Positions 1-43,858 of a DNA stretch of 43,858 nucleotides are shown one piece after another. The position numbers were made by a program, and so were the translations under genes. The number at the start of each line of letters is the position of its first letter. Positions within the stretch are counted from its first letter, which is position 1. Origin of the DNA: a virus; IMG/VR virus record IMGVR_UViG_3300028423_000204, positions 1 to 43,858 of that record; one strand, 5' to 3'. The notes below the pieces were generated by a model. It was not told the DNA's origin. It was given only the letters and a program-made list of their open reading frames with translations, and ran no database searches.

Positions 1-99
1 GGCTAATCTACAAGAGGCTAACCTACGAGGGGCTAATCTACGAGGGGCTGACCTATGGGATTGTACAGGCAACAACAGAGAAATTAAGACAATCCAAGC
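1..99. repeat. 99-bp direct terminal repeat, left copy
   Basis: Bases 1-99 are identical to bases 43760-43858. The repeat lies inside one open reading frame (the pentapeptide-repeat gene) that reads through the junction when the ends are merged. An exact 99-base overlap is what a de Bruijn assembler leaves when it closes a circle with k=99, so this is most likely an assembly overlap of a circular or circularly permuted molecule of 43,759 bp. A true short terminal redundancy is less likely because the repeat cuts through the middle of a gene. Confidence 0.9.
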
Positions 100-286
100 A
101 GGTTGTTACACGGTCGCTTACACACAACACGCTGTGCAAATAGGTTGTCAACGCCATACATGGGAACAATGGTGTTCTTTCTCTGATGAAGAAATAGACG
201 ACATGGACACAGATGCGTTAACTTGGTGGCGTACATGGAAACCTATCTTACAACAGATACTGGATGCGGAGGGTAACAATGATTGA
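2..286 (+). CDS. Pentapeptide-repeat protein, C-terminal part (gene crosses the circle junction)
   Basis: This continues the gene that starts at 43680. Merged, it gives about 121 residues. Its N-terminal part carries A(N/D)LxxANLRGANLRGADLW, pentapeptide repeats that form a right-handed beta-helix. The C-terminal domain is rich in Trp and acidic residues (TWEQWCSFSDEEIDDMD region) and ends NND. Phages often carry small proteins that pair a few pentapeptide repeats with this type of C-terminal domain, and their function is unknown. The stop codon (284-286) overlaps the ATG of the next gene at 279. Confidence 0.85.
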   Translation, partial: ANLQEANLRGANLRGADLWDCTGNNREIKTIQAGCYTVAYTQHAVQIGCQRHTWEQWCSFSDEEIDDMDTDALTWWRTWKPILQQILDAEGNND

Positions 287-419
287 TTTAGATACAGAGC
301 TTGAGCAACTACTAGATAACTTTCAACAGAACGGACGACTGTTTGATGATGACTTCGAAGAAGCACAGGAATGTGCAGACAGTTGGCATGAGTACAGCAG
401 TAAACAAGTGAATGAATAG
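279..419 (+). CDS. Small acidic hypothetical protein (46 aa)
   Basis: The frame starts ATG at 279, overlapping the end of the pentapeptide gene, and ends in TAG. The product begins MIDLDTELEQLLDNF and is strongly acidic, with a cluster of Asp and Glu around residues 23-30. No domain is recognised. The overlap with the preceding gene suggests coupled translation in the same transcript. Confidence 0.6.
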   Translation: MIDLDTELEQLLDNFQQNGRLFDDDFEEAQECADSWHEYSSKQVNE

Positions 420-420
420 C

Positions 421-520
421 AGCCATTTTAAGGCGTTATTATTTCTAAGCAGTACGATGGCATAGGGTAGGGTGCAATAGCAGATTACCTACCTCTTAAA
501 ACAGCCTTAAATCAAACATA
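421..520 (+). promoter_or_regulatory. Intergenic element A (one of three related copies)
   Basis: This non-coding stretch contains AGCCATTTTAAGGCG at its start, AGGGTAGGGT in the middle (464-473) and GCCTTAAATC near the end. The same ordered blocks occur at 2088-2180 (+) and, inverted, at 17467-17555. The start and end blocks form an imperfect inverted repeat (TTTTAAG / CTTAAAA). It lies upstream of the gene at 533. A role as promoter or operator is inference. Confidence 0.5.
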
Positions 521-532
521 CGAGGTGATACA

Positions 533-817
533 ATGGTGATTACATTGCCGATTAAAAGTAATACACACGAATACAGACTGAAAGCTGTAGCTCATGGGTA
601 TGAGTTGCAGGTGAGTACATGGAACAAGAAAAGAGGGCAGTGGGTCACTGTTCCTACTGGTGAAAGGCATTGGAAGTTTAGCAGGTTCTACCCTACCATT
701 GAACAAGCGGCTAAGGGTATCTGGAAGGAACACTTAGTTAACCAATGCGATACGTTAGAAGAACTACGTAAAGAGCAAGGGTTGTTTATTGACATGATGA
801 GTAAGGAGCTAGCATGA
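533..817 (+). CDS. Hypothetical phage protein (94 aa)
   Basis: Begins MVITLPIKSNTHEYRLK and is preceded by a GAGGTGA Shine-Dalgarno 7 bases upstream. The fold looks alpha/beta: an N-terminal beta-rich part with a KKRGQWV motif, then an RFYPTIEQAAKGIW helix. That pattern resembles small phage proteins in which a tyrosine/proline turn precedes an EQA helix. No function can be assigned. The TGA stop overlaps the next ATG (ATGA). Confidence 0.75.
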   Translation: MVITLPIKSNTHEYRLKAVAHGYELQVSTWNKKRGQWVTVPTGERHWKFSRFYPTIEQAAKGIWKEHLVNQCDTLEELRKEQGLFIDMMSKELA

Positions 818-900
818 TAGGAATCAAAAACATGGGGGATGCCAACAGCTTCGGTATCAGCCCCGATACATTTGAACATCCAGAGTCACCGAAGTTATAG
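814..900 (+). CDS. Small ORF, 28 aa, possibly interrupted by an amber codon
   Basis: ATG at 814 overlaps the previous stop (ATGA) and has AGGAG nine bases upstream. It encodes MIGIKNMGDANSFGISPDTF... and stops at TAG (898-900). The same frame then stays open for another 34 codons with coding character (LHELERKNLLTESLEGYE) until TGA, overlapping the gene at 983. It is either a genuine 28-aa peptide or a gene broken by one amber codon. Other genes end normally in TAG, so a genome-wide TAG recoding is not indicated. Confidence 0.45.
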   Translation: MIGIKNMGDANSFGISPDTFEHPESPKL

Positions 901-982
901 ATTATCGGGTCAACATTACATGAGCTAGAGCGTAAGAATCTGTTAACTGAATCTTTAGAGGGTTACGAAAAGGAGATCAACA

Positions 983-1258
983 ATGAAATATTACGTAGTA
1001 GATGATGTGGAAGGGATTGAATACAATTACGACCCCGACACAGAGCAGTTAGTGGAACACTACCAACAGCTAATCACAGAGCGTAAGCAGGAGATTGACA
1101 GAATTATCTGCGAGAAGATGGATGAGTTTTCTTACCGTTCTTTCAACGTCAGTTTAAAGACCGCTATAAAGAAAGACATTGTAATCAGGGCTTATGAGAA
1201 TCAGATACAAAGGATTTACAACAACGCCATACCTGAGATGGTTGTGGTTTACAAATAG
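983..1258 (+). CDS. Hypothetical protein (91 aa)
   Basis: Begins MKYYVVDDVEGIEYNY, with AAGGAG ten bases upstream. A short beta-strand N-terminus is followed by a long helical region (LVEHYQQLITERKQEIDRII), then a second helix. No family is recognised. It sits in the small-gene early cluster and is followed 11 bases later by another small gene. Confidence 0.7.
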   Translation: MKYYVVDDVEGIEYNYDPDTEQLVEHYQQLITERKQEIDRIICEKMDEFSYRSFNVSLKTAIKKDIVIRAYENQIQRIYNNAIPEMVVVYK

Positions 1259-1269
1259 GAGATACAACA

Positions 1270-1449
1270 ATGACACTGTGTGAGCTGCTACACTTAGCAC
1301 GTAAGGGATACGCAATAGAGATTACAGACAAATGGATAACTGTACACGATAAGCGCAAGGATAGCAAGTGGGTGGAGTTAGGACATATCATTGAATCATT
1401 GATATATGTACCAGTGATGATTGGGTTAGCGCTCTTACTGTTCGCTTAA
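1270..1449 (+). CDS. Small membrane-anchored protein (59 aa)
   Basis: The ATG at 1270 is preceded by GGAGATACAACA. It encodes MTLCELLHLARKGYAI..., ending in a hydrophobic stretch (LIYVPVMIGLALLLFA) that would form one C-terminal transmembrane helix. The N-terminal part is amphipathic and probably cytoplasmic. Function unknown. It is the last gene before the AT-rich non-coding region. Confidence 0.6.
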   Translation: MTLCELLHLARKGYAIEITDKWITVHDKRKDSKWVELGHIIESLIYVPVMIGLALLLFA

Positions 1450-1780
1450 CGTGTAGTATGACAATGATTTATGTTAATCTAAAGATTAATTATTATAATC
1501 TAAAGATTATTTATTATCATTGTATATATTATATATTACTAATTATATTATATATTATTTATTATTCTTTATTATCTATTCTCAATTGTCATTGAGTAAC
1601 TAATTATAGTAATAGCATATACTTGGCAAACCATTAGTTAACTATAAAATTTGAAGAAAATTGTAAAGAAACAAGTAAGCTGTTGTTTTTACTGCGTTTA
1701 TTTTTTCTTTCGTCTCTTTGCGTTACGGTACGTTTCGCAAGGTGTGGTTGTAAAGATATGTTTACAGATAGGAGAATGTT
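1450..1780. other. AT-rich gene-free region, candidate replication origin
   Basis: A 330-bp gap without a supported gene. Bases 1450-1600 are almost pure A/T. An 8-bp outer stem, ACAATGAT (1461-1468) with ATCATTGT (1516-1523), encloses two 6-bp hairpins with TAAA loops, TTAATC-TAAA-GATTAA (1474-1489) and ATAATC-TAAA-GATTAT (1495-1510). The symmetric three-way structure in easily melted DNA fits a replication origin or initiation site. No initiator protein or iteron array was identified, so the assignment is inference. The right part carries a promoter-like sequence. Confidence 0.4.
1623..1650 (+). promoter_or_regulatory. Sigma-70-like promoter
   Basis: TTGGCA (5 of 6 matches to the -35 consensus), a 16-bp spacer and TAAAAT (5 of 6 to the -10 consensus). 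It lies 131 bases upstream of the gene at 1781, at the right edge of the AT-rich region. This would be read by host RNA polymerase. Chance matches are easier in AT-rich DNA, hence moderate confidence. Confidence 0.4.
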
Positions 1781-2083
1781 ATGGACAGTAAAGAAGAAGC
1801 CAAGGCTTTGATGAAGAAGGGATACCGTGTAACCTCCCGCAAGCATCGACAAGTGACAAGGGTAGACCGCCCTGATTGGCGAGACTATATGGCAGTGAGA
1901 CACGCACCTTGGGATATTGAAGATGGGTTGGAATGGGTAGAGTGTTTAGGCAGAGGTGCAGCAGACCAATACCGCAGAGTTTATAGCAAGGACACCTTGG
2001 TTGTAAGCAAGGCCGCGCTTAGCCACATCGGTAGCAGCAATCACGACCCTGTGGGTTATGTTGAAATTTCAGAGAGAGCATGA
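1781..2083 (+). CDS. Hypothetical protein (100 aa)
   Basis: Begins MDSKEEAKALMKKGYRVTSR, with a TAGGAGAATGTT leader giving a good ribosome site. Basic N-terminal half with a helix-turn pattern, then an acidic/aromatic stretch (WDIEDGLEWVECLG) and a C-terminal strand region. No domain recognised. It is the first gene after the AT-rich region and its promoter, and element B follows it. Confidence 0.7.
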   Translation: MDSKEEAKALMKKGYRVTSRKHRQVTRVDRPDWRDYMAVRHAPWDIEDGLEWVECLGRGAADQYRRVYSKDTLVVSKAALSHIGSSNHDPVGYVEISERA

Positions 2084-2087
2084 CAGA

Positions 2088-2180
2088 AGCCATTTAAGTA
2101 TGTACCCAGTAGGGTAGCTTAGGGTAGAACAAGATAACGCCATATACAGGCTCTCAGGTGCCTTAAAATTGATTTATACA
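2088..2180 (+). promoter_or_regulatory. Intergenic element B (one of three related copies)
   Basis: Ordered blocks: AGCCATTTAAG, AGGGTAGCTTAGGGTAG (2111-2127), AACGCCA, CTCTCAG and CCTTAAAATTGATTTATA. It aligns end to end with the reverse complement of 17467-17555 at nearly identical spacing, and more loosely with 421-520. It sits directly upstream of the gene at 2192. The function is unknown; a shared promoter, operator or small RNA is possible. Confidence 0.5.
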
Positions 2181-2191
2181 TAGGAGATAAC

Positions 2192-2668
2192 ATGTTCACA
2201 AGACTACGACAAGCAATCAACGTCCTATTGGGGCGAATGAAACCTGTCCCTGATGGGTACATCCTCTTAAAAGAAGAAACGTTAAGGAAAGAAAGAGTTC
2301 ATGCTGAAGAACAGATGTTCAACCTCAGTGCATGTCACCGTGAGAACAGGAAACTACAACATAGCTACACTGTAATGACGGAACACAAGGAAGCTATCAG
2401 ACGTAAGCTACGCAAAGAGCGTATGCGCACCTGCAACTTGTTGTCTGTTGTTGATTACGTGATGGAGTTATGGACTGTTGATGCGTACCCTTCAGGTGAG
2501 AGTATGTTGTACGCTATGCAATTCTTACAAGAAGAACTCAAGCAATGGGATGAAATAAAGCGTATAGATTTCAAGGAATTACAACAGATACGAGATGAAT
2601 CAGTTGACGAACAACAGTTTCGTGATAAGATACATCAACGGTATCAAGAATTAAGAGGTGAGGTATGA
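2192..2668 (+). CDS. Coiled-coil hypothetical protein (158 aa)
   Basis: Begins MFTRLRQAINVLLGRMK, with TAGGAGATAAC upstream. After a short PDGYILLKEE segment, residues 35-85 are rich in Glu, Lys and Arg with a heptad-like pattern, typical of a coiled coil. A mixed helical domain follows and the C-terminus is charged (DEQQFRDKIHQRYQEL). It may be a scaffold or an inhibitor of a host complex, but nothing specific supports either. The TGA overlaps the ATG of the next gene. Confidence 0.7.
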   Translation: MFTRLRQAINVLLGRMKPVPDGYILLKEETLRKERVHAEEQMFNLSACHRENRKLQHSYTVMTEHKEAIRRKLRKERMRTCNLLSVVDYVMELWTVDAYPSGESMLYAMQFLQEELKQWDEIKRIDFKELQQIRDESVDEQQFRDKIHQRYQELRGEV

Positions 2669-2832
2669 CTAACACAGACGAGATTAAAGAACAACTGAAA
2701 GACCGCACACAACAACATTTAAAGATGTTGTTAGATACAGGGGATGATGAGATACGTAGATTATCTGATGAGCTACAGTATTTCTTAGACAGACGCGAGA
2801 TAATCAAGGGGATGCTACATGAACAGGCATGA
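2665..2832 (+). CDS. Small helical hypothetical protein (55 aa)
   Basis: The ATG overlaps the preceding stop (ATGA), with GAGGT just upstream. It encodes MTNTDEIKEQLKDRTQQHLK..., which is entirely charged and helical with no membrane segment. The stop lies inside the next gene, which starts at 2819. Function unknown. Confidence 0.6.
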   Translation: MTNTDEIKEQLKDRTQQHLKMLLDTGDDEIRRLSDELQYFLDRREIIKGMLHEQA

Positions 2833-3079
2833 CTTTATTCATGAGAACGAACAAGGGTTGATTGATATGGAGGTGGATGCTTATGAAACATGGCGTGATG
2901 AATTAACTACTACGGATTTCCTAGACTTCACAAGTACAATAGCGTCCGGTGAGATGTATGAGCTTATTGAACTACTGGTTGATGACTTCCTTTCCAACCG
3001 CTCTATGGAGGAAGACCACCGCCAACTGTTACAGAGTATAGAAAATAAAATGTGGAAGGAACACAATGCTGAATCATGA
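2819..3079 (+). CDS. Small acidic hypothetical protein (86 aa)
   Basis: Begins MNRHDFIHENEQGLIDMEVD. It is acidic and predicted helical, with an LLVDDFLSNRSMEEDHRQLL segment. It overlaps both neighbours by 14 bases (2819-2832 and 3066-3079), as in the rest of this compressed cluster. Highly acidic small early proteins in phages are often DNA mimics or host-protein inhibitors, but there is no specific evidence here. Confidence 0.65.
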   Translation: MNRHDFIHENEQGLIDMEVDAYETWRDELTTTDFLDFTSTIASGEMYELIELLVDDFLSNRSMEEDHRQLLQSIENKMWKEHNAES

Positions 3080-3302
3080 CCCTGTTAGAAAGAATCAAGT
3101 TAAGGATGTATTGTCCAATATGAGGGCTGATAAACAATACCGCCTATTTGTTATGTCTTCTTTTATCTGTGATGATGTGCAATCCCCTGATGTAGCGTTG
3201 TCTTTGCTGTTTACGAATGACATATACGCTAGGGAATACTTACAAGATGCGTTAGAGGAATACATCTATGAGAACATTGAATTGTTTGTGGGTGAGGTAT
3301 GA
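3066..3302 (+). CDS. Hypothetical protein (78 aa)
   Basis: Begins MLNHDPVRKNQVKDVLSNM, with GGAAGGA upstream. Helical, with an acidic C-terminus (DALEEYIYENIELFVGEV). The composition resembles the preceding gene, and both could be small helical bundles. The stop overlaps the next ATG (ATGA). Function unknown. Confidence 0.65.
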   Translation: MLNHDPVRKNQVKDVLSNMRADKQYRLFVMSSFICDDVQSPDVALSLLFTNDIYAREYLQDALEEYIYENIELFVGEV

Positions 3303-3439
3303 CAGTTGAAGAAGTTATCAAGACAACACGTAAGTACAGTGAAGAATTGGATGTACTATCTGAACTAGACCCTGAGCTAGACGAATACAAAGCCGTTGAG
3401 CTATGGCACATGATGGATAAGGAGTTATTAAATGACTGA
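3299..3439 (+). CDS. Small acidic hypothetical protein (46 aa)
   Basis: ATG at 3299 overlaps the preceding TGA and is preceded by GAGGT. It encodes MTVEEVIKTTRKYSEELDVL..., acidic and helical. The end overlaps the MazG-like gene by 8 bases. Unknown function; supported by position, ribosome site and tight overlaps on both sides. Confidence 0.55.
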   Translation: MTVEEVIKTTRKYSEELDVLSELDPELDEYKAVELWHMMDKELLND

Positions 3440-3854
3440 GTACAACAACATAACGGAAGAACTACAACAGGACACAGACGTACAAGATAACCTGCATTGC
3501 GCTGTTGAGGATGTACAATTCTATTGCCATAACCTAGCCCTAGAAGCAGGGTGGTGGCATGACATCCACACAGGGGAGCTTAAAGAGAGGAACGTAGGGG
3601 AAGCTATTGCCCTTGTACATTCAGAGCTATCTGAGGCTCTTGAGGCGTACAGAAAAGACCTCATGGATGACCACCTTACACATCGTAAGGGACTAGAGGT
3701 TGAGCTAGCTGACGCTATTATCCGTATCCTTGACTTAGCTGGTGGACTAGGCTTAGATGTAGGTGGTGCATTGGTGGAGAAACTGCTGTACAACACAAAA
3801 CGTAAAGACCATAAGATACAGGAACGTATTAAGGATGGGGGAAAGGCTATATGA
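3432..3854 (+). CDS. MazG-like nucleotide pyrophosphohydrolase
   Basis: A 140-residue all-alpha NTP pyrophosphohydrolase. Residues around 60-100 show the metal-binding pattern of the MazG/dUTPase-like superfamily: HSELSEALEAYRKD, then VELADAIIRILDLAG, supplying the Glu/Asp ligands for Mg2+ on two helices. Family members hydrolyse (d)NTPs to monophosphates plus pyrophosphate. In phages they are thought to adjust nucleotide pools or (p)ppGpp. The next gene overlaps by ATGA, and ThyX, also concerned with nucleotides, lies further down the operon. Confidence 0.85.
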   Translation: MTEYNNITEELQQDTDVQDNLHCAVEDVQFYCHNLALEAGWWHDIHTGELKERNVGEAIALVHSELSEALEAYRKDLMDDHLTHRKGLEVELADAIIRILDLAGGLGLDVGGALVEKLLYNTKRKDHKIQERIKDGGKAI

Positions 3855-4345
3855 AACAGTTTGAGATGGGGAAGACTTATAAGTTTCTAGCCAACGATCA
3901 CTCTCTGCTCTCAGAAGGGGACATTTTTACACCTGAAAGAGTAGATGAATATGGGGATGCGATTATAGGCGACTGGTATGTTTTTTGTGAGCGATTAGGT
4001 TCAGGTCAAGTTATTGAAATCAAGGAGAACACAATGTTTACGAAAGATGATTTGAAAGATGGGATGCGTGTTGAGTTTGCCAATGGCGTAAGCCTTTATT
4101 GGTTTCGGTCTGACTTGTATGATGACTGTATTACCCTGAAATTTAAACATAATGATGGCTTTTTAGATAACTGCTTACGGAACATCAGTCACGGTAGGGC
4201 TTCTAAACTAGGGAACGTGGTGAAAGTAACCGACCGAGATGGAACTGCGGTGTTCGAGCGTGAAGAAACAACAGAGCTTACCATGCAAGAGGTGGCAGAC
4301 AAGCTAGGGGTCCCTGTGAGTCAACTGAAGATTAAGGGAGAGTGA
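3851..4345 (+). CDS. Two-domain hypothetical phage protein (164 aa)
   Basis: Begins MKQFEMGKTYKFLANDHS. Residues 1-60 form a small beta domain with a 'YKF...GDIF' pattern. A second unit starts at MFTKDDLKDGMRVEFANG (about residue 62), a repeat-type beta domain common in phage proteins. The C-terminus, LTMQEVADKLGVPVSQLKIK, is a short helix-turn-helix-like tail seen on many phage hypothetical proteins. An internal ATG with GGAGA at about 4034 could start a shorter product containing only the second part. Function unknown. Confidence 0.75.
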   Translation: MKQFEMGKTYKFLANDHSLLSEGDIFTPERVDEYGDAIIGDWYVFCERLGSGQVIEIKENTMFTKDDLKDGMRVEFANGVSLYWFRSDLYDDCITLKFKHNDGFLDNCLRNISHGRASKLGNVVKVTDRDGTAVFEREETTELTMQEVADKLGVPVSQLKIKGE

Positions 4346-4346
4346 T

Positions 4347-4565
4347 ATGAAAGACTTTTTTATAATGGCAGCGTTTGTATTGATTGTGTTAGGAGCGCGC
4401 TTAGTCCTGTTTAACTCCTACGTAGATTGGCAGTGCAGCAACTACCAAGAAATTACAGGCAATGAAACTAAGTACATAGACTTTGATGCTTGCTATGTAA
4501 AGCAAGGTGCTGATTGGGTAAGGTACGATGATACATTACGTAACAATGTAAGTAAGGGAGAGTAA
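4347..4565 (+). CDS. Single-pass membrane protein with two extracytoplasmic cysteines (72 aa)
   Basis: An N-terminal hydrophobic helix, FFIMAAFVLIVLGARLVLF (residues 4-22), is followed by a polar domain with two Cys (C30 and C49) and a DACYVKQGADWVRYDD motif. The expected topology is an inner-membrane anchor with the C-terminal domain outside. The Cys pair could form a disulfide. Short phage proteins with this layout are widespread and uncharacterised. The TAA overlaps the primase-helicase ATG. Confidence 0.7.
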   Translation: MKDFFIMAAFVLIVLGARLVLFNSYVDWQCSNYQEITGNETKYIDFDACYVKQGADWVRYDDTLRNNVSKGE

Positions 4566-6301
4566 TGGCAGGTACATGCGTAGAGAAAACGCAATGTCCT
4601 GTTTGTGAGAGCAACGGAGAGACAGTGCAAATCTTTGAGGAAGAAGATGGTGCTATCACAGGGTACTGCTTCCGTTGCTTCAAACCTTTTGATGAGGGAC
4701 AAACAAAGGACTTGCTGAACGGCAGAGAGCCAAGAAAAGCGAAGGCTTTACCCGAAGAATACATCAAGCAACAAATCCAAGAGATGTTGGAGTGTCCTAT
4801 TGTTGCATTGAAATCAAGGGGCTTGACTCTCGATACAACCAAACACTTTAAAGTTAGGACAGGGTTATCAGAGCAGGATGGGAAGACACCCCACACTTGG
4901 CACTTCCCGTTAACACGTAACGATGGCAAGGAACTGGCAGGGTTTCAGACCAGAATCATAGAGACGAAGCAAACCTACAACACAAGGGGTGTATCAGGCT
5001 GTGATTTAATGGGCTGGAAACAGGCATTGAAAGGGGGTAAAACCCTTTACATTACTGAGGGTCCTTTGGATGCTATGTCTGTACACCAAGTGTTGACAGA
5101 GAACAGTTTGAGCAGGGGTTACACACCTACATTCAATGTTGTATCCCTACCGCTTGGGGCTGGCTCAGCTAAGAAGTACATTAGTCAACACGCTAAGGAT
5201 ATATCCCGCTTGTACAAGGAAGTGCGGATTGTGTTCGACCAAGATGAAGCAGGGCAAAAGGCAGAGAAGGATGCCACCCTAGCCTTACAAGGGATAGACG
5301 CACAAGTGATGGTGTGTAAGCTTCCATACAAAGATGCTAACGATGCCCTTAAAGCAGGGGATGAAGAAGCTATCCTGAAGGCGTGCCTGTTTCAGGCAGA
5401 GCAAGCACCTAGCAGTGGGTTGATTCTTGATACAACTAACCCTGAGTATTGGGAGGAAGCAAGTAAACCACCAGAGATGGGTAAACCTTGGCCTTGGAAG
5501 GGGCTTACTGATTTAACAAGGGGTTACCGAGAGGGTGAGGTATGGTACTTCGGTGCGCCACCTAAGTTTGGTAAGTCAGACTTGCTTAATGAGTTAGCTG
5601 TTCACTTTCTGAAGGGTTCACCTACTACCTATATGTGTAAGATTGAGGAACACCCTCACAATACCTTACGTAGATTGGCAGGGAAGGTAGCTCATCATAA
5701 GTTCCATGACCCAAGAGCAGGGTGGGACGGAAAGGCTATGGAAACAGCCAAGCAATGGTTGCAAGGGCGTATCCTGATGCAAGACCGTACAACAAGAACA
5801 ACTTGGCACGATGTTAAACAGAGCATGAGGCAAGCAGCTTACGAGCATGGCGCTAAGGAGTTCTTTGTTGACCCGATGACTCCACTAGCTGTGGGTTTGG
5901 ATGCGTCAAAGACTAATGACTTATTCGAGCAGATAGCTTTTGAGTTCCAAGAACTTATGGCACAAGTGGAGGGAACAGGTTTTGTATTCACTCACTTAAA
6001 TCCTATCAAGGTGGGCAAGTCTCATAGCTTCGGAGGGCGTATTCAATCAGACCACTTCACAGGGAGTCGTGCTATGATTCGTTACGGCAACGGTATCATA
6101 GGGCTAGAAGGTAATAAGGATGACCAGCAAGGCGGTGGGGTACGTGCCACACGTTTACGTCAATTAGTGTTGTTAGAAGAACGAGAGTTCGGTTTGACAG
6201 GACGTATCTCTATGGACTACGATGAACAGACAGGCATGTACCGAGAAATATCTGATGATGAATACATCAGGATAAAAGAGGGGTTAGATGATGACGATTA
6301 A
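4565..6301 (+). CDS. DNA primase-helicase (T7 gp4-like)
   Basis: 578 residues. An N-terminal zinc ribbon (C11, C14, C35, C38) recognises the priming site. The TOPRIM primase domain shows TEGPLDA (164-170) and FDQDEAG (224-230). The C-terminal RecA-like DnaB-family helicase carries Walker A APPKFGKS (331-338) and Walker B-like FFVDPMTP (433-440), followed by FVFTHLN. The length matches T7 gp4 (566 aa). It unwinds DNA and makes RNA primers at the phage fork, working with the polymerase at 8613 and the SSB at 10918. The next gene starts inside its 3' end. Confidence 0.95.
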   Translation: MAGTCVEKTQCPVCESNGETVQIFEEEDGAITGYCFRCFKPFDEGQTKDLLNGREPRKAKALPEEYIKQQIQEMLECPIVALKSRGLTLDTTKHFKVRTGLSEQDGKTPHTWHFPLTRNDGKELAGFQTRIIETKQTYNTRGVSGCDLMGWKQALKGGKTLYITEGPLDAMSVHQVLTENSLSRGYTPTFNVVSLPLGAGSAKKYISQHAKDISRLYKEVRIVFDQDEAGQKAEKDATLALQGIDAQVMVCKLPYKDANDALKAGDEEAILKACLFQAEQAPSSGLILDTTNPEYWEEASKPPEMGKPWPWKGLTDLTRGYREGEVWYFGAPPKFGKSDLLNELAVHFLKGSPTTYMCKIEEHPHNTLRRLAGKVAHHKFHDPRAGWDGKAMETAKQWLQGRILMQDRTTRTTWHDVKQSMRQAAYEHGAKEFFVDPMTPLAVGLDASKTNDLFEQIAFEFQELMAQVEGTGFVFTHLNPIKVGKSHSFGGRIQSDHFTGSRAMIRYGNGIIGLEGNKDDQQGGGVRATRLRQLVLLEEREFGLTGRISMDYDEQTGMYREISDDEYIRIKEGLDDDD

Positions 6302-6734
6302 TTGGGAGGACATAGACTGGCGGTTGATGAGAGAGATGGCGTACAATCAGAACAGACGCTTTAAGCATAACGATTGGTACGAGGATGTTATCCATGATGC
6401 GTACATCAAGGTGGCAACTACAGACAAACCATCGAAGTTAGGATGGGTGACATACTACCTTAACACTGTACGTTATCTGCTACGTAGCAAGGCTAAGTTG
6501 CCCAAGCGTACAGTTAGCACTGACGATGAGGACACACCAGAGCAGTACGTAACGCCTAGCTTCCGAAGGGTACACCCTATCCTACGGAAGTTCAAGAAAG
6601 CGGATAGAGGTATTCTTATACGGCTTCTCATGGGGTACGAGGGTAAGGAGATAGCAGAGTTGGAGGGGTACACCCCACAAAACCTATCCCTTAAACGTAA
6701 GAAGATACAGGAACAACTACGAGGTATGGCATGA
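6288..6734 (+). CDS. Sigma-70-like (ECF-type) protein 1
   Basis: 148 residues. Residues 25-65 (NDWYEDVIHDAYIKV ... VTYYLNTVRYLLRSKAK) look like sigma region 2, with its helix, acidic patch and aromatic-rich melting helix. Residues 98-146 resemble region 4, a helix-turn-helix in GYEGKEIAELEGYTPQNLS. The size fits a minimal ECF sigma factor. It may direct host RNA polymerase to phage promoters, since the genome encodes no RNA polymerase. Alternatively it is a sigma-fold DNA-binding protein without promoter activity. It overlaps ThyX by ATGA. Confidence 0.6.
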   Translation: MMTINWEDIDWRLMREMAYNQNRRFKHNDWYEDVIHDAYIKVATTDKPSKLGWVTYYLNTVRYLLRSKAKLPKRTVSTDDEDTPEQYVTPSFRRVHPILRKFKKADRGILIRLLMGYEGKEIAELEGYTPQNLSLKRKKIQEQLRGMA

Positions 6735-7369
6735 AGGCAGAGTTAATTGATTACATGGGGAGTGATGACGCAGTAGCAGACGCAGCCCGTGTTAGCTTCG
6801 ACAAGGTAGCTGCTAACTACACGGACAAGCAGAACAAAAGTCTGTTACGCTTCTTAGCCAAGCATAACCACTGGACACCGTTCGGTCATTGCGTTATCAA
6901 GCTGCGTATGTCTGCACCTGTACCTATCAGGACACAGTGCTTCAAGCATAAGCAAGGGTTTGTAGAGAACGAGGAATCACGGAGGTACATCAAGTCCGAG
7001 CCACAGTTGTTTGTTCCTGAGTTCTTTCGTGAAGCTCCCGAAGGAAGTATCAAACAAGGCAGTGGCGGCAGGCATTACGACTCAGACCACTGGCTGAAGG
7101 TGTACGAAGATACTTGTGAAGACGCTATTGATATGTACTTGGCTATGTTATCTGACGAGGTATGCCCTGAACAGGCTCGTTTGATACTACCGCAGGGTGT
7201 TGAGGTGAAGTGGGTGTGGACAGGTAGCTTATTTGCCTTTGCTAACTTCTTTAGCAAGCGTACAGATACCACAGCACAGGAAGAGATACAAGACTTAGCC
7301 AAGTCAGTGGGTGATATTATTGAGCCGTTGTTCCCTGTATCTTGGAAGGCTTTAACGGAGGGGGTATGA
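6731..7369 (+). CDS. thyX: Flavin-dependent thymidylate synthase
   Basis: 212 residues, the usual ThyX length. The family makes dTMP from dUMP using FAD, NADPH and methylene-tetrahydrofolate. Landmarks are NHWTPFGH (residues 46-53, folate/FAD side) and the signature region CFKHKQGFVENEESRRY (70-86). The usual RHR of the ThyX signature reads KHK here, while the following NEESRRY is intact. A later R(L)ILPQG segment matches the C-terminal substrate site. It supplies thymidylate for phage replication and sits between the two sigma-like genes. Confidence 0.93.
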   Translation: MKAELIDYMGSDDAVADAARVSFDKVAANYTDKQNKSLLRFLAKHNHWTPFGHCVIKLRMSAPVPIRTQCFKHKQGFVENEESRRYIKSEPQLFVPEFFREAPEGSIKQGSGGRHYDSDHWLKVYEDTCEDAIDMYLAMLSDEVCPEQARLILPQGVEVKWVWTGSLFAFANFFSKRTDTTAQEEIQDLAKSVGDIIEPLFPVSWKALTEGV

Positions 7370-7881
7370 GCAAAGATGATAGCTTCCGACTAGACTACGC
7401 CAAGACAAAGGGGCTTATCCTTCGTAAGTTCCCTATCCTTCGTAAGTACAGAGATACGTATGACTGTGTTGTACAAGATACATTCGCTGACTACTACGAG
7501 ATACTAGGTAAAGGTGAATGGCCTTATGATTGTTCTCATGTAGCTTGGTTCAAGACTAGGGTATGGTACAACCTCAAGGACTACGAACCATTTAAGTCAC
7601 GTAAGGCTACCCAAACATGGAAGAAGAACGTACCCCCTAGCTTTGTAGAACTTAAGGAACGAGATGGAGCAGGGGTGCAACAGTCTCCTGAAGAAGACCT
7701 AGTGTTCGAGGACACAGAGAAGGAAATGCTGGCAGATAAATGGGGTATCCCTGTTGACACTAAACACCCTGTCGGTGTACTGTTACTCGAAGGACACACA
7801 AGGACACAAGTGCAGGAGATACTAGGTAAGGGTGGCACTACCATAACACATCACTTAGATAAACTACGAGGTAAGAAATGA
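7366..7881 (+). CDS. Sigma-70-like protein 2
   Basis: I start this at ATG 7366 (overlapping the ThyX stop as ATGA, with GGAGGGGG upstream), giving 171 residues. Residues 30-85 resemble sigma region 2: YDCVVQDTFADYYEIL followed by aromatic WFKTRVWYNLKDY. The C-terminus, LLLEGHTRTQVQEILGKGGTTITHHLDKLR, has region-4 helix-turn-helix character. It has the same architecture as the protein at 6288 but is not a close copy. Possible alternative sigma factor; activity is unproven. Confidence 0.55.
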   Translation: MSKDDSFRLDYAKTKGLILRKFPILRKYRDTYDCVVQDTFADYYEILGKGEWPYDCSHVAWFKTRVWYNLKDYEPFKSRKATQTWKKNVPPSFVELKERDGAGVQQSPEEDLVFEDTEKEMLADKWGIPVDTKHPVGVLLLEGHTRTQVQEILGKGGTTITHHLDKLRGKK

Positions 7882-8609
7882 AACCATATAGAGAGCGACT
7901 ACCAGAGATTGACAAAGCTATTTTTGAGTTGGGTGGGGAGCTAGAAGGGAATTACCTAATCTATCCGATAAATGGAAACGAGCATAAGCCATTTTGCGCT
8001 GAAACACTAAACCAGAAAGGTGTTAGCTCAATAACCGGAAGAAAGACGGATTCAAACTCTACCATTTATCGCTGCGTCACGGAAAGCTGGGATTATATCG
8101 ACATTGAGAAAGCACAATCCCGCTTAGCAGATTGGCGGCGGTTGTATGGGGCTGGGGAATTCGTAATAGCCTTCGATGAATGGTTAGGCTCTTGCGAACA
8201 CAGAGAGTTGTCACTAAGAATAGCGTCGGTAACTGATTTTCACTGGCAAAAATCATTGGAGGAAGATATGGAAGAATCAAGCTGGTATGAGATCGGTGAG
8301 TTGCCACCTGTGGGTACGGAGTGTAGATACGATTGCGCCCATGAGTTAAACTATGGATTGGACAGATGTACTTTTGTAGGATTTAATAAACAAGGACGTG
8401 TAGTTATACAAGACTTAGAGGGTGTGTATCGAAGCTACCCTAAAGACACTCTTCGTTTCTGGCCATTACAATCTGAGCGAGATAAGTTACTCGAAAGGGT
8501 GGAAGAACTTATTTACGCACTGATAATTTGTGGGTCATCTAGCGAGACTATAACAAAATTTCTATACGAACAAGGGTTCCTAAAAGAGACAACTAAAGGA
8601 GATAGCTAA
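7878..8609 (+). CDS. Hypothetical protein with WYEIGELPPVGTEC domain (243 aa)
   Basis: Residues 1-130 are of unrecognised type with several Cys and Trp. From about residue 135 a beta-rich module begins, WYEIGELPPVGTECRYDC, of a kind appended to many phage hypothetical proteins. A charged helical tail follows (SERDKLLERVEELIYAL). An internal GGAGGAAGAT before ATG at about 8268 could start a separate short product. It overlaps the previous gene by ATGA and precedes the DNA polymerase by three bases. Function unknown. Confidence 0.75.
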   Translation: MKPYRERLPEIDKAIFELGGELEGNYLIYPINGNEHKPFCAETLNQKGVSSITGRKTDSNSTIYRCVTESWDYIDIEKAQSRLADWRRLYGAGEFVIAFDEWLGSCEHRELSLRIASVTDFHWQKSLEEDMEESSWYEIGELPPVGTECRYDCAHELNYGLDRCTFVGFNKQGRVVIQDLEGVYRSYPKDTLRFWPLQSERDKLLERVEELIYALIICGSSSETITKFLYEQGFLKETTKGDS

Positions 8610-8612
8610 TGT

Positions 8613-10553
8613 ATGAAGACACAACCAAAGTACAGGGTAGTCGGGGACTTAGAGGCAAATTCATTACTCGATGAAGCCACCGAGATACACTGTGGTGTAT
8701 TCAAGTGTATAGATACAGGTAGGGTGAAGAAGTTCAGACCTGAAGACGTACACAAGATACCTGAGTTCCTAGATAAATGCAGCATGCTTATCATGCATAA
8801 TGGTATCTCTTACGATAAGCCATTGATGAAGAAGCTCTTAGGGTACGAGTACAAGGGTAAGCTGGTTGATACATTACTTATGTCTAGGTTGTTACGCTCA
8901 GGACTAAGTAAACCTAAAGGTTGTCGGGCAGGACCGCACTCTGTTGAAGCATACGGCATACGTTATGGACATGCTAAACCAGAGAATGAGGACTGGTCTG
9001 TGTTCACTGAACATATGCTACACCGCTGTTCAGAGGATGTGGAGATACAGCATAAGATATACAAAGACCTTATGACTGATATGACTCCAGCTTGGTCTAA
9101 GCCTATGAAGCTGACACACCAGTTCTTTGAAATCATGGCACTGCAAGAACAGTACGGGTGGAAGTTCGATGTAGATAAGTGCAACCATTACATCGGTGTA
9201 CTAACCAGACGTATTGAACGTATTGATAATGCTATCACACCGTACCTTCCTATGATTATGAAGAAGGAGTACAGTGTACCGCTTAACAAACCGTTCAAGA
9301 AGTCAGGTGGGTACAGTCAGAGCTACGAGCATTGGTATGAGAAGGTGAGTGAACAAGGCTACCCGTATGCTAAGGACACAGTGGCAGGTCCATTCAGCAG
9401 GGTGATGTTCCGACGTACTAGCCTTGACTCAGGGCAAGAAGTAAAGGAGTTCTTACTTGCTTCAGGGTGGCAGCCTAAAGAGTACAACTTCAAGAAGGAC
9501 AGTAAGGGTAAGCCGTTAAAGGATGACAACGGCGGTCTTATCTTTACAAGTCCTATCCTGTCAGCAGATGATGGGTTTGAGGGTGTATCAGGTAGTGTTG
9601 GTAGGTTGTTAGCTTTACGTGTACAGATACGACACAGACGCAGCACCCTTGAGGGATACCTTAAGAACGTCCGTCCTGATGGACGTATCCCGTCTGTCAT
9701 TACAGGGATAGCAGCAACAAGACGCTTGACACATGGTAAGATTGTTAACGTCCCGAACACAGAGGCTTACTTCGGGAAGCAGATGCGTAGTCTGTTTATC
9801 TGTGAAGAAGACAAGACCTTGGTTAGTGTTGATGCTGCTAACTGTCAGGTACGGATGGAAGCTGCTAGGGCTAACAGCCCTGAGTACACTAAGATGCTGT
9901 TAGAGGGGAAGAAAGAAGACGGTACGGATAACCACAGTGTGTGTATGAAAGCTGTTAACTCTGTCTTACGGAACCGTGGTATCTCTGAGATAACTAGGGG
10001 CAAGGCTAAGGGCTTTAACTTTGCTAAGAAGTTCGGTGCTGGTGATGCCAAGCTAGGTAAGATGGCTAACGGTGCAGCAGAGCTAGGCACTAGCATTAAG
10101 GAGGCCATAGCTAGGGCGTTCCCTGCTCAGGATGCGTTAGTGAAACGCTTAACAAAGGAATGGAAGCGTAACGCTAAGGTGAGTAAGAACAAATGGGGTA
10201 AGCCACAGTACAGAGATGGATGGATTACAGGCTTAGATGGCGGTCCTATTAAGATAGAGTCCGAACACATGGTGTTAGTGTATGCTCTTCAGTCGGATGA
10301 AAGCATATGTTTACAATATGCCACTTGTTATTTACACAAATGGTTGTTGCAACGTGGCTACCAACACGGTAAGGAATTCGGCTGGGTCTGTAACTATCAC
10401 GACGAATTCACCTTGGAAGTGGATACAGATATTGCCGAGGAAGTCAAACAGCTAGGCGAGAAAGCGATACGTCACGCTGGGGAACACTTAGGTTTGTCTG
10501 TACCTCAACTTGGCGAAGGTGAAATCGGGAGGTCATGGAAGGAAGTCCATTGA
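8613..10553 (+). CDS. DNA polymerase I family (T7-type) with 3'-5' exonuclease
   Basis: 646 residues. Exonuclease motifs: DLEAN (12-16), HNGISYD (62-68) and CSEDVEI with D142. Polymerase motif A is VDAANCQVR with catalytic D407. Motif B is R462-x3-K466 leading to FGAGD, as in T7. Motif C is HDE (596-598). The motif A glutamate that usually follows the catalytic aspartate (E in DxSxxELR) is glutamine here. The order and spacing match T7 gp5 (704 aa). It is the phage replicase; it probably uses a processivity factor, but the thioredoxin-binding loop was not resolved. Confidence 0.95.
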   Translation: MKTQPKYRVVGDLEANSLLDEATEIHCGVFKCIDTGRVKKFRPEDVHKIPEFLDKCSMLIMHNGISYDKPLMKKLLGYEYKGKLVDTLLMSRLLRSGLSKPKGCRAGPHSVEAYGIRYGHAKPENEDWSVFTEHMLHRCSEDVEIQHKIYKDLMTDMTPAWSKPMKLTHQFFEIMALQEQYGWKFDVDKCNHYIGVLTRRIERIDNAITPYLPMIMKKEYSVPLNKPFKKSGGYSQSYEHWYEKVSEQGYPYAKDTVAGPFSRVMFRRTSLDSGQEVKEFLLASGWQPKEYNFKKDSKGKPLKDDNGGLIFTSPILSADDGFEGVSGSVGRLLALRVQIRHRRSTLEGYLKNVRPDGRIPSVITGIAATRRLTHGKIVNVPNTEAYFGKQMRSLFICEEDKTLVSVDAANCQVRMEAARANSPEYTKMLLEGKKEDGTDNHSVCMKAVNSVLRNRGISEITRGKAKGFNFAKKFGAGDAKLGKMANGAAELGTSIKEAIARAFPAQDALVKRLTKEWKRNAKVSKNKWGKPQYRDGWITGLDGGPIKIESEHMVLVYALQSDESICLQYATCYLHKWLLQRGYQHGKEFGWVCNYHDEFTLEVDTDIAEEVKQLGEKAIRHAGEHLGLSVPQLGEGEIGRSWKEVH

Positions 10554-10579
10554 TAACCCATTGATTTATAAGGAGTTTT

Positions 10580-10820
10580 ATGTTTCCTATTACAAGAGAA
10601 GCACTTAGACAGAAGATAGAAGACGGTTCTACCCCTCTGCCAGAAACAGGTTGTTGGTTATGGGGAGGTCATTTAAATGCCACAGGTGCGCTTTATCCGT
10701 GACTTGATAGCACACGGCAAGAAGCCTAAAGCTATTTGGCGCAGGTATTTCGAAGGCCATATTAGTTATGACCAAATTTACAAAGCAGCCATAGGCAAAA
10801 CCTTTAAAAATACACACTGA
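10580..10820 (+). pseudogene. Decayed HNH homing endonuclease (N- and C-terminal fragments)
   Basis: ATG at 10580, with AAGGAG upstream, encodes about 40 residues (DGSTPLPETGCWLWGGHLN...), the typical start of phage HNH endonucleases, and stops at 10702. A second frame, from ATG 10677 to 10820, encodes VRFIRDLIAHGKKPKAIW...IGKTFKN, which looks like the C-terminal helix-turn-helix of the same enzymes. The HNH catalytic core is missing and the two pieces are out of frame, as after an internal deletion. Its position after the DNA polymerase gene is a common site for homing nucleases. The 47-residue second frame might still be made as a DNA-binding peptide. Confidence 0.6.
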
Positions 10821-10826
10821 TACCAT

Positions 10827-10855
10827 TTGACATTACATTTTATACGTGCTAAGTT
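10827..10855 (+). promoter_or_regulatory. Sigma-70-like promoter for the SSB gene
   Basis: A perfect -35 box TTGACA at 10827, a 17-bp spacer and TAAGTT as a weak -10. It lies 63 bases upstream of the SSB start, in the gap after the HNH remnant. SSB is needed in stoichiometric amounts, which fits an extra promoter. Confidence 0.45.
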
Positions 10856-10917
10856 GCACAAATCTTTTAACACGTTAATCACTGACGTGATACACGATGA
10901 ACACAGAGGAATACAAT

Positions 10918-11700
10918 ATGTTTAACACTACAGCAGTACAACAGACAAACAAATCAGGCGGCGGTAACAAGCAGAACTTCGGACCAACGCCAGCAGGTAT
11001 GCAAGAGGGTCGTATCGTCCGTGTTGTAGGCTACGGTCAACAACTACACAAGGGCGGTAAGAACTTAGATAACCCGTACAATAAGTACGTAGATAAAGAA
11101 GGGAATCCACAACCTACCGCTGCTATGCGTATCGCTATTGAGTTCCCTGACCTTCTATTAGATATTGAAGACAAAGACGGGAACAAGAAACAGCGTCCAC
11201 GTTGGGAGTTCAGTAGTGATATCCCTATTAAGTTCTTCACGGACTACGATACTAAGGTCACTAAGCTACATGAGAAATCTAAGCTGAATGAAATTATGTC
11301 AGCGGCTTTCCCTGAGCATACAAACAACTGGACAATGGATAAGGTAGCTGAGTACATCCCTAAGCTGATTGGTGCGCCTATCCAAGTGTTCATTGCTCAT
11401 AAGCCTAACAAGCAAGACCCTAGTATTGTGTACGCTAACATCAAGAGCTACAGTGCATTGAGTAAACGTGCCGCTGAGGGGCTGCCAGAGTTGGACAACG
11501 AGCCTTTGTTCTATGACCCGTACAACCATGACGAAGCAGCATTTAATAAGCTCGCTCCGCATGAACAAGAGCGCATTAAGAACCGTGTTGATGCTCCGCA
11601 GAATCAGGGGCAACCTGTTCAGTCAAACACCAGTCAAACAAATCACACGCAAGAGACTGAGACGCAGGCTGCACCTAGTGTTGAAGATGAACCTTGGTAA
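10918..11700 (+). CDS. Single-stranded DNA-binding protein (T7 gp2.5-like)
   Basis: 260 residues from ATG 10918, which has AGAGGA seven bases upstream. The ATG at 10897 in the same frame lacks a ribosome site. Early, replication-region position and an OB-like central domain (residues 25-180) fit phage SSB. The C-terminal 45 residues are a disordered Gln/Thr-rich linker ending VEDEPW. This acidic, aromatic-ended tip is the hallmark of SSBs, and it binds polymerase and primase-helicase. The protein coats template strands during replication. Confidence 0.8.
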   Translation: MFNTTAVQQTNKSGGGNKQNFGPTPAGMQEGRIVRVVGYGQQLHKGGKNLDNPYNKYVDKEGNPQPTAAMRIAIEFPDLLLDIEDKDGNKKQRPRWEFSSDIPIKFFTDYDTKVTKLHEKSKLNEIMSAAFPEHTNNWTMDKVAEYIPKLIGAPIQVFIAHKPNKQDPSIVYANIKSYSALSKRAAEGLPELDNEPLFYDPYNHDEAAFNKLAPHEQERIKNRVDAPQNQGQPVQSNTSQTNHTQETETQAAPSVEDEPW

Positions 11701-11799
11701 GCAACAGCTACGCTGTAACTAAATACAGTTACATTAGCGATTGTAACTAAATACGTACACACTGCCCTTGACGGGGCAGATGTACAAAAGGAGATACAC
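11701..11799 (+). promoter_or_regulatory. Direct repeat and hairpin between SSB and nucleotidyltransferase genes
   Basis: TGTAACTAAATAC occurs at 11714-11726 and again at 11742-11754, a perfect 13-bp direct repeat. It is followed by the hairpin CTGCCC-TTGACG-GGGCAG (11762-11779), five bases before the AAAGGAGA ribosome site of the next gene. The arrangement suggests an operator plus an attenuator or processing hairpin. There is no T-run after the stem, so a strong terminator is unlikely. Confidence 0.4.
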
Positions 11800-12471
11800 A
11801 TGAACGACTTAGCTATAGACTTATGCGGGGGCATTGAGCCTCCCGCTTTCCCTTCAGTACATGCAGGCGTTAAGGTACGTACACCAGAAGTCAGTACACA
11901 AGAGGAAGAAGGGTACATCAACACAACGGAAGCGGTAGTGGTCAGAACTTACACACTGGATGAGGATGAACTCCCGTTCTTCTTCCCTTCTTTTCTTCGC
12001 TCATTCCCTTCTGGCAGTAAGACGTTGTTAGCTGGTGGCGCTATACGGGACATAGTTAACAACGAGAACGTCAGTGATTGGGACTTGTTCACACAGATGC
12101 AGTATGATGCTGCCGTTAGCTTCTTACGTAACCACCCTGATGTAGAACTCAGCAGTATCACACAAGTGACAGGTGGTGTTAGCGGCCCTGATTACACAGG
12201 CAACATTCGCTATGTCCTTGAGTTCTATGTACACGGTCTTGATGAGAAGGTGCAGTTGATTGGTGTTGATGATGTACACAAACATATCCAGACTGAGTTC
12301 CCGTTAGGGGCTAGTCGTTGTAGCTACGATGGACACCAGTTCCGCTACACTATGTCGTTCGCTAGGGATATGCACAACAAGACATTCACTATCAAGAATG
12401 CTAACAGTCTGACACAGAAGTACATCGACAAGATGAAGGTTAAATATCCTGAATGGGAGTGGAAAGTATGA
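11800..12471 (+). CDS. Nucleotidyltransferase-fold protein (poly(A) polymerase / CCA-adding-like head)
   Basis: 223 residues. LLAGGAIRDIVNNENVSDWDLF (residues 76-97) contains the Pol-beta superfamily signature GG-x2-RD followed by DxD (D93, D95), the arrangement seen in tRNA nucleotidyltransferases and poly(A) polymerases. The C-terminal RNA-binding domains of those enzymes are absent, so only the catalytic head is present. The first 55 residues are low-complexity. The phage carries no tRNA genes, so it may act on host tRNA or other RNAs. The TGA overlaps the ATG of the next gene. Confidence 0.65.
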   Translation: MNDLAIDLCGGIEPPAFPSVHAGVKVRTPEVSTQEEEGYINTTEAVVVRTYTLDEDELPFFFPSFLRSFPSGSKTLLAGGAIRDIVNNENVSDWDLFTQMQYDAAVSFLRNHPDVELSSITQVTGGVSGPDYTGNIRYVLEFYVHGLDEKVQLIGVDDVHKHIQTEFPLGASRCSYDGHQFRYTMSFARDMHNKTFTIKNANSLTQKYIDKMKVKYPEWEWKV

Positions 12472-12884
12472 ATGAAGAACTGAAGAATAAACTTAATGAG
12501 TTCTTAGGTAAACTGATTGAAGGCATGGAGAAAGCAGGCGAGTTTGCCGTTGACCAGATTCCGGATGTTGTCCAACAGGCTTTGACTTGGTTTGCTTGGA
12601 AGAGCGGCGTTGGCTTTCTAGCAGGGTTGTTTCTACTAAGCGCCACGCCTTTCATTGTCAAGTTCCTGAAAAAACACTGGTGGCAAAAAGATAAAAGCGG
12701 AAGTGTTTTGACTTGGTATGACGGCACACCGAAAGCAAACGATGCTGTTTCCATTTTTGGAGGCACAGCTTTAGTAGCGGTCATTGTTACTGGCTTTTAC
12801 CTGTTGGCAAATAACTTAGAATGGTTGCAAATCCTTGTCGCACCAAAGTGGTTCATCGTGTCTGAAATGAGTAAGCTGATATGA
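12468..12884 (+). CDS. Integral membrane protein, possibly holin-like (138 aa)
   Basis: ATG 12468 overlaps the previous stop (ATGA). An amphipathic N-terminal helix (residues 1-40) is followed by hydrophobic segments at about 48-66 (GVGFLAGLFLLSATPFIV) and 92-112 (GGTALVAVIVTGFYLLA). A C-terminal re-entrant stretch, LEWLQILVAPKWFIVSEMSKLI, is of a type that recurs in phage membrane proteins. Holin or pore function is possible, but a second candidate holin lies in the late operon. Function unproven. Confidence 0.6.
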   Translation: MNEELKNKLNEFLGKLIEGMEKAGEFAVDQIPDVVQQALTWFAWKSGVGFLAGLFLLSATPFIVKFLKKHWWQKDKSGSVLTWYDGTPKANDAVSIFGGTALVAVIVTGFYLLANNLEWLQILVAPKWFIVSEMSKLI

Positions 12885-13711
12885 CCAAGCGTCATCCCGA
12901 TGCCCCTGATTTCGATGAACTGTACGTAGACGCAGACATACTTTGCTATGAAAAGCCCTTCGGAGCCGAATACCGTGACGATGAAGGCGATAAGCAAGTG
13001 AGGGACTTCGACTTTGTTATCAATAGCCTATCCCATTGGGATAAATACATACGAGCCCGTCTTGGCTGTGACAAGCTCAGATACTTCCTGACAGGTAAGG
13101 GTAACTTCCGAGAGAAGATAGCTGTATCAAAGCCTTACAAGGACAAGCGACCACCTAAACCATTCCATCATAAGGCGACAAGGGACTGGCTGATACACAA
13201 GCACAACGCCGAGGTGGTGGAGGGCATGGAGGCAGATGATATCATGTCTTACTACCAAGCTGAAGCGATAAAGCAAGGACGTACCACATGTATTGTATCA
13301 AGGGACAAAGACCTCAAGATGACGGAGGGGTGGTTTTACTCATGGTCAGTAGGCAATCAGAAGGAATGCCTTCAGCGTGGTGGAAACGGTTGGCTTGAGC
13401 TAGAAATCAAGGGTAAAAAGAAGAAGGTGCTAGGCGGGGGCATCAAATGGTTTTACTATCAACTTATGGTGGGAGACCCTGTTGATACTATCCCTGCCCT
13501 GAAGGGGGTAGGGCCTGTTAAGGCAGCCAGTACCTTGATTGATGCTGACACAGAACAAGAAATGTTTAGTAGAGTGCGTACTTTGTACCATGAACTCGGT
13601 TACACAGATGAGTACCTTTTAGAACAAGCGAGGTTATTGTATATGATAAAAGAAATGAAAGACGGAAAACCTGTTATGTGGGTTCCGCCTTTGGAGATGA
13701 CAGATGAGTGA
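12881..13711 (+). CDS. 5'-3' exonuclease / flap endonuclease (T7 gp6-like)
   Basis: 276 residues with the PIN/FEN-type active site: YVDADI (D17, D19), an arch region with PYKDKRPP (85-92), MEADD (116-120), SRDKDL (140-145) and GDPVDTIPALKGVG (198-211). The last is the helix-3-turn-helix DNA-binding motif with its metal aspartates. Such enzymes remove RNA primers and resect 5' ends for phage recombination and packaging. It starts inside the end of the membrane protein gene and overlaps the next gene by 8 bases. Confidence 0.93.
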   Translation: MTKRHPDAPDFDELYVDADILCYEKPFGAEYRDDEGDKQVRDFDFVINSLSHWDKYIRARLGCDKLRYFLTGKGNFREKIAVSKPYKDKRPPKPFHHKATRDWLIHKHNAEVVEGMEADDIMSYYQAEAIKQGRTTCIVSRDKDLKMTEGWFYSWSVGNQKECLQRGGNGWLELEIKGKKKKVLGGGIKWFYYQLMVGDPVDTIPALKGVGPVKAASTLIDADTEQEMFSRVRTLYHELGYTDEYLLEQARLLYMIKEMKDGKPVMWVPPLEMTDE

Positions 13712-14039
13712 ATACTACCCTGATAAATACGTTATCGTAAAGATAACAGACAAAGAAACCAGTGAGGTACACTATCGTGTGTTAGGTACATGGCATGGTG
13801 GTTACACTTCGGGAGATTACTACCGATTAAACAGCGGTATTGACCGTTATACGGTAACAGACTTCGGTACTGTGCAATTCTACGGGGCAAGCGGTAGTGT
13901 GTACGAAGTGGCTAAGAAGATGTACGGCATGAGTTTGTATTCACAAGGTTGGTTGATGGGGCTAATTGAAAGAAGCAAGGCTGACCTTGAGATGGAGGTT
14001 ATCACACTGGAGGAATTTGAGGATGAGTGGAACAGCTAA
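13704..14039 (+). CDS. Hypothetical protein (111 aa)
   Basis: Begins MSEYYPDKYVIVKITDKETS. The N-terminal 75 residues are beta-rich and aromatic (VLGTWHGGYTSGDYYRLNSGI), suggesting a small barrel, and a helical tail follows. This kind of protein recurs near replication genes of unrelated phages without known function. The stop lies within the next gene, which starts at 14023. Confidence 0.7.
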   Translation: MSEYYPDKYVIVKITDKETSEVHYRVLGTWHGGYTSGDYYRLNSGIDRYTVTDFGTVQFYGASGSVYEVAKKMYGMSLYSQGWLMGLIERSKADLEMEVITLEEFEDEWNS

Positions 14040-14229
14040 GTACGCTATTGGGGATACCGTTAGGATTGTACGGAGTAAGGTGTTCTGTTGTGGCACACTC
14101 CGAAACGGAACAGAGGGTGTGGTAGAGCAGTCTTTAGAAACTAAACAAGGCTGGTTGTATGTATTAGAAGGAGGTGCAGTGGCTTATGAAAAAGAACTCA
14201 CAAGCGCAGAACACCGTTACCTTTATTGA
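14023..14229 (+). CDS. Small SH3/KOW-like barrel protein (68 aa)
   Basis: I take ATG 14023 as start (GAGGAATTTGAGG upstream). The product, MSGTAKYAIGDTVRIVRS..., has the strand-turn pattern of an SH3-like or KOW barrel: YAIGDTVRI, GTEGVV, GWLYVLEGG. Such barrels bind nucleic acid or protein. It overlaps genes on both sides. Function unknown. Confidence 0.55.
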   Translation: MSGTAKYAIGDTVRIVRSKVFCCGTLRNGTEGVVEQSLETKQGWLYVLEGGAVAYEKELTSAEHRYLY

Positions 14230-14389
14230 CCCGCCTATGGGATGGCGGTATGGCTTCCCGAAGCCGATCCCCGATGGGTGGAATGATATGACACCGTCTG
14301 AACGTAACGATTGGTTCGTTGAGCAAGGCTACCCACGTGTGTACACAGAGGGAATGAACTACCGTGTGTTTGCTAAGGAGGTAGAGTGA
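14186..14389 (+). CDS. Hypothetical protein with IDPPMGWRYGFPKPIP motif (67 aa)
   Basis: ATG 14186 has AGGAGG eleven bases upstream; a GTG at 14174 in frame overlaps that ribosome site and is less likely. The sequence PPMGWRYGFPKPIPDGW is characteristic of a small, widespread phage family of unknown function. The rest has Trp/Tyr-rich short segments. It is translated in a frame overlapping the barrel protein gene by 44 bases. Confidence 0.65.
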   Translation: MKKNSQAQNTVTFIDPPMGWRYGFPKPIPDGWNDMTPSERNDWFVEQGYPRVYTEGMNYRVFAKEVE

Positions 14390-14937
14390 AACAATTCCCT
14401 GAGTTATGGATTGATTACCCTAGCGTATGGAAGACCAAGGGTGCTTTCTTTTCTTGGTTACGTGGTCAGCTTAGACGTGCTATATGGGAGAGGTATCCTC
14501 CTAAGCTACAGTACAAGAACAAGGCTTGCACTAGCCCCCCTAAAGGGTACACAGGGAGAGCTAAGTCTGGTACAACATGTGCTCTTACAGGGGAATGGTG
14601 GCCTAAGAGCAAGCTAGAGGTGGACCACATAGAAGGACATGCTTCCTTACGTGATTGGGATGACCTTGTTCCTTTCATCCTCCACCTCTTGTGTGATGAA
14701 TCCAACATGCAGTTAGTAGGCAAGGAAGCACACAAGATTAAGAGCTATGCTGAACGTAAGGGTATTACATTCGAGGAAGCACAGCTTGAGAAAGAAGTCA
14801 TTAAGAAAGCTAAGCAGACAGTTAACCAACAGAAGAAGGAGCTACGGTCTTATGGATACACAGAAGAACAAATCAGAAACGACAAACAAAGACGAGAGTG
14901 TTACAGGTCCATCCTTGGAAGATATTTTAAAAGCTAG
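14386..14937 (+). CDS. HNH-family endonuclease, recombination-nuclease type
   Basis: GTG start at 14386 overlapping the previous TGA (GTGA), with AAGGAGGTAGA upstream; 183 residues. CALTGEWWPKSKLEVDHIEGH gives the HNH core: a Cys, then the DH pair at about 79-80. DESNMQLVGKEAHKIKS supplies the second Asn/His element. The C-terminal third is a charged helical tail. Enzymes of this kind replace T7 gp3 endonuclease in some podoviruses, resolving branched DNA or degrading host DNA. That role is inference from its position beside the exonucleases. Confidence 0.7.
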   Translation: MKQFPELWIDYPSVWKTKGAFFSWLRGQLRRAIWERYPPKLQYKNKACTSPPKGYTGRAKSGTTCALTGEWWPKSKLEVDHIEGHASLRDWDDLVPFILHLLCDESNMQLVGKEAHKIKSYAERKGITFEEAQLEKEVIKKAKQTVNQQKKELRSYGYTEEQIRNDKQRRECYRSILGRYFKS

Positions 14938-15070
14938 GGCTGCTTTAGACAGAGCAGCCGTACCGAAGCAAGAGGTGGACGATTACTTAGCCAATTTAGA
15001 TATCCCTGATATAGAGATTGAATACCAAGATAACGATGATGATGAGGTGTGTGATGGATGTTCCATCTAG
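14852..15070 (+). CDS. Acidic low-complexity protein overlapping the HNH gene (72 aa)
   Basis: ATG 14852 has AAGGAG 11 bases upstream. The first 86 bases are read in a different frame within the HNH gene. The product starts MDTQKNKSETTNKDESV, has a helix LEDILKARAALDRAAV, and ends with a DNDDDEVCDGCSI acidic/Cys tail. The long out-of-frame overlap is unusual even for this compact genome. Function unknown. Confidence 0.5.
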   Translation: MDTQKNKSETTNKDESVTGPSLEDILKARAALDRAAVPKQEVDDYLANLDIPDIEIEYQDNDDDEVCDGCSI

Positions 15071-15329
15071 TTTATTAGACGATTTAGTTCAGTCTGTTCA
15101 CTTCCACATAGATGCGTTGGAGCAAGAACGTGACAGCCTTGATGTCAATATGGATGTACATTTTGGTTGTACCTGTGGTTGTGGCGGCGACTTCTATGAA
15201 GAACACCCCGAGTATTGGGATGAGCAGATAGAAGCTGATGAAGAAATAAACGAACAGATTAAGACATTGAAAGAACGTTTACGGAAACTCCGGATATACA
15301 GAGGTGAAGATGCACAAGATAACGATTAA
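15054..15329 (+). CDS. Cysteine-containing helical protein (91 aa)
   Basis: ATG 15054 overlaps the end of the preceding gene, with GAGG upstream. A helix (residues 5-28) is followed by FGCTCGCGGDF, three closely spaced cysteines that may bind a metal, and then a charged coiled segment (DEQIEADEEINEQIKTLKER). Function unknown. It overlaps the next gene by 20 bases. Confidence 0.6.
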   Translation: MDVPSSLLDDLVQSVHFHIDALEQERDSLDVNMDVHFGCTCGCGGDFYEEHPEYWDEQIEADEEINEQIKTLKERLRKLRIYRGEDAQDND

Positions 15330-15498
15330 GCGTAAGACCAAAGAGAACGATGTGTTTTATTCAGAGAACACAGCCGTACAATACAAGAACGATGAACATG
15401 TCCTAACATTGGTTAGCCCTGAGAAAGAAGTGATGGTTATTGTTGTACCTAAGGGCGAGAAATACACAATCACAGGTCCAGCTAAGGAGAAGAAATAA
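15310..15498 (+). CDS. Small beta-rich hypothetical protein (62 aa)
   Basis: ATG 15310 is preceded by AGAGGTGA; a GTG six bases earlier is in frame but lies inside that ribosome site. The product is MHKITIKRKTKENDVFYSEN... with alternating hydrophobic strands (HVLTLVSP, EVMVIVVPKGEKYTI). Basic. Function unknown. The TAA overlaps the next ATG. Confidence 0.6.
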   Translation: MHKITIKRKTKENDVFYSENTAVQYKNDEHVLTLVSPEKEVMVIVVPKGEKYTITGPAKEKK

Positions 15499-15692
15499 TG
15501 AATAATTCAGGTACAGGTATTGGTGGTTTATTACTCGTAGCGTTTATTGTCTTAAAACTAACAGGGGTTATTGATTGGTCATGGTGGTGGGTAGTATCCC
15601 CTATCTGGCTACCTATCGTAATAGCCCTGTTCCTTTTTGGTGGTTATATTTCATTCAAAGGTGTGTTACATCTATTTAAAGGAAAGAAATAA
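15498..15692 (+). CDS. Two-helix membrane protein (64 aa)
   Basis: MNNSGTGIGGLLLVAFIVLK (transmembrane helix 1), then VIDWSWWWVVSPIWLPIVIALFLFGG (helix 2) and a basic tail (HLFKGKK). The WSWWWVVSP stretch matches a small membrane family common in phages and bacteria. Role unknown; holin activity cannot be excluded. The stop overlaps the next ATG. Confidence 0.65.
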   Translation: MNNSGTGIGGLLLVAFIVLKLTGVIDWSWWWVVSPIWLPIVIALFLFGGYISFKGVLHLFKGKK

Positions 15693-16654
15693 TGAGAACC
15701 CCTTACGAGAAAGTAAAGCAAATATTGGCCCTGAAACGTAAGGGCCTCTCTAGCAGACAGATAGCGTTACAAGTGTTGGGGTCTGCCAGTAAGAAAAGCA
15801 CAGTGAATGACATCTTAGCTAGGGAGCAGGGGGCTGAGTTCGTAGAGCATATCGATGACCCCATTAAGATGTTGTTCATTGACATTGAAACAAGTAAGAT
15901 ACTCGCCTATGTATGGGGTTTGTTCAAACAGAACGTAGGTATTAAGAACGTGGTGGAGGACTGGTACGTTATTTGCTACTCTGCTAAGTGGTTAGGGCAG
16001 GACGAGGTGATTAACCACAGCGTACATCACGATCCACTGCCTACTTCTGGCAGATACAAGCACAACGAATATAAGGTAGTAAAATCCGCATGGAAGTTGC
16101 TGGATGAAGCTAAGTATGTGGTAGCTTACAACGGCAAGAAGTTCGACAAGAAGAAACTTAACGCTAAGTTCTTGGAGTATGGCCTGCCTGAACCAAGTCC
16201 ATATAAAATCATTGACCCGTACTTAATTGTTAAAGGTAACTTTGCCCTTACATCTAACAAGCTAGATTGGGTGGAGCGTATCTTAAACCACGAAGGTAAG
16301 CACAAGACAGATGAACAACTGTGGCTTGACTGTATGAACGATGACCTTGAAGCGTTAGAGTACATGCAGAAGTATTGCGACAATGATGTAATAGCGTTGG
16401 AAAGAGACTACCTAAAACTCCGTCATTGGGATAAACAATGCCCTAACATAGCTCTTGAATATGAAGACGACAAGGTGCGTTGTAATTGCTGTGGTAGCTC
16501 TGACTTATCTGTTGTTGACGATGTGTACGCTAAGACTCAGGTTAGTAAGTTCTCTGTGTTGAAGTGTAACAACTGCGGTAAACATCAACGAGACAGAACG
16601 AGTGTTCTTGATAAAGATAAGCGCAGTTCTTTAACCATGAATATCGGAGGGTAG
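15692..16654 (+). CDS. DnaQ/RNase H-like 3'-5' exonuclease with N-terminal HTH and zinc ribbon
   Basis: 320 residues in three parts. Residues 1-48 form a helix-turn-helix (KGLSSRQIALQVLG). Residues 58-240 form an RNase H-like exonuclease with DIETS (D64, E66), YNGKKFD (D152) and YCDNDV (D232), the DEDD-type catalytic set. Residues 264-295 form a Cys-rich zinc ribbon (CNCCGSS and CNNCG). Similar proteins occur in many phages and act as predicted ribonucleases or exonucleases on RNA or DNA. The substrate is unknown here. Confidence 0.8.
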   Translation: MRTPYEKVKQILALKRKGLSSRQIALQVLGSASKKSTVNDILAREQGAEFVEHIDDPIKMLFIDIETSKILAYVWGLFKQNVGIKNVVEDWYVICYSAKWLGQDEVINHSVHHDPLPTSGRYKHNEYKVVKSAWKLLDEAKYVVAYNGKKFDKKKLNAKFLEYGLPEPSPYKIIDPYLIVKGNFALTSNKLDWVERILNHEGKHKTDEQLWLDCMNDDLEALEYMQKYCDNDVIALERDYLKLRHWDKQCPNIALEYEDDKVRCNCCGSSDLSVVDDVYAKTQVSKFSVLKCNNCGKHQRDRTSVLDKDKRSSLTMNIGG

Positions 16655-16655
16655 T

Positions 16656-16970
16656 ATGGACACTGAGGTACGGAATAAACAAGGGCCGCCTACCACAAGG
16701 TACTTAGTCAAGAATGAGTTCTTCGGTATGGATAACAGCCTACGGATATGGAACACGGTCTGTGTCGCTATGAACCTGTGTGAACACATCAATGATTCAT
16801 TAGCACAGCGTTACCTTGAGATGAATCTTTATCCAGAGGATGAGAGGGTAGCCTGCATATACGCTAAGAAGATACACAAACTACGACATCCACAGTATGG
16901 ACTACGTAAGGGAGATATCCCTAGTGTTGATGATATGGGTGTACATCGGAGGGTTAAAGAATGGCAATAA
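16656..16970 (+). CDS. Hypothetical protein (104 aa)
   Basis: Begins MDTEVRNKQGPPTTRYLVKN, with GGAGGGTAGT upstream. Mixed composition, helical in the middle (LRIWNTVCVAMNLCEHIND) and basic at the end. No domain recognised. It overlaps the endolysin start by 10 bases. Confidence 0.65.
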   Translation: MDTEVRNKQGPPTTRYLVKNEFFGMDNSLRIWNTVCVAMNLCEHINDSLAQRYLEMNLYPEDERVACIYAKKIHKLRHPQYGLRKGDIPSVDDMGVHRRVKEWQ

Positions 16971-17470
16971 ACTACGAACAACTACGGGATTGTGTTATTA
17001 TTCCTACATTGCAGTACCTAGACCCTGAGATACCGTACTCAGATGAGGCTGTTGATTTGCTTATGTTAACTTGTGCGCATGAGAGTAACTTAGGGACGTA
17101 CTTAAAGCAGGTGGGTGGCCCTGCCTGCGGTATCTTCCAGTTAGAACCTGACACTCACGATGATATATGGGGCAACTACATAAGTTACCGTGGGGGTATT
17201 GAAGATAAAATCAACCGATTGTCTTTAGGCATGACACTCCCTGCTATGGCACATTCGGAAGAATCAATTTATAACCTACCCTTTGCCACAGCTATGGCTA
17301 GGGTACATTACTACCGTGTACCAGAGAGTATCCCTAAGAAAAAAGACTTCGCTGTTGAGGATGATTACCTACAAGCGTTAGCTTGTTATGCAAAACGTCA
17401 TTTCAACACGCACTTAGGCAAGGCTAAGTCATCTGATTACTACTGGGCATACCAGAAATACTGCACATAA
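16961..17470 (+). CDS. Lysozyme-like endolysin (transglycosylase fold)
   Basis: 169 residues. CAHESNLG with E41 as probable catalytic acid, followed by GGPACGIFQLEP (52-63), matches the glutamate-then-GxxGxFQ layout of phage lytic transglycosylases and lysozymes. ALACYAKRHFNTHLGKAKS fits the C-terminal helices of the fold. There is no signal peptide, so release would need a holin. It is the last sizeable gene of the + strand operon, while the candidate holin and spanin-like genes lie in the late operon. Confidence 0.75.
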   Translation: MAINYEQLRDCVIIPTLQYLDPEIPYSDEAVDLLMLTCAHESNLGTYLKQVGGPACGIFQLEPDTHDDIWGNYISYRGGIEDKINRLSLGMTLPAMAHSEESIYNLPFATAMARVHYYRVPESIPKKKDFAVEDDYLQALACYAKRHFNTHLGKAKSSDYYWAYQKYCT

Positions 17471-17555
17471 ATCCAATTTAAGGGCGCTGAGAGAGTGTAG
17501 CTGGCGTTTAAATGGTGCAGGCTAGGCTACCCTACCACTAAATAATTTAATGGCT
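17467..17555 (-). promoter_or_regulatory. Intergenic element C (inverted copy of elements A and B)
   Basis: Read on the - strand: AGCCATTAAATT, GGTAGGGTAGCC, AACGCCAGC, CTCTCAGCG and CCCTTAAATTGGATTTAT. These blocks follow the same order and spacing as element B at 2088-2180. It lies directly after the endolysin stop. If these elements are promoters, this copy would fire antisense to the early operon. If they are symmetric operators or processing sites, orientation would not matter. Confidence 0.5.
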
Positions 17556-17578
17556 TATATAGCCTTACAGGAGCTTTT

Positions 17579-17761
17579 ATTAAAACACAAAATGTAGTAC
17601 CAGAAGTGATGAAAGATTTAACAGACCGAATGGCTAAGGGTGTACAGGAATACGGAGAGCCGTTACGTACACACAACGGAAGGGATGCTTTACTTGATGC
17701 TTACGAGGAAGTGTTAGACTTAGCTTGTTATCTCAAACAGAAGATGATGGAGGAACAATGA
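17579..17761 (+). CDS. Short MazG-like pyrophosphohydrolase family protein (60 aa)
   Basis: RMAKGVQEYGEPLRTHNGRDALLDAYEEVLDLACYLKQKM matches a small phage family related to the MazG helical fold (EYG...NGRDAL-DAYEE-LD). The ATG at 17609 has no ribosome site. An in-frame ATT at 17579 has AGGAG five bases upstream and adds KTQNVVPEV, residues expected in this family, so I propose an ATT start. The other possibility is initiation at GTG 17606 or ATG 17609. The stop overlaps the ATG of the next ORF. Confidence 0.6.
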   Translation: MKTQNVVPEVMKDLTDRMAKGVQEYGEPLRTHNGRDALLDAYEEVLDLACYLKQKMMEEQ

Positions 17762-17835
17762 CAGGGGTGCAGCTACTACTAACAGTCTTAATACTGCTGG
17801 TATTTTACTACATGTTCAGGGACTTTTTTGATTAA
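17758..17835 (+). CDS. 25-residue transmembrane peptide
   Basis: ATG 17758 overlaps the preceding TGA (ATGA), with GGAGG five bases upstream. The whole peptide, MTGVQLLLTVLILLVFYYM and FRDFFD, is one membrane helix with an acidic end. The strong ribosome site and coupling support translation. Position after the endolysin suggests, but does not show, a lysis-related role. Confidence 0.5.
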   Translation: MTGVQLLLTVLILLVFYYMFRDFFD

Positions 17836-17932
17836 CACCTGTAAATTAAATTTGTAGTAAAAACAATACCTTAGAAAATACAGTAGTTAACTAAATATAT
17901 GAACAGTATATTCTAAATACTATCAGCACTCC

Positions 17933-17947
17933 AGAGACGAAGTCTCT
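17933..17947. other. Mini-hairpin with C(GAA)G triloop at the convergent junction
   Basis: AGAGAC-GAA-GTCTCT, a perfect 6-bp stem with a 3-base loop, located between the ends of the converging early and late operons. The same stem-loop style is densely arrayed at 41363-41967. The surrounding 17836-17932 is AT-rich (ATATATGAACAGTATATTC) and holds no gene that I can support. Confidence 0.5.
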
Positions 17948-17976
17948 ATATACTACCCCTATGCGAACCATGTAAG

Positions 17977-18024
17977 AAGGAGAGAGGGGAGGATTGTTAT
18001 CCTCAATCCTTCTCTCCTTTTTTA
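17977..18024 (+). terminator. Rho-independent terminator of the early operon
   Basis: AAGGAGAGA pairs with TCTCTCCTT around an inner GAGGAT-TGTT-ATCCTC hairpin and is followed by a T-run (TTTTTTATT). It ends the + strand operon just before the stop codon of the converging late operon. On the - strand the stem is present but no good T-run follows, so it may work poorly in that direction. Confidence 0.75.
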
Positions 18025-18028
18025 TTAT

Positions 18029-19741
18029 CTATCGGTTAAGACCTAGGTATTGGTACAGTCTATCGTTATCAATATCAGGTTGTTGTTCCTTAACTGTATT
18101 AACTACTTGTTGTAACTCACGGTTAAGGTTCTCCACTTCTTCCTTACGTTGTCTATTTCTTCTAGCGGGTAGTGTTTGTATTGTACTGAAAGGACCTTCC
18201 TGAAGAACATCCGTACGTCCCTGCTCTCTTTCCTCGTACTCAAACACACCACGTTCTTTATTGAATGTGATATAAGGCTTGCCAAGGGCTTCAGTAGCCA
18301 GTCCATCATTCCTGTCACGGAACACTTCAATACGCAGTTGGTTAACTCGTTGCTCCACCGCATCTTGTTGTTCCTCTGTTGCTTGGTTCTTATGAAATTG
18401 GAAAGAAGAAGTCTGTGTATCTTTTAACACAGCTTTCATATCTTCCATGCTAATCCCATCTTCCATAGCGTAATCAACAGTCCATGAGAAGTTTTTCAGT
18501 AAGCGGTCTGTGTACTTAGGGTCTTGCACCCCGTCCATAGCAGGAAGTGTCTTACGTACAGCCACATAACCTGTCTGATACTCTCGTTCTTTCGTGTACC
18601 CACCATTAGCTTCTGCGTTATTCTGGTCTTGTTGGATACGGGTGAAATCTACTGTACCTTGTATCTCACTGTACAAAGATTCACGTAACTCAGGGTCCTC
18701 AGTGATAGCCCTTTCTACAAACACATCAGCAGCTTGTCCGTATATCTCACGTAAAGAGTCCATTGTCTTGATGGTATCGATGTACTGAAGGTTATGTTCT
18801 ACCTTTAACGCATCAAACATTTCCTTGTCACGTTTAATCTTGTCTAATGAACTGGCTTCAATGTCTGTAACAAAGTTCTCCACTGTATCAATCAGTGCAT
18901 CTCTACGTTTCTCTGCTACTTTAATAGTGTCTGGGTCAGTGAGGCCGTTGATTAACTCAGCGTACTCTGTACGTATCTGCATTTCCACTTGACTAGCTGC
19001 TTCTCTTGCTTGTGTCTTAGCGTTTTGGAAGTCAACCGTCCCTGTTGGGCTGTCTAAGTTAATGCTCTGCACCTGCTCATAGAAAAGAGCAGTAGGCTTA
19101 CTCAGTTGATTGTTCAGCAGTTGGTACTGCGACTTACCAAACTTATTGACAGCAGCCTGTTGGTTCTGCTGTGCCAACTCTAACGCTTCTCTTTGCTGTG
19201 CCTTAGCAGCTTGTTGCTCTTGTACGTCTTTCTGGTACTCAGAGAACAACCGTATCTTCTCATCCTCTGTTACAACACCCTCATCTGTTGTCTGAACAAA
19301 CGCAGCCTTGTATTCAGGCGGGATAATAGCGTAGTTGTTTTCAATACTCGCCATACGTTGTTGTTCTTCACTCTGCTGTGCGGCACGTAGGTCAGTGTTA
19401 AGACTACCTCCACGGAAAGACTGAAGCTGCCGACGAATCAACAGACGTTCTTCTCCGCTTGTTGTTGCGTTATTTAGTTCACTACGTAAACGATTAGCTA
19501 TTTTAGCTTTACCTACCCCTGAGTTAATGAGGTCTTGTTCTAGGTTAAGCAAACGGTCAGCCTGCTCCGCTACACGGGTCTGCATAGCTTCTTGTTCAGA
19601 GGCACGTGAAGCCTCGATAAGAGAGCTAGCTCCTTCTAGCACACCAGACAGCGCATTAGCAGCAAATGTTCCGCTATCAGGCTGTGGTACAGGAGCGGCA
19701 GAGCCGCCCTGTGTTTGTAGGCTTGGATTAAATCGTGCCAT
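18029..19741 (-). CDS. Internal virion / DNA-ejection protein (T7 gp15 position)
   Basis: 570 residues, last gene of the late operon. Begins MARFNPSLQTQGGSAAPVPQ. Most of it is a long Gln/Ala/Glu-rich helical region (residues 35-330) with repeated EQ, QQ and AQ segments, as in the helical inner-core proteins of T7-like phages. Order and size relative to the two genes upstream mirror the gp14-gp15-gp16 ejection set, with the last two in reverse order. It would leave the capsid with the DNA and help form the periplasmic channel. Assignment is by position and composition. Confidence 0.6.
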   Translation of the reverse strand: MARFNPSLQTQGGSAAPVPQPDSGTFAANALSGVLEGASSLIEASRASEQEAMQTRVAEQADRLLNLEQDLINSGVGKAKIANRLRSELNNATTSGEERLLIRRQLQSFRGGSLNTDLRAAQQSEEQQRMASIENNYAIIPPEYKAAFVQTTDEGVVTEDEKIRLFSEYQKDVQEQQAAKAQQREALELAQQNQQAAVNKFGKSQYQLLNNQLSKPTALFYEQVQSINLDSPTGTVDFQNAKTQAREAASQVEMQIRTEYAELINGLTDPDTIKVAEKRRDALIDTVENFVTDIEASSLDKIKRDKEMFDALKVEHNLQYIDTIKTMDSLREIYGQAADVFVERAITEDPELRESLYSEIQGTVDFTRIQQDQNNAEANGGYTKEREYQTGYVAVRKTLPAMDGVQDPKYTDRLLKNFSWTVDYAMEDGISMEDMKAVLKDTQTSSFQFHKNQATEEQQDAVEQRVNQLRIEVFRDRNDGLATEALGKPYITFNKERGVFEYEEREQGRTDVLQEGPFSTIQTLPARRNRQRKEEVENLNRELQQVVNTVKEQQPDIDNDRLYQYLGLNR

Positions 19742-22700
19742 TATTGTTCCTCTTGGTTTTCTCTTTGAAACTCTGTACGCTCTTGTTCAAATTGTTTGAG
19801 TGTTTCAGGGTTAGCTACATTCTTAGGGAAGAAAGACTGTTCAGGGTACTGCATATCATACATTGTCTTATCACGCAGTAGTTCTTGGAACAATGTACTA
19901 CCCCTCATCTCCCGCATAACACGCTCCATCACATCCTTCTCAATACCCGCTTGTGCCATATTGAAAGACCGTAAAGAGATACGTGCATCAATATCCCGTT
20001 TGTCTTCATAGGAACGTGCCTTAGCTCTAGCTTCCTGAAGGGCAAGCATATCCTGAACACCATCCTTGATAGCGTCCTCTCTTGCCTTGCTTCCCTTGAA
20101 GATGCTATCCATAATTTCGTACTTGTACGTAGGCACACCTGCAATAGCACCGAGCAACTCACCATGCGTAACAGGTAGATAACCTGTACCACGGTTACTC
20201 ACTAACGTACCTGTACCCCATGCTTGGATAGCTTTGTATGTGTTATTGAAAGATGTAACCTGTGAGGCTAATGCAAGCACAGCTTCTTTACCGATGATTT
20301 CAGCATCAGGGTGTTGCATCAAGCTAAAGCCACGGATAGTGTCAGTGAGGCTATCAAAAGCCCTGCTACCTGTGCTACCAGCAGCACCACCCATCACTTC
20401 CATAACAGTGTCACGCTCTGTCAGTGCATCGTATATATCTTCCCATGCCTGACCAATACCAGCACGGGCAGAGAAGTTGGTTTCATAACCCAATGCTTCT
20501 GTCAGCAGCCCATCAACCATACCCCTATCAGCAGCATCCCGTATAAAGTCTGAAGCAGCAGCATCACCTACCACCTCAAACAAGGCATCTCCTAACGGTA
20601 TACCCGCTCCTCCGAACATAGCTGTATAAGCTAAGCCCATACGTAACTTCTCGCCTTTAGTAAACGTATCGCCCACAAAAGCAGCAGAAGCACGAAATAC
20701 AAAGCTATAGAACTGTGCAACGAAACCACTCAAGCCACCACGTAACCCCTGCTGGATATCAGCACGTGACATACCAAGCATGTACTTGTTGGTGGCATCG
20801 TGTATCCATTGACGACCAGCAGCAGAAGTAGCGGGTAGATTATCAGGGTTGATAGTTCGGTCATTCAACCACCTAGCACGTGAACTCATATAAGCTGTTG
20901 CACGTGGTATCATCTCACCTTCGTTAAAGAACACACGTCCTTTGTCTGCTACATTACCTGTGTACTTAGACGCTGTGCTACGGGCAAGACCAAGTGTGTT
21001 ACTCCCTGTGTTGGCATCAATGTACGCCATGTTACCGCCGAAGTTATCCATCCCCATACGTCGGAACTCTAACACAGCTTCTTCGAAGTCTCCTAAGAAG
21101 CTAGTGCTATCGCCTAATGTTTTAGCCTTTTCAGCAAACTCCCGTAGGAGAGCAGGGTTGAATTCATCAGAGCCATACAACGCTGTACGGAACAACGGGT
21201 ACATAGTAAGGGACTTCATACCGTACTTAGGCACTGTTGCTGCAATCACTGGTGCTTGTGCAGCCTGCATAATAAAACTAGCAGGGTTGAACATACCGAG
21301 TTTAGCGTTGAACGTAAGGTTACGTGCTTGTGCTGTTATGCTGAAGTCTTTAGCTTTGTTAAGGCCACGTGCCAACGTCTTACCAATGTCCCCGCCTAAT
21401 CCGTCATAAGCCCAGTTAGCTGCCTTGGTCACTTGCCCGTCCCACCAACGCTCGTCTTCAAACTTAAGACTCATCACTTCCCGTAGGTAGTTCTGGTGTC
21501 CTTCTATTGTAGATACAAGGTTAGCATCTTGCGCTCTCTTGTTAGGGCTAGCCCGAAGGTAGTCTGTAAGAGGTGCATTAGCACGTACATCTACGTAACT
21601 ACCGAACTTATGTTTAAACCGTTCTAACGCTGCCTCCCTGAATGCACTGAAAGAAGCGTTACGGGCTGTCAGGTCTATACTCTCGCTTAAAGCAGCGATA
21701 GGGTCTAGTGGACCATCCCCCGCATCTCCTAGAATATGAGGTACGCCCTGACCACGCTTGCTGAACCGATTACCAACACCCTCTACAATGTAATCTAGGT
21801 CATCTGTGTCATCTACAAACTGCCCGTTGTTACTAACAGGGATAGTCTGGCGATTCCCTACCACTTGCATAGGTTCTTTTAAATCCCATCCATAGGCTTT
21901 AGCATTCTGCAAGAAGTCATCAAGCTCTCCCAAGTCCAAGTCACGGAACTCACCTCGTACGGTAGCAGCAGGTACGCCTTCTTCCATCACCTTACGAGCT
22001 AACTCACGTCCTTGGTTCCAACGCTTAGCATAGTCAGCAGCTTCTTGTGGGCTGTCTGCACGATACAAGGTCTTATCCCGCATACGCATCTTACGACCTT
22101 CTCCTATGTCCTTAACATTGAGTTGTTTAAGGAACACAGTATTACGGTCATACATTACACGCCCACCTGCTTTATAAGAAAGACGTTGGGGGTTTAAGTC
22201 AGACACCTTAGCAGTGCCCTTCTTCACAGCAATATGCTTGATGTCCGTGACAGGGAGATACCCTGCTTCCATTAGCTGACTCTTGTCTAGCTGTTCGACC
22301 TCAACGATGTCATATTTCTGACCTAATGTTTCAGCTTTTTCTGTGGTTTGTTTAACAGCATTGTAAACAGTGACATCATCACCAATGTTATCCACCACCT
22401 TACCTGTGAATCCTTGATCAATTTCAGGAACCTTGATAGTGCTGTAACCACGGGACTGTGCTTTCTCATACAACACACGGTTGTCCAACTGGTAAGCAAA
22501 GTCTGACAGTTGGCGGTGTGTCTGGAATGCTGTAATCTCTTTAGTTGTTGGCTCTTGCCCTGTTAGGTTGCGGTACTCTTGAACGAACTCATCCTCTGTG
22601 TACCAACGACCCAAGTAGCTATCGTCTTCTGGCGGCACTGTGTTACGCTTACGTTGTGTATCTAGCACACGGGTAACATCACGCTTCTGGTTAGCACTTA

Positions 22701-24369
22701 AGCCCTTAAAGCCGTTCTTCCATACCTTCCGCATTGTGCTTTCTAACTGAGAATAAGCACCCTCAGCTAAACGACCTTTGGCATGGATAACACTATCCAC
22801 CCAGTTATCAATGTTATCAAACCTACGGGTGAACCAGTTACGGCGTTTAGGCTCTTGCATTGGAGCATTCCAAGCATCACGCTCTGAGGTGTAACGGATA
22901 ACATAACCAGATGTTTCTGGAACTATTTCATAACTACCCTCTGGCAGTTCAAGTTCTTTAGCCCTACGGGACGCTGTGCTTTTCTTAGCGAAAGGGTTGC
23001 CCTTGGTTGTAACAAAGTCTGTTACAAACCTACCGTCAGATAATGTTTCCTGACGACCAATAGTGCCTTTGTTAAACACAGGCAATGCTTCTTGCTCTGT
23101 CCGTAACACAGGGGCAGTGAGGTTTTGTAATGTATCATCTAAAGCACGACCTTGTTTCTCAAGCTCTGCTTGTACCGCACTGTACTTACTGCGTGTTGTA
23201 TCTTCTGGTACACGTAAAGGGATAAGCTCTGCTTGTCCTCCTGTACTTTGTTGTGCTTTATCCATTGTTTCTTTAGGATTGACAGCACCCGCCTCATCTT
23301 TAACAGCTTTAACACCCTTAGTGTTAATCTTAGCTAAGCCTTTAGCCGTAGCCCCCGCCCCTACTAAAGACAGAACACCTTCTAACCCGCCTAATGTTAA
23401 CGCTAGTTTACGTTCATCAGGGGAAGCATTAAAAGCTAGGTTAGCCACCTCTGCTGCAAAGTCAGGGTTAACATCCATAACGGAGCCAAGTATGAAGGAC
23501 TTCTCAATTTCTTTATCGAACTCTTCAAGAATACTTAGACGTTCATCTGTACTTTTTGCACGTTGATACCTATCACCGAACTCTTTTAACCCATCTGTGA
23601 AGTCAAGACCAAAGCCTGCCACCTTAGAGAACAAGTCAAGGCTAGTGATACCACGAATAAAGTCTACCCCGTAGTCGAAATCACTAGCTGCTGCTACGTT
23701 CTTTTCCTTGAGGTAGTTATGCAGGAGTAAGTCACCCTCTAATTGACTAGCCATTTGCTCGGATAGCTCAGGGTTGTTCTCATAGATACCTAGCCACTCA
23801 GGGTCTTCCGATGCTTTACGCATACTCCCTGCTACAGCTTCCTGCTCTAATGCAGTACGTTGGGGTTTCTGCTCTTGAATAGCCTTCAGTTGTTCTGTTA
23901 GCTGTGCAACATCTGTCTGTGTATCTAATGCAGCTTGTTGAACAGCTTGTTGTAAGCCCTTAACACGTTGTTGGTACTCGGCATTACTAACCTGCTCCCG
24001 TAAGGACTGTGGCCCCGACAGAGTGATACGGTGTTTAATGCTTTCTTTGTTAACAGGGTTGAACGTGATGTTCTCTAAAGCTAACGCACCTGCCTCAGCA
24101 AAATCATCAGCATCATCAGGGTTCATTTTAATGATGTTACTGTCATTGATGTAGCTTTTCTTTTGCTCTCGTAGTTTACTGCCAACAGGACGGTTGGTGT
24201 TAGGAACAGGGTCGGGTAAGACAGCCTGAGAGACAACAGCAGAGGCTTCTTTTTCCTGACCCTGTGGGGTAGCATTAGTCTGAGCATTTACAGGCTCCTG
24301 TATGGCCTGTGTTGGCTCCTGTGGGGCTTCTTGTGTTGTATCTACGCCTTGTTCTAATTCTTCATCCAT
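19741..24369 (-). CDS. Large internal virion / ejection protein (T7 gp16-like)
   Basis: 1542 residues, the longest gene in the genome. The N-terminus is acidic and Pro/Gln-rich (MDEELEQGVDTTQEAPQEPT). The body is mostly helical, with Ala/Gly-rich, weakly hydrophobic patches near residues 330-350 (GLEGVLSLVGAGATAKGLAK) and in the last third (LRMGLAYTAMFGGAGIPLG) that could enter membranes. T7 gp16 is 1318 aa. No lysozyme or transglycosylase motif and no polymerase motif was recognised. It is predicted to form the inner-membrane part of the DNA ejection conduit. Confidence 0.7.
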   Translation of the reverse strand: MDEELEQGVDTTQEAPQEPTQAIQEPVNAQTNATPQGQEKEASAVVSQAVLPDPVPNTNRPVGSKLREQKKSYINDSNIIKMNPDDADDFAEAGALALENITFNPVNKESIKHRITLSGPQSLREQVSNAEYQQRVKGLQQAVQQAALDTQTDVAQLTEQLKAIQEQKPQRTALEQEAVAGSMRKASEDPEWLGIYENNPELSEQMASQLEGDLLLHNYLKEKNVAAASDFDYGVDFIRGITSLDLFSKVAGFGLDFTDGLKEFGDRYQRAKSTDERLSILEEFDKEIEKSFILGSVMDVNPDFAAEVANLAFNASPDERKLALTLGGLEGVLSLVGAGATAKGLAKINTKGVKAVKDEAGAVNPKETMDKAQQSTGGQAELIPLRVPEDTTRSKYSAVQAELEKQGRALDDTLQNLTAPVLRTEQEALPVFNKGTIGRQETLSDGRFVTDFVTTKGNPFAKKSTASRRAKELELPEGSYEIVPETSGYVIRYTSERDAWNAPMQEPKRRNWFTRRFDNIDNWVDSVIHAKGRLAEGAYSQLESTMRKVWKNGFKGLSANQKRDVTRVLDTQRKRNTVPPEDDSYLGRWYTEDEFVQEYRNLTGQEPTTKEITAFQTHRQLSDFAYQLDNRVLYEKAQSRGYSTIKVPEIDQGFTGKVVDNIGDDVTVYNAVKQTTEKAETLGQKYDIVEVEQLDKSQLMEAGYLPVTDIKHIAVKKGTAKVSDLNPQRLSYKAGGRVMYDRNTVFLKQLNVKDIGEGRKMRMRDKTLYRADSPQEAADYAKRWNQGRELARKVMEEGVPAATVRGEFRDLDLGELDDFLQNAKAYGWDLKEPMQVVGNRQTIPVSNNGQFVDDTDDLDYIVEGVGNRFSKRGQGVPHILGDAGDGPLDPIAALSESIDLTARNASFSAFREAALERFKHKFGSYVDVRANAPLTDYLRASPNKRAQDANLVSTIEGHQNYLREVMSLKFEDERWWDGQVTKAANWAYDGLGGDIGKTLARGLNKAKDFSITAQARNLTFNAKLGMFNPASFIMQAAQAPVIAATVPKYGMKSLTMYPLFRTALYGSDEFNPALLREFAEKAKTLGDSTSFLGDFEEAVLEFRRMGMDNFGGNMAYIDANTGSNTLGLARSTASKYTGNVADKGRVFFNEGEMIPRATAYMSSRARWLNDRTINPDNLPATSAAGRQWIHDATNKYMLGMSRADIQQGLRGGLSGFVAQFYSFVFRASAAFVGDTFTKGEKLRMGLAYTAMFGGAGIPLGDALFEVVGDAAASDFIRDAADRGMVDGLLTEALGYETNFSARAGIGQAWEDIYDALTERDTVMEVMGGAAGSTGSRAFDSLTDTIRGFSLMQHPDAEIIGKEAVLALASQVTSFNNTYKAIQAWGTGTLVSNRGTGYLPVTHGELLGAIAGVPTYKYEIMDSIFKGSKAREDAIKDGVQDMLALQEARAKARSYEDKRDIDARISLRSFNMAQAGIEKDVMERVMREMRGSTLFQELLRDKTMYDMQYPEQSFFPKNVANPETLKQFEQERTEFQRENQEEQ

Positions 24370-24370
24370 A

Positions 24371-24919
24371 TTACCCGCCCATACCTAAGCTATTATACAA
24401 AGAGTTAGTGCCACCAGCATTGACCCCGCCTTGAGTGGTGAGGCCATCTGCCACCTGTTGGTCAGTCATAGGTGTTCCTACAGTCTGACCGTACAAACCT
24501 AACCCTGATTGTACAAGGCTTGTAATAGCGCCTGTACGAGCAGCACTCTGTTGTAAATTATTAACACGGTTAGCCACCATAGACTGCCCACGTGCAAAGC
24601 CTAAGTTACTGCCAAGCTGCGATTGTAAACTACTAACCCCACCTTGAAAGCCAGAGCTATCTGCTGTACCAGATTGCACAGACTGTTGTGTTAACATAGC
24701 CCGTTTAATCTGTGCTTCACGTAACGCTTGTACGTTCTGCCTACGGGTCTGTGCTTTACGTGCGCCCTCTGCTGCATCAGCAGCGGCAGACTGTTTGTTG
24801 TATTGTACGTTAGAGCCAATAGCTCCTGCCGCCAAACCTGTAGCAGCAACACCTGTCAGTGTCGCTGTACCTGCTGAAGCACCTAACGCTGTTCCTATTG
24901 CTGCGAATGCTGTTGGCAT
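24371..24919 (-). CDS. Internal virion protein (T7 gp14-like)
   Basis: 182 residues. An Ala/Gly-rich hydrophobic N-terminus (AFAAIGTALGASAGTATL...GLAAGAIG, residues 4-36) precedes a helical Gln/Ala region (RKAQTRRQNVQALREAQ) and a glycine-rich end. This is the pattern of the small ejection protein that forms the outer-membrane pore in T7-like phages. It precedes the two larger ejection proteins, as expected. Confidence 0.7.
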   Translation of the reverse strand: MPTAFAAIGTALGASAGTATLTGVAATGLAAGAIGSNVQYNKQSAAADAAEGARKAQTRRQNVQALREAQIKRAMLTQQSVQSGTADSSGFQGGVSSLQSQLGSNLGFARGQSMVANRVNNLQQSAARTGAITSLVQSGLGLYGQTVGTPMTDQQVADGLTTQGGVNAGGTNSLYNSLGMGG

Positions 24920-25233
24920 ACGCCCTCCTTAACTAAATACCCTATGCTGTTATCGCTTGTATTCAACACTGTGTCTACGTACCTCATCCCTAACATCAAT
25001 GCAAACTTGTACACCTTAAAACTAGGACACCAAGCATAACACTCTCTTGTTTCGTTCTTTATGTACTGTTGTAGCTGTATGTACATCAGGTAATACGCTT
25101 GTTTACTCCATGTATGAACGTCACAATGAAACAATACAACATCTTCTGTTTGCTCTGCGTACAAAGTCCATACATCGTTATCGATTAAGACAGTAGGTGT
25201 TGTATCGGTTCTTTCAATACAAGCCTGTATCAT
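24895..25233 (-). CDS. Small GNAT-like protein of the tail/ejection cluster (112 aa)
   Basis: Begins MIQACIERTDTTPTVLIDND. A single alpha/beta pattern (VWTLYAEQ, VVLFHCDVHTW, ECYAWCPSFKVYKFALMLGMRYVD) resembles the truncated acetyltransferase-fold proteins often found between nozzle and ejection genes of T7-like phages (T7 gp13 position). The acetyl-CoA loop is not evident, so catalysis is doubtful. Its end overlaps the next gene by 25 bases. Confidence 0.5.
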   Translation of the reverse strand: MIQACIERTDTTPTVLIDNDVWTLYAEQTEDVVLFHCDVHTWSKQAYYLMYIQLQQYIKNETRECYAWCPSFKVYKFALMLGMRYVDTVLNTSDNSIGYLVKEGVCQQHSQQ

Positions 25234-26408
25234 TGTCTACCGCTCTGCGCCCATTCTAAGCTGTACCCTAGTAGCTGTAGGTCTTTGTTAGCCTCTGAAC
25301 TGAACTTAAACTGTACAGCTTTACCTGTACCTCTTATATTGATACGATTACTAACCGTCTGTTCACCTGTGTTGTAATCCCAAGGGAAAGCATCAGGCAA
25401 AATACGCCTAGTGTTTAGCTTATACAAATTCACTGTACGCTTAGTTGTCTTAGGGCTGTTCTCTGATTCAAAGTCCCATAACGCTTTGAAGTAACAAGCA
25501 CTAGGGTTGTCGAACTCGTAGTTACCAGACTCGTCTACGCCTGTAATCTGTGTTTCTGTCTTAGCGAACAATGCCTTCAGATTGATAGCTGTTTGCTTAT
25601 TACTGAAGTTCTCTAAAGACTCAGGCTGTGACAACAAGAAGCTCTGATAAGCCACCCCGAAGTCTGTGAAATCTGACGCAGTGAAGGTACTGAAGTTATG
25701 GGTATCGTTAGCTGTATCAGATGATATAAAGTACACTTGAAGGTCTTTACGAACAGAGCCTACTAACTTGTTGTCACCTTCAGCTATCTGCTGTGGATAC
25801 CAACCCTGTGCCCTAGTGTCATACACCAACACCTTACCTTGATTCTTAGAGGTAAACACTACCTGTTTATCTTCAGGGATGTACTCACAGAATATATCTC
25901 TGGCTACGAAGTCACGATAGTATGTGTCAATAGCAGACTGTGTTAGGTTTTGGGCTTTAAGCTGCCCAAACTCATTGCTCTGTAGCACAAAGATACCATC
26001 CTCTGCTACATAGAACAGAGCTTCACCTAACTTTTGGATACCCTGCACAGAATACAAAGTGAACTCTGTTACCTTCTGTACGCTGTACTCCGTTGCATTG
26101 AACCCTGATTGGGGTCCATAGATATACCACACACCTCTGTCGCAGAATGCCACAACACCTTGTTCGTATTCTACGATACGTAACACACGCCCTGAGTTCT
26201 GTAATAACACCTCACCACCATCGGTGGCAAGGATGTCTGATAGCTCTGAGCTTGTTGGGTCGTTCTTCTGGTAACAACGTCCTAAGGTATTGATGTCATC
26301 CACCAACACTTGAGAGAACAAGATACGGTTCTCCTGTCCGTAGAAAATACGACCAAAAGCCGCTGTGCTTGTTGTAGGGTAATCCCTGTATTCATTAGTT
26401 AATGCCAT
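25230..26408 (-). CDS. Tail nozzle protein, C-terminal half (T7 gp12-like, second of two genes)
   Basis: 392 residues, starting MALTNEYRDYPTTSTAAFGR. AFGRIFYGQENRILFSQVL is the conserved segment found in the middle of T7-like tubular tail protein B, followed by beta-propeller-like repeats (GVVAFCDRGVWYIYGP, ALFYVAEDGIFVLQ). In T7 this is continuous with the N-terminal half in one ~790-residue chain. Here a TAG stop and a new ribosome site (TTTAGGAGACACA) separate them by 8 bases. It forms the distal tail nozzle. Confidence 0.8.
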   Translation of the reverse strand: MALTNEYRDYPTTSTAAFGRIFYGQENRILFSQVLVDDINTLGRCYQKNDPTSSELSDILATDGGEVLLQNSGRVLRIVEYEQGVVAFCDRGVWYIYGPQSGFNATEYSVQKVTEFTLYSVQGIQKLGEALFYVAEDGIFVLQSNEFGQLKAQNLTQSAIDTYYRDFVARDIFCEYIPEDKQVVFTSKNQGKVLVYDTRAQGWYPQQIAEGDNKLVGSVRKDLQVYFISSDTANDTHNFSTFTASDFTDFGVAYQSFLLSQPESLENFSNKQTAINLKALFAKTETQITGVDESGNYEFDNPSACYFKALWDFESENSPKTTKRTVNLYKLNTRRILPDAFPWDYNTGEQTVSNRINIRGTGKAVQFKFSSEANKDLQLLGYSLEWAQSGRQ

Positions 26409-26416
26409 TGTGTCTC

Positions 26417-27403
26417 CTAAAGGGGTTCAAACTCGTTAGGTCTGACAGGCGGTACATACGGGTCAACAGGGTCCCCTGCTGGAGCCGCATCACTGAACAG
26501 TAAGTTTCCACCAAGTCCTGACACGTTAGTGCCATCATCAAGGACAAGCTCTGTTGTCTGGCTAGGTGTACCATCAGCTTCTTTGTTTGTTGTCTTGCTT
26601 GTCCTGTTGATGTCACGGATATTATAAACGTAATGACCACGGGGTGCTTCTGTGTTACCGATGCTTATACCATCAAGAGAACTGGCGCTGAACGTAGGAA
26701 CCCCGTTGTTGTTAGGGATATTACCTAAGAACAAAATATCAGCGTTGCTAGGATACTCCCCTATCTTAGTATTGAAGTCTTCAATAGGGTCTTTCTTATC
26801 TGTTAAGGATTCATCGTAGATAAGCATGTCCTTCCACCACCCTGCATTGTACAGGTTGTACTTATGGTCTTCAGCTAACGAAACAGGACGCTGGCTAATC
26901 GAAAGCCCATCATCGGCTAATTTAAAGTCACGAACAAACAAATCAAGAGTAAACGCAGACAGATTGCCAGAGCTTTCCTGTTTAAAAATAAAGGGCTTAG
27001 TACCAAAAGTTATAACTAAACGGTTTCTTATATCAGAAAAAGAGGGCGTACTAGCGGAGTCTTCCAACACTTCAAAGGTGTACTCTGTTTTATATGTAAG
27101 GTCTGATTCATAGAAGTACAGTGTAACAGTATCTAATTCTTCATCAGGGTTGTCTGATAACGCAGACACTACAAACAAGTCAGTACTACTCCAATAGAAA
27201 CCCCCTGTTACTACCCCCTCTGTACTACGGTCAGTCCCTTGGTTCTCTAACCCCTTACGCCTAACACGGATAAGTTGGTTAAGCTGGAGGTCCATATTTA
27301 TTTCATCACTTGTCGTGCCTTCTTCTGGATTCAGCTTACTTGTCTCTGTGTTTAATCCCTTCGGGAAGCTAAGACTCTTTTGCACCCCTCTGTTTCTAGC
27401 CAT
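26417..27403 (-). CDS. Tail nozzle protein, N-terminal half (T7 gp12-like, first of two genes)
   Basis: 328 residues, starting MARNRGVQKSLSFPKGLNTE, the typical opening of tubular tail protein B (a short basic start, then FPKGLNTE...LNPEEGTTSDEINMDL). The chain ends VRPNEFEPL, where single-gene homologues continue into the AFGR segment. The stop codon is part of the ribosome site of the second half, so both products should be made in similar amounts. There is no sign of recent mutation, and the split looks stable. Confidence 0.8.
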   Translation of the reverse strand: MARNRGVQKSLSFPKGLNTETSKLNPEEGTTSDEINMDLQLNQLIRVRRKGLENQGTDRSTEGVVTGGFYWSSTDLFVVSALSDNPDEELDTVTLYFYESDLTYKTEYTFEVLEDSASTPSFSDIRNRLVITFGTKPFIFKQESSGNLSAFTLDLFVRDFKLADDGLSISQRPVSLAEDHKYNLYNAGWWKDMLIYDESLTDKKDPIEDFNTKIGEYPSNADILFLGNIPNNNGVPTFSASSLDGISIGNTEAPRGHYVYNIRDINRTSKTTNKEADGTPSQTTELVLDDGTNVSGLGGNLLFSDAAPAGDPVDPYVPPVRPNEFEPL

Positions 27404-27405
27404 GA

Positions 27406-27711
27406 TTACCCCTTACGTTTAGCCTCGTAAGCACGAATAGCCTGCCATGCGATAGCTTCTTTAGTGTACTGCCCTGATAGTTCTTTAGGAATTTGACCAC
27501 CTGTGGTGAACTCAATCTCATGGGCTAAGCCCTTACGTACTACTTGGTATTGTTTTCCTTTAGGTGTTTCCATTGATTCCTTCTTAGGTGGTACTGGTTC
27601 TTTCGCCTGTTTAGTAGGTACTGATACTTTCTCTTGCGATTGAGCATCCCCTTTAGCTACCTTAGTCCCTTGTCTGCGTTTACTGTACGGCTTTGGTTTA
27701 GCTTCTGCCAT
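27406..27711 (-). CDS. Basic, disordered virion-associated protein (101 aa)
   Basis: The first 60 residues are Lys/Pro/Gln-rich and disordered (KPKPYSKRRQGTKVAKGDAQ). The C-terminal part (VVRKGLAHEIEFTTGGQIP...EAIAWQAIRAYEAKRKG) is a small helical domain. Located between tail tube and nozzle genes, overlapping the tube gene stop by one base. In T7 the similar small gene (gp7.3) is a tail-tip assembly protein; equivalence is a guess. Confidence 0.55.
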   Translation of the reverse strand: MAEAKPKPYSKRRQGTKVAKGDAQSQEKVSVPTKQAKEPVPPKKESMETPKGKQYQVVRKGLAHEIEFTTGGQIPKELSGQYTKEAIAWQAIRAYEAKRKG

Positions 27712-28469
27712 TAGTGTCTCCCGTATGTTATCTTCTTCCCTTGACTTCCTATTGTATTGCTTTTCTGTTGCATACGAATCAATGCTGCTCTAGCCCTACG
27801 CTGTACTTCCTGAGCAGGCTCTTGCCGTAGCTGTGTGCTAGCTTCTACAATACAGAGGTCTGTGTACAATGTACTTAAATCAGAAGGAATAGGAACAATG
27901 AAATCATCCTGTATCAAGAACACTTCTTCTGATGTGAACTCAATACGACTCTTGGTTTGTTGTAATGTCGTGTCTTCTTCGTTATCATAGCTATCAAATA
28001 CAATTAGCTCTTGGTCAAACGAAGTACAATAGTCAGGCGCTTTGTCTGTCTTGATAACGTACTCAATCCCTGATGGGTCATTGACAACCATCGTGTTAGG
28101 GATAGCATCAGACATACCTAGCTGTCGGTCTAAGAACTGTTGTGGCTCTAGGTACTTAACATCTTTGTACCTGATTGTTCCGTTCTGTTTTTGTTTAGCT
28201 GCGTTGTACTGTATCCTAGCTGACTGTATCTTTTGCACATTCTCAGGGATACGTAAGTAGTTCGGACGGTTGGGGTCAATGACAGCTTCTAGCGTACCAA
28301 CACCGCCTGTCCATCCGATGTTGTTGTATCGTTGTGCTAGGTGGTAGTACATCCTTTCACAGATATAAGCAATGTCTGTGCTTTCATCTGTATCAAAGAC
28401 ACTATCAATATCGAACCCTTGCATGTATCGACTGACATCTTGTACAACACGTAGTAGTGTTAGTTTCAT
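27711..28469 (-). CDS. Tail tubular protein A / adaptor (T7 gp11-like)
   Basis: 252 residues, starting MKLTLLRVVQDVSRYMQGF. TDIAYICERMYYHLAQRYNN and FEAVIDPNRPNYLRIPENVQKI are typical of T7-like gatekeeper proteins that join the portal to the nozzle. The C-terminus is helical and basic (QEVQRRARAALIRMQQK). Position before the nozzle genes agrees. Confidence 0.75.
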   Translation of the reverse strand: MKLTLLRVVQDVSRYMQGFDIDSVFDTDESTDIAYICERMYYHLAQRYNNIGWTGGVGTLEAVIDPNRPNYLRIPENVQKIQSARIQYNAAKQKQNGTIRYKDVKYLEPQQFLDRQLGMSDAIPNTMVVNDPSGIEYVIKTDKAPDYCTSFDQELIVFDSYDNEEDTTLQQTKSRIEFTSEEVFLIQDDFIVPIPSDLSTLYTDLCIVEASTQLRQEPAQEVQRRARAALIRMQQKSNTIGSQGKKITYGRH

Positions 28470-28478
28470 GCAAACTCC

Positions 28479-28526
28479 TTATTTCTTTGTAGGACGTTTG
28501 CCCTTTGATTTCTTTTTACAAGCCAT
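28479..28526 (-). CDS. 15-residue lysine-rich micro-ORF
   Basis: ATG GCT TGT ... encodes MACKKKSKGKRPTKK with AAGGAGAAAAACA directly upstream. It fills the 68-base gap between the DUF5872-type gene and tail tube A, whose own GGAG follows after the stop. It could be a genuine nucleic-acid-binding micropeptide or a leader ORF coupling translation. The clean ribosome site is the main support. Confidence 0.4.
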   Translation of the reverse strand: MACKKKSKGKRPTKK

Positions 28527-28537
28527 TGTTTTTCTCC

Positions 28538-28792
28538 TTAGCAGCCCCAAGCTTTGCGTGACCAATAGTTTGCGCTGAACTTATCGTTAGCACCCTTAAT
28601 ACCTGCACTACGTGAGCAATAAGAACTCTTGGCTTTCTTGTTCCCTTTCTTAATGCTCATGTCAGGGTCTCCGAAGTGTACAATCTTCTCTTTACTGCCC
28701 TTGCAAGCCTTCACTGCCTTTGACTTACCATCTCGCCAAGACTTAACAGGTTGGTTACAAGTCATCTCTGACTTCTTTTTCTTCTTTGCCAT
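28538..28792 (-). CDS. Small basic Cys-containing structural protein (DUF5872-like, 84 aa)
   Basis: MAKKKKKSEMTCNQPVKSWR then VKACKGSKEKIVHFGDPDM and KFSANYWSRKAWGC. The pattern of a Lys-rich start, a KxxVHFGDPDM core and an SAxYWSRK ending with cysteines matches a small family found in many phage structural regions. It probably binds DNA or packs within the head, but experimental roles are lacking. Confidence 0.6.
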   Translation of the reverse strand: MAKKKKKSEMTCNQPVKSWRDGKSKAVKACKGSKEKIVHFGDPDMSIKKGNKKAKSSYCSRSAGIKGANDKFSANYWSRKAWGC

Positions 28793-29256
28793 TACACTGT
28801 TCTCCGGAATAGTAAACTCTGTGTTACAGTTTCCGCAGCTATTGAAGTATTAGCTGTACGGATTACATACACAGTGTTAGGCTCTAAGTAAATATCATTG
28901 ATGTTGTTATTCAACAAAGCAAGTGATACATTCAGTAATGTAGTACCTGCAACATCAATAGTTGGGTTTACTGTGACAGTAGCTAACTGCTGCTTTGTGT
29001 CAGCATTACCGATGTCAATGTAGTTAACTGTATTACCACCAGATATTGTTGCGCCTTTAAGTATCTCTGTAGTCATTGTGCTTGTACCTAATGTGTTAGG
29101 CGACAGAGTTAAAGGGCGACTACCTGTGGTTAAAGCTGTAACACTAGGTGACGTAGTATCTGCTGTTTGTGTTGTTGTACTTGATCCACCTTCTGTAGCA
29201 GCAGCCTGCCTGAGAAAGTACGGTTTCATAATATCTTGTAAAGAGCTAGCCATCAC
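28792..29256 (-). CDS. Thr/Ser-rich putative head or tail structural protein (154 aa)
   Basis: Begins MMASSLQDIMKPYFLRQAAA. Low-complexity Thr/Ser run (residues 25-60), then beta strands with many Asn, Thr and Val (TVNYIDIGNADTKQQLATVTV). Composition fits an exposed virion protein such as a decoration or adaptor protein. The start overlaps the stop of the upstream gene (ATGA-type). No specific family recognised. Confidence 0.55.
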   Translation of the reverse strand: MMASSLQDIMKPYFLRQAAATEGGSSTTTQTADTTSPSVTALTTGSRPLTLSPNTLGTSTMTTEILKGATISGGNTVNYIDIGNADTKQQLATVTVNPTIDVAGTTLLNVSLALLNNNINDIYLEPNTVYVIRTANTSIAAETVTQSLLFRRTV

Positions 29257-29828
29257 CCTTCTCCTTCAAAATCGGGTTCACCTTCATACCAACTAACATA
29301 CACTGAAACTTCTAAAGGACCTGTTGTGGGGTTGGATATTCGCTGAAGGTATTCTTTACCTAAATCAAAGTTTCTCTCTAACCCTTCGATGTTCTCACTA
29401 CCTGCCACTTTAGACCCTTGGTTAGTGTCACCAAAGAAAGTACGGTCTGTTGAAATCTTAGTACCTGTATCAGTAACAGTAACACCCGCTAGTATTTCTA
29501 CAGTGTCAGGCACAGGGTTGATGTTAGTTAAGTTAAACACTGGAACAGGTGTCCCGCCTGTATAAGCGGGTGCTTCATATGTCTCTAGCTTTATCTCTTG
29601 CCCTATGAAGTTGACAACACGGCCCTTAACCAATGTTTTCTCTGTTGTTGTCTTAAAGATAATATCAGAGCTTTCACCAGCAGGGATAGTAGTACGTAAG
29701 CTAGTCTCGAATTGTTTCCCTCTCTTGACATTAGCCTCTGTGTAAGGTTGTACAATAAAAGCCCTTACGCCCTGAGTCACTCCCTTGGTTAGTTTATAGA
29801 AAACATCCATTAAATCTTGTAAAGCCAT
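29253..29828 (-). CDS. Beta-rich putative virion protein (191 aa)
   Basis: Begins MALQDLMDVFYKLTKGVTQG. After a helical N-terminus, the rest is strand-rich (TSLRTTIPAGESSDIIFKTTTE, VEILAGVTVTDTGTKIS) and ends in EPDFEGEG. Likely a head-surface or head-tail component from its place between capsid and tail genes. A terminator precedes it, so it may depend on readthrough or its own promoter. Confidence 0.55.
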   Translation of the reverse strand: MALQDLMDVFYKLTKGVTQGVRAFIVQPYTEANVKRGKQFETSLRTTIPAGESSDIIFKTTTEKTLVKGRVVNFIGQEIKLETYEAPAYTGGTPVPVFNLTNINPVPDTVEILAGVTVTDTGTKISTDRTFFGDTNQGSKVAGSENIEGLERNFDLGKEYLQRISNPTTGPLEVSVYVSWYEGEPDFEGEG

Positions 29829-29849
29829 TGCTGCCTCCTAAATTCAGGC

Positions 29850-29886
29850 AATAAAAAAGGACGGCAGGGAGTACCGTACCGTCCTT
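29850..29886 (-). terminator. Rho-independent terminator after the capsid genes
   Basis: Read on the - strand, AAGGACGG pairs with CCGTCCTT (29857-29886) and is followed by TTTTTTATT. It lies between the 144-aa capsid-associated gene and the 191-aa gene. Partial termination here would give high capsid and lower connector/tail expression. Confidence 0.8.
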
Positions 29887-29912
29887 GATGAACACAAACT
29901 GTTTAGTCTGTC

Positions 29913-30347
29913 TTAGCCAGCAATGTCATACTTAACGATTACTTCAGCATCACCTGTTGCAGAGCCTTTAGCTGTTGCATCAAGCACTAAAGCTAAATCA
30001 ACAGGGCCTTGACCCGATGTATTAGCAAGACCTGATAGGTCTGTGATACTTGATACACCAGCAGTAGCTAAGTCTAGGTCTGCTGTAAGACCAGCACCGC
30101 CATCAATGCTTAGGTTAGCTGTTGAACTAGCAGCAAACGCCTCCTTGACATTGAGAAGTACTTCCTTGACAATGTAAGGGCTGTTAACAACAGCTTCATA
30201 CAAGTCACCAGATGTACCGGAAGTTACTTGAAACGTCTTAGCTGCTTCATTGCCTAAGTCTTTAGGAGCACCTCGTGTGCCACCCAAAGAACGTGCGCCA
30301 AAGTATTGACCTACACCAATACCGTTTGTACCTGATTCATAACTCAT
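29913..30347 (-). CDS. Putative head decoration / minor capsid protein (144 aa)
   Basis: Begins MSYESGTNGIGVGQYFGARS. Small, Gly/Ser/Ala/Thr-rich and strand-rich (STANLSIDGGAGLTADLDLA), placed directly after the major capsid gene and before a terminator, the position of abundant decoration or cement proteins. Preceded by AAGGAGAAC. Assignment is by position. Confidence 0.5.
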   Translation of the reverse strand: MSYESGTNGIGVGQYFGARSLGGTRGAPKDLGNEAAKTFQVTSGTSGDLYEAVVNSPYIVKEVLLNVKEAFAASSTANLSIDGGAGLTADLDLATAGVSSITDLSGLANTSGQGPVDLALVLDATAKGSATGDAEVIVKYDIAG

Positions 30348-30357
30348 AATGTTCTCC

Positions 30358-31057
30358 TTATTCGATTAAGTCAGCGTCAGCGAGGATAACTACCAACGAA
30401 TCTAAACGCTGTACACCGAAGCCCATACGAGCAGTTAGTACAAACTCATCCTGCTGGAAGTCTTTGTTACGCTCTGATTCTACGCGAGGCATACGGCGCC
30501 ATGCTACCATCAATGGCTTGCACTGGTCATCAGCTACACACATAAAGATGTTAGCTACACCGTTTGATACCGCAGTAGTGCCATCAGAGAAGTTACCTTT
30601 AGGCAAACGGTTGGAAGTCATAATGCTGAAACCAGCAATGTTCATTACGAACTCATGGTCACGGGCAAAGCCACCTTGCAGGATGTCCTGCATAACAGGG
30701 TTAGCATCTACATTGTAGTTACCTTGGAACTTAGACCACAGACTTGCAGCCACAGTTGGGTCAACAACACCAACACGGCTACCATAAGGAACTTCTGCTT
30801 TATCCAACGCTAGTTTAGCAGCATTAAGGTCAGCCAGTTCTAATGTGTTATTAGTGCCAGTAGCAGTAATACGGTGTGCTTTACCGTTGATAGTGTTAGG
30901 GTCTGCATCAGTTTGAGCAGCATTCAATGTCTGGAATGAACGAGACTCAAAGTATTCTTGTACAGCACGACGACCTTCCATTGCACGTGCTTCTAACAAC
31001 GCTGGGATGTTAGTACCGTCTTCACGCAAGGTGTCTTTAATAGCATAGCCATCACCA
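30358..31057 (-). CDS. Major capsid protein, exon 2 (residues 84-316)
   Basis: The frame reads GDGYAIKDTLREDGTNIPAL... to ...VVILADADLIE. Joined to exon 1 (31978-32228) it gives 951 bases, exactly 317 codons including the stop, for a 316-residue capsid protein of the HK97 fold expected for T7-like phages. The segment after the junction (GDGYAIKD-LREDG) looks like the continuous sequence of related capsid proteins. A TTG codon at 31029 opens an apparent independent ORF, but no ribosome site supports it. Confidence 0.85.
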
Positions 31058-31977
31058 CGATAGACATTTCAGTCTACTAGACTATAGCATACGGGATTCA
31101 TCCCGCCCAATGTACTTAGTCGTTGCTAGTGTTTCGCAGAACTTCTTATTACTTTCAGTTGTACCGCCATGATTACGTGAGTGTCTGTTTTCTCCCACAT
31201 AGTCCCGTACTAACTGCATCTGTGTTTTCTTAATCCTAAGATGTTGTCCACAGAAATCGTAAAGTTCTTTTACCTTAGAAACGCTCATGTATCTTTCATA
31301 GTAAGCAGTGTTGCCCGTATAAAAAATACAACCACCAAATGCTTTTTTAATAAGCTGCAAACCAGCTTGTGCATCTACCGCTGAAACAATTATCAGCTTG
31401 GTGTTTAGAATACCTTTCTTAGATACTCTTGCGTAAAAACAACCATCTCCATCTATGTAACCTGCAAGCCATTTACGGCTAGGGTGGTTTTTAGTGGGCG
31501 TTTGTTTCTTTCTAAGGCTCTTAACAACCTTTCTTATTGCCTTCAACTCTTGCTTGTTAACTTCATCAGGCAGTGTTAAAACATACTCAGCAAGTTCGTC
31601 TTTAATTACAAGGTGTCCCTTTATAATTTCGATAAACCGTCTTGCTTTATTACCTGTTAAGTCGATTAGAGTAAGGTCTGCACCTTTTCTATATCTCAAG
31701 TTAACATCATAAGTTGTTGCCAATTCTCGGAGATTATAATCTCTGAAAGTTGATTGACCTATGTTGACTTTCGGATACAAACCGTATCTGTCGTCGTCAC
31801 GCTTCTGAACATGGATGCTAATACTGCCATCCGAATCTACAAAACCTGCAAAGTATTTTGCGTCAATCATTGCCACACGCTCCTGTGGTGTCTCTAGTTG
31901 TTTTGAAACTTCTATCTGGTTCGATATTACACGTCCCAGTTATTCAACATTGGTTTATACTTCACTAGTGTACGTTA
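31058..31977 (-). mobile_element. Group I intron in the major capsid gene (920 nt)
   Basis: On the - strand, P1 forms between exon end ACTTCAT and guide GTGAAGT, with the required U-G pair exactly at the 5' splice site (31978/31977). P10 forms between exon 2 start TGGTG and CACTA directly 5' of the guide. Near the 3' end ACTAGA pairs with TCTAGT (P7), TAGAC-loop-GTCTA forms P9, and the intron ends in G at 31058. Splicing gives ...ITDFI-GDGYAIKD... in frame. The homing endonuclease ORF sits between the P7 strands, so its 3' end overlaps the ribozyme core. Confidence 0.85.
31082..31870 (-). CDS. LAGLIDADG homing endonuclease (intron-encoded)
   Basis: 262 residues from ATG 31870 (AGGAG nine bases upstream; a GTG at 31876 in frame is too close to it). 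Two LAGLIDADG motifs are visible, FAGFVDSDGS near residue 7 and LAGYIDGDGC near residue 136, so it is a single-chain pseudodimeric enzyme that cleaves intronless capsid alleles and may also act as a maturase. The motif acidic residues (D in VDSDG and IDGDG) are intact, suggesting an active enzyme. Its stop codon lies 24 bases before the intron end. Confidence 0.92.
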   Translation of the reverse strand: MIDAKYFAGFVDSDGSISIHVQKRDDDRYGLYPKVNIGQSTFRDYNLRELATTYDVNLRYRKGADLTLIDLTGNKARRFIEIIKGHLVIKDELAEYVLTLPDEVNKQELKAIRKVVKSLRKKQTPTKNHPSRKWLAGYIDGDGCFYARVSKKGILNTKLIIVSAVDAQAGLQLIKKAFGGCIFYTGNTAYYERYMSVSKVKELYDFCGQHLRIKKTQMQLVRDYVGENRHSRNHGGTTESNKKFCETLATTKYIGRDESRML

Positions 31978-32228
31978 ATGAAGTCAGTAATCTGTAACTG
32001 AACTTTACCAGTTTCGATTGGGTTGTACACGATAGGAGTTTCATCACTCACTTCCTGTACAGTTGCTTCACCGATAGTAGGGATGGTTAGGGTCTCGCCT
32101 GAACCGAAGTCACCTACGTTGCGGTAAAACACATCAGGCATCAACGCATCGTGCATAGTACGCAGAATGAACTGCGATTGAATGTCTGCCTCTACAAAGC
32201 TAGAGTTAACTGTTTTGTTTAAACTCAT
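31978..32228 (-). CDS. Major capsid protein, exon 1 (residues 1-83 and part of 84)
   Basis: Starts MSLNKTVNSSFVEADIQSQF, with AAGGATTAAATA upstream. It ends after ATT's second base in ...GDFGSGETLTIP...QLQITDFI. Without splicing, translation runs four codons into the intron and stops (NVH-stop), giving an 87-residue fragment. The scaffold gene lies 10 bases upstream, as in other T7-like head operons. Confidence 0.85.
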
Positions 32229-32238
32229 TATTTAATCC

Positions 32239-33009
32239 TTAGAATTTATATCCTGTTTGAGCATCGATGTTATGGAACGAACGTCCATATCCTTCAACGC
32301 CATAATCCTGTGCCACTTCATTAGCAATATCAGCGAATGATGTGCCTTGTGGTTTTTGTTCTTGGGTTTGCCGTACGGAGCCACCAGAAGGATTGACCTG
32401 CTTCTTCTGCTCTGTACTCAAACCGAATAACTGTTTAAACGCTGAAGGTCGGGTAGCCGCAAAGTCAACAATCTCATCCTTTGAGTTAAAGTCTAGTTGA
32501 CGTGTCTGTGCTTCTTGTACTAATTTATCTAAGTACCCTTCACCGTATTTGCCTGACGCTACTTCATGCACTTGACGGAGATTAGCTTCTCGCTTTTGTT
32601 TCTCTGTCATCTGTGCTTGTTCTTGCTTCATGGCCTCAAGCGCTTTTTGAATCAACTCATCTTGGTTCATGCCTGCTTCTGGCTGAGTGGTATGCTCACC
32701 TGCTGGCTGACCAGACTGTTGTTGTTTTAATTGTTCCATAGCTTCCTCAATTTTAGCAGACTGCTCCAGCTTACCTTCTAACTCTGCAATACGTTGTTGT
32801 AGTTCTTGTTCACGCTGTTTCTTTTCTTCAATAAATGAATCAGCATGTTCAAACTTCTTGATAGCTTCTTGCTCATCGAACTTACGTCCTTTGTATTCAA
32901 ACAAAGTTTCAGGTTGCTGTTGCTGCTCTTGTTGAGACTGCTGTTCGCCTGATTGCTCAGGCTGTTGTTCTTGTTCAGCTTGGTTATCGCTGTTAAGAAG
33001 GTCTGACAT
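32239..33009 (-). CDS. Capsid scaffolding protein
   Basis: 256 residues, extremely Gln/Glu-rich and helical (EQEQQPEQSGEQQSQQEQ; KKQREQELQQRIAELEGKLE coiled coil at 60-100). The C-terminal domain is more ordered (SFADIANEVAQDYGVEGYGR). The composition and position directly before the capsid gene match T7-like assembly (scaffold) proteins, which direct shell assembly and then leave. Confidence 0.85.
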   Translation of the reverse strand: MSDLLNSDNQAEQEQQPEQSGEQQSQQEQQQQPETLFEYKGRKFDEQEAIKKFEHADSFIEEKKQREQELQQRIAELEGKLEQSAKIEEAMEQLKQQQSGQPAGEHTTQPEAGMNQDELIQKALEAMKQEQAQMTEKQKREANLRQVHEVASGKYGEGYLDKLVQEAQTRQLDFNSKDEIVDFAATRPSAFKQLFGLSTEQKKQVNPSGGSVRQTQEQKPQGTSFADIANEVAQDYGVEGYGRSFHNIDAQTGYKF

Positions 33010-33033
33010 ATATTTCCTTAACCTATGGTGGGG

Positions 33034-33306
33034 TTATAACTGTTTAAGAAGAGAACGAAGAATTGTACGTTTACCTTTATTGTGTGCTTTCTTGTACTTC
33101 CAATGGAAGATGCTAAGCCAATCTGTTTTTTCTTCGTCCTCTTTTAGAAGACTCTCTAATTGCTTTTCGAGAAATAGCTTATACTCTTTAGTTATTTGAT
33201 TAGCTAACCATATATCTTTTTGTTCTAAGACCTTACGCTTTTCTTCTGTCGTAGTGGCCTTATGATGTAAACGAGATAGAAAGCTAGGGATACGATGTTC
33301 AGCCAA
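33034..33306 (-). CDS. Basic coiled-coil protein between portal and scaffold (90 aa, TTG start)
   Basis: The frame opens with TTG at 33306, inside the last codons of the portal gene, with AGGAGG nine bases upstream. The product AEHRIPSFLSRLHHKATTTE... is Lys/Glu-rich and helical (KLFLEKQLESLLKEDEEK) with a basic end. No nearer ATG exists. The perfect ribosome site and overlap favour a real gene. Function unknown; it may assist head assembly. Confidence 0.55.
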   Translation of the reverse strand: MAEHRIPSFLSRLHHKATTTEEKRKVLEQKDIWLANQITKEYKLFLEKQLESLLKEDEEKTDWLSIFHWKYKKAHNKGKRTILRSLLKQL

Positions 33307-35011
33307 GTTCGTCTTCCTCCTGTCGTTGCACTAAGTCATTAAGCTGTTGTTCTTCTGCTGTCGTCTGTAACTGCTGTGCTTCTTGTTGTTCTTCAATAAC
33401 AGCAAACTTCTCAAAGAACTCAAACTTATCGAAGCCACCAATACGTGATACAGTCTGTGCCAGCTTCCAGCTATTGATGTGCTGCCCTACTAACTGACCT
33501 AAGTTAGAATTACTAAGCTGTTGCAGCATAGCCATCTGTTGTACTTCACGTTTGAACCTACGTGCGCCATAAGGAACCAGTAAGCCGTTGCTATTGAGGT
33601 CTGCTTCTGTGACAGACAGAAACATCATAAATCCATCGTCATCATCTGTCTGCACCTGTAAGGCGCTCTCAATAAGCTCACGTCCTACTTCTATTTCATC
33701 CTTAACCATTGGCTCAAGGAGGTCTATTTCAAACTGTTCAGCTTTGTTTATGAAGCCCCTGAAAGCACCCTCGTTAAGAGATTGCACCTCGGTGGCTGTC
33801 TTCTCGCCAGGAGTTCTGAAGCCTGCAAGTTGTAAAGGTAACCGTGCTGCGCTACGTGCACGTAATGTTAGTGTATCAATCTCTGAGTTAAACGATAACA
33901 CAGCAGAGTTAGGAGACATATCCGATACGCTACCGTTCTCTGGTGCGAGGTACTTGTACTGACCTGTGTTCTCGTCAAAGATTTCCTCTACATCACCAAC
34001 AAACAAACGGTCAGGGTGAATGAACCTATCAATAGCATCTGACTTACTGTTCTCACGGTGGTTGATTTGATAGTTCATACCAACGATGTTATCTAATGCA
34101 CCTTGCCCCCATAGGTTATCGGGGCGTGGTCGGTACGTAGCTTTACGAATACGTGAGTTACCTTGTTCTTCTTCTAACAGAACATTGAGACGGTCTACCA
34201 CAACTATCTTCTTGTCTGTGTGCAGTTGTTGTTTGTACTTATCGTACACTGTGCCATAGAACCAAAGTAACTCGACCATGCCTGAAGTGTAATAAGAACT
34301 AAAAGAACCGAACCCTTGTGGGATGTACTGTGTGTTCTTATCTAACTCAGCGCCTGCTACTTCTCCGTAGCTGCCTCTGCGGTCCAATACCTTCTGACAT
34401 ACTTCTTGGTCAATCACATCAGGGTTAGCATCACACCATTGTTTGAACTCACCTAGAGACATCACCTCACGGATAATCTTAGGGGTTTTGTCAAAGTGTG
34501 TAGCAGTGGGGTTAAATGTAATATCATACGGAGATATACGCATAGGCTTAGGACCTACATAGCCATCTCCTGTCTCGCCCTTGGTTAAGACAAAAGAGTT
34601 CCCGTAACGAACGTAATCAGATAGAAGGTCCATCATGGTCTTATTGAAACCATTAAGCTCATGTCTATTACGTAAGTACGCTAGTACCTTCTCTCGTTTC
34701 TCTTTAGTAGCAGCCTTGTTATCCATAGGTCGCCATGCTAACCAGTCCTCATGTGGGATAACTGTGTCAGCCATGATAGCTACAAGGTCTTCAAAGATTT
34801 CAGCAACAACAGGAATATGCGTAGTGTGGTCCCATGCAGACCCATCCATAATATCCTGTGTGCTTGTAGCATGGATGTAAGCATCAATCTCACGCCAACG
34901 CTTCCTAGCTTCTTCGCTAAGGCTGTACCATTCTAGCTGCTGTTCAGCAATACTTGTTGCCTTAGTGTGTGGACTGAGCCACTGTTCTACTTCTAATGTC
35001 TTACGATTCAT
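33299..35011 (-). CDS. Portal (head-tail connector) protein
   Basis: 570 residues, near T7 gp8 (536). Recognisable portal features: N-terminal EQWLSPHTKATSIAEQQLEW, the YVRYGNSFVLTKGE segment, RPRPDNLWGQGALDNIVGMN (stem region) and PLQLAGFRTPGEKTATEV. A Gln/Glu-rich helical tail follows (EEQQEAQQLQTTAEEQQ). The dodecameric ring is the DNA entry channel and the docking site for terminase and tail. The start abuts the large terminase stop. Confidence 0.9.
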   Translation of the reverse strand: MNRKTLEVEQWLSPHTKATSIAEQQLEWYSLSEEARKRWREIDAYIHATSTQDIMDGSAWDHTTHIPVVAEIFEDLVAIMADTVIPHEDWLAWRPMDNKAATKEKREKVLAYLRNRHELNGFNKTMMDLLSDYVRYGNSFVLTKGETGDGYVGPKPMRISPYDITFNPTATHFDKTPKIIREVMSLGEFKQWCDANPDVIDQEVCQKVLDRRGSYGEVAGAELDKNTQYIPQGFGSFSSYYTSGMVELLWFYGTVYDKYKQQLHTDKKIVVVDRLNVLLEEEQGNSRIRKATYRPRPDNLWGQGALDNIVGMNYQINHRENSKSDAIDRFIHPDRLFVGDVEEIFDENTGQYKYLAPENGSVSDMSPNSAVLSFNSEIDTLTLRARSAARLPLQLAGFRTPGEKTATEVQSLNEGAFRGFINKAEQFEIDLLEPMVKDEIEVGRELIESALQVQTDDDDGFMMFLSVTEADLNSNGLLVPYGARRFKREVQQMAMLQQLSNSNLGQLVGQHINSWKLAQTVSRIGGFDKFEFFEKFAVIEEQQEAQQLQTTAEEQQLNDLVQRQEEDELG

Positions 35012-36618
35012 TAAGCGCGTCTCCGTACACCGCCAAAGCGTGATAGCTGTACGATGTTATTGTTGTGTGAGGATGAACGTAAACCCTTTCCGAGGACAGG
35101 TTTTGATTTCTCTATGGCTAATGCTAGTACGTCTTTTAAGTCATCGTTTTTAGGACGGGGGAGCATTAACTGTTCTTCTAATGCCGATGTGTATCCACCT
35201 CTGAAATGGAACACCTCTTGGTTTCGGTATCTTGGTTCAACTGCTTGTAAGATACGTTCTTCTTTTGTACCTTGGTGCGAGGTGTGAGCAACACCGTGAA
35301 CAACCAAACTACCGCCAGTACGACGAATGCGGTCTTGCAAATCAGCCTTAACAATTTTACCACCGTTGTTTGTTTCTACGTATATTTCCCTGAATTGCCA
35401 TTTGTCTTGCAATTCAAGAATACGTTCGTAATAGACTTCTAACTTATCTGTTTGGAATTGGTCTAGCTCTAGTACATACAAGTAACCATCACTATCCCTA
35501 CCGATGACAACTAAAGCTGTGAAGTCTCGCTTACGCCTGTTTATTGCAGTGCCTTCTGTAAAAGCTAAGTCGGCTGCTGCTGTTAGCCGTAGTTGTTTAT
35601 CGCCATAATACCAAGAGCCATTGATGTGTTTTAAAAACTTCTTATCAAGGTACTGGAACACAGAGCGATTAATGCGCTGCATACTTGCGTCATTTGGTGC
35701 GTTATAAAACTGACTCAGGAAACCAGCTATATCTCCATCAGATACAAGCTCCGCTTTCTTGGTAGCTAACACCTGCGGGTCAAAACCAAACCATTGCTTT
35801 AACTTAGTGCTGTAAGAACGAGGCCACAGAAAGTTACCATCCCCTGTTCTATTCGGGGAGTCTTCAACAGGCTTCTCAAAGACAGACCAAAGGTTTCGTA
35901 ACTCACCCGTGTCTTCTCCGTCTTTATACATAGGCACCTGTATGTCTAACCAAGTATCATATATATCAGCATCACCGTATCGTGTCCCTACCGCTTTCAT
36001 CACGCTATCGGTTGTGGCAATCTTGGCACAGTTTTTGTAGCAACGGAACACATCCCTACGGGCTGCTTCAGATTGGTAGTTTTCATCAGTAACCAAGTCA
36101 TCAAATACAATCTCATCTACGTGAAAACCTGTAATACTTTTACCAACGCCTGCTGTGCGAATGCTTGGGTCACGGATACCTCGTTCTTTTCGGGCGGGGT
36201 GGTCTAACTCTATGAGGTCATTTCTCCACCGACCTGTGGCTTGGTGTTCTAAATCTCCACCTCTTTTCTTCACCCAGTTTAGATGATTAGGCCACAGACG
36301 CTTGTGTTGCTCCCTCTTAAACGTATCAACAATAAAGCCTAGCTGTTCCTCCCCAAGAGAGGGGTTAGCTGATACATACAGTATTGTCCACCAAGGAACA
36401 ACTGTAAGTTTCCAAGCGCAGTACACAGCCATGATATGACTTTTTTGATGTTCCCTCGGAACTAACGCTAACAATCGAGAACTGTCTTCGTGTTGGAAGA
36501 AATGGCAAAGCTCTTTATGAACTTCGCCATACTCCCTTTCAGGAAACATAGTGCAGGCAAACGTCCATAAGTCAGCTTCGCATTGTTCCCGGATTTCATC
36601 TACTTTGGTTTTACTCAT
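35011..36618 (-). CDS. Terminase large subunit
   Basis: 535 residues. ATPase: a deviant Walker A, PREHQKS (54-60), as in T7-like gp19, and Walker B IVFDDLV (170-176). C-terminal RNase H-like nuclease: AAADLAF with D350, IYVETNN with E415, and DDLKDVLAL with D496. Packages concatemeric DNA into the prohead. The ATG directly follows the stop codon of the HNH gene (TAAATG). Confidence 0.95.
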   Translation of the reverse strand: MSKTKVDEIREQCEADLWTFACTMFPEREYGEVHKELCHFFQHEDSSRLLALVPREHQKSHIMAVYCAWKLTVVPWWTILYVSANPSLGEEQLGFIVDTFKREQHKRLWPNHLNWVKKRGGDLEHQATGRWRNDLIELDHPARKERGIRDPSIRTAGVGKSITGFHVDEIVFDDLVTDENYQSEAARRDVFRCYKNCAKIATTDSVMKAVGTRYGDADIYDTWLDIQVPMYKDGEDTGELRNLWSVFEKPVEDSPNRTGDGNFLWPRSYSTKLKQWFGFDPQVLATKKAELVSDGDIAGFLSQFYNAPNDASMQRINRSVFQYLDKKFLKHINGSWYYGDKQLRLTAAADLAFTEGTAINRRKRDFTALVVIGRDSDGYLYVLELDQFQTDKLEVYYERILELQDKWQFREIYVETNNGGKIVKADLQDRIRRTGGSLVVHGVAHTSHQGTKEERILQAVEPRYRNQEVFHFRGGYTSALEEQLMLPRPKNDDLKDVLALAIEKSKPVLGKGLRSSSHNNNIVQLSRFGGVRRRA

Positions 36619-37095
36619 TTAAACACCGTGGTTGACATGAAACCCGTAATCTATTTCAGCTTGCTTACGGGCTGCTATTGCTTCCTGTAACGTATCAAAT
36701 GTACCTAACCAAATCTTCTTATAATGATGTTTGATGTTAGCTGTCCACTTGCCTTTTGTAGGAGATGGCCTAACACCTGTACAACCCGATTTGTTATCGT
36801 AACGCCTGCTTTGATTCTTGTATTGCTCTCGCTTTGCACACAGCCGTAAGTTTTCAATTCGGTTGTCCGAACGGTCATGGTTAAGATGGTCAATAGTCAT
36901 TTTCTCAGGGATAACTTCGTTGTGCATTTCCCAAATAATTCGATGCAAATATCTGACTTTACCCATAAGATTGACAACACGGTATCCGTAAGGATTAAGA
37001 CACCCTACTTGTTTACCTTTTGTTTTCTTACCAGACCTATTTCCTAACCAATACAAGTGTCCGTCCTTGTATTCAAAAATCTCGTTGTAGTCCAT
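36619..37095 (-). CDS. HNH homing endonuclease with AP2-type DNA-binding domain
   Basis: 158 residues. Residues 30-85 hold the HNH fold: YLHRIIWEMHN (H51), TIDHLNHDRSDNRIENL (D69, H70, N78, N82). Residues 99-150 form an AP2/ERF-like domain (SGCTGVRPSPTKGKWTANI...WLGTFDTLQEAIAARKQAE). Free-standing homing nucleases of this type invade conserved phage genes; this one lies exactly between the terminase subunit region and the large subunit. HNH nucleases beside terminase can also aid packaging in some phages, so a dual role is possible. Confidence 0.9.
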   Translation of the reverse strand: MDYNEIFEYKDGHLYWLGNRSGKKTKGKQVGCLNPYGYRVVNLMGKVRYLHRIIWEMHNEVIPEKMTIDHLNHDRSDNRIENLRLCAKREQYKNQSRRYDNKSGCTGVRPSPTKGKWTANIKHHYKKIWLGTFDTLQEAIAARKQAEIDYGFHVNHGV

Positions 37096-37103
37096 ACTTA
37101 TCC

Positions 37104-37505
37104 TTATAAAAAATTAGCACCGACCGATACACTAGCTGCAACAAGTAAAGGGATTACGTAACGGTTTAACCAACGGTCACGGGTCTTTTCTTGTTTATCC
37201 TTGAGGTCGTCTACGTCTTCTTTTGTGACGTTCAGTGAGTCATGCGCTCTGTTCATTCTTATTTCAATATCTTGTATTTTATCGTACAACGTCTGGACAC
37301 GCCCCTCTAAGTAGCTCACCTTAGACTCTACCCCTTGAACACGGTTGTCCACCTTCTGGTCTAATGCTACAAGCCGTTCATCTAGCCTTCCGAACTGATT
37401 GGCTAAGTCTCCAACATCTTTCTTTACAGAGTGAACCTCATCTACCAATCTATTGATAGCCTCCAGTATTTGTACATCTGTATTCCTGCGTTCTTCACTG
37501 GACAT
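37104..37505 (-). CDS. Coiled-coil protein with C-terminal membrane anchor (XhlA-like, 133 aa)
   Basis: Start taken at ATG 37505 (AGGAGTTAGGA upstream, overlapping the small terminase end). MSSEERRNTDVQILEAIN opens a long heptad-repeat coiled coil (residues 10-108), followed by one hydrophobic helix, YVIPLLVAASVSVGANFL, at the very end. This coiled-coil-then-C-terminal-anchor layout is that of XhlA-type lysis-associated proteins. It may contribute to lysis or spanin function. Confidence 0.6.
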   Translation of the reverse strand: MSSEERRNTDVQILEAINRLVDEVHSVKKDVGDLANQFGRLDERLVALDQKVDNRVQGVESKVSYLEGRVQTLYDKIQDIEIRMNRAHDSLNVTKEDVDDLKDKQEKTRDRWLNRYVIPLLVAASVSVGANFL

Positions 37506-38016
37506 TCCTAACTCCTGTATTAGCTTTGTCGTACCCTGTAAAGATGTCATCGTTATCCTTAACGTTTGATGGTTCTTCTTTCTTCTTAGTCTTCTTAGGC
37601 TCCGCTTGTAATGCTTTAGCAGCATTAACATTGCCGTTCTTAGCTTGTTCTATCAGTGTGCGCTTAGCAAGACTCTCATCTCGCTTACGCATATCTTCAC
37701 GCCATTTAGCCAAGCCGTAATTATTATTGAAATTGTAATGCCCTTCCATAAAGAACTTAGCATTGCATAAACGTTCCCAATGCTGTTGACTGCCCACGAT
37801 ACGTTCCGCAGCTTCGTACTCATCAGAACATTCCATGTACACCTTGTACATACTGATGTATGTTTTTCCATCCCGCACTTTATCTTTAGTGCTTAATGTG
37901 TACACAGCTTCGGGGTTGCCGAACTCTATGAACAAACCTTCTGTTAAATACCTGTGGTTAGGTCCTTTCATTGGAACATCAGTTTTCTCTTTAATATCCC
38001 ATTCGTTGTGATTCAT
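37495..38016 (-). CDS. Terminase small subunit
   Basis: 173 residues. VYTLSTKDKVRDGKTYISMYKVYMECSDEYEAAERIVGSQQHWERL resembles small terminases of T7-like phages, and the tail is basic, Lys-rich (EPKKTKKKEE). It recognises concatemeric DNA and loads the large subunit. Preceded by AAAGGATAACT. An HNH gene and the XhlA-like gene separate it from the large subunit, an unusual interruption. Confidence 0.7.
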   Translation of the reverse strand: MNHNEWDIKEKTDVPMKGPNHRYLTEGLFIEFGNPEAVYTLSTKDKVRDGKTYISMYKVYMECSDEYEAAERIVGSQQHWERLCNAKFFMEGHYNFNNNYGLAKWREDMRKRDESLAKRTLIEQAKNGNVNAAKALQAEPKKTKKKEEPSNVKDNDDIFTGYDKANTGVRNVQ

Positions 38017-38281
38017 AGTTATCCTTTCTTTGTTTGCCCGACCCGAAAAAGCAGGGGCTTGTTCGGGCTGCTGCGCCGTGGGTAGCGGATTTTCAGGAGC
38101 AGTTGAAGTTGGTTATATGAGAAAGGGGCGGAAACCCCTTTTATGGTGAAAAGAAACCCCAACCTGATAGATTGGGGTGATGTTAAGATGTGGCGTTAGC
38201 TACCCAATCAGAAACATTAGTAGTCGATAGCGGTTTTTGTGCCAAAGTAATATGTTTTTATTTTATAACTTAGGCCATGTT
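38017..38281 (-). other. Structured intergenic region between tailspike and terminase genes
   Basis: No gene is supported here. On the - strand it contains CCCCAA-loop-TTGGGG followed by TTTCTTTTC (a terminator), then AAAGGGG-TTTCCG-CCCCTTT (38122-38141), and then GCCCGA...TCGGGC around a second GC-rich segment just before the terminase start. This looks like a termination plus a structured leader for the packaging and head genes. No strong -35/-10 pair was found. Confidence 0.5.
38148..38178 (-). terminator. Rho-independent terminator downstream of the tailspike gene
   Basis: On the - strand the stem CCCCAA/TTGGGG (38157-38162 with 38172-38177) has a 9-base loop and is followed by TTTCTTTTC. 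It would end the tail fibre transcript before the head genes. A second GC hairpin follows 15 bases on. Confidence 0.65.
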
Positions 38282-40219
38282 TTATGTGTTTCTATTTAAA
38301 GGGTAACTGCCGACAATGGTGTTACCTGTTCCAGAATCAGACACCCCAGATGAGCCTAGATGGGAGCTAAAGATGACATTATTACTAGAGGTTGAGTTGA
38401 ACGACACAGGATTGGCCACAGACCCAGTGTAGTCCACAGTTAATGAATTACCAGAACCCTCCACAAGCAAGCCAGCGTCTCCGTTTCTAAACTGAACTTG
38501 TATTTTATTATCGTCACCTGATATTCTAGCGGGGGTTTGTCCATCAATTACTTTCTTTATTATGCTTATATTCCAATTACTTGCTCCAGAGTTAACCCTG
38601 CACCCCTCAGCAAGCTGTGGGTCATCTATAAAGATATTAACTTCCGAGCCAGAGCCGTCACCGTTAAAGTAAAGCCCTCTTGACGATTGATAGTCAAGCC
38701 TGTTTATCACCAAGCCGCCCCCCTCAAGCTCGCCAGCTCGCCCCTGCGAGTCAGTGCTCCCGTTGACGCACGTCAAATGCCCTATAACGCCTTTCTTGTT
38801 TCCTGATAACTTAAACGGCCCATCAAAAGCTGCGCTATAACCTACTCCGCAAATCATCCTTTTAACTTCAATGTTAAGCAAGAAACCCGATCCTACTCCG
38901 CTGGTTTGAGTTACTTCGCACTCCACGTAGTTAGATATAAACGTTTTCTCTCCCTCACCACCGAAATTAAACTCTGCGTCTGTTATTAGTTTATCTCCAG
39001 TAACAATCATATCATCTCCGCCGGTAAGCCTAAACCCAGAAGTCGCTCCGTTGTTTGTGAGCTTTAGGGTTCCAAAACTCATAAAAGATACTTCGCCAGT
39101 GTTAGGGTCTGCGAACAAGCCGGCACCTGCATTACCCTTGCAGACTGTTTCTCCATGAAACCTTATATTAGAGTATTTTTCCGCTTCGAGAGGCTCTATA
39201 TCAACCCCTGCCTCTGGGCTCTTTCCATTGGTATTCAGGAACTGTCCGTTGTAGACATCAACACCCGTTCCTCCAACACCAGATCCAGCATCACTTAAAC
39301 CTTGCCTAGAGCAATTATCACAAAGGGGATCATATATATGTATATTCTTTAAAGTACCGCCAGAACCGCTTGCTCTTATGTATATTCCGTCTGTATCTGC
39401 GTTCAAGCAGGTAGGGTTGTACCAGTTTATATCTGCGCCCTGAGCAAATTGTATGCAGTGCATTCCCCCATCACCAGACCATAAATACCCAAGATCAGGG
39501 CTACCTGATGATGTTATATTGTTTCTGTTTCCGTCAATAACGCCGCCATAGAAGTTAACATTGCTAACAGACTCAGCAAAAGTAACCAAGCTGGTTTGGG
39601 GGTGCGTTCCAGAAAGCATTTTTAGCTTGGCATTACCAAAAAAACCTGTTGTGTTACTTTTTGCAAAAAGACGTAGACAACTAGACTCAAAGTTTTCAGG
39701 AAAATAAAAAAACCTTTGTGATATAACGCTTTGGATAGCGCTAGTGTAGTCAACGTCATTGCTTTGTAATGGGATGCCAAAATCAAAAGTTGATATAAAA
39801 ACATTTTCGACATTTGTCCTAACAAAAGCCCCTGTCCCCGTACCCGTCCAGTCAAGCAGTACGTTAAGGTTTCCCTGAGTGCCATCCCAAGCGGCAATAG
39901 CTTCTGGCGTAATAACGGTGCCGCCGTTATGGTCTGCTTTATCTCTCGAAGCATCATAAACAAACTGACCGCCGCCAACTTCCGAGCCAGCATAAAAGCC
40001 TGTAACATCGTATTGCGCTCTGTCTTTAAGAGGGGCATTGACGAGTGCTTTTATTCCGTCAAACACTTTACCTTGGGCAGCAGACTTACCCCCAACTGTG
40101 CTCCCATCATGTACACGTAGGTCATCATTTGTTGTATCTACTGTTGTCTCACCTACCTGTCCTGTGAAACTATCGTGCTCTGTCTTAGTACCACGGCGTA
40201 GTTGTAATCTTGAAGCCAT
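38282..40219 (-). CDS. Tailspike / receptor-binding protein with right-handed beta-helix
   Basis: 645 residues. Residues 1-45 (LQLRRGTKTEHDSFTGQVGE...VHDGS) match the major-tropism-determinant-type N-terminal domain. A connector follows (YDVTGFYAGSEVGGGQFVYDA), then from about 180 a pectate-lyase-like beta-helix (FYGGVIDGNRNNI, GIYIRASGSGGTLKNIHIYD) likely trims or binds capsule or LPS, and the C-terminus is strand-rich. From about residue 50 on, codon choice is richer in GCC, GGC, AGC and ATA than in neighbouring genes, suggesting module exchange. Confidence 0.8.
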   Translation of the reverse strand: MASRLQLRRGTKTEHDSFTGQVGETTVDTTNDDLRVHDGSTVGGKSAAQGKVFDGIKALVNAPLKDRAQYDVTGFYAGSEVGGGQFVYDASRDKADHNGGTVITPEAIAAWDGTQGNLNVLLDWTGTGTGAFVRTNVENVFISTFDFGIPLQSNDVDYTSAIQSVISQRFFYFPENFESSCLRLFAKSNTTGFFGNAKLKMLSGTHPQTSLVTFAESVSNVNFYGGVIDGNRNNITSSGSPDLGYLWSGDGGMHCIQFAQGADINWYNPTCLNADTDGIYIRASGSGGTLKNIHIYDPLCDNCSRQGLSDAGSGVGGTGVDVYNGQFLNTNGKSPEAGVDIEPLEAEKYSNIRFHGETVCKGNAGAGLFADPNTGEVSFMSFGTLKLTNNGATSGFRLTGGDDMIVTGDKLITDAEFNFGGEGEKTFISNYVECEVTQTSGVGSGFLLNIEVKRMICGVGYSAAFDGPFKLSGNKKGVIGHLTCVNGSTDSQGRAGELEGGGLVINRLDYQSSRGLYFNGDGSGSEVNIFIDDPQLAEGCRVNSGASNWNISIIKKVIDGQTPARISGDDNKIQVQFRNGDAGLLVEGSGNSLTVDYTGSVANPVSFNSTSSNNVIFSSHLGSSGVSDSGTGNTIVGSYPLNRNT

Positions 40220-40782
40220 TAAGCAATACTCCCTAAATCAAATTGGTTAGCAATCATTGTGTCTGTAATCTGTCCCATATCAAAAGGAAACACTAAGTTG
40301 TTACTAGCGTAGTCATCAATGAAAGATTGTAATGTAAGTTCTGCGTCTTGCGCTGCAATAGCAGAGTTCTGTGATTCTGTAGCAGCTACACCTGATTGTG
40401 TAGCGGCTGTTTGTGCTGCATCTTTTAACGAAGTGAACTCAAAACGTAACGCAGCTTCTGTATCTGCTGCTGCTGTACTTGCTGCGCTCTCTGCTCTATC
40501 TGCTTCTTCTTCTGCACGATTAGCCTGTGCTAAAGCTCTGTTGGCTTCTGCTGTTGCATCGTCTAATATAGCTTGCCCTTTACCTAACGTAAGAGGCTCG
40601 CTGTTAGACAATGGTTCTGGTAGGTTGAAAATACGAGAGCTATTAGCATCAATGTCTGCTTCTAAAGCATTATCGCTATCCCCTACACGGGAGAGCATAT
40701 CTTTAAATGCTTGCTCTATCTTTTCGAATTCATTGTTAATACCAACAACAGTGTATTGGTCTTGGTGTGTGTATCTAGCCAT
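40219..40782 (-). CDS. Tail fibre / tailspike adaptor protein (187 aa)
   Basis: Begins MARYTHQDQYTVVGINNEFE, the typical start of short podovirus tail proteins. DANSSRIFNLPEPLSNSEPL is a conserved tail-fibre N-terminal motif. An Ala/Glu-rich coiled coil follows (ANRALAQANRAEEEADRAESAAS, residues 85-140). It likely attaches to the tail and carries or trimerises with the tailspike. The stop and the tailspike ATG overlap (TAATG). Confidence 0.7.
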   Translation of the reverse strand: MARYTHQDQYTVVGINNEFEKIEQAFKDMLSRVGDSDNALEADIDANSSRIFNLPEPLSNSEPLTLGKGQAILDDATAEANRALAQANRAEEEADRAESAASTAAADTEAALRFEFTSLKDAAQTAATQSGVAATESQNSAIAAQDAELTLQSFIDDYASNNLVFPFDMGQITDTMIANQFDLGSIA

Positions 40783-40951
40783 TATTTCCCTCTAGTGTTT
40801 TAACACGCTCTGTTAACAGAACTAAGTCCTCCGTTAACCTAATTATCTTTTGGTTGAGTTCTAGAACAGCCAACTCGCTTTCTTCTTTTAGCTTTTTTCT
40901 ACGGGCTTGTTGGAATTGTTGCTCGATTCTTTCCTTATGTTTTTTACTCAC
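40775..40951 (-). CDS. Short coiled-coil protein, GTG start (58 aa)
   Basis: The GTG at 40951 overlaps the TGA of the membrane protein gene (GTGA), with AAGGAAATAAA upstream. The product, MSKKHKERIEQQFQQARR..., is a single charged coiled coil (ELAVLELNQKIIRLTEDLVLL). The end overlaps the next gene by 8 bases. Translational coupling to the putative holin suggests a lysis accessory. No membrane segment, so it is not a classic Rz. Confidence 0.6.
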   Translation of the reverse strand: MSKKHKERIEQQFQQARRKKLKEESELAVLELNQKIIRLTEDLVLLTERVKTLEGNNG

Positions 40952-41352
40952 TTCTTTATTTCCTTAGAACTACGAACGGAGTTAACAGCGCCTGTTCCAA
41001 AGTAAAACGCAAAAGTCAATAGGGTTAAGTCGAACACGAAGTCCTTCATAAACATGACAACTCTGTTGGCAAACACTGTCGCTTGTGTCACTTCAAACAA
41101 TGTGCCTACGCCCATGGCGATTAGCCAAACAATAACGAACAGTGCGAACATCACCCCCACCAAGAACGCTAAGAATCTACGCATTGGACTCTTGTGCTTA
41201 CTCGCTTGTTCGTATTGTATTGCTAACTCTATACGCTCTTTCTCTGATAACTCGTTCAACCCTGTCTTATCTCTTACAAGGTCTACGACCGTATCGCCTA
41301 GTTTGTCAGCAGTGAACATCTTACCAACAAAACCAAGTATGCTACCAAGCAT
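40948..41352 (-). CDS. Putative holin (two-helix membrane protein, 134 aa)
   Basis: MLGSILGFVGKMFTADKLGD, then an amphipathic segment with LSEKERIELAIQYEQASKHK, and two transmembrane helices: FLAFLVGVMFALFVIVWLIAMG (60-81) and FVFDLTLLTFAFYFGTGAV (108-126). It ends SSKEIKK. Many phages encode this type of 3TM-holin-like protein, and it heads the late operon as a lysis timer would. It would release the endolysin at 16961 to the periplasm. Confidence 0.6.
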   Translation of the reverse strand: MLGSILGFVGKMFTADKLGDTVVDLVRDKTGLNELSEKERIELAIQYEQASKHKSPMRRFLAFLVGVMFALFVIVWLIAMGVGTLFEVTQATVFANRVVMFMKDFVFDLTLLTFAFYFGTGAVNSVRSSKEIKK

Positions 41353-41362
41353 GATATCTCCT

Positions 41363-41967
41363 AGAGCTTTCGCTCTTGTGTGTTTTCTACGTTATTCTTT
41401 TTATGCGGCTTTGCCGTATTAGCTAAAGGTATAGCTTATACTTTTTAAGTTGTTAACTACCTATGTTTATAACTTAAAGGAATATAGACAACATAGACCG
41501 AAGGTCGCTACACTGTGCCTAAAGGCACGCTCCGCTCTAAAAACATAACGCAGAAAAGCGAACCATGAGCTTGCTCATTGTGAGCTAGGCTGTGCGAAGC
41601 ACAAGCCCCTAGTTAAAATTTTATGCAGAAATGTCGGAGACATCATGCACCCCTACATCAATCCCCCCTGTTCCCCCTTGCGGGGTACAGCAGTTCATCA
41701 AGGGGGAGGGGGTGCAATCGAAGATTGTCATTCCTAATCTAATCTGTCGATTAGCATGGTAATGCTTAATCGGTGTGACTCGGAGAGTCGTATTACACTC
41801 TCACGAGTGCTCCCACTTCTTTATCACTGCCTCTCTATTGCCATAGAGTGTGTTATGTAAGGCTTTCGCCTTAGTACCTATAGTATTACGTTGATTAAAA
41901 TCAACATTCACTGCTGTTATGGGCTGATAGCTATTGTCATAGCTTTACTGCTTAGCCTTGGCAGGCT
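41363..41967. repeat. Array of about 18 perfect mini-hairpins in gene-free DNA
   Basis: Stem-loops with 4-8-bp perfect stems and loops of 2-4 bases follow one another. Examples: AGAGC-TTTC-GCTCT (41363), CGGC-TTT-GCCG (41406), GACC-GAA-GGTC (41496), GTGCC-TAAA-GGCAC (41515), ATGAGC-TT-GCTCAT (41565), GTGC-GAA-GCAC (41592), ATGTC-GGA-GACAT (41631), CAATC-GAA-GATTG (41715), GACTC-GGA-GAGTC (41777), CACTC-TCAC-GAGTG (41796), CTCTAT-TGCC-ATAGAG (41833), TAAGGC-TTTC-GCCTTA (41858), GTTGAT-TAAA-ATCAAC (41890), AGCTAT-TGTC-ATAGCT (41929), AGCCT-TGGC-AGGCT (41954). Stems differ, loops recur. Also a longer GC stem at 41646-41716. No ORF is supported. It forms the leader of the late operon. Confidence 0.85.
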
Positions 41968-42033
41968 GTATTGTTTACTTATATGCTTGTATCTGTACTG
42001 TTAGACCCTTCTGGCAATAAAATAAAAACCCTT

Positions 42034-42063
42034 ATAAAACAGTAACATAGTAATTAATTTCAA
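42034..42063 (-). promoter_or_regulatory. Candidate late promoter upstream of the hairpin array
   Basis: On the - strand: TTGAAA (-35, 5 of 6), an 18-bp spacer and TTTTAT (-10, 4 of 6) preceded by TG at the extended -10 position. Transcription would run through the hairpin array (41967-41363) into the putative holin gene. No other good late promoter was found to its left. The region is AT-rich, so chance similarity is possible. Confidence 0.35.
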
Positions 42064-42081
42064 TTTATTTTACTTTTATAC

Positions 42082-42110
42082 TTGATTATTCTTTTTGTCT
42101 GTTCCATACT
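42082..42110 (+). promoter_or_regulatory. Candidate promoter for the small + strand genes
   Basis: TTGATT, a 17-bp spacer, then CATACT (each 4 of 6 to consensus), 39 bases before the gene at 42150. Divergent to the candidate late promoter. Only moderate matches. Confidence 0.3.
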
Positions 42111-42149
42111 TTCAAACGTCAACAAGACAACAACCAAAAGGAACACACA

Positions 42150-42365
42150 ATGATATTAGATACATATTATTCAGATGATTTGGATTGTACTGTAGTACAC
42201 TTAACCAATAAAGCGGCATTCGCTTTGGAGTACCCTGACAGGGAATCATTATTCGACCACGGTTATACAGACAGTGAAATAGACCAAGTGTTCGACTTGA
42301 TACAACAGGGTGTAAAAGATTGGTATTGGAACAATGAAGGCACGTTCGTACTACTGAAGGATTGA
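42150..42365 (+). CDS. Hypothetical acidic protein (71 aa)
   Basis: ATG with AAAAGGAACACACA upstream. Begins MILDTYYSDDLDCTVVHLTN, is acidic and aromatic (DWYWNNEG) and looks alpha/beta. It is the first gene of the rightward small-gene cluster. No family recognised. Confidence 0.6.
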   Translation: MILDTYYSDDLDCTVVHLTNKAAFALEYPDRESLFDHGYTDSEIDQVFDLIQQGVKDWYWNNEGTFVLLKD

Positions 42366-42367
42366 CA

Positions 42368-42457
42368 ATGAAGAAACTTAAAGAATTTTTAATTATTGTA
42401 TTGACAACGGCAACAGGTCTGCTAGTTTGTTACCTAGCATGGACAACAACACTGTAA
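42368..42457 (+). CDS. 29-residue membrane peptide
   Basis: ATG two bases after the previous stop with AAGGATTGAC upstream. MKKLKEFLIIVLTTATGLLV and CYLAWTTTL: a basic start and one transmembrane helix. It resembles small phage membrane peptides or leader-like toxins. Translation is plausible, function unknown. Confidence 0.45.
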   Translation: MKKLKEFLIIVLTTATGLLVCYLAWTTTL

Positions 42458-42464
42458 ACAGTTT

Positions 42465-42517
42465 AACAAAAGAGCTTGACAAGCTTCAGGCTCTTTGATT
42501 AAGCTAACTACAGCTTA
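42465..42517 (+). terminator. Two consecutive hairpins after the membrane peptide gene
   Basis: AAAGAGC pairs with GCTCTTT, followed by GATTAAG, and then TAAGCT-AACTAC-AGCTTA (42500-42517). There is no long T-run, so this may be a weak terminator or a processing/stability element between the two small genes. Confidence 0.4.
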
Positions 42518-42545
42518 CTTAAACAACTAACTAAAGGTGATTACA

Positions 42546-42908
42546 ATGGGTACTAAACAACAATTAAACGACAACGTGCTAACAATCGTTAATGCTATCG
42601 AACAAGGTATTGAAGTAACCCAAGATGATATCGACAGCGGCTACTATGATGAAGGACAATACGAAGCAGGTGACATTATCTCTGGCTTTGATTACTTAGC
42701 TGATGTCCTTGACATAACTTGGATACTGTTCAGTGATAAGACATACAAAGGTGCAGAAGTGTTAGTTGGATTTGGCGGTCCTAACCTATGGATTGACACG
42801 GTACACAATACAGTGCATGGTACATGGGGTGGTGATAAAGTGAGCATGTCATACCATGATGATGTTATGGGTATAGATGAAGCACTAGAAGAATTATTCA
42901 ACTGTTAA
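42546..42908 (+). CDS. Hypothetical protein with VGFGGPNLWIDT motif (120 aa)
   Basis: Start at ATG 42546 (AAAGGTGA upstream; the in-frame GTG at 42537 is inside that site). An N-terminal helix and acidic segment precede a beta domain GAEVLVGFGGPNLWIDTVHN and ...GTWGGDKVSMSYHDD. Small phage and plasmid proteins share this GGPN-W-DT pattern, without known function. The stop codon lies inside a 16-bp perfect palindrome. Confidence 0.6.
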   Translation: MGTKQQLNDNVLTIVNAIEQGIEVTQDDIDSGYYDEGQYEAGDIISGFDYLADVLDITWILFSDKTYKGAEVLVGFGGPNLWIDTVHNTVHGTWGGDKVSMSYHDDVMGIDEALEELFNC

Positions 42909-42916
42909 TTAACAGT
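42901..42916. repeat. 16-bp perfect palindrome over a stop codon
   Basis: ACTGTTAATTAACAGT reads the same on both strands and contains the TAA stop of the preceding gene. It could bind a dimeric regulator or simply form a weak RNA hairpin. Confidence 0.5.
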
Positions 42917-43217
42917 AATTTATTTTAGCAGAGTCACTTGACAGGCTCAGGCGGCTCGACTAAGCTGAATTACATAGTCGTTTGGTGGCGACTCTAAAGG
43001 ACATAACAAAGTAGCGTTATGCGGTTCAGGAAGCACCTCTTATTCGCCAGTGCAGGGCGTTGGCCATAGCTGTCAGGCGTGGGAATACTGCACAAACATA
43101 AGCGCATTGCTGACAGTGTGTTTATGTTTTACCGTGGCGTATCTTACCACACAACAAATGCAAAAAGGGGGAGCCGACTCTTAGCTTTGTTCATTTACTG
43201 CGCCACGGTTTTTATTT
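42917..43217 (+). ncRNA. Candidate structured RNA ending in a terminator stem
   Basis: A gene-free 300-bp stretch with many long-range pairings: AGAGTC/GACTCT (42930-42995), CATAAC/GTTATG (43002-43021), GTGCAG/CTGCAC (43050-43093), CTGTCAG/CTGACAG (43070-43116), AAACATAA/TTATGTTT (43094-43129) and ACCGTGGCG/CGCCACGGT (43131-43209) followed by TTTTTATTT. The CTGTCAG pairing crosses both the GTGCAG and the AAACATAA stems, so a pseudoknot is implied. It may be an independent RNA or the leader of the gene at 43240. No known family was recognised. Confidence 0.5.
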
Positions 43218-43239
43218 AACAACAAAGAGGGTAACAACA

Positions 43240-43485
43240 ATGGAATTAAACAACATGCAAAAACTACACGAACTGATGTTAGACAACAATTTAAAGCTGA
43301 CATTAGCAGAGTTTATCGAGTACGCTTATCACCAATGGGCAGAGGAGTACCTAACAGTAGAGCGTGCCAACGAACACATCAACAACTCTCTCAATAAACC
43401 GTGGGAAGAACCAACTTTACCTAAGCTAGAAGGTTTTATTGAGTTAGGTCGTGAGTTATATCGAGATAGAGTGGGGGTGTCATAG
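43240..43485 (+). CDS. Hypothetical protein (81 aa)
   Basis: ATG with AGAGGGTAACAACA upstream. MELNNMQKLHELMLDNNLKL is helical, followed by FIEYAYHQWAEEYLTVERAN and a Pro/Glu segment. Soluble, acidic, unknown. It directly follows the candidate structured RNA, which may regulate it. Confidence 0.6.
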   Translation: MELNNMQKLHELMLDNNLKLTLAEFIEYAYHQWAEEYLTVERANEHINNSLNKPWEEPTLPKLEGFIELGRELYRDRVGVS

Positions 43486-43486
43486 C

Positions 43487-43669
43487 ATGGAACAAAGGCA
43501 ACACAAAGTTAAAGAGTACACAATTAAACGAATTGTGTGGGGTAAAGATTATGCTATTAAAGACCTGATAGACATAGGGCTAGAGCCTATGACACTACAA
43601 GAAGCCTCAACCATGAGGCAGAAACAAATGAACCCACTTAACTGGTTTATCTGCAAAATTGATAACTAA
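43487..43669 (+). CDS. Hypothetical protein (60 aa)
   Basis: ATG 43487, two bases after the previous stop, with GGGGGTG upstream. MEQRQHKVKEYTIKRIVWGK then DLIDIGLEPMTLQEASTMRQ and an LNWFICKIDN end. Basic, alpha/beta, unknown. It is followed 10 bases later by the pentapeptide gene. Confidence 0.55.
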   Translation: MEQRQHKVKEYTIKRIVWGKDYAIKDLIDIGLEPMTLQEASTMRQKQMNPLNWFICKIDN

Positions 43670-43679
43670 GGAGAACCCA

Positions 43680-43858
43680 ATGCAATACACACAAGAACAG
43701 TTAACAGATATACTTAACAAACATGAACTGTGGTTAGCAAATGAAAAAGGCGGGAAAAAGGCTAATCTACAAGAGGCTAACCTACGAGGGGCTAATCTAC
43801 GAGGGGCTGACCTATGGGATTGTACAGGCAACAACAGAGAAATTAAGACAATCCAAGC
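43680..43858 (+). CDS. Pentapeptide-repeat protein, N-terminal part (continues at base 2)
   Basis: ATG 43680 has AAGGAGAACCCA upstream. MQYTQEQLTDILNKHELWLA, then GGKKANLQEANLRGANLRGA: an N-terminal helix capped to a short pentapeptide beta-helix. This helix-plus-pentapeptide pattern is common in phage proteins. The frame is open to the end of the window and resumes at base 2 after closing the 99-bp repeat. Confidence 0.85.
   Translation, partial: MQYTQEQLTDILNKHELWLANEKGGKKANLQEANLRGANLRGADLWDCTGNNREIKTIQ
43760..43858. repeat. 99-bp direct terminal repeat, right copy
   Basis: Identical to bases 1-99. Within it, the pentapeptide codons also create a shorter repeat, GGGGCTAATCTACGA-like units of 15 bp. 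Confidence 0.9.

Follow-up and report, generated by a model that had tools for sequence, protein, structure and literature searches.

Judging from its sequence, the major capsid protein (MCP) gene of the phage analysed here is interrupted by a mobile group I intron, and joining of the two exons would give a full-length MCP mRNA, a reading to which we assign a probability of roughly 95%. The window, by which we mean the whole stretch of 43,858 nt that was analysed (IMG/VR record IMGVR_UViG_3300028423_000204), belongs to a Zobellviridae-like phage, and the element within its MCP gene is a group I intron with a LAGLIDADG enzyme, whose splicing we infer. The splice coordinates (Table 1) are exactly those proposed in a preliminary description of the window.

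Exon 1 (32228-31978) ends with ...GACTTCAT and exon 2 starts with TGGTGATGG (31057). Joined, they make 951 nt in frame (251 + 700, stop included) and encode an MCP of 316 aa. Exon 1 by itself matches the major head protein family phrog_267 (E 2.4e-6), as does the part of exon 2 at 30358-31029 (E 1.6e-29). In tblastn searches the spliced MCP matched 116 phage records, each at less than 60% identity and with one MCP place per record, the top match being Salinivibrio phage CW02 (56%). The spliced product is 48-56% identical to uninterrupted relatives and aligns with them continuously across the junction, which bears out the earlier proposal that one capsid protein is encoded in two pieces. The six relatives examined are Zobellviridae with one uninterrupted gene each and no break at the window junction; the annotation is (putative) major capsid protein in four and hypothetical in two. 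The genes upstream of the window MCP encode a terminase and a head-tail adaptor, and another occupies the scaffold position.

At the 5' splice site the end of exon 1 pairs with the internal guide sequence in P1 (7/7 pairs, with the U.G pair at the splice site), and the start of exon 2 pairs with the bases just 5' of the guide in P10 (5/5). A P9 hairpin and a terminal G precede the 3' site. All of these elements had been read in the preliminary description, and all were found again. When pairs are counted at fixed offsets from conserved anchors, the core of the window is complete, with 7/7 pairs in P3, 4/4 in P4, 3/3 in P6 and 3/3 in P6a, and P7, which provides the guanosine-binding strands, is GACUA/UAGUC.

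Table 1. Features of the interrupted MCP gene, its intron and the intron-borne endonuclease in the window.
Feature	Position	Strand	Remark
MCP exon 1	31978..32228	-	251 nt; 83 codons and two bases of codon 84
P1 5' strand, exon 1 (ACUUCAU)	31978..31984	-	
Group I intron	31058..31977	-	920 nt; first base 31977, terminal G 31058
P10 intron strand (CACUA)	31966..31970	-	partner is exon 2 start, 31057-31053 (UGGUG)
Internal guide sequence, P1 3' strand (GUGAAGU)	31959..31965	-	U.G at splice site
P3 5' strand (CCAAUGU)	31947..31953	-	
P4 5' strand (CUGG)	31936..31939	-	
P4 3' strand (CCAG)	31916..31919	-	
P6 (UAG) and P6a (GUUUC) 5' strands	31905..31914	-	two unpaired A between; first 3 P6a pairs scored
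Hairpin CCACA-GGAGCG-UGUGG with endonuclease Shine-Dalgarno	31873..31888	-	directly before start codon
Double-motif LAGLIDADG homing endonuclease	31082..31870	-	262 aa from ATG 31870
P6a (GAAAC) and P6 (CUA) 3' strands	31127..31135	-	one unpaired A between; first 3 P6a pairs scored
P7 5' strand (GACUA)	31117..31121	-	
P3 3' strand (ACAUUGG)	31107..31113	-	
P8 hairpin (CGGGAU/AUCCCG)	31092..31105	-	read by eye, no shuffle test
P7 3' strand (UAGUC)	31080..31084	-	its UAG is the endonuclease stop
P9 hairpin (UAGAC/GUCUA)	31061..31076	-	read by eye, no shuffle test; present in computed fold
MCP exon 2	30358..31057	-	700 nt including stop

Both pieces of the MCP are open reading frames, and one could read the locus as two separate MCP proteins with a free-standing endonuclease gene between them. 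We consider this very improbable because exon 2 has no start at the junction, its ORF opening at a TTG 28 nt inside; because the junction splits a codon in 14 of the 21 introns analysed below; because a free-standing gene brings no covarying P3, P4 and P6; and because removal of the corresponding insert from Pseudomonas phage HHBS10_2 restores the sequence of a relative. Still less likely is that the product is restored by an intein or by translational bypassing and not by RNA splicing. LAGLIDADG enzymes do also reside in inteins, but the insert is not open in the MCP frame, which meets a stop 4 codons into the intron and 36 in-frame stops over the insert, while the 920 nt to be bypassed far exceed the gap of roughly 50 nt in T4 gene 60; the covariation of a group I core speaks against both. 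An example of a LAGLIDADG intein is that of ICP1 NrdA (PMC10448857).

The window enzyme has a distant relative (25% identity) in phage HHBS10_2, likewise inside an MCP gene, and the two introns share GCAACGACTAA...TATAGTC. Relatives were sought by scanning viral contigs for this signature, which contains no exon sequence; 48 stretches were found, 23 of which hold a window-like MCP (tblastn E<=0.01). After removal of L073, L078 and L082, which duplicate L064, L039 and L052, and of L044, whose junction was unclear, 21 introns were analysed: that of the window and 20 others, from HHBS10_2 and 19 contigs. These occupy nine sites in the MCP, FIES|EQY, EQ|YS, YR|NV, LH|IKT, TDF|IGDG, GDA|WYV, WY|VTDD, NNP|HYEG and EG|ERNKD, with the window and L070 sharing TDF|IGDG. 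Junctions were set jointly by reading frame, MCP continuity, the U at the exon end and the G at the intron end, several 5' splice sites by hand; these four criteria are not mutually independent, except in HHBS10_2, where an empty site decides.

Pairs were again counted at fixed offsets from conserved anchors and not from a MAFFT alignment of the joined core halves, since that alignment misplaced P1 and P9. Over the 21 introns P3 is paired at 140 of 147 positions with 21 different helix sequences (shuffled mean 78, maximum 101 in 2000). P6 (63/63, 9 helix sequences) and P6a (62/63, 12 helix sequences) were not equalled in 2000 shuffles, nor was P4 (83/84, 5 helix sequences), the 3' strand of which was found by a pattern that includes its own bases. 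The P1 count, 84/84, is biased upward because the guide was picked by pairing, and P1 has only 4 bp in 9 of the 21 introns. P10 is paired at 77 of 105 positions (shuffled mean 48.2, maximum 63, 0/5000 as high) and is weak in L077 (1/5) and L084 (2/5). With one intron per site the result is the same for P3 (60/63 vs 34.5 shuffled, 0/5000 as high), P6 and P6a (0/5000 each), and P4 reaches 36/36, a value equalled in 9 of 5000 draws. The constancy of the P7 strands among matches is not independent, as they belonged to the search pattern.

Two loci hold further elements. In L079 (3788-4069, minus strand) a single MCP gene carries two core signatures at a distance of 239 nt, so that two tandem introns are probable, the second lacking an enzyme. 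L083 carries, at the window's insertion site, a 44-nt insert in the MCP (9961-10004, minus strand) that has an in-frame stop and lacks a ribozyme core; a full intron follows some 20 nt later, at the next site. The insert can pair with the exon upstream in a P1-like manner and with the exon downstream over 7 bp, is unique among the viral contigs searched, and may be a relic, a mini-element or a bypass-like element.

The preliminary description had proposed a covariance-model search for group I introns, and its outcome was divided. No group I match came from Rfam, including RF00028, whether the whole window, 1.2 kb or the 3' 101 bases were searched; the window matched no intron model of any kind, and the HHBS10_2 intron did not match RF00028. 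When one model for each core half was built from the 20 relatives, leaving the window out, both did match it at the right places: the 3'-half model at 31126-31059 (44.2 bits, E 2e-7) and the 5'-half model at 31955-31915 (31.6 bits, E 1.6e-4), each with a single match at E<=10 in 43,858 bases, the E-values being rough. The RF00028 miss is most likely due to the LAGLIDADG gene that fills loop L6, since with the core halves split by about 770 nt of ORF-bearing sequence the window is probably hidden from that model. L051, from the same P7/J6-7 signature search, did match RF00028 (105.7 bits). Taken together, core helices that pair and covary and models that find a window left out of their making uphold the assignment of the window core, on its sequence, to a group I intron. 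LAGLIDADG enzymes are known in some group II introns (PMC13190283), but we give a group II intron scarcely any credence here, since the core has the group I marks (U.G in P1, a terminal G and P3/P7), P3, P4 and P6 covary, and the window lacks an Rfam match of any intron kind.

An independent test of the junction comes from HHBS10_2 (L038, PQ287653.1), the MCP gene of which has an 885-nt insert after codon 13. Fourteen related records, from 12 phages of which two are present twice, have flanks 92-98% identical but no such insert, and the length difference is exactly 885 nt in 13 of the 14 and 882 in DMTU_1. Without its predicted intron HHBS10_2 is the same as IME180 over 40 bases, except for one exon 1 base 7 nt from the junction. 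A micrograph legend lists HHBS10_2 under the podovirus morphotype (PMC12141865), so that it forms particles despite its split MCP gene; we regard this as the strongest indirect sign that introns of the lineage splice. The main text of that paper, as available, mentions neither intron nor capsid (PMC12141865). The GenBank record (2860-4700) names no MCP, places a minus-strand hypothetical gene over much of exon 2, and annotates the LAGLIDADG enzyme as an HNH endonuclease. The lineage thus escapes the standard Rfam model and conceals capsid genes in annotation, as in this example. With HHBS10_2 as a cultured intron-plus phage and IME180, O4, PA11 and K4 as intron-minus counterparts, splicing, homing and competition are directly testable.

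That the window holds a dead insertion or an assembly artefact, with a broken capsid gene, is equally hard to credit. The window is a single metagenome contig, and L083, of the same family, has its extra 44-nt insert with an in-frame stop; but nine sites and one isolated phage show the same arrangement, and the window has kept every scored core pair and both of its LAGLIDADG motifs.

The preliminary description also placed a LAGLIDADG enzyme inside the intron with its 3' end overlapping the core, and both points stand. The protein (264 aa if it starts at the alternative GTG 31876) matches PF00961 (E 3.9e-12), has two intact motifs, AGFVDSDG and AGYIDGDG, and its D12, D14, D140 and D142 are invariant in 23 alignment rows. 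Its AlphaFold model (pLDDT 92.5, pTM 0.88; residues 253-262 below 50) has as top Foldseek match an engineered meganuclease (E 9.3e-16, TMq 0.73), with I-MsoI- and I-OnuI-type chains close behind; identity is 13-19% among the 50 matches listed, and a sequence profile search agrees on LAGLIDADG meganucleases. The best PHROG match of this clear LAGLIDADG enzyme (31082-31876) is phrog_5046, which is described as HNH endonuclease. A scan of bacterial genomes gave 233 pattern matches and no relative of the enzyme. The reading frame overlaps the core by 45 nt, its stop TAG lying within the UAUAGUC of P7', and over the 21 introns the overlap is 11-48 nt. As the core-encoded residues end in the tail with pLDDT below 50, the core may have entered the frame at little cost to the protein.

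A ribosome that translates the enzyme would cross P7, P3' and P8 to the stop in P7' and so would disturb the ribozyme. Two features of the introns bear on this. The Shine-Dalgarno hairpin of the window has counterparts with other stems (GCACA...UGUGC in L070, CAUAC...GUAUG in L039). A perfect stem of at least 5 bp with an SD-like motif is present in 12 of the 21 introns (shuffled mean 1.06, maximum 6 in 1000 rounds). At 4 bp or more the count is 16 of 21, with 5 lacking one (shuffled mean 4.54, maximum 11), in a search window extended to the start codon, and 13 of 21 in a narrower one; the shuffles allowed any hairpin. We prefer the 5-bp count, because 163 of 558 windows inside the ORF also hold some 4-bp stem. 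Secondly, an in-frame MCP stop lies within 6 codons past the 5' splice site in 20 of the 21 introns (8.6 expected), L074 being the exception. Both early stops and hairpin-held ribosome-binding sites have been described in group I introns, and mutation of the I-TevI hairpin causes a splicing defect (PMC3073962). Going by the case of T4 td/I-TevI, it is most likely that the hairpin and the early stop keep ribosomes off the core, and these introns are good material for tests of competition between splicing and translation.

On this evidence we propose that P1, between exon end and guide, and P10, between the start of exon 2 and the bases next to the guide, would set both splice sites, that the P4-P6 and P3-P9 domains would form the ribozyme, a structure borne out by covariation, and that an external G would start two transesterifications which join the exons, as is typical of the family. 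The enzyme borne in L6 would most likely cut intron-less MCP genes near the insertion site, with repair copying the intron in. The sporadic presence of the introns and the same-site enzymes, which mostly cluster, bear on such homing indirectly.

In a tree of 28 enzymes, in which three long branches are unsure, the site labels need 12 changes (minimum 11; shuffled mean 21.2). YR|NV, LH|IKT and the window's site form one clade each, GDA|WYV and WY|VTDD need two changes each, and a clade of L064 (GDA|WYV) and L040 (WY|VTDD) lies beside two terminase enzymes. This pattern indicates that an enzyme as a rule keeps to its site, with occasional changes of site or gene. Because the list of the best 80 matches favours intact genes, the prevalence of introns in MCP genes was taken instead from a C-terminal motif scan, in which, among at least 120 MCP stretches, those listed comprise 104 intact, 2 interrupted and 14 undetermined ones (13 cut near a contig end, and L171, the N terminus of which is too divergent). 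Judged by these contigs, introns in MCP genes are sporadic. The nine sites lie in conserved codons, with an entropy of 0.81 bits in the four flanking residues vs 1.20 at random (0.6% of 5000 draws as low, with NNP|HYEG placed by hand); with wider flanks 1.3% and 3.2% of draws were as low.

Host genes across the lineage were assigned in two ways, by the core signature and by an enzyme profile, both blind to the host gene. Many of the contigs are related, so that the counts that follow, which are of matches listed, are not independent. The core signature occurred 49 times and, after removal of 8 that were too short and 4 copies, left 37 non-redundant downstream exons of at least 60 aa, 23 of which matched phrog_267 and 7 phrog_1357 (both major head protein) and 2 terminase. 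Among the rest, L051 lies in a gene without assigned function and L068 had no match; L059, with replication initiation-type matches, L085 and the short L043 and L076 look like chance pattern matches. A scan with the enzyme profile gave 155 relatives, the best 80 of which yielded 58 non-redundant downstream exons after 17 copies and 5 short or missing ones were dropped. Among these, 46 matched phrog_267 and 8 phrog_3437, two counts that may overlap, while 4 matched the terminase family phrog_979, 1 the terminase family phrog_38 and 1 a virion structural protein. Pseudoalteromonas phage J2-1 (L037, MF370964.1, 1253-3205) carries an intron of this kind in its terminase gene; in the annotation the terminase begins past the intron and the enzyme is absent.

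The 3' core model (R1) found 32 of these best 80 loci at E<=0.05. Inspection by eye of 34 of the remaining 48 showed in most of them a 5' core (AATAAC with CGGG/CCCG or CTGG/CCAG P4) and a variant P7'. When 20 of the R1-negative loci were compared with RF00028, 19 had no match and one, L428, matched downstream of the enzyme gene (87.1 bits). At some loci found by the enzyme search R1 gave weak minus-strand matches as well.

A control scan used the classical P7 signature CAACGACTA...AAGATATAGTC, which is carried by the control set (loci L285-L403) and also by L051, and gave at least 124 occurrences, 76 of them usable, 37 too short and 11 copies. Among the 76 control exons listed, 8 matched phrog_1328, 8 phrog_267 and 2 phrog_9953, all major head proteins, with counts that may overlap; the control introns are thus often in MCP genes, and other hosts among the matches listed are HNH endonucleases, RNA polymerase, DNA polymerase and terminase. 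That the MCP is merely a common host of any phage group I intron is partly true, but the control share is lower than that of the lineage. On these profile matches, phage group I introns in general appear often to reside in MCP genes, and those of this lineage more often still; the lineage appears to sit almost only in phage head genes (MCP, some terminase) and in several MCP families. We see about an even chance for a wider reading, that the lineage is specialised in phage head genes, having entered MCP genes of several families and terminase genes, with at least nine sites in one MCP family and movement between sites and genes, and that, by cutting conserved codons in the MCP gene of a co-infecting phage that lacks the intron, it may serve as a capsid-directed weapon in phage competition; the competition part is drawn by analogy with PhiPA3 gp210.

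The LAGLIDADG fold is shared with the meganucleases I-MsoI, I-OnuI and I-CreI, which come from organelle introns of eukaryotes; chains of these types, natural or engineered, head both the profile and the Foldseek results. In T4 td the enzyme, I-TevI, is of the GIY-YIG type and the host gene encodes thymidylate synthase, whereas the window has a LAGLIDADG enzyme and an MCP host. The two are alike in a P6-loop ORF that enters the core and in a hairpin-held ribosome-binding site, but the overlap in td reaches only P6a and P7, and that of the window runs through P3' and P8 to P7' (PMC3073962). PhiPA3 gp210, too, is an endonuclease borne by a phage group I intron that interrupts a conserved essential gene, and it cuts an intron-less competitor; it differs in being an HNH enzyme with an RNA polymerase host gene, and cutting by the window enzyme is inferred (PMC11620839). 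In a survey of Bastillevirinae most introns were in DNA polymerase genes, the Rfam and GISSD models were thought possibly to miss phage introns, and the word capsid is absent from the available part of the text (PMC11878797). Among OM43 phages related to Zobellviridae, an intron is suspected in a split DNA polymerase (PMC10580990). In the open-licence literature, titles and the starts of abstracts held no treatment of MCP introns in Zobellviridae or of a capsid-specialised intron lineage.

Also among the closest known systems is that of mycobacteriophage LittleE, in which an intron, most likely group I, with a LAGLIDADG-like gene lies in the MCP gene, and for which both RT-PCR and the N-terminal sequence of the capsid protein demonstrated splicing (PMC3706429); the introduction of the same paper names the capsid gene of phage Tuc2009 in its account of introns (PMC3706429). 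The LittleE intron differs from that of the window in its length of about 820 nt, its siphovirus host and an enzyme gene on the opposite strand, and its type is called unclear in the paper (PMC3706429), whereas the enzyme gene of the window lies on the sense strand and runs into the core. MCP introns were thus already known from LittleE and the window element itself is ordinary, and it is the preference of its lineage for head genes that looks new.

Follow-up and report, generated by a model that had tools for sequence, protein, structure and literature searches.

A dense array of short hairpins occupies the gene-free gap between the divergent late and early operons of a phage assigned to the Zobellviridae. 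The array is genuine and extreme in degree, and its location in the genome-end (concatemer-junction) region is well supported, with the terminal repeat itself predicted from sequence likeness. Tentatively, we favour a role of these hairpins, as DNA, in the maturation of the terminal repeat or in packaging. The window analysed is the whole 43,858-nucleotide stretch of IMG/VR record IMGVR_UViG_3300028423_000204.

Judged from its sequence, the source is a marine bacterial virus, a podovirus of the Zobellviridae (T7-like podoviruses): its terminase shares 56% identity with those of Pseudoalteromonas phages RIO-1 and HP1 (both Zobellviridae), and its polymerase 49% with the counterpart in Vibrio phage VPMCC5 (Zobellviridae). 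No sigma factor was recognisable near the polymerase gene. The late operon runs leftward from 41352 and the early operon rightward from 42150; by this gene order and by terminase identity, the gene-free gap between them corresponds to the Zobellviridae terminal-repeat region. The convergent gap between early and late operons contains, at 17980-18022, an inverted repeat that has a T run and resembles a strong terminator. The contig ends (1-99 and 43760-43858) are identical over 99 bp, which is most readily explained by a k-mer overlap left by the assembly of a circular contig rather than by the phage's own terminal repeat.

Hairpin density and loop types in the divergent gap

Within 41363-41967 we counted 17 perfect stems of at least 5 bp (loops of 2-5 bases), compared with a mean of 2.2 and a maximum of 8 in 500 dinucleotide-preserving shuffles, and 27 stems of at least 4 bp against 9.0 (maximum 19). 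The whole gap, 41353-42149, contains 15 non-overlapping perfect hairpins (stem at least 5 bp, loop 2-4) where shuffled sequences have 2.0. An earlier note on this DNA had listed about 18 perfect mini-hairpins in these 605 bases, with about one expected by chance. The excess is real, while a few of the listed sites overlap a neighbour and the chance expectation has to be corrected to about two. As shuffling did not produce similar hairpin counts, the array is not a chance product. Some of its stems lengthen once G.T pairs on the + strand are permitted.

The array is the densest 600 bp within its own contig, and it also ranks densest against 260 loci (3.44 Mb) fetched from relatives, both in hairpin count and in GNA/GNNA loops. 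No other gene-free stretch of the contig comes close; four hairpins are the most that any of them has (1259-1780). We discarded low complexity as a cause: the dense loci L064, L075 and L076 consist largely of TA-rich repeats, which the phage array does not. Several tests were conceived after the sequence was seen, so the p-values given here are guides only.

The recount also upheld what had been claimed about recurring loops, including the C(GNA)G closure of all five GAA/GGA triloops: C(GAA)G occurs three times (once with a 4-bp stem), and C(GGA)G, TTTC and TGTC twice each. Most other loops had been said to read GNNA on the opposite strand, and all seven tetraloops of the non-overlapping set are indeed TNNC on the + strand, that is, GNNA on the − strand; the triloops are GNA on +. 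Overall, 11 of the 12 tri- and tetraloops in the array read GNA or GNNA on one of the strands, whereas the share of such loops in the remainder of nine genomes is 15.3% (p = 1 × 10−8); the biased loops are mostly closed by C-G. The stable DNA loop classes d(cGNAg) and d(cGNNAg) are of this type, as the earlier note had pointed out, and the array hairpins are probably very stable as DNA.

Table 1. Features of the divergent gap, with positions in the window.
Positions	Strand	Feature	Basis
41353..42149	.	Divergent gene-free gap between late and early operons, houses the hairpin array	Gene order, hairpin count
41363..41376	.	Hairpin AGAGC(tttc)GCTCT, immediately 5' of the ribosome-binding site of the first late gene	
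41383..41557	.	Imperfect long-range stem, arms about 41383-41400 and 41540-41557, several hairpins inside	Predicted folds and sequence
41403..41419	+	Hairpin ATGCGGC(ttt)GCCGTAT, 7 bp including one G.T on +	
41425..41445	+	Hairpin AAAGGTATA(gct)TATACTTTT, 9 bp including one G.T on +	
41496..41506	+	Hairpin GACC(gaa)GGTC, C(GNA)G loop	
41515..41528	.	Hairpin GTGCC(taaa)GGCAC	
41565..41585	.	Alternative hairpin pair ATGAG(cttg)CTCAT / GCTCA(ttg)TGAGC	
41591..41603	+	Hairpin TGTGC(gaa)GCACA, C(GNA)G loop	
41624..41653	+	Probable packaging site TGCA-N17-ATGCACCCC; predicted repeat start 41646	Motif and exact spacing in relatives; RIO-1 annotation
41631..41643	+	Hairpin ATGTC(gga)GACAT, within the 17-base spacer of the probable packaging site	
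41646..41712 (right edge ±5 bp)	.	Predicted direct terminal repeat, one copy at the concatemer junction, holds CCCC(ttgc)GGGG	Inferred from RIO-1 and sequence
41715..41727	+	Hairpin CAATC(gaa)GATTG, C(GNA)G loop	
41739..41754	-	Hairpin CTAATC(tgtc)GATTAG, GNNA on −	
41753..41766	.	Hairpin AGCAT(ggta)ATGCT	
41774..41792	+	Hairpin TGTGACTC(gga)GAGTCGTA, C(GNA)G loop, 8 bp including two G.T on +	
41796..41809	-	Hairpin CACTC(tcac)GAGTG, GNNA on −	
41833..41848	-	Hairpin CTCTAT(tgcc)ATAGAG, GNNA on −	
41858..41873	-	Hairpin TAAGGC(tttc)GCCTTA, GNNA on −	
41890..41905	.	Hairpin GTTGATT(aa)AATCAAC	
41929..41944	-	Hairpin AGCTAT(tgtc)ATAGCT, GNNA on −	
41954..41967	-	Hairpin AGCCT(tggc)AGGCT, GNNA on −	
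42000..42115	+	AT-rich stretch with weak candidate early promoter TTGATT-N17-CATACT, 5' of the first early gene	By eye; under the promoter-scan cut-off

The predicted terminal repeat and the homologous gap of relatives

A motif search that allowed 10-24 bases between the halves recovered TGCA-N17-ATGCAC(C/A)C in the gene-free DNA of six lineages, always with exactly 17 bases in between. It was found with this identical spacing in L004, L005/L006 (RIO-1/HP1), L007 (KZY1), L009 and L015, and the motif of the phage is that of RIO-1, HP1 and KZY1. We consider it a probable packaging site. The same divergent gap of RIO-1 includes an annotated 121-bp terminal repeat that begins TGCACC, its first base being that of the second TGCA of the motif; the annotated terminal repeat of VpV262 also lies within the homologous gap. 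Since the motif occurs at 41624 in the phage and the RIO-1 repeat starts at the second TGCA, we place the predicted repeat start at 41646. Likeness to the RIO-1 end (CATC.AGGGGG) puts the right edge near 41712, for a predicted length of about 65-71 bp, and the inverted sequences TGCACCCC (41646-41653) and GGGGTGCA (41709-41716) lie at the two edges. Published Zobellviridae terminal repeats measure 74-138 bp with one exception of 711 bp (PMC9960094), and those of cobaviruses, for which a conserved GC-rich 5' end is already on record, 159-173 bp (PMC6775973).

Hairpins flank the predicted repeat on both sides and the array continues across it. Palindromes adjoin the predicted repeat, as expected of a T7-type junction with a hairpin intermediate. 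The spacer of the motif, which forms a hairpin in the phage, has other dyads in the relatives.

Eight of 13 relatives were hairpin-rich in the homologous gap when compared with shuffles: RIO-1 (12 v 4.8, a count that takes in both repeat copies and thus one hairpin twice), HP1 (10 v 4.2), KZY1 (12 v 3.3), T4S1 (8 v 3.0), 1.253 (15 v 5.5), VpV262 (14 v 4.0), and L015 (6 v 2.3) and L033 (7 v 2.5), in which the gap was identified from gene order. The homologous gap of T2S1, VPMCC5, 172P1, ICP2 and CRP-5 had no significant excess over shuffles. Pooled over the 13 relatives, 33 of 86 tri- and tetraloops were GNA or GNNA on one strand, a share above the 15.3% of the remaining sequence of nine genomes (p about 1 × 10−6) and above the 22.6% of non-coding DNA elsewhere in them (p = 0.016). 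The phage therefore resembles the Zobellviridae terminal-repeat region (RIO-1, HP1, VpV262, cobaviruses) in its divergent gap, hairpin excess and GNA/GNNA bias, but differs in degree, its hairpins being packed roughly four- to fivefold more densely than those in the gap of the relatives and its loop bias being 11/12. We found no description of hairpin arrays in this region in the accessible literature.

Stem sequences were not shared between lineages. In the sole close pair, RIO-1 and HP1, CTACC(GTA)GGTAG corresponds to CTACC(GCA)GGTAG, where the GNA loop is kept and its middle base changed. The comparison with relatives proposed in the earlier note thus had a divided outcome: hairpin richness and loop type are kept there and individual stems are not, so stem-by-stem compensation is not demonstrable. 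Searches by DNA similarity, patterns, the neighbouring holin-like gene, terminase, tail-fibre and primase turned up the array in no other sequence and yielded no relative close enough for aligning it; the nearest contig, L011 (63% terminase identity), ends short of the gap.

Two other features of the relatives were observed. A conserved segment of ~500 nt leads from an early sigma-70 promoter to the first early gene in RIO-1, HP1 and KZY1 (L005 618-1158, L006 30271-30812, L007 43581-44091); it is structured-looking, has no Rfam match, and is absent from the phage and the other loci. The primase/helicase region of HP1 contains two group I introns according to Rfam (L006 41709-41979 and 42483-42764), at a place where its record has separate hypothetical genes, and that of RIO-1 one annotated intron.

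Possible roles of the array

The main rival to a DNA-hairpin role is a structured leader or non-coding RNA. Transcription of the array would then run either leftward, giving the late operon its 5' leader, or rightward, and the hairpins would shield the transcript, adjust translation or be bound by a protein. We rate this as possible, if on the unlikely side. Folding with shuffled controls, as the earlier note had advised, showed that both strands beat shuffles as RNA (z of -5.5 on + and -9.6 on -), and they did so as DNA too. One hairpin directly precedes the first late ribosome-binding site in the phage, and in L033 a consensus-like sigma-70 promoter is separated from a late gene start by three minihairpins. 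(The L033 region, 443-780, has two such promoters and a run of minihairpins, the three following the second promoter.) Stems with G.T pairs are confined to + (6 v 0), and L015 has an equal 6 v 0 split in favour of that sense strand; a single folding strand, either DNA or RNA, may be the reason. However, the favoured strand is the rightward one in the phage, while HP1 shows the reverse and RIO-1 no bias. The promoter scan found no strong promoter to transcribe the whole array, which moreover runs on across the predicted terminal repeat. No single RNA strand carries both loop types in RNA-stable form, and the third base of the GNNA loops shows no purine preference (R:Y of 3:4 in the phage, 10:7 in relatives and 42:29 in the background); the lack of such a GNRA preference favours DNA over RNA as the active form. 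Rfam gave no match at gathering score and a single chance-level match (E-value of 2.7). Two further RNA candidates were dropped, a CsrB-like sponge RNA (just two GGA loops) and a terminator array (merely three weak candidates). Promoters of the N4 virion RNA polymerase type also invite comparison, as they too are minihairpins with C(GNA)G triloops and stems of 5-7 bp that lie close to a genome end. The phage has five C(GNA)G triloop hairpins on +, one of them with N4-like spacing (41631-41643, C-AGAA-ATGTC gga GACAT), and an identical scan of the first 2500 bases of N4 picked up C(GNA)G hairpins at two positions, 102 and 573, in line with the early promoters of that phage. This polymerase recognises -11 A/G, -10 G, -8 G and +1 C (PMC4496689), but by eye none of the five phage hairpins has all four bases (41631 is without -8 G and 41591 without +1 C), and most array loops are instead GNNA tetraloops on the other strand. 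No single-subunit RNA polymerase was found among the large proteins of the phage. The 1542-aa protein has its match in a family of internal virion proteins; by sequence, neither it and nine relatives nor their 10-member profile matched a polymerase in Pfam or the PDB. A PF00940 search of the whole contig gave no match, but neither did its controls, so this result carries no weight. With the required bases missing and no polymerase in sequence and profile searches, the doubt that the earlier note had voiced about such a use was justified, and we regard N4-type promoters as highly improbable.

Two further explanations were considered. Some plasmids and ssDNA phages use hairpins as single-strand initiation sites, and those of the array could play this part for the primase-helicase of the phage, beside a replication origin in the AT-rich DNA at 42000-42115 that adjoins it. 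A T7-like primase-helicase and a family A polymerase are encoded. Against this, the AT-rich, gene-free stretch at 1440-1660 is longer, has two near-identical palindromes (TTAATCTaaAGATTAA and ATAATCTaaAGATTAT) within a larger inverted repeat, and is a possible replication origin at least as good; moreover, the terminal-repeat position accounts for the place of the array more directly. Initiation sites are thus improbable to us, and we judge a purely neutral origin to be similarly unlikely. Template-switching would then have perfected short palindromes, without function, in DNA near the ends that is often single-stranded. The stems differ and are unconserved between lineages, the region is gene-free, and terminal regions are likely single-stranded during replication. 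Yet the loop classes are strongly biased in phage and relatives alike, and one snap-back process on one strand would not yield both GNA triloops on + and GNNA tetraloops on -.

The presence of weaker versions of the hairpins at the same place in relatives suggests a role in cutting, copying or packaging the genome ends. At the junction between genome copies, a single terminal repeat would have to be doubled when the concatemer is cut. The palindromes would act as DNA, folding when the junction strand is displaced, nicked or supercoiled, and the gap would offer a displaced strand many folding places. Folded hairpins might then be turn-around or pause points in repeat duplication or, alternatively, shape marks recognised by terminase. 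What we infer is that the hairpins fold in vivo, that DNA and not RNA is active, and at which step they act. More doubtful is the specific version in which the concatemer junction, with its array of differing minihairpins alike only in loop type, would be recognised by terminase or replication proteins through the shape of the DNA (GNA/GNNA loops) and not through sequence. Among the uses the earlier note had listed (leader RNA, DNA entry or replication signal, protein-binding array), it is the DNA replication or entry type of signal that gains support. That the array straddles the predicted repeat and the probable packaging site had escaped that note, as had the weaker version in relatives.

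In T7, a hairpin containing the terminal repeat forms during infection, and models of repeat duplication invoke strand displacement or primase-started synthesis (PMC4281155). Like the predicted junction of the phage, that of T7 has a short terminal repeat between genomes, and the right end of T7 is hairpin-rich (7 v 2.2 shuffled). The T7-group repeat and the phage array both have a C(GAA)G-type hairpin (C(TTC)G, equivalent to C(GAA)G, in T7, T3 and phiYeO3-12) with differing stems. The terminal repeat of T7 contains GTCAACC(ttc)GGTTGAC (39843-39859; L261 844-860), with a GAA loop on the other strand, and those of T3 (L267 857-871) and phiYeO3-12 (L270 948-962) contain TTAACC(ttc)GGTTAA, where the TTC loop is kept and the stem changed relative to T7. 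We rejected hairpin excess as a general T7-group trait, as it was significant only in T7 among seven right ends. Those of T3, SP6, gh-1, phiYeO3-12, K1F and phiKMV had no hairpin excess or dense array, so arrays are not generally needed for terminal-repeat maturation. The lack of stem conservation between lineages and of an excess in 172P1, ICP2 and CRP-5 also counts against the DNA reading.

How phages double a short terminal repeat as the concatemer is cut is still debated, one of the models involving hairpin intermediates. Because hairpins and loop type recur here where sequence does not, they offer a direct, testable handle on repeat duplication. The probable packaging motif may in turn aid the placement of genome ends in metagenomic Zobellviridae.
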